A DNA stretch of 32,333 nt, from IMG/VR virus record IMGVR_UViG_3300042197_003782, positions 1 through 32,333 of that record. One strand, given 5' to 3'. The number at the start of each line of letters is the position of its first letter. The first letter of the stretch is position 1. Origin of the DNA: a virus. The translations under genes were made by a program, and so were the position numbers. The notes below the pieces were generated by a model. The model was given only the letters and a program-made list of their open reading frames with translations. It ran no database searches and was not told the origin of the DNA. This document shows, in pieces, positions 1-32,333 of the stretch.

Positions 1-1
1 T

Positions 2-559
2 GCCGTTCGTGATATTTATGATGTCTCTACTGCGGCCCCTGGTGGTGCTGGCTTTTTAAATAGTGAGTTTGTTAGACAGTCAACAAGAGAACTTAAAGAA
101 GAACAAGATCGAGTTTATGGGCAGATTCAAAATATTTTTACAGAACTCGCTAATTTAACTGGTGTTTCCACAGAAAATGCTGTTCAAAATTACTACAAAC
201 AATTTTCAAATTATATGGATAAAGCTTACGCCGAAGGTCGTTCCGATCTTGCCGCTGATCCAAACATAAGTAAACAGTATCAACAATTTGGTGATCGTGT
301 TAAAGATATTCAAAATCAATATAGTCTTTTAAGTAATCCTCGTTTTGCTCAAGCGTATAAAGCACCTGATGCCATCAGTCCGATTGACGTGGATGCTATT
401 AAAGGGACGATGACTCTCGGACCTTCTTATCGAGAACAATATAGTTATCAAGATCCTCAGACTCAAAAATTTATCTCTGGTCGTCCTGACGCTGTGCGTG
501 ATATTGCTTCGTTCTATGCAAATAACCCTAATGTCGGTGATTTAATGAATTATGGTTGA
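2..559 (+). CDS. Phage structural protein, 5'-truncated by the window edge
   Basis: The frame is open from base 2 to the TGA at 557-559 with no start before the edge, so this is the C-terminal 185 residues of a longer protein; the internal ATG at 215 is not the true start. The visible part is polar and mostly helical, with a Gln/Glu/Lys-rich segment (about residues 25-70) and a Tyr/Gln-rich C-terminal half. The pattern AVRDI occurs twice, at the very start and near the end. No signal peptide or membrane segment. I do not recognise the family. It overlaps the next small gene by one base (TGATG), so the two are translationally coupled. A virion or scaffold role is inferred from position beside the tail block. 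Confidence 0.75.
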   Translation, partial: AVRDIYDVSTAAPGGAGFLNSEFVRQSTRELKEEQDRVYGQIQNIFTELANLTGVSTENAVQNYYKQFSNYMDKAYAEGRSDLAADPNISKQYQQFGDRVKDIQNQYSLLSNPRFAQAYKAPDAISPIDVDAIKGTMTLGPSYREQYSYQDPQTQKFISGRPDAVRDIASFYANNPNVGDLMNYG

Positions 560-837
560 TGGCTTCTTTAAGACGATCTAGTGTAGAAAAACGAGTCGAT
601 CGTTATGGCAATCGACGACTTTTTCATACCGAAAAAACTCCTAAATTTTTTCGTTTTGCTGGAGAGTTATTTGGTCTGGACGATAAAAAAACAAAAAATA
701 AATTCAATGCTCTTCAGTTAACTCGTCCAGTTGGACTTGGTTTTGGTGAAAGAGATTTATTTGGGCCAGATAATTCTTGGGAGACACAGGACTCACTTAT
801 GTATACACCCTCCCCAGAGTACTATAAAACTCAGTAA
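559..837 (+). CDS. Small basic phage protein, putative structural
   Basis: A 92-residue protein starting at the ATG that overlaps the upstream TGA (TGATG). An in-frame TTG one codon earlier is less likely. It is basic at the N terminus (RRSS, KRVDRYGNRR) and carries FRFAGELFGLD around residues 31-42, a motif that recurs in three other small proteins of this window (17866, 27302 and 27043 genes). The C terminus is Tyr/Pro-rich and is encoded in a 41-base convergent overlap with the methyltransferase-like gene on the other strand. Family unknown. Last gene of the left (+) transcript; no terminator hairpin is visible after it. Confidence 0.7.
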   Translation: MASLRRSSVEKRVDRYGNRRLFHTEKTPKFFRFAGELFGLDDKKTKNKFNALQLTRPVGLGFGERDLFGPDNSWETQDSLMYTPSPEYYKTQ

Positions 838-1375
838 ATTTATTTATTGATTGGTTAAAATTATTAATTGGTGGCAGCAAATACAAAAAACCTAAAACTT
901 TACAATTTTTTAAAGGTTCTAGTTTTTCGTTATCAATAAATAATTTTGGTTTATCTTTCATTACACAAAGAGGAAAATCAAACTTGATTCGTTGTGTAGA
1001 AAGTAACGCCACTTCTATTGAAGTTAAAAATATAATTGCTTGCTCAAATTCTTTTCGAAGCCATTTTTTATAAGCTTGCTCAAGCCAAATTCTTTGATTT
1101 GATTTTTTAAATTGTGGAGATTTAGTAAAAATTGTTGTTTGTTTTGGTTGTTCGTGCTTAAAACAAATATCCCGTGGGGGGTATAAATAAACGTTTTTAC
1201 TTTTCCAACTTTGATTTAAACCATTTTGTTCCCACGTGAAGTATCTATGAGCTTGCACAAGTGTATTAGCGCAATCACTTGAAGCTGGATCTAAATTAAT
1301 TTCTCCATCAAAAAATGCAGTTGTAGTAGCAATTACTTCAATAGGAGAAACAAAATCTTTAGATGATAATGCCAC
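797..1375 (-). CDS. Dam-like phage N6-adenine methyltransferase homologue with altered active site
   Basis: A 192-residue protein with a GTG start. The N-terminal half matches the phage Dam family (PF05869 type): a P-x-E-V-I segment, then INLDPASSD (residues 26-34), RYFT-x4-NGL and a strand leading to the catalytic loop. Active members have NPPY or a similar tetrapeptide there, but this protein reads YPPR (residues 65-68). The fold looks kept (the later AIIFL strand and an RIKFDFPL segment are present), yet the catalytic Asn and the aromatic residue are replaced. It may be inactive, or bind DNA or nucleotide without methylating. It overlaps the upstream gene by 17 bases and the convergent (+) gene by 41. 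Confidence 0.65.
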   Translation of the reverse strand: MALSSKDFVSPIEVIATTTAFFDGEINLDPASSDCANTLVQAHRYFTWEQNGLNQSWKSKNVYLYPPRDICFKHEQPKQTTIFTKSPQFKKSNQRIWLEQAYKKWLRKEFEQAIIFLTSIEVALLSTQRIKFDFPLCVMKDKPKLFIDNEKLEPLKNCKVLGFLYLLPPINNFNQSINKFTEFYSTLGRVYT

Positions 1376-1778
1376 GAGTGAATTCTTTTATTCGTTTGTC
1401 TACTTCTTTGGGATCTACGATATGTAGTGCTACGCCATCCAGTTGTATCATAGCAACTAGAGCTAAATCTAAACTATTTTTACTCTCTATAAACTCAATG
1501 ATTTTTTTAAACATACTGCAGTTATGTTCGTGCATCATTTCTTCTGCTAGTGCTAAATCTTGATCTAAATCTTTTACGGTTAAATATCTACTTTTTTCTG
1601 GATTTTCTGGATTAAAAACTAATATACCCTTACCTTTAATTTCTCTGTTTTCAAAATATAATCTAGTTATATCTGATAATATTGTACGCATAACACCAGC
1701 AGCAATCATATTTTCCGTTTCACTACCGCCAAACATTTGTTTGACTAAACCGGATGCTTTTTTAGAAAGATCAAACAT
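1359..1778 (-). CDS. Hypothetical protein
   Basis: 139 residues from an ATG at 1778, beginning MFDLSKKASG. The frame is open a further 28 codons upstream, but that part lies inside the preceding gene, and the ATG at 1778 gives a tidy 8-base overlap with that gene's stop. The sequence is helical and acidic in the middle (DLDQDLALAEEMM), followed by hydrophobic helices (LDLALVAMIQL) and a basic C terminus. No membrane segment, no recognisable catalytic motif. It is the fifth gene of the left (-) operon and overlaps the methyltransferase-like gene by 17 bases. Function unknown. Confidence 0.65.
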   Translation of the reverse strand: MFDLSKKASGLVKQMFGGSETENMIAAGVMRTILSDITRLYFENREIKGKGILVFNPENPEKSRYLTVKDLDQDLALAEEMMHEHNCSMFKKIIEFIESKNSLDLALVAMIQLDGVALHIVDPKEVDKRIKEFTRGIII

Positions 1779-2100
1779 TGTTTTGAAAATTAAACCAAGC
1801 TGAGTGGATGACCGCTTGTGGGTCGTAAAGAAATTTAGAGCTATTTTGCTCTGTAGGGTCAATCTTACAAAAATGTAGACCCTCTACAAGGCCAGATTTT
1901 CCTCCAGAGGTTATCCCTTGATAAATTAATTTATCGAGAGCAATTCCTGGAATATTTAAACGTTGACATATAATTTTTTTTGAAACAAAAGCTGTAGTTC
2001 GTCGATTGTTTGTGTTGTCAGAAGCGATGATTTGTAGTGATGTGTCGATACTTTGTAAAGCATCTCTAATTTCTTTAATTTCTCTAAGTGTTGAATCCAT
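1771..2100 (-). CDS. Putative excisionase/MerR-like DNA-binding protein
   Basis: 109 residues from the ATG at 2100 (MDSTLREIKE). A GTG at 2142 would add 14 residues but falls on a 12-base palindrome, so I prefer the ATG. The N terminus is a short amphipathic helix likely to form a coiled coil (IREIKEIRDALQSID-like). The C-terminal half has the order seen in small helix-turn-helix/wing proteins: VSKKIICQRLNIPGIALDKL, a Gly-rich turn, GLHFCKI, then KFLYDPQAV and a terminal helix with HSAW. This is a pattern match, not a database hit. A DNA-binding regulator fits its place after a structured intergenic stretch and a palindrome. Confidence 0.55.
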   Translation of the reverse strand: MDSTLREIKEIRDALQSIDTSLQIIASDNTNNRRTTAFVSKKIICQRLNIPGIALDKLIYQGITSGGKSGLVEGLHFCKIDPTEQNSSKFLYDPQAVIHSAWFNFQNNV

Positions 2101-2141
2101 TTGAAAATTTTTAAAAAAGTAAGAGGGGCTCCTTTTGGCCA

Positions 2142-2153
2142 CCTAGTACTAGG
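2142..2153. promoter_or_regulatory. 12-base perfect palindrome, candidate operator
   Basis: CCTAGTACTAGG reads the same on both strands. It lies 42 bases upstream of the ATG at 2100 of the excisionase-like gene, in the leader between two (-) genes. Position and symmetry suit a dimeric regulator. No second copy was found by eye in the window. Confidence 0.35.
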
Positions 2154-2170
2154 CAACCAAAGCGAATTAC

Positions 2171-2239
2171 TGCGGAGCGGAAAGGGCGAAAACGCTTACC
2201 GCACCCCTCATATCAACGTGGCCCTTGTTACACGTTGAT
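2171..2239. other. Two adjacent hairpins in an intergenic leader
   Basis: The first hairpin (2171-2203) pairs TGCGG/CCGCA and AGCG/CGCT, with a two-base bulge and a 13-base loop; it is much more GC-rich than its surroundings. The second (2212-2239) has a perfect 9-bp stem, ATCAACGTG/CACGTTGAT, with a 10-base loop. Both lie between the stop of the (-) gene at 2244 and the next (-) gene. Neither is followed by a T-run on the (-) strand, so they look like an mRNA processing or leader element rather than a standard terminator. Confidence 0.4.
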
Positions 2240-2243
2240 TTAT

Positions 2244-2711
2244 TTAGTCTAAGAGAGATTCTATTTGCTTTACAAAGTCAGAAGGTTCGTCAGCGAGTAG
2301 CGTGATCAGTTTACGGAATTTTTCATTGATGTCAAGTTTTTCTGGTGTATGCTTTATCAACCAGTAGTTATAAGCATTTAATAGATAGTAATGTGTTTGT
2401 TTTGCTTTCAAAGCTTGAATTTTCCACTTTTCGTAGTCAAAACTGTTGTTATGGCGAGAGCTGCCTGCGTGCAGTTCTAGTTCTCTAATTTGAATTTGTA
2501 GATCAATATCTTGAATGGTGTAATTTAGTGCGCTAATTTTCGCTCTGCAATCTTTAACTGATAAAGGTGGTTCGTTATCTGTATAAATCCAAGGAGGTAG
2601 ATTAAGAATTCTATTTTCTTCCTCCCATAAAAAAGATTTATTAGCAGTTTGATTATCTGCTGTATTCGAGGAATTGAAGGACCTCGGTGATGAATAAGTT
2701 GAAATAGCCAT
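2244..2711 (-). CDS. Hypothetical protein with helical core
   Basis: 155 residues from an ATG at 2711. A Ser/Asn-rich, probably disordered N terminus (about residues 1-28) leads into WEEENRILNLPPWIY and then a long helical region (about residues 50-120) rich in charged and aromatic residues, with coiled-coil character around DIDLQIQIRELEL. No catalytic motif seen. It overlaps the winged-helix gene upstream by 59 bases and is followed by the structured intergenic stretch at 2171-2239. Function unknown; membership in a regulatory operon is the only clue. Confidence 0.6.
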   Translation of the reverse strand: MAISTYSSPRSFNSSNTADNQTANKSFLWEEENRILNLPPWIYTDNEPPLSVKDCRAKISALNYTIQDIDLQIQIRELELHAGSSRHNNSFDYEKWKIQALKAKQTHYYLLNAYNYWLIKHTPEKLDINEKFRKLITLLADEPSDFVKQIESLLD

Positions 2712-2871
2712 TTAAACAATAAAGAGAATGATGTTCGAAACTCGTTTTTACAACGAGATCGAGTTTTTGGAGCTTTTTAAGTTGAGACCGTGTTGTATTT
2801 AGAGATTGTCCGAGAGCATCAGAAATCTCAATAATACTTACAGGTTGAAGATACTGTAACTCCTCAATCAA
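2653..2871 (-). CDS. Small winged-helix DNA-binding protein, start uncertain
   Basis: The frame is open from 3081, but its upstream part lies inside the HNH-like gene in another frame and is probably not translated. A TTG at 2871, overlapping that gene's TGA as TTGA, gives a 72-residue protein by coupled initiation. The sequence has a clear winged-helix pattern: helix LIEELQYL, then PVSIIEISDALGQSLNTTRS (turn and recognition helix), LKKLQKLDLV, and a beta wing TSFEHHSLYCLN. This resembles MarR/ArsR-type repressors. The 3' end overlaps the next gene by 59 bases. The domain is convincing; the exact start is not. Confidence 0.5.
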   Translation of the reverse strand: MIEELQYLQPVSIIEISDALGQSLNTTRSQLKKLQKLDLVVKTSFEHHSLYCLNGYFNLFITEVLQFLEYSR

Positions 2872-3560
2872 ACAACTAAGTTTTCCGATTTCTCGGCGTC
2901 TGATCTTATTAACTGTATTGATCTCAGTGACAGCTCTAGCGAGAGCTGATCTCGCAATAGAAGCCGTGTGGTTTTTGCTGAAACACCTTGAGTCATTAAT
3001 TTTTGAATATAAAATCGAATCGGTTTCGTTATTTTCGCTGCTGGAGTGTCTGTTAAACATAAGTGATGCGGATTGATACAAGACTCATCTGAACACATAC
3101 TGCGTACAAATTGATTAGATTTTAATTTTTTCTTCCAGTACACTTCATAAACAAATCGTTTTGTTTTAATACTTCTGTCGTTATCCCGATCTCGGCAATA
3201 TCCAAGATCAGAAGGTAAATACAAATGTTGATTTTTATCAATAATGAATCGATATCTTTCAAACCAAGCTTGTAAGTGTCCTGTTTTTCCGCGTGCAAAT
3301 TCAAATTCTTTGCGACAAATTTCACAAGCCTTAATTAAATCATTTGGCAACCTAATTTTTTTTAAATCTTTTTTAAGGATAACAATAGAATCTGAACGTC
3401 CGCACAGACAACGCCAGACTGCTACTTCTTCATGATGTTCTACTAACCAATGGTTATTTTGTTCAATCTTTAAAGGTTGTTTGGTTGGTGTTTTTAAAAT
3501 TGTATCGTTGGAAAGCTCTAGTATTCCTAAGAGTACTACAGCTCGTTCGGAAAACGCCAT
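2868..3560 (-). CDS. HNH-like zinc protein with C-terminal helix-turn-helix
   Basis: 230 residues, ATG at 3560, first gene of the left (-) operon. Two Cys pairs (CLC near residue 51 and CEIC near residue 79) suggest a zinc knuckle. Further on, CSDESCINPHHLCL (about residues 156-169) is the hallmark C-x4-CxNPxHL of zinc-bound His-Me finger (HNH/AP2-type homing) nucleases. It is followed by a basic helical segment, MTQGVSAKTTRLLLRD-x-LSLELSLRSIQLI, that reads as a helix-turn-helix. The gene at 25525-26052 has the same two parts in the same order. It could be a free-standing homing-type nuclease or a regulator derived from one. Confidence 0.65.
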   Translation of the reverse strand: MAFSERAVVLLGILELSNDTILKTPTKQPLKIEQNNHWLVEHHEEVAVWRCLCGRSDSIVILKKDLKKIRLPNDLIKACEICRKEFEFARGKTGHLQAWFERYRFIIDKNQHLYLPSDLGYCRDRDNDRSIKTKRFVYEVYWKKKLKSNQFVRSMCSDESCINPHHLCLTDTPAAKITKPIRFYIQKLMTQGVSAKTTRLLLRDQLSLELSLRSIQLIRSDAEKSENLVV

Positions 3561-3769
3561 AGCTTAAGTGCGTTCTCAGATAGTCTAGCACATAGAACTT
3601 ACAAGGTGTATTTGTTTACATTTAAAAATGTTTAGGCTGTGGGTCGGCATCAACGTCCATTAAGTTCAAAAATCCATCAATATTCAATCTTTAATTATTA
3701 AGAGATTTCAGCAGACGTTCTTCGTCTTAATAAGTATTTTTAAATTTTTTTAAAACTGGGGATTTATTA

Positions 3770-3783
3770 TTACTTATAAGTAA
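3770..3783. promoter_or_regulatory. 14-base perfect palindrome, candidate operator
   Basis: TTACTTATAAGTAA is identical on both strands and sits midway between the two divergent transcription units, a natural place for a switch operator. It is AT-rich, so chance is a real alternative. Confidence 0.35.
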
Positions 3784-3916
3784 CTTTATATAACACTATT
3801 AAGAAAATTTAAAAATAACGACCCTTGTGAAATTTAACCACCAAAAGCAGTCTAAAAAAAGTTTTAAACGCGAGAGCATGTGAAAAGAAGCGTGGACTGC
3901 TGAAATTTAATACTAG

Positions 3917-3925
3917 TGTTACAAT
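3917..3925 (+). promoter_or_regulatory. Extended -10 promoter element for the tail block
   Basis: TGTTACAAT matches an extended -10 (TGnTAnnnT) 23 bases before the ATG at 3948. No good -35 hexamer is seen at 16-18 bases upstream, which is tolerated with an extended -10. Confidence 0.3.
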
Positions 3926-3947
3926 TTAGAAAATATTACAAGTAGTT

Positions 3948-4106
3948 ATGCTTAAGACACGTGACAAGTCTTCAGAGATTGTTTCCTGGGAAGATATACG
4001 GATTAGAGCTTCTCGTCTAGGTATACCAGCTTGGCAACTAGCTGAAGAGTTAGTTGTACACGATGCTGAAGGTAGACTAACTTTAAAAAGTTTGAGTAAT
4101 AAATAA
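3948..4106 (+). CDS. Small hypothetical protein, first gene of the tail block
   Basis: 52 residues, ATG at 3948 to TAA at 4104-4106. Too short to be called by most gene finders, but the sequence is protein-like: a basic N terminus, then a helix-turn-helix-like stretch SWEDIRIRASRLGIPAWQLA and a short acidic tail. The RLGIPAWQL segment resembles the second and third helices of small DNA-binding domains. It follows the extended -10 element and is separated from the large fibre gene by 82 bases that contain a 6-bp hairpin (4149-4163). Possibly a regulator of the tail block; unproven. Confidence 0.45.
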   Translation: MLKTRDKSSEIVSWEDIRIRASRLGIPAWQLAEELVVHDAEGRLTLKSLSNK

Positions 4107-4188
4107 TAGTAGAATCAAGTTGTTTGAGACTTTTAATTTTTATACTGGCTCAGTTAAACTGAGAGATACGGGAGGGCTACGTTTGTAA

Positions 4189-5568
4189 ATGACTGAAATA
4201 AACGTACCCTCGTGTCCTACTCACGGTTCTTTGCCTCGGGCTCTTCATAGTGAATCTTTCGAAGGCATTGTCCAAGTAGTTACAGAACTCATTGAAACGG
4301 TAAGTGGCGTGGGAACCATCAGCTATTCTCGTTGCCCTTACGGCTACAGCTATAACTTTGAGGGCGTTGTAAGAGCGTTAGAAGACTTAAATACTTCTAT
4401 TAGTGGCATCAATGTTGGGTCGCCTGATCCAGCCGGTAGTGGTTTGATTGCTGGTTCTGGTATTTTTGTTTCTTTTAGCGGCGGCTATGGGATCATACAG
4501 AGCCAGATTACTCAGGTTTATCCTGGTTCTGGTATTACACCTGGTTACAGCGGCGAAGGTTCAATATTCAATGTAAATGTTCTTGGTGTGCAGGGTGTTG
4601 ATGTTCTGTACAGCGGAACGTACATCACAGTTTCTGGAACTAAAGATCAAGCAGTTGCTGTTGTTAGTGGTTTGGTTGGTGGTGATGGTATTACCGTTGT
4701 CGCTAGTGGTAATACTGCTGTTATTTCGACTGATTTGATTGGTCAAGGATCTGTCGATTTTTCGTACAACGGTGCTCGTCAGGGTGTTATTTCTGGTCAA
4801 GCTCAACAATTATTAGTTGCTGGATCTGGTACAAGTGTTCGATCTAGTGGTGATTATCAAATTATTGATATTGGTGCTCTTGCAGGTAATTTTGCCAGTG
4901 TCGCATATTCTGGTTCGTTCGTTACTATCGGCGGTTCGCCTATTGCTGCTGGTTCTGGTACAAGTGTTCGCACAAGTGGTATAACTCAAATCATAGATGT
5001 TGGTGCGCTTGAAGGTGCTAACACTACAATTGTTTATTCAGGTCAGTTCTTCTCGATTGCTAGTACTGCCAGCGCCGGTGCCGCCGTGGTTACGGTTTCC
5101 GGTGATCCTGGTAATGATTTTATTGGCGGTTCCCTTTGGTTCGATCTTAATGAAGGTCGTTTATTTGTTTATGCTTCTGGTAACGGCATAACTGAACCTG
5201 ATTGGTATATCGCCAACGCTGAAGCTCTTGCGATTAAGAGTGAAGTGCCTCCATCTGGTGCTGGATTAAATGCACCACCTCTCGATGGCACTATTTGGTT
5301 TAATACTTTAATGGGTTCATTGTTTGTATATGATGCAGCAACGAGCGGATGGTATGAGTCTGCACCCTCCCGCACTCCTGTTTACGGTAATACTGCTCCT
5401 GTTGCTGCTATTGATGGCACCCTGTGGACAGATTCTACTAATAATCTTATACGTGTTTGGAATGGTACTCAATGGTCTGATGTTATTGCAAGTGGTAACC
5501 CGCCGTCGGCAGGCTTAGATAATGAAGCTGAAGGTGAGGTTATTGGCCTAATCATGGGTCTAAGCTAA
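4189..5568 (+). CDS. Tail fibre / baseplate-type structural protein with W-repeat module
   Basis: 459 residues. A purine-rich GGGAGGG lies about 12 bases before the ATG. Residues 60-290 are Gly/Ser/Val-rich with recurring YSG, SGSG and GSGTSVR patterns typical of beta-rich phage fibres; the block AGSGTSVR occurs twice, about 50 residues apart. Residues 305-435 hold three copies of a module of the form G-x-[LI]-W-x-[DN]-x4-[GN]-x-[LI]-x-V-(n)-W, as found in cyanophage structural proteins. The protein ends in EVIGLIMGLS, a C-terminal motif shared with the two repeat fibres downstream. Role in adsorption is inferred. Confidence 0.75.
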   Translation: MTEINVPSCPTHGSLPRALHSESFEGIVQVVTELIETVSGVGTISYSRCPYGYSYNFEGVVRALEDLNTSISGINVGSPDPAGSGLIAGSGIFVSFSGGYGIIQSQITQVYPGSGITPGYSGEGSIFNVNVLGVQGVDVLYSGTYITVSGTKDQAVAVVSGLVGGDGITVVASGNTAVISTDLIGQGSVDFSYNGARQGVISGQAQQLLVAGSGTSVRSSGDYQIIDIGALAGNFASVAYSGSFVTIGGSPIAAGSGTSVRTSGITQIIDVGALEGANTTIVYSGQFFSIASTASAGAAVVTVSGDPGNDFIGGSLWFDLNEGRLFVYASGNGITEPDWYIANAEALAIKSEVPPSGAGLNAPPLDGTIWFNTLMGSLFVYDAATSGWYESAPSRTPVYGNTAPVAAIDGTLWTDSTNNLIRVWNGTQWSDVIASGNPPSAGLDNEAEGEVIGLIMGLS

Positions 5569-5592
5569 CCTTGGGTGCCTTCTTGCTTACCC

Positions 5593-5712
5593 ATGGCCAA
5601 ACCTAAAACCGCTGACTTAATTGTAAAAAAATTAAAGAAAACGCATCAAGGGCAAGGACGCCACTCAAAACCTTCTCATGGCCGTAAACTCAGCCGCGGC
5701 CAAGGGCGCTAA
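5593..5712 (+). CDS. Very small basic protein (39 aa)
   Basis: ATG at 5593 to TAA at 5710-5712. The product is strongly basic, with Lys/Arg/His-rich patterns (IVKKLKKTHQGQGRHS, HGRKLSRGQGR). Its codon content is more GC-rich than its neighbours, and it fills the gap between two fibre-block genes. No clear ribosome binding site. It resembles the other small basic proteins at 13684-14510 in composition and could bind nucleic acid. May also be spurious. Confidence 0.4.
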   Translation: MAKPKTADLIVKKLKKTHQGQGRHSKPSHGRKLSRGQGR

Positions 5713-5739
5713 AGTTAATAAATAGGTCTAGGGTTAGCT

Positions 5740-6132
5740 GTGCTTTTATCTTTTGTTGCAAAACAACCTATTAATTTAGGTAACGCAGTAACCATCAGCA
5801 CGGTTACATCTGGTCAGATAATTCCAGCTAACCCTTCCGGTTTAACTTCTGCGAGTGTTATTGGAGTTTCTGTAGATACTGTAAATTCAGGAGCTCTTTG
5901 TCGAGTTGTTACTGATGCTTCGGCTTCTGTTTATACAAATCTAATTTCAGGCACTCGTTATTTTCTCAGCCCCAGTGGTGGCTATATTGTTGATTATCCT
6001 TCATATGTGGTTGAATTTAATCAACTTGGTTTAGCTCAAAACTACTTAACTCAATTAGGTGTCGCTATAAATTCAACATCTTTGCGAGTAAATCCAACTG
6101 AGCCGAAATTAGTTGTTAGTGGTTATCTGTAA
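5740..6132 (+). CDS. Small virion decoration-type protein
   Basis: 130 residues with a GTG start at 5740, supported by AGGTCTAGGG a few bases upstream. The pattern is that of small beta-rich capsid or tail decoration proteins: a strand with an IPANPSG turn, ASVIGVSVDTVNSGALCRVVTDA, then YFLSPSGGYI and a final VAINSTSL strand. The same plan (value, 'A-x-x-x-G-V', 'YYLS/YFLS') appears in the next gene, so the two are probably distant paralogues. A structural role is inferred; the specific family is not identified. Confidence 0.65.
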   Translation: MLLSFVAKQPINLGNAVTISTVTSGQIIPANPSGLTSASVIGVSVDTVNSGALCRVVTDASASVYTNLISGTRYFLSPSGGYIVDYPSYVVEFNQLGLAQNYLTQLGVAINSTSLRVNPTEPKLVVSGYL

Positions 6133-6170
6133 GACGTTGTAGAATTAGAATCAAAGTAGGGTTGTCGTCG

Positions 6171-6686
6171 GTGACAAACAGGTCGATCTTCAACCGTAAT
6201 TACACCAGTTATCAGTCGGATGGTACGACTGTATATCTGGCAAACGGTCAAGGTGTTGTTACTAATCCTGCTCCCGAAGCAACTCTTACTGCAGGAGGAG
6301 CTTTGATTGCTGGTATGTGTGTTGCCGCCAGCGGTAATTTTGTTGTTCCTGCAATCGCTTTAAGTGGGGTTACTGCTGCTCAATTTTCTCCCGTTGGGTT
6401 TGCCTCTACAGCTGCCAGCACTGGTCAGTCTGTAGTTATAAATTTAGATGGCGTTGTGACTGTTTCAGATATAAACATAACGGCTGAGTCTGCGTTAGTT
6501 CCTGGCGAATACTATTATTTATCAAAATTTCAAGGAGAAATTGTTCGTTATTCGACTGCTTCTGGAATTATTTCTGGTTCTGGGTCGAATGCTTATGCCG
6601 CATCTTCTCCTGTTGGTTTAGCACTTACTGGAACTCAATTGAGTGTTGAGATTTCACCTCCTGTTCTTCTTTATACTGGAAGTTAA
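6171..6686 (+). CDS. Virion decoration-type beta protein, paralogue-like to the preceding gene
   Basis: 171 residues. GTG at 6171 is chosen because AAAGTAGGG ends about 9 bases upstream; the in-frame TTG at 6162 touches that site directly and is unlikely. The protein has ALIAGMCVAASGNFVVPAIA, FSPVGFASTAASTGQSVVINLDGVV, then GEYYYLSKFQGEIV and a closing VEISPP strand. The 'SPVGxA...GQxVxxxxxG' arrangement is common to phage head-tail decoration proteins. It lies 11 bases before the first repeat fibre, which has an AAAGGA ribosome site. Confidence 0.65.
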   Translation: MTNRSIFNRNYTSYQSDGTTVYLANGQGVVTNPAPEATLTAGGALIAGMCVAASGNFVVPAIALSGVTAAQFSPVGFASTAASTGQSVVINLDGVVTVSDINITAESALVPGEYYYLSKFQGEIVRYSTASGIISGSGSNAYAASSPVGLALTGTQLSVEISPPVLLYTGS

Positions 6687-6697
6687 AGGATAAAATT

Positions 6698-8209
6698 ATG
6701 GCAGTACGTAGGCCGATTGTTCTTGTAAGTGGAGCTTTATCTGAGCTTCCACTTGGCGATAGCATCGTCACAACTGCTTCTGGTGGCGTTTTAACAGCAG
6801 GCAGTGGTTTAGTTGGCGGTGGGGATACTACTCAAACTATTAGGTTAGATGTTGCATTAGCTTCTTCTGCTAGTGGCCTTATTTTTGCGGGAACTACTCT
6901 TGCCGTAGATGGTGTCGCTTTAAAAAGATCTGCTGACGCTTTAGCCTCAGGTAATTTTGCTTTATCTGATTCAGCCACTGCTTTAGCTTCTGGTAATGCA
7001 GCACTTGTTCTTGGTTCTACGGCTTTAGCTTCTGGTAACGCCGGTCTTTCGGTTGGCGCTATTGCAGAGGCATCTGGTAACGCTGCGTTATTGGTAGCTT
7101 CCTCCGCTTTAAGTTCTGGTAATGCTGCCTTAATCATTGCCGACAGCGCTCTTGCATCTGGTAATGCTGCGGTGACCGATTCTGCTCGGGCTCTCGCATC
7201 TGGTAACGCAGCTTTATCTTTATCTAGTACCGCACTTGCCTCTGGTAATGCCGGTCTAGCTGATGCTGTTGTTGCGCTTGCTTCGGGTAATGCTGCTTTA
7301 GACCTTAGTAGTGTTGCACTTGCTTCAGGTAATGCCGGGCTGAGTGTTGCTGTAACAGCTTTAAGTTCTGGCAATGCTGGACTTTCGAATGCTGTTCAAG
7401 CTCTTACTTCTGGTAATGCTGCTTTAGTCGATTCCCAAGTTGCTCTTGCTTCTGGTATTGCGGCAGTATCGGTTTCTGTATCTGCTTTAGCTTCTGGTAA
7501 TGCTGGTTTAGTTTTATCTTCTCAAGCTCTTGCTTCTGGCAATGCTGCTCTTGCAGACGCAAGCCGAGCTCTTGCTTCGGGTAATGCTGCTGTTGTTCTT
7601 TCTAATACTGCTGTTGCTTCTGGCGCAGCCGCTATTGCTCTTTCAGACATTGCCCTCGCCTCTGGTTTAGCAGCTCAGACAGTTGCCGATAAAGCTTTGG
7701 CTTCCGGTAATGCTGCGTTATCTGTTTCTGTAAATGCTCTTGCTTCTGGCAACGCAGGTCTTTCTGTTGCCTCCACAGCACTTGCTTCTGGTAATGCAGC
7801 GGTATTAGTTGGTGTTAGTGCTCTAGCTTCCGGCAATGCTGGTATTTCTGTTGGTTTAACAGCTCTTGCCTCTGGTAATGCTGCTCTTGCAGATGCAGGT
7901 GTCGCCTTATCTTCTGGTAACGCTGGTATTTCTTTGGGGCTAACGGCTCTTTCTTCCGGTAACGCTGCCTTAATAACTGCAGCAACTGCACAAGCTTCGG
8001 GTGATGCAGGTCTTTCAATTGGTGCTGTTGCTTTAAGTTCCGGTAACGCTGCAATTAGCGTGGCAAATACTGCTTTGGCGTCTGGAAACGCGGCTTTAAG
8101 TATCGTTCCCGCTGCACAAGCTTCTGGTAATGCTGCTTTGGAAGTTTATTTTGCTAATCCTGGCGTATCTCAGGAAGAAGCAATAGGTTTAATTATCGCC
8201 CTTTCATAA
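6698..8209 (+). CDS. Tail fibre shaft protein with 29 14-residue repeats (copy A)
   Basis: 503 residues, ATG preceded by AAAGGATAAAATT. Residues 1-80 form a head domain starting MAVRRPIVLVSGAL-x-ELPLGDS, an opening commonly seen in phage fibre and trimeric structural proteins. Residues 81-486 are exactly 29 units of 14 residues, consensus ALASGNAALSxxxT, with no insertion or deletion. Leu/Ile recur seven residues apart within each unit, so each unit is two heptads; an alanine-rich trimeric coiled shaft is a reasonable guess. The last 17 residues end in EAIGLIIALS. It ends one base before the start of a second protein of the same design. Confidence 0.8.
   Translation: MAVRRPIVLVSGALSELPLGDSIVTTASGGVLTAGSGLVGGGDTTQTIRLDVALASSASGLIFAGTTLAVDGVALKRSADALASGNFALSDSATALASGNAALVLGSTALASGNAGLSVGAIAEASGNAALLVASSALSSGNAALIIADSALASGNAAVTDSARALASGNAALSLSSTALASGNAGLADAVVALASGNAALDLSSVALASGNAGLSVAVTALSSGNAGLSNAVQALTSGNAALVDSQVALASGIAAVSVSVSALASGNAGLVLSSQALASGNAALADASRALASGNAAVVLSNTAVASGAAAIALSDIALASGLAAQTVADKALASGNAALSVSVNALASGNAGLSVASTALASGNAAVLVGVSALASGNAGISVGLTALASGNAALADAGVALSSGNAGISLGLTALSSGNAALITAATAQASGDAGLSIGAVALSSGNAAISVANTALASGNAALSIVPAAQASGNAALEVYFANPGVSQEEAIGLIIALS
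6938..8155 (+). repeat. 29 tandem 42-bp coding repeats (copy A)
   Basis: 1218 bases encode 29 units of 14 residues. The DNA core is a variant of GCT-TCT-GGT-AAT-GCT; codons vary freely between units while SGNA is conserved. The array is therefore old and kept by protein selection rather than freshly duplicated. Confidence 0.85.
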
Positions 8210-8210
8210 G

Positions 8211-9725
8211 ATGGCAACCTACCGCAGTCTTGTATTTTCCGGCGGATTTATTTCTGAAACAACCAGTGCTGACGATATATCTGTTTTAGGCGATTTAATT
8301 ACAGGCAGTGGCCTTGGTGGCCAAGTCTTGCCTTTAGGTGTTAATAATTTTGTATCTACAAGTATAAACTCTGTAGCTATTTCTAGCGGTTTAGTTATAA
8401 ACTCTGATGGAAAATTAAGTTTAGATGGTAAAGATTTAGCGGATTCTCAAACCGCTTTAAATTCCGGTGTGGTCGCAAGTGCTGCAGCTGCTGTTGCTTT
8501 AGCTTCCGGTGTCTCAGCTTCAGATCTTTCAGTATCTGCTTTATCCTCTGGTAACGCAGCTATTAGTGTATCTTTAGCTTCTTTAGCAGCAGCCAATAAT
8601 GCTATAAGTTCAGGTTTATATGCGACTGTATCAGGAAATTTATCAATATCTACCTCACTTACAGCTTTAAGTTCTGGTAATGCAGCTTTAGTCGATAGTT
8701 CACAAGCATTAGCTTCAGGCTTATCTAGTGTCGTAACAGCTAACACAGCTTCAGCGTCTGGTTATGCTGCTTCTTTTATTGCAGGTTCTGCTTTAAGTTC
8801 AGGTAACGCTGCTCTGTTTGATTTTAATTCAACTGTTTTATCTGGAACTCAGGCAGTTCTTCTATCTCAAGCTGCTATAGCTTCGGGTTTTCAAGCAGAA
8901 CAAATTAGCGTTTCTGCTGTTGCCTCTGGATCAGCGGCGACTACGTCGTCTTCTTTAGCTCTTGCTTCTGGTAACGCTGCTCTTCTAGACGCAACTATAG
9001 CGTTTGCTTCTGGCACTGCTGCTGTTACAGCTGCAAATATAGCGTTTGCTTCTGGCACTGCTGCTGTAGTAATTGCCAGTACAGCGCTTGCTTCTGGTAA
9101 TGCAGCCTTATCTAATTCTGTAGATGCTCTTCAAGACTGCGAAGATGCTGTTTTAGGTAATCAATTTGTTCAAGTTTTGTGTCGGGATGCCATCTTAACC
9201 AGTAATCGAGCAATTGCTTCTGGAAACGCTGCAGTTGGTATCGCACCTGCAGCTATTGCATCAGGTCAAGCCTGTTTTGCGCCTGCTGCGATTGCCCAGG
9301 CATCGGGTAACGCCGCTTTGAGTGCAGCTGTCCCAGCCGTGGCATCCGGCAACGCTGCTATTGAGGTTGGTTTAACAGCGCTTGCCTCTGGGAATGCAGC
9401 ATTAAGCTTAATTTCAAGTGTACAAGCATCTGGTAACGCTAGTTTATCTGTAGCTACTACTGCTCTTACTTCTGGTAATGCTGCTATTTCAAGAGCTGTA
9501 CAAGCACTTTCATCAGGTAACTCTTCTATTTCAGTATCTTTAAACTCTCAGCAAAATTCTAATAATGCTATTTCGTCTGGTTTGTATGCAGCTGTCTCTG
9601 GAAATGCTGCAGTGGCCGCCGGTGTTACAGCTTTAGCTTCCGGTAATGCTGCATTAAGTGTAATTATTAATAATTTACCTGTAAATGCTGATACTCTTAT
9701 AGGTTTGATAATGGGTTTAACCTAA
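8211..9725 (+). CDS. Tail fibre shaft protein with 29 14-residue repeats (copy B)
   Basis: 504 residues, starting one base after the stop of copy A. The head domain (1-81) differs from copy A but also begins with a short MATYRSLVFSGG strand. Residues 82-487 are again exactly 29 14-residue units in register, then 17 residues ending LIGLIMGLT. Units 17-18 have lost the SGN core and carry two cysteines (DCED...LCRD); unit 20 carries another. A special three-unit block (units 3-5, with NNAISSGLY) is repeated as units 26-28, near the other end of the shaft. Probable partner or alternative of copy A in the same fibre. Confidence 0.8.
   Translation: MATYRSLVFSGGFISETTSADDISVLGDLITGSGLGGQVLPLGVNNFVSTSINSVAISSGLVINSDGKLSLDGKDLADSQTALNSGVVASAAAAVALASGVSASDLSVSALSSGNAAISVSLASLAAANNAISSGLYATVSGNLSISTSLTALSSGNAALVDSSQALASGLSSVVTANTASASGYAASFIAGSALSSGNAALFDFNSTVLSGTQAVLLSQAAIASGFQAEQISVSAVASGSAATTSSSLALASGNAALLDATIAFASGTAAVTAANIAFASGTAAVVIASTALASGNAALSNSVDALQDCEDAVLGNQFVQVLCRDAILTSNRAIASGNAAVGIAPAAIASGQACFAPAAIAQASGNAALSAAVPAVASGNAAIEVGLTALASGNAALSLISSVQASGNASLSVATTALTSGNAAISRAVQALSSGNSSISVSLNSQQNSNNAISSGLYAAVSGNAAVAAGVTALASGNAALSVIINNLPVNADTLIGLIMGLT
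8454..9671 (+). repeat. 29 tandem 42-bp coding repeats (copy B)
   Basis: Same unit size and number as copy A but more diverged: only about half the units keep SGNAAL. The register is preserved throughout, including the Cys-containing units 17-18. Confidence 0.8.
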
Positions 9726-9735
9726 TATTTTTTGT

Positions 9736-9768
9736 TTGACAAAATAAACATTTTGAATCTGCTATAGT
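9736..9768 (+). promoter_or_regulatory. Candidate promoter before the second tail-gene group
   Basis: TTGACA at 9736-9741 and an extended -10, TGCTATAGT (hexamer TATAGT at 9763-9768), lie in the 74-base gap after copy B. The spacing is 21 bases, longer than the usual 17, so the extended -10 may do most of the work. The next start codon is at 9800 with GGGAG upstream. Confidence 0.45.
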
Positions 9769-9799
9769 TAAAATATACCTTTGGGAGTAGTTTAATTTT

Positions 9800-10117
9800 A
9801 TGGCTACTTTTAGTCACTTAGGTAACTCAGGCTTTGACGCAGCTGAAATAGACATTTTTACCTCGACTTCTGACTCTACTATTGTATTGAGTATTTTATG
9901 TGCAAATATTAGTGCTTCTCCTACTGATGTTACGCTTAGACATGAAAATGCTTCATCTGTTTTAATAAATTATGTTGCTGATGCAATTGCCATTCCTGCT
10001 AGTTCAAGTTTAGAACTTTTAAGTAATAAATACATAATGCCTAGTGGAAATAAATTTACAATAGAAACATCGGTAAGTGGCTCTTTAAGCTATAGTCTTT
10101 CTTACGTCGAAGTTTAA
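9800..10117 (+). CDS. Small beta-rich structural protein
   Basis: 105 residues, ATG at 9800 with TTGGGAG upstream. The sequence alternates strands and Ser/Thr-rich turns: TIVLSILCANIS, DVTLRHEN, INYVADAIAIPASSSLELL, and a closing SYSLSYVEV. The 'xxANxS...DVTLxxxx...Y...IPAxSSLELL' pattern is typical of small phage neck or tail-tip proteins that adopt a jelly-roll-like fold. First gene after the candidate promoter and one base before the next gene, so likely co-translated with it. Confidence 0.65.
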   Translation: MATFSHLGNSGFDAAEIDIFTSTSDSTIVLSILCANISASPTDVTLRHENASSVLINYVADAIAIPASSSLELLSNKYIMPSGNKFTIETSVSGSLSYSLSYVEV

Positions 10118-10118
10118 T

Positions 10119-10775
10119 ATGGACAAAAAAGATTATTCTGATTGTTTATTTAGTTATAACAATCAAACTCCTGAATATTTACCGAGTAAGTTACGTTTAC
10201 CTGATGGTTCTGTTCGTCGTTCTCATTACATATCTATAGAAGAGTTAAACACACTAGGTTATAAAGGTCCTTTTTGCGTTCCTGAGTGTTGTTCTACCGA
10301 TAAAGTTACCTGGTGTTGTGTCTCGGGTAATTATGTTGTGTCTTGTAAAAACAACGAAGAAATTGCGGCTGATAATGATAAATTTATTCGTGCACACTTA
10401 CAACAAACTTTACTCACGTCGTCTGGAATTTATTTTGATACAGATTTGACCCCTGAAGGTATAAAAGCTTATGAAAATTTTTACGGAAACATTCTTTACG
10501 TTTTGCAGTTTAAAAATATAATTTCAGAGGCTGACATTCCAAAGTTAGAACTTCCTTGGAATTATTCTTATAGTTATATGAAAAGTTTGTATGATACTAA
10601 AGTAAATTCAAGTTTTAAATTTTGGAAATTAACTTATGAATTATGCGGTGTTGACGAGTCTAAATGTTTTGTGGAAACTTCTGGATTTTTTAAAATACCT
10701 TCAGATTGGGTGTTAGGATCTGGTGAGCCTTATCCGCTTAACACCTGTCCAAGTGGACATTGTTACGACCTTTAA
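10119..10775 (+). CDS. Cysteine-rich tail-associated protein
   Basis: 218 residues. It begins MDKKDYSDCLFSYNNQTPEYLPSKL-like sequence, followed by RLPDGSVRRSHYIS and a cysteine-rich segment CVPECCSTDKVTWCCVSGNY (about residues 53-72). It ends in CPSGHCYDL. The 'YSDC...LPDGS.R' opening is one I associate with cyanophage tail proteins. The many cysteines may bind metal or stabilise an extracellular structure. It lies between small tail genes and the collar proteins, which supports a virion role. Confidence 0.6.
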   Translation: MDKKDYSDCLFSYNNQTPEYLPSKLRLPDGSVRRSHYISIEELNTLGYKGPFCVPECCSTDKVTWCCVSGNYVVSCKNNEEIAADNDKFIRAHLQQTLLTSSGIYFDTDLTPEGIKAYENFYGNILYVLQFKNIISEADIPKLELPWNYSYSYMKSLYDTKVNSSFKFWKLTYELCGVDESKCFVETSGFFKIPSDWVLGSGEPYPLNTCPSGHCYDL

Positions 10776-10777
10776 TT

Positions 10778-11845
10778 ATGGCTAAGCATTACGGTAATTG
10801 GGTTTCTGGCGACCCTGATATTGTTCCTAGTAATAGCGTTCAATATGGAGTGTGGAACAGTAACGAGCAATATAGGCAAAAAGGTGCAGTTGGTATTTGG
10901 CCTGATCTTACTACGTCTACTAGTTTTGAAACTCCATTAGGTTCTATTGTTTTTGCTTTGTCTTCTGGTGCTTTAGATCAAGCTTTAAGCACTGGAGGTT
11001 ATTTAGTACCTTCTGGACAAGCAATATCGACATCTACTTATTCCGGTTTATTCAGTGCTTACGGATATACCTTTGGCGGCTCTGGCTCTACTTTTAGACT
11101 TCCAAATTTGTCTACAAATTTTCTTTATCTTAAACCTACCGTAGCCAGCGGCGTTGTTCCTAGTGGTCAATTTAGTGGCAAAATTCCAACCCACTCCCAT
11201 ACTTATTCAAGACGTACTGGTGCTACAGGAGGAAGGGGTCAGGGCCTCGGAGGCTGTGTCCGTTCTTTAAATGATAATACTGCATCTTTAGGTATTAGTA
11301 GTTCAGGAACAGCAGTAAATAGAGCAGCTTCTTTTGTTGTTTATCCTCTATTAGTTGTAAACCCTATAAATGAACCTCCTTTTGGTTGTGTTTTTACTAT
11401 TTCAGCTCCTCTTGCTGAAGATGTTTTAGCAGGTGCTTTGTCTTTTCCTGTTGTTATACCAAGTGGTCAGACAGTTTCGCGTTTTGCCAACCCGAAGACT
11501 TTTAATACTTTGAGAACATTATATGGATCTGGTAATGGTTCTACTACGTTTCAATTGCCTGATTTAAGAGGTTCGTTTCTTGAGATGGCTAATAGGACAA
11601 CAAATATTCAATTATCTGGACAAACTACTTTAAATGTTGATACGTTTGTTCAACATACCCACAATGGTATTGCAAATGCCGCTAGGTCTTCTGACGGCGA
11701 TCCAGGTGGAGGTGGTTTCTGCTCAGGTGCTACTACAGGTGCTGGTGTGTTTACTACACCTGCTACAGGTTCTGCTAGTGTTGGTGATGGACTTGAAAAT
11801 AGACCTTCTAATTATTCTGTTCTATTTGTTATTAAAGGAGGTTAA
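10778..11845 (+). CDS. Short tail fibre protein with two phage collar domains
   Basis: 355 residues from the ATG at 10778; an in-frame TTG at 10760 lies inside the previous gene and is rejected. Two collar-type modules are visible. The first (about residues 50-110) has PLGSIVFAL, GYLVPSGQAIS, then GGSGSTFRLPNLS. The second (about residues 205-275) has PSGQTVSR, TLYGSGNGSTTFQLPDLRGSFL. The GSTFxLPDLRGxF pattern is the hallmark of the tail collar family (PF07484). The C terminus is Gly/Thr-rich, with QHTHNG resembling the metal-binding HxH of T4 gp12-type tips. Confidence 0.8.
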   Translation: MAKHYGNWVSGDPDIVPSNSVQYGVWNSNEQYRQKGAVGIWPDLTTSTSFETPLGSIVFALSSGALDQALSTGGYLVPSGQAISTSTYSGLFSAYGYTFGGSGSTFRLPNLSTNFLYLKPTVASGVVPSGQFSGKIPTHSHTYSRRTGATGGRGQGLGGCVRSLNDNTASLGISSSGTAVNRAASFVVYPLLVVNPINEPPFGCVFTISAPLAEDVLAGALSFPVVIPSGQTVSRFANPKTFNTLRTLYGSGNGSTTFQLPDLRGSFLEMANRTTNIQLSGQTTLNVDTFVQHTHNGIANAARSSDGDPGGGGFCSGATTGAGVFTTPATGSASVGDGLENRPSNYSVLFVIKGG

Positions 11846-11848
11846 ATC

Positions 11849-12364
11849 ATGTTAGGACAAATTGTTTATTCTACTATTTTTAGAGGCTCAAGTTTTACAA
11901 GTAACGGCGTCACTTTTGCGCTGTGCAACGGACAGGTTGTTAACAGAAGTACATATGCAGATTTGTCCACTATCTGGCCTAGTGGCCAGTATGGTAGCAC
12001 AAACAGTGTTATTGTTTTACCTAATTTTAGTGCTGGTTATTACTTTAGGGGCGTCAATTTAGGCACTAGTAGAGATCCTTCTGTTGCAAGTCGCACTGCA
12101 CCGTCAGGAATAGGACCCACAGCTTCAACAGTAGGATCGTTTCAAACGGGTGCTATGCGTTCTCACACACACGCTAGCGGAACAGTATTAACTTTAACCC
12201 CTACTGCCGTAAATGGAGGTGAATTTAATACACAAACTTCTACAACATCAGATACTTCAACAGGCACTTTTCCTGTTACTTCTGGTTACACAGCTTCAGG
12301 GACTACAGGAAATGATTTTGATTTAAATCATCATACCTTTTATCCTTACATTCAAATAACTTAG
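11849..12364 (+). CDS. Small collar-domain tail fibre protein
   Basis: 171 residues starting three bases after the previous stop (AGGAGG ribosome site before the ATG). A single collar module covers residues 1-70: FALCNGQVVNRSTYADL, SGQYGSTNSVIVLPNFSAGYYFRG. Then MRSHTHASG gives an HxH pair, and the protein ends NHHTFYPYIQIT. It looks like the C-terminal tip module of a larger fibre, standing alone. It converges with the oxygenase gene, sharing four bases. Confidence 0.75.
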   Translation: MLGQIVYSTIFRGSSFTSNGVTFALCNGQVVNRSTYADLSTIWPSGQYGSTNSVIVLPNFSAGYYFRGVNLGTSRDPSVASRTAPSGIGPTASTVGSFQTGAMRSHTHASGTVLTLTPTAVNGGEFNTQTSTTSDTSTGTFPVTSGYTASGTTGNDFDLNHHTFYPYIQIT

Positions 12365-13011
12365 TTAAGCTTTAAATTAAATCCCGCTAATTTATTTGGA
12401 TTACCTACTGTTCCGTTAAAAAAACTATTAAAACTTATTGTTATTCTAGATTCTTCTTTATTCATATTTTCATCTACAGAATGAATCATTGATGAAGGAA
12501 ATATAATCATTGTTTGTTTTTTTGGTTTGTGTTTATAAATACTTTCAAAATATTGATTATTTATATCAATATTTTTTGAAGGGTAAAAAATTTTAGGAAG
12601 AGCGTAGGGATTTTCTTTACTAAACCAAGTTGATCCACTCGTTCCTGAAATATAAATTATTCCACTCAAAATAGAACAGGGGTGTGAGTGAGCATGATGC
12701 CATTGCATATATTCACTTTTATTACACCACATTAAACATACTTTAAGCTCAGATGCGTACTTACTATACATGACATCTTCACACACTTTTTTTAGTTGTT
12801 CATTTATGTAATCAACTATTAAAAACCATTTTTTATTAGTGTGTAGAGAGTTTTCGCCCGATGTGGATACACCATAGTAAATCTCCCCCTCACCTCTGTT
12901 TTTTTCATTTTGGAAATCTAAATCATTAATATTTTTTAACATTTTTGCGTAAATATCGTTTGGCACATCAAATTCGTACAAAGTTGAAGGCAGAATTTCT
13001 AATTTTTTCAT
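12361..13011 (-). CDS. 2OG-Fe(II) oxygenase-like protein (PF13759 type)
   Basis: 216 residues, ATG at 13011. The central part matches the family closely: WHHAHSHPCSILSGIIYISG (first iron-ligand region), a downstream KKQTMIIFPSSMIHSVDEN (second His) and ESRITISFN (the Arg that holds 2-oxoglutarate and the closing strand). The family is frequent in marine and cyanobacterial viruses; its substrate is generally unknown, with protein hydroxylation the usual guess. It lies antisense within the tail (+) block, so it is transcribed separately. No truncation is evident. Confidence 0.75.
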   Translation of the reverse strand: MKKLEILPSTLYEFDVPNDIYAKMLKNINDLDFQNEKNRGEGEIYYGVSTSGENSLHTNKKWFLIVDYINEQLKKVCEDVMYSKYASELKVCLMWCNKSEYMQWHHAHSHPCSILSGIIYISGTSGSTWFSKENPYALPKIFYPSKNIDINNQYFESIYKHKPKKQTMIIFPSSMIHSVDENMNKEESRITISFNSFFNGTVGNPNKLAGFNLKLN

Positions 13012-13062
13012 CGCAATGCAAGCAGGTGGTCTTGGCAGTTAGCAGTTGGTTTTACCTTTATA

Positions 13063-13458
13063 ATGATTAAAGCCGCACTCACATTTGTGAGCGAACGCGA
13101 CTTAATTTTTGACTTGTCATGTTTACAAAAACGAGTTGCAAAAAAACGATTTAGAAAACAAATTTTTGAATATTGGGGTGGCTGTGCTTATTGCGGCAAA
13201 GAGAATCCTACCACGTTAGACCACGTTATACCTAGAGCAAAAGGAGGAGCAACTGTTAAACAAAATCTTATCGCGGCTTGCGGCGACTGTAATATTTTAA
13301 AAAGTTCAGAAGATTGGTGTATTTGGTTTAGATCTCAGAGTTTTTGGACATTTGAAAAAGAATACAAAATTTTAAAATGGGTAAATCAACCTGAAATAGA
13401 CATTAAGACAGAACTACCCATACCTTGGGTGTGTTTGCCAATACCTGCTGCTGCTTAA
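13063..13458 (+). CDS. HNH endonuclease
   Basis: 131 residues. A compact HNH domain of the classic type: CAYCGKENPTTLDHVIPRAKGG (first zinc pair, catalytic DH and the following PRAKGG), NLIAACGDCN (second zinc pair) and an Asn between them. A basic N-terminal helix (KRVAKKRFRK) may bind DNA. It probably nicks or cuts DNA and may be a free-standing homing nuclease. TATAAT overlaps the start ATG, so either the promoter is fortuitous or the true start lies further in. Its stop abuts the end of a convergent gene without a gap. Confidence 0.8.
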   Translation: MIKAALTFVSERDLIFDLSCLQKRVAKKRFRKQIFEYWGGCAYCGKENPTTLDHVIPRAKGGATVKQNLIAACGDCNILKSSEDWCIWFRSQSFWTFEKEYKILKWVNQPEIDIKTELPIPWVCLPIPAAA

Positions 13459-13638
13459 TTATTTTTTAGCAAGCTTAGTCACTAGTCCAGCTAAAATTTC
13501 AACAGCCCGATAAATTTTGCCATAGATTTCGTCATCTTTTGGCGTGGGAGTCAAGTTGACAACAGCTAAAGCCAACATGTGTGCTCCAGCAGCAACACTA
13601 ACAATTTCGGTCCAATTGGAGATAATTTGAGTCAGCAT
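13459..13638 (-). CDS. Small holin-like membrane protein
   Basis: 59 residues, ATG at 13636-13638, TAA at 13459-13461. A short N terminus leads into one hydrophobic helix (IVSVAAGAHMLALAVVNL, residues 12-29), then TPTPKDDEIYGKIYRAVEIL and a basic end KLAKK. The arrangement of one membrane helix followed by TPTPxDDxxxxKxYxxxEILA matches a widespread class of small phage proteins proposed as holins. It lies 1.7 kb from the endolysin but on the opposite strand. It ends exactly where the HNH gene ends. Confidence 0.55.
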   Translation of the reverse strand: MLTQIISNWTEIVSVAAGAHMLALAVVNLTPTPKDDEIYGKIYRAVEILAGLVTKLAKK

Positions 13639-13683
13639 TTTTTGAACTGATGCTATTAAAATTATAGAAGCAATGTTTGCATT

Positions 13684-13938
13684 ATGCCAGCTATTCTTGA
13701 AGATGCGGTAAAAAAATTAAAACAAAAAGGATATAGTGAAAATTCTGCTTACGCTATTGCTACTAAAACACTTCAAGAATCTGGTGATTTAAAAAAAGGT
13801 ACTGTTGAAGCTACTAAAAAAGGTGATCGACGTGGCGAAATGAGTGCCGCGACTCGCGCTAAAACCCGCGCTCAAAAATACAAAATGGAACGCAAAAAAG
13901 GTCGTAAATTTGAACGTAATACTGAAGGTCGCGATTAA
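13684..13938 (+). CDS. Small basic protein, first of a coupled set
   Basis: 84 residues. Residues 1-35 (LEDAVKKLKQKGYSENSAYAIATKTLQ) match a motif seen in many phage and giant-virus small proteins, where 'KGYSxxSAYAIAT' forms a short helical pair. The C-terminal half is highly basic (KYKMERKKGRKFER) and likely disordered or DNA/RNA-binding. It ends in TAATG, overlapping the next gene by one base. Possibly a DNA-packaged or condensation protein; unproven. Confidence 0.65.
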   Translation: MPAILEDAVKKLKQKGYSENSAYAIATKTLQESGDLKKGTVEATKKGDRRGEMSAATRAKTRAQKYKMERKKGRKFERNTEGRD

Positions 13939-14162
13939 TGGCTGAAGTAGCTACTAAAAAAGATCCTGAAAAATGGGCCCGCGCTAAAGCAAAAGCGCGT
14001 AAACGTCTCGGCGGTCATTCTGCACGGGCAATGCAGTTAGCAACAAAGTATTATAAAGAAATGGGGGGTCGTTATGCGGGTAAAAAGTCTTCTGAGAATC
14101 GCTTAAGTAAGTGGTCTAAAGAAGACTGGCAAACTCGTGAGGAATACGAGAAGAAGAAATAA
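13938..14162 (+). CDS. DUF5872-like protein, N-terminal half
   Basis: 74 residues, starting on the A of the preceding TAA. The core WARAKAKARKRLGGHSARAMQLATKYYKEMGGRYAGKK, followed by SKWSKEDWQT, follows the order I recall for DUF5872 proteins (a Gln/Ala-rich helix, GGxYxGKK, then KWTxxDWxT). The protein then stops, whereas full-length relatives continue into a YLPKxAW segment that is encoded here by the next gene in another frame. Strongly basic. Stop and next start overlap (TAATG), so reinitiation could give equal amounts of both halves. Confidence 0.6.
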   Translation: MAEVATKKDPEKWARAKAKARKRLGGHSARAMQLATKYYKEMGGRYAGKKSSENRLSKWSKEDWQTREEYEKKK

Positions 14163-14377
14163 TGGCCGATTTAGCTCGCGAAAAAGGACGCACCGAGCGT
14201 TACCTTCCCCGTGCCGCGTGGGCTTCTATGTCCGCTGAAGAGCGACGTGCGACAGACGAAAAAAAGAAAGAGGCTACCAAGGGCAAGCCTGTAAATACTC
14301 ACGTCTCTAACACAGAGGCGGCTAAACGAGCGGGACGTAAAGCTCGTGCATACAAGCAATCTAAAAACAATGGCTAA
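14162..14377 (+). CDS. DUF5872-like protein, C-terminal half
   Basis: 71 residues, coupled to the previous gene by TAATG. GRTERYLPRAAWASMSAEERRATDEKKK and later HVSNTEAAKRAGRKAR correspond to the C-terminal half of DUF5872-like proteins (YLPKKAW-x-LSxEExxAT, then NTxxAxxAR). It ends inside the following small gene with an 8-base overlap. Very basic, likely nucleic-acid-associated. Assignment rests on memory of the family pattern. Confidence 0.6.
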   Translation: MADLAREKGRTERYLPRAAWASMSAEERRATDEKKKEATKGKPVNTHVSNTEAAKRAGRKARAYKQSKNNG

Positions 14378-14510
14378 GCAAGGTCCCTGCTGGGAAGGCT
14401 ACGTACAAGAGGGTTATAAAGAAAAAAACGGTAAAACCGTTCCTAACTGCGTTCGTGCGAAGAAGAAGGCTCGGTCGTATTTAAAGACTCAACAGTCCAA
14501 GAAGCGCTGA
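14370..14510 (+). CDS. Small basic protein with PCWxGYxQ motif
   Basis: 46 residues, ATG at 14370 to TGA at 14508-14510. The sequence GPCWEGYVQEGYKEKNGKTVPNCV matches a small phage protein type (PCWxGYxxxGxKxKNGxxVPNCV) that is widespread in marine phages and usually lies with other tiny basic proteins. It overlaps the preceding gene by 8 bases and the 3' end of a convergent gene by 68. The two cysteines, about 24 residues apart, may bind metal or form a disulphide. Confidence 0.65.
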   Translation: MAKQGPCWEGYVQEGYKEKNGKTVPNCVRAKKKARSYLKTQQSKKR

Positions 14511-14811
14511 GCCGCATTTCTCCACCTAAGAGTTCTTGAGCTTTAGACCCATCAGGAGGTAATTCTGTATATATTGGATGATTTTTTTGTTGTTTTTCTT
14601 CTTCTTTCCAGAACTGGTGCACTTTTTCTATTTCTTGTTCTAATTCTATCATCGCTACCATTGTTCTGAATTCTGCCCAGTCATCCCGACAATTTAATTT
14701 CATTCGTCTTATCCAAGGGTTGTGAATTAAATTTGGAAAAAACCTTTCAAAAAAAATAATTAACTCATAAATCAAAGCATTTAATCTGTTGTAATTGTTT
14801 TTGCTTTCCAT
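14443..14811 (-). CDS. Hypothetical protein antisense to the small basic gene set
   Basis: 122 residues, ATG at 14811. The N-terminal two thirds are helical: LIYELIIFFERFFPNLI (amphipathic, possibly membrane-associated), then a WAEFRTMVAMIELEQEIEKVHQFWKEEEKQ coiled-coil-like segment. The last about 23 residues are encoded opposite the PCW gene and are Ser/Thr-rich, without clear structure. A true gene most likely ends here, but a convergent 68-base overlap is unusual in this genome. Function unknown. Confidence 0.5.
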   Translation of the reverse strand: MESKNNYNRLNALIYELIIFFERFFPNLIHNPWIRRMKLNCRDDWAEFRTMVAMIELEQEIEKVHQFWKEEEKQQKNHPIYTELPPDGSKAQELLGGEMRLSASWTVESLNTTEPSSSHERS

Positions 14812-14848
14812 AGTTTAGAATTTAATTAAATGGGTTTTGTGTTGACAG

Positions 14849-15247
14849 ATGGCTGAAGTAACTTTTAATCGTGAGCTTGGCGTTGCTCCAGAAGGCATAA
14901 CTCGTTTTGGACAGTTTCGTACTAGTGATGGTTCTAACGTCACTATAGGTAGCTTTCGGACGTTTGCGGGTGACGGCAGTTACCCTTTAGCTGATGTGTA
15001 TGAAATAACCTACGGCACTACCGGAACAGCCACAATTACCCTTACTGCAGACGCTTTTGCCGTTCGTGGCGTAAGAGTTTATAAGTCTGATGGCACTCTT
15101 GCTGGCGAAGCAATAGCTCCTAAAATCAGCCGTCGAGCTTCATCTAGTTTTACATACTCTGTGTCTACTTCTGATACAGCAACTGTGTATGTTGATCGTA
15201 CAGACAGGAGTGCCACTGAGTACCGTGTAACTATGAGTGCTGCTTGA
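14849..15247 (+). CDS. Small beta-rich virion protein
   Basis: 132 residues, ATG at 14849. Alternating short strands and turns (ITRFGQFRTSDGSNVTIGSF, ATITLTADAFAVRGVRVYKSDG, SFTYSVSTSDTATVYVD) suggest a beta-sandwich of about 130 residues, typical of phage decoration or head-fibre proteins. No signal peptide. It is followed after 25 bases by a strong terminator, so it is the last gene of its transcript and probably highly expressed. Confidence 0.65.
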   Translation: MAEVTFNRELGVAPEGITRFGQFRTSDGSNVTIGSFRTFAGDGSYPLADVYEITYGTTGTATITLTADAFAVRGVRVYKSDGTLAGEAIAPKISRRASSSFTYSVSTSDTATVYVDRTDRSATEYRVTMSAA

Positions 15248-15272
15248 TTAGACCACTTATTAAATGATCAGT

Positions 15273-15299
15273 ATCACCCCAAATTGGGGTGATTTTTTA
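15273..15299 (+). terminator. Rho-independent terminator
   Basis: ATCACCCC-AAATT-GGGGTGAT forms a perfect 8-bp stem (15273-15280/15286-15293) followed by TTTTT. It lies just after the decoration-like gene and before the endolysin. Confidence 0.85.
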
Positions 15300-15370
15300 T
15301 TACTTATTTATTAAATATTGTAGTTTTTGTTAATTAAGCTGTCAGAGTAAAAGAAGAACAATTCACAAAT

Positions 15371-16612
15371 ATGAGGATTTCGTCTCGAGGATTAAACCTC
15401 ATAAAGAAGTTTGAAGGACTTCGTTTAATCTCTTACTTGTGTAGTTCAAATGTCCTCACCATAGGGTATGGGCATACCGGTTCTGATGTAAAACCAAATA
15501 TGAAAATAACCGAAGAACAAGCAGAAGCATATTTAATTGATGACGTGGTTAGTAGTGAACAATGTGTTAGTTCTTTTGTTTACGCAAAAATTAATCAAAA
15601 TGAATACGACGCATTAGTTTCTTTTGTATTTAATGTTGGTCCTACTGCTTTTATAAATTCAACACTTCTTAAATTACTTAACGGCGGCGCCGACCGAAAA
15701 ATTGTTGCCTCGGAATTTTCTCGTTGGGTTAAAGGGGAAGGAAATAAAGAAATACCGGGTTTAATCAAACGACGTGAACAAGAGCGTAAGCTGTTCTTGG
15801 AAAAAATTAAACATCCTCTCTTGTCAAAATCAATTCTGGCTAAGCAGGATACTTGGCTTAAGAAAAAGCCAATAGACAGTGCTGCTCTTCTGGCTGAAGA
15901 AAAATTATTCGTACCGAAAGGATCCGCGTGGCAGTGGACAGAAATTCATATGTATGCCGGGCAGGTTCATCAACGAGTTTATTTGGAAGCTCAACCTGAA
16001 ACAGAGTGGTGGGTTTTTCCGGATCATTGGAAAATAATTAATGATATAGATGTAGTCGTTGAAGAAAAAGCTGTGTCTACCGAAGTTAAATTGTCTGTAC
16101 CATATTATTCACAAAGAGATAATTATAGAGATCCTATGAGGACTTGTTTTTCCAGCAGTTGCGCTATGTTGCTGAGTGGTTTGGAACCTAACGCTATCGA
16201 CTCAGATAATGAGTATATAAAAGTAGTTTATAAATATGGCGATACTGTTGTAGCTGCTAATCAAATAAAAGCTTTAAAAGAATTTGGAGTAACAGCATCA
16301 TTTATTCAAACAGGAAGTTGGGCAGATATTGAATCTTTATTGTTAAAAGGTGTTCCTGTTCCGATTGGTATTCTTCATAAAGGTCCTGTTACTGCACCTG
16401 TTGGGGGTGGTCATTGGATTTGTTGTGTTGGTATAAGTTCGGATAAAAACCACATTATTGTTCACGATCCTTTTGGAGATTTAGATCTCGTGAAAGGTAC
16501 GTATTTATCTGCGGATGGAAAATATAAAAAATATTCAAAGAAAAATTTAGGTCCTCGCTGGCTTGTGGAAAGCGATCGCAGTGGTTGGTTTATTAAAACT
16601 ACAGCCTGGTAA
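15371..16612 (+). CDS. Two-domain endolysin: GH24 lysozyme plus C39-like cysteine peptidase
   Basis: 413 residues. Residues 5-145 are a GH24 muramidase: E15, C24 and T30 sit in the E-8-(D/C)-5-T spacing of T4-type lysozymes, with FEGLRL and TIGYGHTG around them; Cys replaces Asp at the second position, as in many phage enzymes. Residues 158-225 look like an SH3-like linker (DTWLKKKPIDS, LFVPKG). Residues 238-413 resemble a C39-type papain-fold peptidase: SVPYYSQRDN, catalytic-like C259, GGGHWICCVG with H348, and HDPFG with D366. It would cut both glycan and peptide bonds. No signal peptide, so a holin is needed. Confidence 0.85.
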   Translation: MRISSRGLNLIKKFEGLRLISYLCSSNVLTIGYGHTGSDVKPNMKITEEQAEAYLIDDVVSSEQCVSSFVYAKINQNEYDALVSFVFNVGPTAFINSTLLKLLNGGADRKIVASEFSRWVKGEGNKEIPGLIKRREQERKLFLEKIKHPLLSKSILAKQDTWLKKKPIDSAALLAEEKLFVPKGSAWQWTEIHMYAGQVHQRVYLEAQPETEWWVFPDHWKIINDIDVVVEEKAVSTEVKLSVPYYSQRDNYRDPMRTCFSSSCAMLLSGLEPNAIDSDNEYIKVVYKYGDTVVAANQIKALKEFGVTASFIQTGSWADIESLLLKGVPVPIGILHKGPVTAPVGGGHWICCVGISSDKNHIIVHDPFGDLDLVKGTYLSADGKYKKYSKKNLGPRWLVESDRSGWFIKTTAW

Positions 16613-16641
16613 TTTTACTTTTAAACATTTATAAACGCAAA

Positions 16642-16818
16642 GTGCCCCTTAGCTCGCCGTTTAGCTTGCGACTCACGCAGGAGCAGATCCAGTGGCTCGA
16701 TGCCTGGTCCAGCGATACCATGTCTCGCGGCGCCGCTATCAGGCTTCTAATTGCCGATGCCATTCGCTTGCACCGTGACGGCATTCTTCCCCGTACCGCA
16801 AGGCGTGATGAGCAGTGA
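16642..16818 (+). CDS. GC-rich ribbon-helix-helix regulator
   Basis: 58 residues from a GTG at 16642 to TGA at 16816-16818. SSPFSLRLT is the DNA-contacting strand, QEQIQWLDAWSS the first helix, and TMSRGAAIRLLIADAIRLH the turn and second helix, a good match to small CopG/Arc-type repressors. GC is 60% (106 of 178 bases at 16641-16818, counted by hand), far above its AT-rich neighbours, and it uses GC-ending codons. This points to recent transfer from a GC-rich host or phage. An inverted repeat lies 11 bases downstream. Missing from a simple ATG-based search because of the GTG start. Confidence 0.65.
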   Translation: MPLSSPFSLRLTQEQIQWLDAWSSDTMSRGAAIRLLIADAIRLHRDGILPRTARRDEQ

Positions 16819-16828
16819 GTTACTTTTT

Positions 16829-16844
16829 GCTATTCTCAAATAGC
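16829..16844. promoter_or_regulatory. Short inverted repeat, possible RHH operator
   Basis: GCTATT-CTCA-AATAGC, a perfect 6-bp inverted repeat between the RHH gene and the next gene. RHH proteins commonly bind short inverted repeats near their own genes. A TTGCTA at 16827 overlaps it and could be part of a promoter for the gene at 16865. Confidence 0.3.
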
Positions 16845-16864
16845 GAATTTATTTCTTTAATTTT

Positions 16865-17086
16865 ATGAACTGGCAGCAAGTTTTAAATAACTGGGATATC
16901 GCGGAAGAGGACAAAAAAACAAAATTCTTAGACAAGTTATATGATTTTTATGGTATTACTTCAGGTTGTTATACAGGTTTATTTCAACGTTTTAAAAATG
17001 ATGTATTTGTGTTTGCTCGATTTGTTGTAATAGAGCACAACGAGCCTATTGAAAATTTATTTACGTTTGTTGCTAAGATTGATTGA
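16865..17086 (+). CDS. Small hypothetical protein
   Basis: 73 residues, ATG at 16865. A helical N terminus (WQQVLNNWDIAEEDKKTKFLDKLYDFYGI) is followed by GCYTGLFQRFKNDVFVFARFVVIE and an acidic end. It is AT-rich like the bulk of the genome, in contrast with the RHH gene before it. No motif recognised. Part of a (+) run that leads to thyX. Confidence 0.55.
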   Translation: MNWQQVLNNWDIAEEDKKTKFLDKLYDFYGITSGCYTGLFQRFKNDVFVFARFVVIEHNEPIENLFTFVAKID

Positions 17087-17107
17087 GGCGTTTTAACGGT
17101 TTAACAC

Positions 17108-17341
17108 TTGACCAGAGATTACGCTAAAGAATATCGCGAACATGGCGGTACAGAAGAGCAAAAAAAACGACGAGCTGCTCGTAATAAAGCTCGTAGATAC
17201 ATGGAGAGAAACGGGCGTGTGCATAAAGGTGATGGTAAAGAAGTAGACCATAAAAATTTTGATCCGACTGATAATCGCCCATCAAATTTACGTGTGATTT
17301 CTAAAGAAACAAACCGAGAGAAACAACCTAAACGGAGCTAA
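17108..17341 (+). CDS. Small HNH nuclease
   Basis: 77 residues from a TTG at 17108, the first possible start after an in-frame stop. A basic N terminus (KKRRAARNKARRYMER) precedes KGDGKEVDHKNFDPTDNRPSNLRVISKETNR, which carries the HNH core: the DH pair, the middle Asn and the NLRxxS-x-xxNR helix. Zinc-binding Cys pairs are absent, as in T7-type small HNH proteins. Likely a nicking enzyme, possibly assisting DNA packaging or acting as a homing nuclease. Weak ribosome site. Confidence 0.7.
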   Translation: MTRDYAKEYREHGGTEEQKKRRAARNKARRYMERNGRVHKGDGKEVDHKNFDPTDNRPSNLRVISKETNREKQPKRS

Positions 17342-17350
17342 AATTTAACC

Positions 17351-17869
17351 ATGGCAAAGCATAATTTTTTACAGCGACCTGGCGGTTTAGGACCGATGGC
17401 TGAGCGCGTTAAGCCTATCGGGACCTTGGCTACCGAAAAGCCTGCTATGTACGCTAATACGCCTGAGGCAATGGAGTTCAGGCGTGCAACTACTCTGGAC
17501 GACATCAACCGTATTTACACCCAATACCGACGCGATCGGGGGGAATACGCTCGCGAGCCCGTGGGGCCGATTAGTTATGGTGAGGGGAATATGACTGAGA
17601 GTGCCCAGATAACTGGACCTGCTGGCTACAACCATAAAGATGCGTTGCAGACTCCAATGCGTCCGTTAGATATGAATAAAGCTGAATACTTAGTTACTAC
17701 ACAAAATAGTATGGATCCTAATCTTCGTGCTCAGTTACAAATTTTAACTGATTTACCACAGCAAAATTTTTATAATGCTCAAGATATGACGTATGCAACA
17801 TATACTCAAAATTATCAATTACCTGGATCTTTGCCCCTTCAACTTCCTGGAGTTGGTACAAAAAAATGA
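17351..17869 (+). CDS. Hypothetical phage protein
   Basis: 172 residues, ATG at 17351. The first 95 residues are coded with higher GC than neighbours and contain RATTLDDINRIYTQYRRDRGEYARE. The C-terminal half is AT-rich and Gln/Tyr/Thr-rich (NFYNAQDMTYATYTQNYQL), ending LPLQLPGVGTKK. The change in composition at about 17640 suggests a mosaic origin. No membrane segment or known domain. It overlaps the next gene by four bases (ATGA). Confidence 0.6.
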   Translation: MAKHNFLQRPGGLGPMAERVKPIGTLATEKPAMYANTPEAMEFRRATTLDDINRIYTQYRRDRGEYAREPVGPISYGEGNMTESAQITGPAGYNHKDALQTPMRPLDMNKAEYLVTTQNSMDPNLRAQLQILTDLPQQNFYNAQDMTYATYTQNYQLPGSLPLQLPGVGTKK

Positions 17870-18006
17870 TGATTAATAATAATCAACTAGTTCGTTTAGC
17901 TGGTATGCGTTTAGGTTTAGGTCCTGCAGATGTTACTAAATTAGTTTCTAATCCTTCAGAAATTACCGCTAGACTTCGCTATCAAGAGACTTTTCCGCGT
18001 AGTTAA
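17866..18006 (+). CDS. Very small protein with LAGxRLGLG motif, coupled to thyX
   Basis: 46 residues, ATG at 17866 in an ATGA overlap, TAA at 18004-18006 in a TAATG overlap with thyX. It begins MMINNNQLVRLAGMRLGLGPADVTKLV and ends ETFPRS. Residues 9-17 repeat a motif, (R/A)-(F/L)-A-G-x-x-(F/L)-G, also found in the genes at 559, 27043 and 27302. Overlap on both sides argues that it is translated. Function unknown. Confidence 0.6.
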   Translation: MMINNNQLVRLAGMRLGLGPADVTKLVSNPSEITARLRYQETFPRS

Positions 18007-18692
18007 TGCAGTTGCATTCTGCTGAACTTAATTGGATAACACCTGACGCTGAAAAGGTTATAGCTCGGCACGCAAGAGTTTCTACTGACAACCCTAATCG
18101 TGCTGAGTATTCGCGATTACTAGAGTTTTGTATTCGCCACGGACATTGGAGTGTATTTGAGCAAGCTTCCGCTTCATTCGAAATCTCCACAAATCGTGCA
18201 TTGTCTCCTCAGCTTTTACGACATCGGAGTTTTACTTTTCAAGAATTTTCGCAACGTTATTCTGATCCGATTCAAATTTTAAAAAATTTTGACGAAGCTT
18301 ATAAGTTTGATTTAAGGACAAAAGGAGAAACAAACCGGCAGAGTAGTGTAGAGCAGCTACCGTTATATTTACGTCAGCACTTTTGGAATAAGTTTGAAGA
18401 TATTGATCGTCAGATAAAAACTGTTTATGCTGAGATGCTTGAGTTAGGAGTTGCTAAAGAGTGTGCAAGACATATTTTACCTTTATATACCCCTACAAGA
18501 TTGCATATGAGTGGTACGATTCGTAGTTTTATTCACTATGTTGGCCTACGTGGTAGAGAAGAGACTCAACTAGAGCACCGTCAGATTGCTCATAGCATAG
18601 GTTATTGTCTGAAAAAAGAACTACCAACTGTTATAAATGCTGTTAAAAACTCTGAAGATACATCGTTAACTGGTTGGTCTTCTTTACGTTAA
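18006..18692 (+). CDS. thyX: Flavin-dependent thymidylate synthase
   Basis: 228 residues, ATG overlapping the previous stop. ThyX makes dTMP from dUMP using FAD, NAD(P)H and methylenetetrahydrofolate. The signature RHRSFTFQEFSQR (residues 72-84) matches RHR-x5-S-x-R-type ThyX motifs, and NRALSPQLLRHR leads into it. Other typical parts are ASASFEIS and the C-terminal RSFIHYVGLRGREETQLEHRQIA with the dUMP/FAD-binding Arg and Gln. Length is normal for the family. Carrying it lets the phage feed its own DNA synthesis. It ends 9 bases inside the convergent (-) gene. Confidence 0.93.
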   Translation: MQLHSAELNWITPDAEKVIARHARVSTDNPNRAEYSRLLEFCIRHGHWSVFEQASASFEISTNRALSPQLLRHRSFTFQEFSQRYSDPIQILKNFDEAYKFDLRTKGETNRQSSVEQLPLYLRQHFWNKFEDIDRQIKTVYAEMLELGVAKECARHILPLYTPTRLHMSGTIRSFIHYVGLRGREETQLEHRQIAHSIGYCLKKELPTVINAVKNSEDTSLTGWSSLR

Positions 18693-19274
18693 TTCTTTGT
18701 TCCAAGGATCATTATCTGTTGAAGATTTTTGTGAGTTAGAAATAGTAGCCATCAAACTTGCGTTTTGACTTTGCATCATTTGAATAGCTTGTTTATGTTT
18801 TTCTAATTCGAATACGAGTCCTTCTGTTTGTGCTTTTGCCCAATTTTGCGCGTTTTTTGATAACTCTTCAAGCGCATTTGATGCGTGCGGAAAAGCAAAA
18901 ATTATTCCGTTGTTTGCTTTAGTTTGAACTTTTTGTCCTCCAGTATTTTCTGCTAACCCTTCCAAGAAATTATATGCTTGCTGAGGTTGTATATTTGCAA
19001 GGTATGCGAGTTGCGTAGGTTCTACTATTCCGTTATTTACTTCATACAAAGCACTAAATGTAGATGTAACTCTTTCCGTGTTACTTTTTCGTTCGTTATT
19101 TTCCAGCATTCTCACTTTTGCAGCACTTAGACCTCCCACTACACCAGCACCAAAAGCCATAGAAACTCCAAAAAATTCTGGAGATTTAACTGTAAGTAGT
19201 GTTCCAGTCGTAAGTCCAGCTGTTAATGCACCAAAACTAATAAGAGAAAAGTTAATTTTCGGAAACCTTGTCAT
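18684..19274 (-). CDS. Membrane protein with winged-helix-like cytoplasmic domain
   Basis: 196 residues from the ATG at 19274; the longer open frame lies within the helicase gene. Two hydrophobic, Gly/Ala-rich segments (residues about 9-29 and 34-53) look like membrane helices. They are followed by a domain, STFSALYEVNNGIVEPTQLAYLANIQPQQAYNFLEGLAE-like, with winged-helix character: helix, PTQLAYLANIQPQQAY turn and recognition helix, then KVQTKANNGIIFAF as a wing. A charged, Gln-rich coiled-coil-like tail ends it. It overlaps the primase-helicase stop by 23 bases. It might tether replication or DNA to the membrane. Confidence 0.6.
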   Translation of the reverse strand: MTRFPKINFSLISFGALTAGLTTGTLLTVKSPEFFGVSMAFGAGVVGGLSAAKVRMLENNERKSNTERVTSTFSALYEVNNGIVEPTQLAYLANIQPQQAYNFLEGLAENTGGQKVQTKANNGIIFAFPHASNALEELSKNAQNWAKAQTEGLVFELEKHKQAIQMMQSQNASLMATISNSQKSSTDNDPWNKELT

Positions 19275-22026
19275 GTTTTTGAAAAGCAGAGTCCCATTTA
19301 GAGGTTGTTGGATCTTGAGCAAATTCGACTGGTGAAGGCAAACGATCAGGACCAGTGGAAGCTCGGTCAGATTTTAAATCAAATCCTTTAAGACGTAACC
19401 CTTTTATTGAGGGAATACCGTCTTTTAACACAATCTCAATACCTTGCAGCTTAAGGATATTTACAAGAGCTTCTTTTGTCCGCTCAATAAATCGATGCTT
19501 AGCCGCAGGTTTATAACCGCAAGCTTTACAGAAATTAGCGTAGCTCGGATATAGCGAACCATAAGCATTAGCAATATACATTCCTTTTTCTGATTCCTCA
19601 ATTGATGGTTTTCGAGCTCCCTGACCTACCGGTGTGGTTGAGTTTGGAGCATAGAGACAACAATCATTTAACCAGGAAACAAACTGATTATTGAATAGTA
19701 ATGCTTCAATATTTGTTTTATTTAGTGACGGAACATGTTTAGTTGGGTTAGCCATAATATCTTTCATGTCGTTGTAATTCATGGATAATGCCCATGAAAC
19801 AATACCGCTCATTTCTTTTTCAAAAATACCTTCAATGTGATCGTCATAAACACTAATAAGTTCTTTTCTGGAACTTGGGGGTATCACTTTATCCATAACA
19901 ATTGTCAAACGGCGACGTTCTAAACCGCTGCTAGAGTCATTTGATGTAATGTGTTCGTTACTTGCTATACAAACTAAGCATTCTGGTTTAAAGCTAATTA
20001 TTTCTTTCCCATATTTTCTTTCAGCACGTAGTGTGTCTGAAGCAGATGTCAATTTTTTGAGCACATCCATTCGTTTGTTGTAATTGCTTTCATCAGTTAA
20101 AAGCAGCAGTCTTTTACCGATTAAGTTATACGTTTCGAATTTGTTTGTTTCAATTATTTCGAGACTTGACGTGTGGGTACTGTGAAATCCTGCTAAAGCA
20201 ACCATCAGTTGTTGCATGGTTGATTTTCCGGTTCCTCCGGGTCCTACTAAATGGAGAAACCTTTCTCCGGCTGTGTAACCAGTCAATATCGCACGAGCAA
20301 ACGCCTGGATTAAAAGATCTTGACCTGGATTCAAACAGTTATTAAGCCACGTTTTGAATTCAGGGCAGCTTGCAGTACCATCATATGAATATTGAAGCTT
20401 GTGTCGGAGGTATAATTCTTTCTGTGGACCTGGAGTAAACTCCATAGTCTGCGTGTCAAGAATTCCATTCTGAAAAGCAATAATTCCACGAGCTTTTGTC
20501 CATATACTTTTTCGTCCTCCGTCGTTAGATCTCAACAATTTTGCTTTTAAGATTAAATAAACGCTGTTAATTGTTGCACTAGTGTATTTAGCTAGTACTC
20601 CAGCTATTACAAAAGAATCAAGAGCTTTTACTATGCGTCTTTTAATGTGTTGTTCGTCTTGATGATACCAAATATCATAATCAATATCATAATGATAAAA
20701 TTGATCTAGATTACTATCGTAAATAAAGTCATCTCCTTGATTTGCAACAATAATATCCGCAACATCATTTTCAGAAAATTGACGATTTTGACTGTTGCCA
20801 GAATTTTGCAGGCTAATGAGCTGTGTGGGCGTAGAAGGTGTTTTCATACTTGTTGTTTTTGATGTTTGTTTTGGTAGGACTGAGTTATCGTCTGTTTTAT
20901 TTTCTAATGAAAAAACAGAAATATCTAATACTGAATTGACCTGAGTCTTTTTTAAATTTTTAATTTCTTTTTTAATAGTTTCTGGTACATGCAAGTCATA
21001 AATTTCTTTCGAAACTGTCCTGATTTTTTTCCAAGCAGCAATTACTCCTAAGTCAGAGGCCAGGATTACAGCAGGTTGGATTTCTTCGACATCCTTAATT
21101 GAATTTAAAATTCGATCGAACTTGCCATCTAGGTCGTGCGGGTAAGCATAGATATTATAGAACGCATCATGTGCTACTGTCAATGGTGAAACGCATACAG
21201 GTATTTTATTTAACTGCAGCCAATTTGACCATCCTATTAATTCTTTAAAAACCGCAGCCATGGTTGAGCTACGATCCTCAACAGGTTCTCCAGCTAATAC
21301 ATTTTTAACGGTCGAGGAGATTAATTGCCGCAGATCTATGCCGTTATCTTCGACATGAGCTTTATCTAAAATTTCTTCTCCGTTAGCACTTTGCTTGCTA
21401 TTAGTTACAGGCAGTAAAGAAAAAACTTTGTAAGCTTCGTCTTGCTTATTGATCGGAATGAATTTACCTGGGACCGCAAATACATTTTTACCTGGTTTGG
21501 GTCCGTAGAACAAATTAGGGATTGTCGTGGCCCTTATGTCAGAGCCTGGGATACTTGCGTAAATTTTTTGTGTGAAAAATTTGTAAAAATTAGGATCGAA
21601 TATAGGTTTTTCTAAGCCAAAAACAAGACGAAATCTTGGCCAATCTTTCGTTGTTGACGGGGAGTGATATGCGAGTGTTAAGTATTTTTTGCAAACTTCG
21701 AGCTCTAATGCTTGTTCTGGGGTTAATTCTTGTTTCTGGACCTTATTACCATTACCATCTTTGTAATCTGCTTGATTGTCAATATCGACAATTATTAATC
21801 CAGCTTGAATTACATTGGTTGCGTCGGCTTGTCTCTTGCCTTCGAGCATGTGCCATGCACACAAACCATAACCTTTTTCTAATTCTTTTTGTAGCTCATC
21901 TACATTTAATTCTTCTGCATTCCAATTTGAATTAAATGAAGTAAAATTACCTCCAGGAGAAATTTTACCCGTTTTGTCGTTGACATATTTAGAAACGACT
22001 GAATTTATAGAACAGATAAATTTCAT
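19252..22026 (-). CDS. Phage primase-helicase, D5/SF3 type
   Basis: 924 residues, ATG at 22026. The C-terminal half is an SF3 helicase with D5_N-type flank: Walker A GPGGTGKST (about residue 594-602), Walker B LLLLTDES (about 635-642), and motif C CIASNEH (about 687-693), with an Arg pair following (LERRRLTIV). The N-terminal half has GLIIVDIDNQ, a possible metal-binding primase-like strand, and PRFRLVFGL, a pattern seen in phage primases of the D5 kind. It would unwind the fork and lay primers. Last large gene of the replication block; the membrane protein gene overlaps its end. Confidence 0.85.
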   Translation of the reverse strand: MKFICSINSVVSKYVNDKTGKISPGGNFTSFNSNWNAEELNVDELQKELEKGYGLCAWHMLEGKRQADATNVIQAGLIIVDIDNQADYKDGNGNKVQKQELTPEQALELEVCKKYLTLAYHSPSTTKDWPRFRLVFGLEKPIFDPNFYKFFTQKIYASIPGSDIRATTIPNLFYGPKPGKNVFAVPGKFIPINKQDEAYKVFSLLPVTNSKQSANGEEILDKAHVEDNGIDLRQLISSTVKNVLAGEPVEDRSSTMAAVFKELIGWSNWLQLNKIPVCVSPLTVAHDAFYNIYAYPHDLDGKFDRILNSIKDVEEIQPAVILASDLGVIAAWKKIRTVSKEIYDLHVPETIKKEIKNLKKTQVNSVLDISVFSLENKTDDNSVLPKQTSKTTSMKTPSTPTQLISLQNSGNSQNRQFSENDVADIIVANQGDDFIYDSNLDQFYHYDIDYDIWYHQDEQHIKRRIVKALDSFVIAGVLAKYTSATINSVYLILKAKLLRSNDGGRKSIWTKARGIIAFQNGILDTQTMEFTPGPQKELYLRHKLQYSYDGTASCPEFKTWLNNCLNPGQDLLIQAFARAILTGYTAGERFLHLVGPGGTGKSTMQQLMVALAGFHSTHTSSLEIIETNKFETYNLIGKRLLLLTDESNYNKRMDVLKKLTSASDTLRAERKYGKEIISFKPECLVCIASNEHITSNDSSSGLERRRLTIVMDKVIPPSSRKELISVYDDHIEGIFEKEMSGIVSWALSMNYNDMKDIMANPTKHVPSLNKTNIEALLFNNQFVSWLNDCCLYAPNSTTPVGQGARKPSIEESEKGMYIANAYGSLYPSYANFCKACGYKPAAKHRFIERTKEALVNILKLQGIEIVLKDGIPSIKGLRLKGFDLKSDRASTGPDRLPSPVEFAQDPTTSKWDSAFQKHDKVSEN

Positions 22027-22120
22027 AGTTTGCTGCAGGGCGCCTGTAGTATGCCAGAAAACGGAGTCAAAAATTCAAAAGCAACCCTTAAGAACCCCGC
22101 TGAAGGTTTATTTTTTTTAA

Positions 22121-22900
22121 TTAATTTTCTGACTTTAGATTGTAATACTGCTTAACCACTTCGAACCAACTTTCTTCGTCTTTTTCTATTTCGTCCGACT
22201 CAAACGTAAAAATTTGAGTATTAAATTCTTTGATTGCCGTGGTTACGATAATTTGTGTTTTATCTATTTTAATACCCAAGCAATTTTCGGCGGCAGCTTT
22301 GTAAGCAGCTAACTGAAGCCGAGTCTTTTTTACTTTAAAAACACCAGATATTAAAGCTTTTCTTGTTTTTTCATCGATATCTAAATCTTTTTTTGGGAAT
22401 CTGGCTGCGTAAGGTCCGTTGCTTGTTTTAAAGTCAGCTAGAACTATTTGAGCGTTTTGATTTATATAAATTAAATCACAACATCCTGCATATCCGTAGC
22501 CTGTTTTTTTGTCGTAATAATGTATTCTTCCTACACCATCATCTCCTACATACTCTGACCATCTAGGTTGATTAAACGGTTTTTCTGACCACAACACACG
22601 TCCTCCTTTAAGAAGATCGTCTAATAGTTCAGGTATTCCATCCCAATAAAGTTTATATTTTTCAGGTGGAACTGTGCGAATTCCTTTTAAGTAATTTTCT
22701 ACGCCATTGTGAATCCACGATCCTCTTTCCGCAGCTTGATCTGCTGCTCCGGGATTCATTAAATTCCAGTGCGCTAATTTTTTTCGAGTTTGTTCAGTCT
22801 GGGTTGCGCTGAGAATAGAAGTTACAGACGGTAAAGGAACAGGAATACCATTACAGATGTAATGCCTTAAACCATTTAATGTTACGCGAGTTTCGGACAA
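22121..22900 (-). CDS. PD-(D/E)XK nuclease (RecB/Cas4-like exonuclease)
   Basis: 259 residues, TTG start at 22900, the first possible start after an in-frame stop. Motifs: GSWIHNGVENYLKG (helix with the conserved His), GYAGCCDLIYINQNAQIVLADFKTS (the D-x(n)-DxK core, with Asp of CCDL and the DFK), and QLAAYKAAAEN (Gln motif). This order is typical of phage recombination or end-processing nucleases. It lies directly upstream of the primase-helicase, consistent with a role in replication or recombination. Spacing to the helicase start is 94 bases. Confidence 0.8.
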   Translation of the reverse strand: MSETRVTLNGLRHYICNGIPVPLPSVTSILSATQTEQTRKKLAHWNLMNPGAADQAAERGSWIHNGVENYLKGIRTVPPEKYKLYWDGIPELLDDLLKGGRVLWSEKPFNQPRWSEYVGDDGVGRIHYYDKKTGYGYAGCCDLIYINQNAQIVLADFKTSNGPYAARFPKKDLDIDEKTRKALISGVFKVKKTRLQLAAYKAAAENCLGIKIDKTQIIVTTAIKEFNTQIFTFESDEIEKDEESWFEVVKQYYNLKSEN

Positions 22901-22925
22901 GACAATAGTGTCAATTTATTTAATT

Positions 22926-23231
22926 TTAGAATGAATCAGAGATTTCTCCAATGCTCTCATCGTCTTCGTCGTTTATAAAAAATTCCCGTTTTTGATACTG
23001 GTATTGTTTATTACGTTGTTCTAGTTCGCTCATTAAACACAATGCTGCTGAGTAGCCTTCAAGTGTAATTTCTGCACATTCCTCTGAGTCTCTGGGTTGG
23101 CCGTCGTGGTCAACGCACTCGGTTAATAATTGAGTGCTTATTAATATAGCAGTAATTTTATCTAATTTTAAACTTTGTTCTTTTTGTAATTCAACGAGTT
23201 GATTGAGAGTTTGAATAAGCTTGGCGCTCAT
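22926..23231 (-). CDS. Small acidic coiled-coil protein
   Basis: 101 residues, ATG in an ATGA overlap with the upstream gene. The first 35 residues form a heptad-like helix (IQTLNQLVELQKEQSLKLDKITAILI), the middle is Glu/Asp-rich, and the end is strongly acidic (INDEDDESIGEISDSF). Acidic tails of this type occur in proteins that interact with SSB or DNA-mimic partners, but nothing specific identifies it. Unknown function. Confidence 0.6.
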   Translation of the reverse strand: MSAKLIQTLNQLVELQKEQSLKLDKITAILISTQLLTECVDHDGQPRDSEECAEITLEGYSAALCLMSELEQRNKQYQYQKREFFINDEDDESIGEISDSF

Positions 23232-23761
23232 CTTACAGAAACTTTAGGGCGCAGCCAGCTTACTTCGTAATCAATGACTGTACTAGGCACTGCTTCGCCT
23301 GTTTTTTGAAAAAAGAACCATGCTGAAGTCACAGAATCTTTTAATTGCTTACCGTCAGCACGAAATGCTGGCCTTGGGCTTAAAATCTTCATATTTACTA
23401 ACGATGCGTTTTTAAGAAATGCTTCGCGACCCCGTGTAGGCTCAAGGAAAGTAAGTCGATCAAGAATACAAATTCCTTTGTTAGCAACTTGCAAGCCGTA
23501 CTCAGTAATCCATGGTGTGTGTTCTTTTAATCCCTGAGTGATTGCAATTACCCAGTCAATTTTGTTTTTATGAGATTCCCACCATTTAACACTTTGAATA
23601 TTGCGCTCGTCATTATTTAAGATTATGTCGCTAGAGCCACTTTCTTTTACTTGTTCGTAAAGCTGACCTTCAAAATCTGCAGGAAGTAAAATGGTCCCAG
23701 AGCACAATTTAGATTTTGCCACCGGATTAAAAATGAACTTTGGAACCTGGTAAAACGACAT
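23228..23761 (-). CDS. Methyltransferase-like protein lacking the catalytic NPP motif
   Basis: 177 residues, ATG at 23761. The C-terminal half follows a phage N6-adenine methyltransferase pattern: ICILDRLTFLEPTRGREAFL (LRLsfLEPtxxR), then ILSPRPAFRADGKQLKDSVTSAWFFFQK (the R-P-x-F-xxDG-(K)-DS-x-T-x-AWFxW end). Where active enzymes have NPPF after 'DWIITNPP' this one has DWVIAITQG, and the SAM-binding EPxxGDG is only a weak GTILLPADFEG. So the fold looks kept but catalysis is probably lost. It starts head-to-head with the (+) gene at 23760, with CATG shared. Confidence 0.55.
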   Translation of the reverse strand: MSFYQVPKFIFNPVAKSKLCSGTILLPADFEGQLYEQVKESGSSDIILNNDERNIQSVKWWESHKNKIDWVIAITQGLKEHTPWITEYGLQVANKGICILDRLTFLEPTRGREAFLKNASLVNMKILSPRPAFRADGKQLKDSVTSAWFFFQKTGEAVPSTVIDYEVSWLRPKVSVR

Positions 23762-23996
23762 GACTTCAGAAGAACTGACTGAAAAACTTAAATCTTTTAT
23801 GGGTTTAGAGTTAGATCTTAAACATAAATTATTTTTAGACGGGCTTAAGAGTTTAGACGAGGAGTCGCGTGATTCAATATTAAGTTTAATTTTTGCTAAT
23901 TATTTAGTTAGAGGAAAACTTCTTAGTAATATATGCACTTGGTGTTCAATTAATGACGTTGATCTTCCGCATTATTCCGAACTGTTAAATATGTAA
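23760..23996 (+). CDS. Small helical protein, lone (+) gene in the replication block
   Basis: 78 residues. The ATG overlaps the start codon of the divergent (-) gene by two bases. The protein is helical with heptad-like spacing (ELTEKLKSFMGLELDLKHKLFLDGLKSLDEES), then ILSLIFANYLVRGKLL and an acidic end. The stop is followed directly by a bidirectional terminator. Its promoter must lie inside the neighbouring (-) gene. It is the only (+) gene I am confident of between 18693 and the right edge. Function unknown. Confidence 0.55.
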   Translation: MTSEELTEKLKSFMGLELDLKHKLFLDGLKSLDEESRDSILSLIFANYLVRGKLLSNICTWCSINDVDLPHYSELLNM

Positions 23997-24004
23997 AAAA
24001 AAAA

Positions 24005-24027
24005 ACGCCCCCCGTGGTGGGAGGCGT
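24005..24027. terminator. Bidirectional rho-independent terminator
   Basis: A 9-bp stem ACGCCCCCC/GGGAGGCGT (one G-T pair) with loop GTGGT. On the (-) strand it is followed by eleven T; on the (+) strand by AAAACATTTTTT. It serves the convergent genes at 23760-23996 (+) and 24044-24877 (-). Confidence 0.85.
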
Positions 24028-24043
24028 AAAACATTTTTTAAGA

Positions 24044-24877
24044 TTAAAAATCCAGACCCGCAGCCTTAAGTGCCGCTTTCTGTTCCTCAGTAAGTTCCCG
24101 ATCACTAGCGGCTTTTTTTGCCGAAGGTGGTTCTGAGGCTTCATTTTTTTTCTTGCTTGGCTCCGCAGCGGCTGGTGGAAGCGTCTGTAAGGACGCTTCA
24201 AAACCAGCTTCGAGGCGTTTGGGGTTAGCCTCTACGAATGCCCCTTTAATGGTCGTGTGATCTTCTCCCAAAGGTAGCTCAACCAGATTCGCACCGGGGA
24301 TAGAAGAACGAAGTGCAGCTGATACCAGCTCTCCTCCATCACTCTCAAGCCACGCTGCAACATCTTCGATGAGCTTTTTTTCTTCGTCACTCTGAGCTGG
24401 GCGATCTTTAAACTCAAGTGCGTTGTAGTTAATTTTGGCGCCGTCAGCACCTGTCATAGGATCTCGTTCATTAAAAGATTTTTGAACGAATCGGGTGCTG
24501 GTAATTACTTCACCGACATTAATACGATTGTTGTAAAGCGTTTGGAAGTAAGTGATAAAGTTTTTTTGACTTGATTTACCACTGATGATACTCGTGCAGA
24601 CGCATCTAGGAGGTAGTAAACGATGATTAGGTGAAACACCGATATAACTAACTCGAATAAACTCTTCATGCGATCGCATACCGAGATTACCGAAGTATGG
24701 TGTAAAACCAAGTAAGATGAATTCAATCGGTATTCCATTGTCGTTACTATCGACAATGGCCGCTTCAGGATCAGTGTCGGATTTCCAACGACGTGCTTGA
24801 AGATCGATTCGGAGTGTATGGGGTGGGATTTGGCAGAGAATCTCATCAGCCGAAAATTTGCCAGCGATAAAAACCAT
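24044..24877 (-). CDS. Hypothetical replication-block protein with disordered C terminus
   Basis: 277 residues, ATG at 24877. The first about 200 residues look folded, with FILLGFTPYFGNLG, EEFIRVSYIGVSP and a VCTSIISGKSSQKNF region; the rest is Pro/Ala/Lys-rich and probably disordered, ending LTEEQKAALKAAGLDF. The short -LDF end resembles that of the SSB-like gene upstream (SLDFSL). It ends at a strong terminator, which is usual for highly expressed single-stranded-DNA-binding or recombination proteins. Not assigned to a family. Confidence 0.6.
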   Translation of the reverse strand: MVFIAGKFSADEILCQIPPHTLRIDLQARRWKSDTDPEAAIVDSNDNGIPIEFILLGFTPYFGNLGMRSHEEFIRVSYIGVSPNHRLLPPRCVCTSIISGKSSQKNFITYFQTLYNNRINVGEVITSTRFVQKSFNERDPMTGADGAKINYNALEFKDRPAQSDEEKKLIEDVAAWLESDGGELVSAALRSSIPGANLVELPLGEDHTTIKGAFVEANPKRLEAGFEASLQTLPPAAAEPSKKKNEASEPPSAKKAASDRELTEEQKAALKAAGLDF

Positions 24878-24883
24878 GGTTAG

Positions 24884-25528
24884 TTAGAGCGAAAAATCAA
24901 GAGAACCTAATGCAGCAGTTGAAACCAATCCTTTTTCAGGATCAGCAGCCTTTTTAGGAGCTGCCTTTTGACTCCGTGGTAAATACAGAATCTTGTCAAC
25001 ACCATAATTCAGAAAAATACGATCGTCTTTTTCTGAGGTGCTTACTCGTCCGACAGCAATTGTTGGTGTCCCTGCAGGTAATTCTGCAAGTTGTCCAGAC
25101 AACTCATTCCAACAAGAAACTTTCATCCAATTTGTTTCTTGGTTTTCGTCTTGCCAGGCAAGAGATCGATTAGTAACCGTACTATCTCCAAGTTGAGCTT
25201 CGTCCGTTTTAGGACCTAGCCCACCCGTAGCAATAAACAAATTGATCGCTAAAAGATCGTTCCAATTGTTATTACTTACAACCAACATTGGTTGCATTTT
25301 TAGCAAACCATCCGGGTCAGATTTTGTGGGACCTATCGCAAGAAATACTTCGTCTTTTTTAAGGCTTGCTAAAACTTTCCCTACATAATGATCGCTTTTT
25401 TGTTTCAGTGAAACTTTGGTTAAAACTTTTTTGTCTGTTGAAGGTAAAGCTTCAGCAATTAAATTTGATACTCCTTCTTCTTGGATGGCTTCGTCCTTTA
25501 CTCGAAGACCTAGTAGAAAAATGTTCAT
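24884..25528 (-). CDS. SSB-like OB-fold protein
   Basis: 214 residues; ATG overlaps the upstream TGA (ATGA). The middle (about residues 95-165) has an SSB-like order: INLFIATGGLGPKTDEAQ, then VTNRSLAW, the TNWMKVSCWNELSGQLAEL core strand-turn-helix and PTIAVGRVSTSEKDDRIFL. This mirrors NxxxLxGxL...SLAW...WxxVxxWNxLAxxL...GxxxxVxGRV in SSB. A 90-residue N-terminal domain precedes it, and the tail ends LGSLDFSL rather than the usual DDDIPF. A single-stranded-DNA-binding role in replication is likely, and the context agrees. Confidence 0.65.
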   Translation of the reverse strand: MNIFLLGLRVKDEAIQEEGVSNLIAEALPSTDKKVLTKVSLKQKSDHYVGKVLASLKKDEVFLAIGPTKSDPDGLLKMQPMLVVSNNNWNDLLAINLFIATGGLGPKTDEAQLGDSTVTNRSLAWQDENQETNWMKVSCWNELSGQLAELPAGTPTIAVGRVSTSEKDDRIFLNYGVDKILYLPRSQKAAPKKAADPEKGLVSTAALGSLDFSL

Positions 25529-26052
25529 ACGTGAATAAGTCGGTAAATTGTTGAGCGGTGAACTTTAAAAGCCTTAGCGATTTCCTTTACAGGCACGCCT
25601 TGGCCAGCAAAGACTAGCGCCAATTGCCTGTCTGCGCTAGTGAGTTTTGAAGCTTTTGCATTTTTATACGTATTGTGAAATGGGTTTATGCAATTTTTTT
25701 TATGACAACTTGGCCGCACATAGGTGTCGCTTGGAATATCTAAATAATTTAAAATTAAGGGCCTCACATAAAATTTTGTATTTAATACGTAAATAACTGG
25801 AGTATTATTGCAAAATGATTTATTCCAAATTTCGCAGTTTTTATAATTAAATTCATTGTAAGCAAGTTTTTTAAATAGTTTACTTAAATAACATATATTT
25901 GTTTGTTCGTTACGTAATATAAAAGCGTCACTTTTGAATGCACGAGCTATGTCGATAGCCTGCGCATTGGCGTGGAGACCATCATTGGCTGTTATTGCAA
26001 GTTGTAATTGTTTATTATTTTTTTCAACAATTAATGAATAGTTAATAGACAT
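25525..26052 (-). CDS. HNH-like zinc motif protein with C-terminal helix-turn-helix
   Basis: 175 residues from ATG at 26052; a TTG at 26064 would add four. The C terminus has SCHKKNCINPFHNT (zinc-bound His-Me finger hallmark, here ending H-N rather than H-L) and then LTSADRQLALVFAGQGVPVKEIAKAFKVHRSTIYRLI, a clear resolvase-type helix-turn-helix (VKEIAKAFKVHRSTIYR). The gene at 2868-3560 has the same pair of parts. Homing nuclease or transposase-related regulator are both possible. It overlaps the SSB-like gene by four bases. Confidence 0.65.
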   Translation of the reverse strand: MSINYSLIVEKNNKQLQLAITANDGLHANAQAIDIARAFKSDAFILRNEQTNICYLSKLFKKLAYNEFNYKNCEIWNKSFCNNTPVIYVLNTKFYVRPLILNYLDIPSDTYVRPSCHKKNCINPFHNTYKNAKASKLTSADRQLALVFAGQGVPVKEIAKAFKVHRSTIYRLIHV

Positions 26053-26084
26053 CGTTAGGCTCAAAATACCTAGGCTGCAGAATC

Positions 26085-26246
26085 ATGTTGACTTCAAATT
26101 CAGATGCAAATAAAAAAGGGTATAGCTTACGCCACACCCTTATTCGACTTTTTAAAATTTTTATAATTTTGTTCATAGTAGGTTTAGCTGCTGGTAGCAG
26201 TCTAAACCTTATTTATTTTTTGTTTCAAACGCGTAGCTGGTCGTAA
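26085..26246 (+). CDS. Possible small membrane protein antisense to a terminator region
   Basis: 53 residues from ATG at 26085 to TAA at 26244-26246. A polar N terminus with KKGYSLRHTLIRLFK is followed by a long hydrophobic run (IFIILFIVGLAAGSSLNLIYFLF) and a basic end. It is a good one-helix membrane protein on paper. However, the ribosome site is weak, it overlaps the end of a (-) gene and it is crossed by a (-) terminator, so it may be a chance frame in AT-rich DNA. Confidence 0.25.
   Translation: MLTSNSDANKKGYSLRHTLIRLFKIFIILFIVGLAAGSSLNLIYFLFQTRSWS
26112..26141 (-). terminator. Rho-independent terminator
   Basis: On the (-) strand, an 11-bp stem AAGGGTGTGGC/GCTATACCCTT (two G-U pairs) with loop GTAA, then six T. 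It ends the transcript that contains the gene at 26225-27043. Confidence 0.8.
26180..26209. other. Second hairpin downstream of the same gene
   Basis: AGGTTTAG-CTGCT-GGT-AGCAG-T-CTAAACCT, a 13-bp stem with one bulge. It is followed on the (+) strand by TTATTTATTTTTT, so it could stop antisense transcription. On the (-) strand it has no T-run and may instead protect the mRNA 3' end. Confidence 0.5.
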
Positions 26247-27043
26247 ACACCACCTTTTCCTGGTAAGTTACCTTCGCGGAGTAGACCTGAGATATTTTTA
26301 TCTAAAAATTCTTTAATTTCTCTGTCAGAATAACCTGCTTCCCTAGCAGCTTCTAAGTCTTCACCTCCGAAGTAATCACCACTTATGCCATAAGCAGTTG
26401 AAATTCCTGTTCTGGGTGCTGGAGTAGAAGGTGCATTTACAAACTCTTGAGTTTGTAATGGATTACTAAATTTGGTTTGTGGAACGGGCGTTAAACCAGG
26501 CGTTGTCCCGTATTTTCCAGCTAAAACATCTGCTTGTACTTGCGGGTTAACAAAAGAGTAAGGTAAATTTAATTCTTTTTGAATATCTTCTGCGAGATTT
26601 AAGCGACCGGGGCCAAAAAATTGTTGATTTTGGATTAAGAAATTTTTAATCTCATCCGTGCTATATCCCTCTGATTTTGCAGCTTCGATGTCTTTTGCAC
26701 CAAAACCAGGACCCCCTAAATTAGGCCTGGAGAAAAAATCATAAGATTGTTTTGTAGTTGTTGGTGTCGGTGTCTGTGTCGGTGTCGGCGTTGCTGCTGC
26801 CATCGCCTTCGGTTCCGGCATCAGAGAAAATTCGGAAACTGTCGTAGGCATTTTTGGAGCTTTGTAACCTAAAACTCCACCTCGTCCTTTCGTAGTTGCT
26901 GTCGTTTTAAATGTCGGTGCAAGCCCTTCAAATCCTTGCTGCCCTTGTTCGTCTTCTTTAAATAATTCTAAAAGATCTAAACCTAAGCGAGAACCTGCAA
27001 GTGCTAAGAAGTTGCTGGGTGCTTTATATCGAGCCGCAGTCAT
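26225..27043 (-). CDS. Two-repeat phage protein with Pro/Thr linker
   Basis: 272 residues, ATG at 27043. N terminus: SNFLALAGSRLGLDLLEL, containing the LAGxxLG motif. A Pro/Thr-rich linker (TPTPTQTPTP) precedes two related units. Unit 1 (about residues 125-165) has FGAKDIEAAKSEGYSTDEIKNFL; unit 2 (about 226-265) has FGGEDLEAAREAGYSDREIKEFL. Each unit looks like a small helical domain of the form G-x-D-x-x-AA-x-x-x-GYS-x-x-EI-x-x-FL. Its transcript ends at the terminator at 26112-26141. Possibly a virion protein despite lying in the replication block. Confidence 0.65.
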   Translation of the reverse strand: MTAARYKAPSNFLALAGSRLGLDLLELFKEDEQGQQGFEGLAPTFKTTATTKGRGGVLGYKAPKMPTTVSEFSLMPEPKAMAAATPTPTQTPTPTTTKQSYDFFSRPNLGGPGFGAKDIEAAKSEGYSTDEIKNFLIQNQQFFGPGRLNLAEDIQKELNLPYSFVNPQVQADVLAGKYGTTPGLTPVPQTKFSNPLQTQEFVNAPSTPAPRTGISTAYGISGDYFGGEDLEAAREAGYSDREIKEFLDKNISGLLREGNLPGKGGVYDQLRV

Positions 27044-27092
27044 TTTTTACAGGGTGTCTGCTAATAAGTATAAATTAAAAGACATAGCTTTG

Positions 27093-27302
27093 TTACTTCG
27101 GTGCTTCAAAAGTTTTGAAGCCAGCGAAAGCTTTGGTTCCTCGCACGTTTCCTGTTAACCGTGGCTCATTTTTTGTGTCAGATGCTTGTTTTGTTTGTTT
27201 GTAAGTGTCCCTTAAGCCTGGAAAATATTTAAATAATGTTGATTCATCTGGTATCTCCGTTAATGAAGCACCAAAGAAATCACCAGCAAATCGTGTAGCC
27301 AT
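27093..27302 (-). CDS. Small protein with RFAGDFFG motif
   Basis: 69 residues, ATG at 27302. It starts MATRFAGDFFGASLTEIP, carrying the (R/A)-(F/L)-A-G-x-x-(F/L)-G motif near its N terminus, and ends in a Lys/Gly-rich stretch KAFAGFKTFEAPK. Probably disordered outside the motif. It sits between the two-repeat protein and a Lys-rich hypothetical gene. Function unknown. Confidence 0.55.
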   Translation of the reverse strand: MATRFAGDFFGASLTEIPDESTLFKYFPGLRDTYKQTKQASDTKNEPRLTGNVRGTKAFAGFKTFEAPK

Positions 27303-27321
27303 AGCAATCTTTTTTTAAATT

Positions 27322-27828
27322 TTAATCGTTTTTAATGAATAAACGCATCAGATTAAAACCAGGACCGACAACATTTTTTAAAGTTTTCATATTCATTTTT
27401 GCTGTTTCGTGATCTTTATAAAACTTTGCTTTTTCTCGATTTTTAGTGTAAGTGACTAATGTTTTAGTTTTTTGGTCCAGGCAATTCGAAACGAATGAAT
27501 CGTCTTTCGTGATAACCCATACCTCCTGAAATCTTAGGAGTGGCATCGTTTGAGTTTCCCCAAGCGTATAAAGCTTTTGGGGATAAGTTACTTTGTTTTT
27601 TTTAGTTTTACCAGAAATTTTTATGTTCTTTATATTGTTTTTAGCTTTGTTGTCTTTTAAATTTTTTTCAAGGTTTCGTGCTTTGTTGGCTGCTCTCAAT
27701 ACTGAGTCAAAAACTTCTACTGTAAAGCAAACATAACTATCTGTTTTTACACAGCCTACATAGCCTCCTTCTACTTTAGTAGTCCATACAGTTTTGTTTT
27801 GATCGACTAAAATGTTTGCGTTTAGCAT
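27322..27828 (-). CDS. Lysine-rich hypothetical protein
   Basis: 168 residues, ATG at 27828. An N-terminal beta-like part (VWTTKVEGGYVGCVKTDSYVCFTVEVF) is followed by a Lys/Asn-rich basic helix (ARNLEKNLKDNKAKNN) and a second region with VWVITKDDSFVSNCLDQ and TYTKNREKAKFYKDHETA. Very basic. No known motif. Lies just downstream of the polymerase gene on the same strand, with 75 bases between them. May bind nucleic acid. Confidence 0.6.
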   Translation of the reverse strand: MLNANILVDQNKTVWTTKVEGGYVGCVKTDSYVCFTVEVFDSVLRAANKARNLEKNLKDNKAKNNIKNIKISGKTKKNKVTYPQKLYTLGETQTMPLLRFQEVWVITKDDSFVSNCLDQKTKTLVTYTKNREKAKFYKDHETAKMNMKTLKNVVGPGFNLMRLFIKND

Positions 27829-27903
27829 GATTTTTTTGAATTTTATTATTTAAATCTTAAACAACGGACACGTAGATGTCGAGTGTGGTTAACCGAGTAT
27901 TCA

Positions 27904-29799
27904 TCATTTTTCTGCCCACGTATCAGCTATCGATGCGTCCGCTTTTGAAGGAACGATTTTTAAAATTGTCTCAGCTGCTTCTCGCATACATTTTTCAAGA
28001 ATATCTTTATATGCGTCTGCTTTTGTTTCAATAACTTCTAAAACAATTTCATCGTGCACACAAGCGACTAAAAAAGCATCTTGGTTAAGATACTCGTTAA
28101 TTTTCGCTAAAGATAATTTAAGTATATCTGCACCAGCGCCTTGGATTAAAGTGTTGGCGCAAGCAGTCATTGTCGCATCATCATAAGACAGTAATCGACG
28201 CCTACCTAAAGGGGTTCTCACATAGCACCAACCATCTTCGACCATGGCAGCTCTTTCCCTGTGCCACGTTCTTAGACGTGGATAAGCCGCATGAAACCCC
28301 GCGTGAGCAATCTTGGCGTCTGACAAAGAAATTATTTTTCCAGACTGAGCTGCATATGTTTTGTATTTACGGTATCCCATACCATAAAGAAGCGCAAAAT
28401 TAAGTGTCTTGCCTTCTTGCCTTTGTTGTTTAGTTACTTCATCTATCGGTACTTTGTATATCAAACTTGCTGTAACTGTATGAAGATCTTGTTTATTTTT
28501 AAATGCTTCGATCATTTGCGGGATGTTTATAAGCTCTGCTCCTAACCGAAGTTCTATCTGAGAAAAGTCACAAATAATAAGTTTGTAACCTTCACTCGCT
28601 CTAAAACAACCTCTAAATTCACTACTTCTTGGAATTTGCTGAGCATTTATAGCAAACTCAGTTTTAGCTTTTTTTGCGGTTTGTTTTCTTACACCAGATG
28701 AAGTGAATCTTCCGCTGTTAGCTCCATATTGGTTATATCCACTATGAATTTTATTGGAGATAGGATTTATGTTATTTATTAGTTTTTCTACGTGCTCTAA
28801 TTTTGTTTCTATTTTTACTCTTTTTCTGTACATATTCAATATTAAATTTTCACTATCAAACTCACTTAAAGCTATTTGAGATAAGGTTGGTTTACCCGTG
28901 TTTTGATCAACCGGTAATTCAACATTTAATATTTTAAAAAGTTTTACACACTGAACACCTGAGCCTGGGTTAAATTCTTTTTTTGGTTTTTTGCCTATAG
29001 CTATTTGACCATCTAAATTTTTTGGAAGTTTAAATTCTTCAGGAAGCGCAGCATCTAAAGCTGTACAAAACTCAAGCGTTTTTTGATTTAATTCATTACT
29101 TATATCTTTTTTTAACTCGATTAATTTTTTTATGTCCACGTTGAACCCCCTGTGGCACATCGAGGCTACAGGTCGAATGCACTGTGATTCCAGTGAATAA
29201 ATGTCAAGTAAAGATTCTTCCGCTAATTCTTTAAGTTGCAAAGCTGCAATCTTTGGAAGAAGCTCTACGTCTTTTGCTGCGTATTCAATTTGATTTAAAT
29301 CGAGCTTTTCTTTGGACCAATCTGATACTTGTTGTTCTTTGCTTATTTCTATTTCTAATCTGCGTTGAGCAACAGCTTTTAAACTGCAAGAAATATCTGC
29401 AAAATAAGGTTTCTGTGCTTGAGGACTGATTCGTTTCTCTTTAAAACCTGCTCTTAAACATCTTTCGGCTATGTAAGTATCAAAAATTTTTCCTTTAAAA
29501 TCAATACCAATTTTTAGTAAAAATTGAAAATCAAAATTCATATTGTGAGCAACAAGCATCTCTCTTGTCTCTATTAAGTTATTCAATTCTTTGTATTGTT
29601 TTAAGTTAAATAAATCAAAAACATAAACATTCCTATCATCTATTGTGTCATCAGTTGAACATAATTGAATTAATCTGACGTCAGAGATGCGGGCATCCAG
29701 CCCAGTAGTTTCCGTGTCGATACAAAGTTTTTTTATGTTTTTTAATTCACTCAATGCTTTTTCATACTGTTCACTATCCGTTATGTAAATTAAATTCAT
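27904..29799 (-). CDS. Family A DNA polymerase with 3'-5' exonuclease domain
   Basis: 631 residues, ATG at 29799; no 5'-3' exonuclease domain. Exonuclease: D28-x-E30 (DTETTGL), NMNFD with D90, and Y173-AAKD177. Polymerase motif A: DFSQIELR with D411. Motif B: R460-x3-K464-x3-F468-x3-Y472 in RQEGKTLNFALLYG. Motif C: VHDE (581-584). All key residues are present, so it should be active. F468 aligns with E. coli Phe762, where Phe or Tyr is associated with lytic phages and Leu with temperate ones. It replicates the phage genome, probably with the D5-type helicase and SSB-like protein. Confidence 0.95.
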   Translation of the reverse strand: MNLIYITDSEQYEKALSELKNIKKLCIDTETTGLDARISDVRLIQLCSTDDTIDDRNVYVFDLFNLKQYKELNNLIETREMLVAHNMNFDFQFLLKIGIDFKGKIFDTYIAERCLRAGFKEKRISPQAQKPYFADISCSLKAVAQRRLEIEISKEQQVSDWSKEKLDLNQIEYAAKDVELLPKIAALQLKELAEESLLDIYSLESQCIRPVASMCHRGFNVDIKKLIELKKDISNELNQKTLEFCTALDAALPEEFKLPKNLDGQIAIGKKPKKEFNPGSGVQCVKLFKILNVELPVDQNTGKPTLSQIALSEFDSENLILNMYRKRVKIETKLEHVEKLINNINPISNKIHSGYNQYGANSGRFTSSGVRKQTAKKAKTEFAINAQQIPRSSEFRGCFRASEGYKLIICDFSQIELRLGAELINIPQMIEAFKNKQDLHTVTASLIYKVPIDEVTKQQRQEGKTLNFALLYGMGYRKYKTYAAQSGKIISLSDAKIAHAGFHAAYPRLRTWHRERAAMVEDGWCYVRTPLGRRRLLSYDDATMTACANTLIQGAGADILKLSLAKINEYLNQDAFLVACVHDEIVLEVIETKADAYKDILEKCMREAAETILKIVPSKADASIADTWAEK

Positions 29800-29802
29800 A
29801 AT

Positions 29803-29827
29803 AAAAAAGGCGCCCCCGTGGACGCCT
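29803..29827 (-). terminator. Rho-independent terminator
   Basis: On the (-) strand, an 8-bp stem AGGCGTCC/GGGCGCCT (one G-T pair) with loop ACGG, then six T. It stops transcription from the 29846-30658 gene, so the polymerase needs its own promoter or read-through. The stem shares a GCCCCCGTGG core with the terminator at 24005. Confidence 0.8.
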
Positions 29828-29845
29828 CAGTTTACTTGTTTACGG

Positions 29846-30658
29846 TCAAAAATGGATAACGGACGATCGTGACCTGACACGCTGACTCCAGCGCATCGAA
29901 ATGTAACTAGTGAGATCTCCCCAGTGATTTGCCACGGCAAGACCTGATTCGGAGAGCTCAATTAGATATACTGTACGTCTCAGTAATTCGACGTTAGCGG
30001 TGCTGTCGCGGTCCTTGGCGCCGTATTCTGTAGTTTTGTCGGTTATCGCTAAACCCCATTCGGCCAACAAAGCGAGACCGTCCCGAAGAGCTGTGTATAC
30101 GGGCGAGGCGTGGTAGCACTCTGACCGACTTATTCCTGGTGCCTTCGCAACCGGCCTGTAATTTCCCTCGGCATCTTTTATAAATCCTTTAAAACAATCA
30201 GAATCTGCGCTAATTGTTCCGAGGTAAGCCAACTCATTAACTGTTGATACCGCAATTTCACGTAGTGTTTTTTTATCTTTGTATTTCAGTGAAGATAAAA
30301 TCATTGCCGCACCAACGCTTTTAAGGCTATCTAAACTAATTAGTTCTGATATGGCTTCTGATGGGTCATTAATTTCTTTTACGGGACTAATGTCGCTAAT
30401 TCGTTGAATCTCTTCGCCAGAGCGACGCCGTTTGACTGGCTCGATTCCTTCAATCGCAAACTTTGCAGCTAACTTTGCAAGTGTTGGATTTTTCTGTTGT
30501 ACACTTAGTGAAAAGAGTTTTTCTGCATTGATCCTTGATGGCTTGATGTGATCGAGAATGTCAATAACGATTGATGGAGTGCTTTCTGTTACTGAAAACA
30601 AAGCTGAGGCTTCAGCATTGTCGAGTGCTGTATCGCCAAGTTTGAAAAGGACTTTCAT
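29846..30658 (-). CDS. Hypothetical protein of the replication block
   Basis: 270 residues, ATG at 30658. No Shine-Dalgarno sequence; the leader is instead pyrimidine-rich (TTTCCTCCC). Mostly helical: NPTLAKLAAKFAIEGIEPVKRRR, SEAISELISLDSLKSVGAAMIL, LREIAVSTVNELAYL, then an EWGLAIT region and a basic, GC-richer C terminus (SMRWSQRVRSRSSVIHF). The 3' part is noticeably more GC-rich than flanking genes. No catalytic motif recognised. The strong terminator at its end suggests high expression. Confidence 0.6.
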   Translation of the reverse strand: MKVLFKLGDTALDNAEASALFSVTESTPSIVIDILDHIKPSRINAEKLFSLSVQQKNPTLAKLAAKFAIEGIEPVKRRRSGEEIQRISDISPVKEINDPSEAISELISLDSLKSVGAAMILSSLKYKDKKTLREIAVSTVNELAYLGTISADSDCFKGFIKDAEGNYRPVAKAPGISRSECYHASPVYTALRDGLALLAEWGLAITDKTTEYGAKDRDSTANVELLRRTVYLIELSESGLAVANHWGDLTSYISMRWSQRVRSRSSVIHF

Positions 30659-30734
30659 GGGAGGAAAGACATGACCAAGGCAAGCTAAACAGTCTTTTTA
30701 GTAATGCAGGTTATTTTAATATTTTTTTAAGTAT

Positions 30735-31175
30735 TTATTTCGTCGTTTGGTAACACAGTCTATCGTGAAAATCATTTAATGCTTCTGTGCTCATATTCCA
30801 TTCGATTATTTGGTTGGCCAGCTGCTCTGACATAAGGTCAAAATCATCATCTGATAAAAGTAATAATTCGTCTATTTGTTTAAGCGTGGCTAAGCCATAA
30901 TGTTTTTTAAAATACGAAGTTAATGTTAGTGAGTGTTCAATCAACTCATTTTTAGTATTTATTTTTGTCAAATTAAAAACATTGTGCTTAGTAATAAACA
31001 ATATGTGTGTGGAGTTTAATTTAAATGTTAATGTATTTAAGTCAATTAAATTTACACCAATATAAATATTTAATAAGATTGATAAAATCCATTGTTCTAA
31101 ATCACATCTTTTTTTTTCAGGGGAATAATCAAATATAATTTTTTTTATATCTTCTAAATCTTTTACTCTGTCCAT
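30735..31175 (-). CDS. Hypothetical acidic/helical protein
   Basis: 146 residues from ATG at 31175; a TTG at 31187 would add four but lies deeper in the upstream gene. The ATG gives a 13-base overlap with that gene's stop. Helical throughout (DLEQWILSILLNIY, LKQIDELLLLSDDDFDLMSEQLANQII), strongly AT-rich, with an Asp cluster (SDDDFD). No membrane helix long enough, no known motif. Function unknown. Confidence 0.55.
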   Translation of the reverse strand: MDRVKDLEDIKKIIFDYSPEKKRCDLEQWILSILLNIYIGVNLIDLNTLTFKLNSTHILFITKHNVFNLTKINTKNELIEHSLTLTSYFKKHYGLATLKQIDELLLLSDDDFDLMSEQLANQIIEWNMSTEALNDFHDRLCYQTTK

Positions 31176-31351
31176 GTATCTGACCAATAACAGACTCCAT
31201 TCAAAATTTTATTGCAAACTTTAATAGATCCATCATCGGTATTCAACCACAAATCTCCTAACTTTGCAGTTTTAGGTGGTTTACAGATGTTTTCATAATA
31301 TTCTATTATGTTTTGTATTTCTTCATTATCTTTTTGTCTATCTATTTTCAT
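31163..31351 (-). CDS. Small protein with a single tail-fibre-type W-repeat
   Basis: 62 residues, ATG at 31351. After a charged helical N terminus, residues 29-62 read AKLGDLWLNTDDGSIKVC and, after a loop, CYWSDTW. This is the same G-(D/T/S)-(L/I)-W-x-(D/N)-T-x-x-G-x-(L/I)-x-V-(n)-W-(S/Y)-(D/E) pattern that occurs three times in the fibre protein at 4189-5568. Here it stands alone in the early/replication block. Two cysteines flank the loop. Function unknown. Confidence 0.6.
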   Translation of the reverse strand: MKIDRQKDNEEIQNIIEYYENICKPPKTAKLGDLWLNTDDGSIKVCNKILNGVCYWSDTWTE

Positions 31352-31375
31352 AAATTGTTTTTATTAATACACATA

Positions 31376-32333
31376 TTATCTTATAGATTTTTGAAACAAA
31401 TCAACTGACGACGTATCGTCATGAATGTTGACTAAAAATACTTCATCACTAAATTCATGCAAAACTTGTGGTCTTTGTCCTATGCAAAAAGAGTTCCATT
31501 GAATTTCTTTTTCGTCTTTAAATGCGTTTAAACGGCGAATAAACGAATCCGGAACATTGGAGTCTCCGTCTGTAATCATCAAGAAATCGGCTTTTGGATC
31601 AATTTCTACCTCGCTAAGCACGTGGCTTATCACACTGGAAAAAGAAGTACCTCCTTTTGTCATCCACGTCATAACGAAATCAATCAAACTTTTATTATCA
31701 TTTTGATCAGGTTTGATAATAACGCTGTCTTGTATAACTGAATCAAATAAATGTATTTGCAGCTCTCTGCGCTGTTCTAAACATTCTTGAGCTATAACAT
31801 AGGTTATTGCTTTGCTCCAAATTTCGGGTTGTCCTGCCATAGATCCGCTAATGTCTATGTACATAACAATCGGTCCTTTATTTAATTCATTAGTCTTTGC
31901 TTCATAATCTTTAGTTAGAAGTGTTTTTTGTGCATATTTGATAGCAAAAAGAGCTTGTCCGACTTTATCTCCAGCCAAAGCAAGTTCAACAGGATAAGCA
32001 TTTTTTACATCATCTGAGAATTTTATCGCAACTACATCACTGTAATTACTTTGTGCTTTTTTTGCACGCTTTCGGTTTGCCCAAGCACGCTTTAGAGCAC
32101 CAATTTTTTTTATTAGATTATTTAAATTTTTATTGTTTTTAAGTTTTTTAGCAAGATTTAGTTTTTCGTGGAGATCATTAGTCTTTGTTTTGGTCCCAAT
32201 ATTGTCTCCAGCTAATACTTCTAATGTCTCATTAAGTTCGTTTGCTTCTTGATTAACTTTATCGATTGCTTTTTCGAGTGCAGGTTTAAGTTTGTCTGCA
32301 ATTTGTTGAAATTGTTGTTCAAGTTGCTTGCCT
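31376..32333 (-). CDS. VWA-domain protein, ViaA/CoxE-like, 5'-truncated by the window edge
   Basis: The frame is open to the right edge; 318 residues are visible and the start lies outside, so the internal TTG at 31978 is not the start. The N-terminal part is a charged helical region (ALEKAIDKVNQEANEL, NLNNLIKKIGALKRAWANRKRAKKA) like that of ViaA/CoxE proteins. The VWA domain follows with an intact MIDAS: IDISGSMAG (DxSxS), KGGTSFS (Thr) and ITDGDSN (Asp). Such proteins usually pair with a MoxR/RavA/CobS-type AAA+ ATPase. If conserved, that ATPase gene should lie just outside the window. Confidence 0.8.
   Translation of the reverse strand, partial: GKQLEQQFQQIADKLKPALEKAIDKVNQEANELNETLEVLAGDNIGTKTKTNDLHEKLNLAKKLKNNKNLNNLIKKIGALKRAWANRKRAKKAQSNYSDVVAIKFSDDVKNAYPVELALAGDKVGQALFAIKYAQKTLLTKDYEAKTNELNKGPIVMYIDISGSMAGQPEIWSKAITYVIAQECLEQRRELQIHLFDSVIQDSVIIKPDQNDNKSLIDFVMTWMTKGGTSFSSVISHVLSEVEIDPKADFLMITDGDSNVPDSFIRRLNAFKDEKEIQWNSFCIGQRPQVLHEFSDEVFLVNIHDDTSSVDLFQKSIR

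Follow-up and report, generated by a model that had tools for sequence, protein, structure and literature searches.

Why should two neighboring genes of one phage encode shafts with exactly the same number of repeats? The window—the whole of the 32.3-kb viral record analyzed here—contains two such open reading frames (ORFs), A and B, with 1 base between them. A consists of a head of 80 residues, 29 units of 14 residues, and a tail of 17; B consists of 81 residues, 29 x 14, and 17; neither array has an insertion or deletion. The pair lies among tail and virion genes, with collar-domain genes nearby and, in the related contig G001, portal and capsid genes upstream. The features concerned are as follows.

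4189..5568, + strand: SG-rich protein, 459 aa, sharing the C-terminal tail of A and B (EGEVIGLIMGLS); putative third partner
6162..6686, + strand: protein of 174 aa directly preceding A; conserved marker, with a weak decoration-protein-like match
6698..8209, + strand: shaft protein A, 503 aa; ORF of 29 units
6698..6937, + strand: head of A, 80 aa, MxxRRPxVLVSGxxSELPxGD...; putative virion-anchoring domain, an N-terminal module conserved across the family
6938..8155, + strand: shaft of A, 29 x 14 residues, from unit count and profile
8156..8206, + strand: C-terminal tail of A, 17 aa, ending EAIGLIIALS; conserved in the twin clade (phages with both A and B)
8211..9725, + strand: shaft protein B, 504 aa; ORF starting 1 nt past the A stop
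8211..8453, + strand: head of B, 81 aa; paralog of the A head, the B heads forming one starred clade
8454..9671, + strand: shaft of B, 29 x 14 residues, from unit count and profile; units 4, 17, 18 and 27 without in-phase SG
9672..9722, + strand: C-terminal tail of B, 17 aa, ending DTLIGLIMGLT
10760..12364, + strand: two tail-collar-domain proteins (10760-11845 and 11849-12364; Pfam PF07484, PHROG tail families); candidate distal parts
12361-13011, − strand: 2OG-Fe(II) oxygenase (Pfam PF13759/PF13640)

A sequence-only reading had counted 29 contiguous units and a 17-residue tail in both proteins. A profile trained solely on three other phages, then applied to the window, confirms this, finding 29 units in A (score 593, shuffle maximum 9) and 29 in B (296, shuffle maximum 16). 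The consensus unit is A-L-A-S-G-N-A-A-L-x-x-[SAG]-x-x. The SGN break earlier ascribed to every unit is there in the consensus, but 4 of the 29 B units have no SG motif in the expected position and are recognized by register only. The 14-residue unit itself survives as a description of the 29 in-register repeats, but not as the step by which arrays change. Steps of 7 residues are present in the relatives L112, L120 and L090, and SG-to-SG distances in proteins of single-gene phages are mostly multiples of 7 (97 of 106, a few of which lie outside the shaft), so the repeat quantum is 7 residues, not 14. In B of phage L011 (13952-15457), MAFFT places indels of +7 and −7 residues within units 24-28; this pair would be a compensated heptad shift, with total length kept. 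The hydrophobicity of the shaft has power at periods 7 and 2, and little at 3.5, so that the two heptads per unit of the earlier reading, if taken as alpha-helical, find no clear support in it.

The fold of the shaft, whether an alpha-helical coiled coil or a beta-solenoid or triple beta-spiral, is harder to read. AlphaFold2 renders A as beta structure, with 11-residue strands and SGN turns (mean pLDDT 65), and B as long helices (pLDDT 44); because these two models conflict, we set them aside as evidence of fold. AlphaFold2 is reported to produce false beta-solenoids on repeats, and such models are unreliable (PMC11795689). Foldseek returned no match to the A model at E<=0.001, and a sequence search of solved structures returned nothing.

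A and B are end-to-end paralogs, for their heads are homologous (hhalign 98.4%, 43% identity over 74 columns) and their tails are alike (IGLIxxLS). Their units, however, are at matching positions no more similar than when shuffled (p about 0.7). Since positional similarity is absent, the equal count is not a leftover of recent copying; unit-by-unit orthology, sought in order to date the duplication, likewise gave no signal. A length change might, conceivably, have been copied from one gene to the other by gene conversion, the arrays being adjacent and their units similar. Such concerted evolution would be very improbable, however: positional A/B similarity is lacking both in the phage with 29 units in each gene (29/29) and in the one with eight (8/8) that were compared, and B arrays are internally far more diverged than A arrays.

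The window operon and contig G001 share about 96-98%, making G001 a near-identical relative. The major capsid protein of G001 is 69.5% identical to that of Synechococcus phage S-EIV1 (KJ410740), and the portal 47%. By these homologous proteins, and via G001, the window phage is assigned to an S-EIV1-related lineage; its host is likely to be cyanobacterial, to judge from the kinship. Beyond these two genes, the virion block of S-EIV1 resembles that of G001 in its proteins and in their order. Unlike the window phage, it yielded no SGN/14-residue shaft genes, and has a TG-rich fiber-like protein at 78221..731 instead. No Pfam family scored above cut-off for A or B, and the PHROG tail fiber match for A reached an E of 0.083 only, placing neither protein in a curated family. 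They are best read as a variant of fiber protein, not described before, in the S-EIV1-related lineage.

The neighborhood has features of its own. Of the two collar-domain proteins, the 10760 protein matches PF07484 at 1e-19 and the 11849 protein at 6e-4, below the curated cut-off. The 2OG-Fe(II) oxygenase gene adjoins the fiber genes in the phages checked (L009 18144-19329, L010 15819-16517, L011 18845-19447, L041 18177-19398, L048 15147-15806), some genomes having two, and its product might be a candidate hydroxylase of the Asn-rich shafts. The SG dipeptide is about 2-4x over-represented in proteins of the virion block (window 4189-11845: 4189, 5740, A, B, 9800, 10119 and 10760), where GS is mostly not enriched; among the other proteins tested, polA alone is similarly SG-enriched. 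Further along, at 15371-16612, lies an endolysin in which a phage lysozyme (PF00959) is fused to a C39-like peptidase domain (PF13529).

Used as baits, A, 4189 and the 6162-6686 protein drew in more than 60 viral contigs. The 10119 bait found no relatives, GTDB genomes searched with the 6162 bait gave none, and a phage collection queried with DNA and with the B and collar proteins gave no useful relative. Members of the family share one architecture—a conserved head of 28-85 aa, followed by n units and by either the short tail or larger C-terminal modules—and the A-type head is common to members that differ in shaft and C-terminal domain. Repeat counts are 29/29 in ten distinct twin phages, some with as little as 64% identity in the 6162 marker; 8/8 in four (L146, L147, L148, and L073, the last being the same as L041); and 3/3/3 in ten phages with three paralogs. 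The 17 single-gene phages, by comparison, have ten different counts (3, 4, 5, 6, 7, 7.5, 8, 9, 12 and 13.5), which differ even at 96% marker identity (8 vs 7.5). Chance agreement occurs in 12 of the 136 pairings of unrelated single-gene arrays (about 9%); such pairings are not independent of phylogeny. In the 29/29 phages A is constantly 503 aa and B 501-504 aa, with variation confined to the head; among four compared, the units are colinear, and identity in register exceeds that in every shifted register for all pairs. Across 14 phages, the gap from A to B ranges from −1 to +3 nt.

Co-selection of shaft count—equal within genomes, different between them, and labile where there is one gene—is well supported by these comparisons. 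Selection on shaft length was proposed earlier from the window alone, and the check then named for it, equal counts within genomes and different counts between them, has gone mostly in its favor, save in one phage. In L079, which lies outside the A/B clade, duplicated head-shaft genes have 3 and 4 units, and this counts against a universal equal-count rule.

How strongly does constancy in the twins and triples depart from the behavior of single genes? On a phage tree built on the 6162 marker protein, the singles call for 13 or more changes of count along a branch length of 4.64 substitutions per site, the twins for 2 over 2.66 (1 if the 8s form one clade), and the triples for 0 over 1.31. At the singles' rate, by our arithmetic, about 7.5 changes per gene would be expected in the twins and 3.7 in the triples. 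DNA homogeneity was considered as the cause of single-array lability and rejected, there being no clear difference between arrays: identity from unit to unit averages 0.57-0.60 for A and 0.56-0.68 for the singles. With arrays about equally homogeneous, a tendency to slip does not alone explain why the singles are labile. Could the counts be products of metagenome assembly, with repeats collapsed or expanded? Several single-gene counts come from metagenome assemblies with similar units, and some of these arrays (L111) contain identical 42-nt units, so certain single-gene counts could be wrong. Most twin units clearly differ in DNA, however (in the tested arrays identity averages 0.45-0.60 and peaks at 0.62-0.91), and 29/29 was recovered from many independent samples. 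Artefact is very improbable, the least probable of the explanations we consider.

Among the triples, paralogs of L097, L098, L103-L105 and L110 carry C-terminal modules of about 500 aa with repeats like YDSTNNKVVVAY..GTVSGTSISFG (propeller-like). In L092, L097 and L078 about 125 aa stand in place of the C-terminal modules, and the shaft is unchanged. To judge from these proteins, C-terminal modules of the triples are swapped or lost while the shaft stays constant.

The twins come in two lengths. In a tree of the heads, all A (including A of L073) and all B (including B of L073) form separate starred clades, supported at 99/98. The split between A and B is therefore older than the difference between 8 and 29 units, and both genes shifted by 21 units together. 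This bears on another account, that equality was inherited from a duplication at fixed count, with repeat change rare and matching not selected. In its favor, the twins form a single clade and so do the triples, so that their stasis amounts to few observations; but the same 21-unit change would then have to occur in both genes, and change is frequent in single-gene arrays about as homogeneous as these. We regard inheritance as improbable. The twins being a single clade, only one coordinated count change, or at most two, has been seen.

If A and B were molecular rulers, another component might be expected to change with them. Reciprocal-best ORFs of an 8/8 phage (G002) and two 29/29 phages were compared in length, from mechanical ORF lists in which some pairs are spurious. 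A has 209 residues vs 503 (a difference of 294) and B 207 vs 502/503 (295-296); these are the largest changes. The next structural gene is 4189, with 383 residues vs 449/466 (66-83). The capsid protein of G002 is 94-96% identical to those of the 29/29 phages and most virion orthologs are similar in length; a few further ORFs, outside the fiber block, also differ. The suggestion of a ruler finds no support here, for no other ortholog compared changes by the same amount as A and B.

The 4189 protein is of interest for another reason. Its homologs end in the shared tail (GLIxGLS) in every twin genome that has a complete homolog, and lack it in 8 non-twin homologs, in a survey that included L147-L150. 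This presence in twins and absence in others suggests that A, B and 4189 may form a three-protein assembly. In two 8/8 phages, L147 (1246-2334) and L148 (1866-2954), the 4189 homolog holds 3-4 shaft units of its own ahead of the common tail.

What arrangement would hold two repeat counts to the same value? We lean, with moderate confidence, toward A and B being paralogous shaft proteins of one virion appendage, lying side by side, whose counts must match and change together. Made from adjacent and probably translationally coupled genes, each would be a shaft protein of one fiber or spike, built of an anchor at the N terminus, the repeats, and a short docking tail at the C terminus. The head would anchor the protein on the virion, and the tail would dock it to a distal partner that A and B share, perhaps together with 4189. 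A and B would run parallel and meet common partners at the proximal and the distal end, whether as chains of a single heteromeric shaft or as closely paired shafts of equal length. A mismatch would leave one tail short, and so repeat numbers would have to match, and could change only jointly. We infer virion membership, head anchoring, tail docking and the physical pairing of A and B, and take their place on the virion from the gene neighborhood. In a stricter form, A and B would be the two kinds of chain, long and diverged, that make up a necessarily heteromeric shaft, in register, capped or joined by 4189 through its tail, with matched changes alone permitted; this we offer tentatively, as somewhat doubtful.

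A and B might, instead, form two separate homo-oligomeric fibers that both bridge the same two virion layers, from collar to distal plate, for example. Equal counts and a tail in common with 4189 would suit that arrangement too, separate heads could dock at different sites, and triples with three different C-terminal modules all keep 3 units. Besides 4189, however, no compared virion ortholog of the 8/8 phage shifts comparably in length, and nothing else that might set such a gap was seen. We judge two separate fibers rather unlikely. Direct lateral pairing of A and B is narrowly favored over independent fibers that bridge a single gap, since an equal change was seen in no virion protein besides these two.

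Several familiar systems resemble this one in part. The long tail fiber of T4 and gp17 of T7 are modular, with an N-terminal anchor, a repetitive shaft, and a C-terminal module. A and B share the layout and adjoin tail-collar-domain genes, but no sequence relation to those fibers was detected, and A and B have no tip domain, just the 17-residue tail. In lambda gpH and YscP, which are tape-measure or ruler proteins, length is apparently selected, as it is in A and B; here, in contrast, a tail or needle of matching length was not identified, and the change is common to two genes and equaled in none of the remaining proteins compared. Adenovirus fibers, too, have shaft repeats. HAdV-52 is reported to have two fiber genes and fibers of unequal length, one long and one short (PMC4335501). 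Two-fiber adenoviruses resemble the window phage in having two different fiber proteins in one virus. Their fibers differ from A and B, which are strictly equal in length, and no homology is implied.

Repeat number that is free in single-gene phages, but fixed at one shared value in the twins and triples, may serve as an evolutionary read-out of physical partnership. It makes length matching between paralogous fiber chains testable, and it names candidate partners—A, B and 4189—among the virion proteins of this lineage, most of which have no annotation. It suggests, too, a general route by which paired or heteromeric fibers might be spotted by sequence alone.
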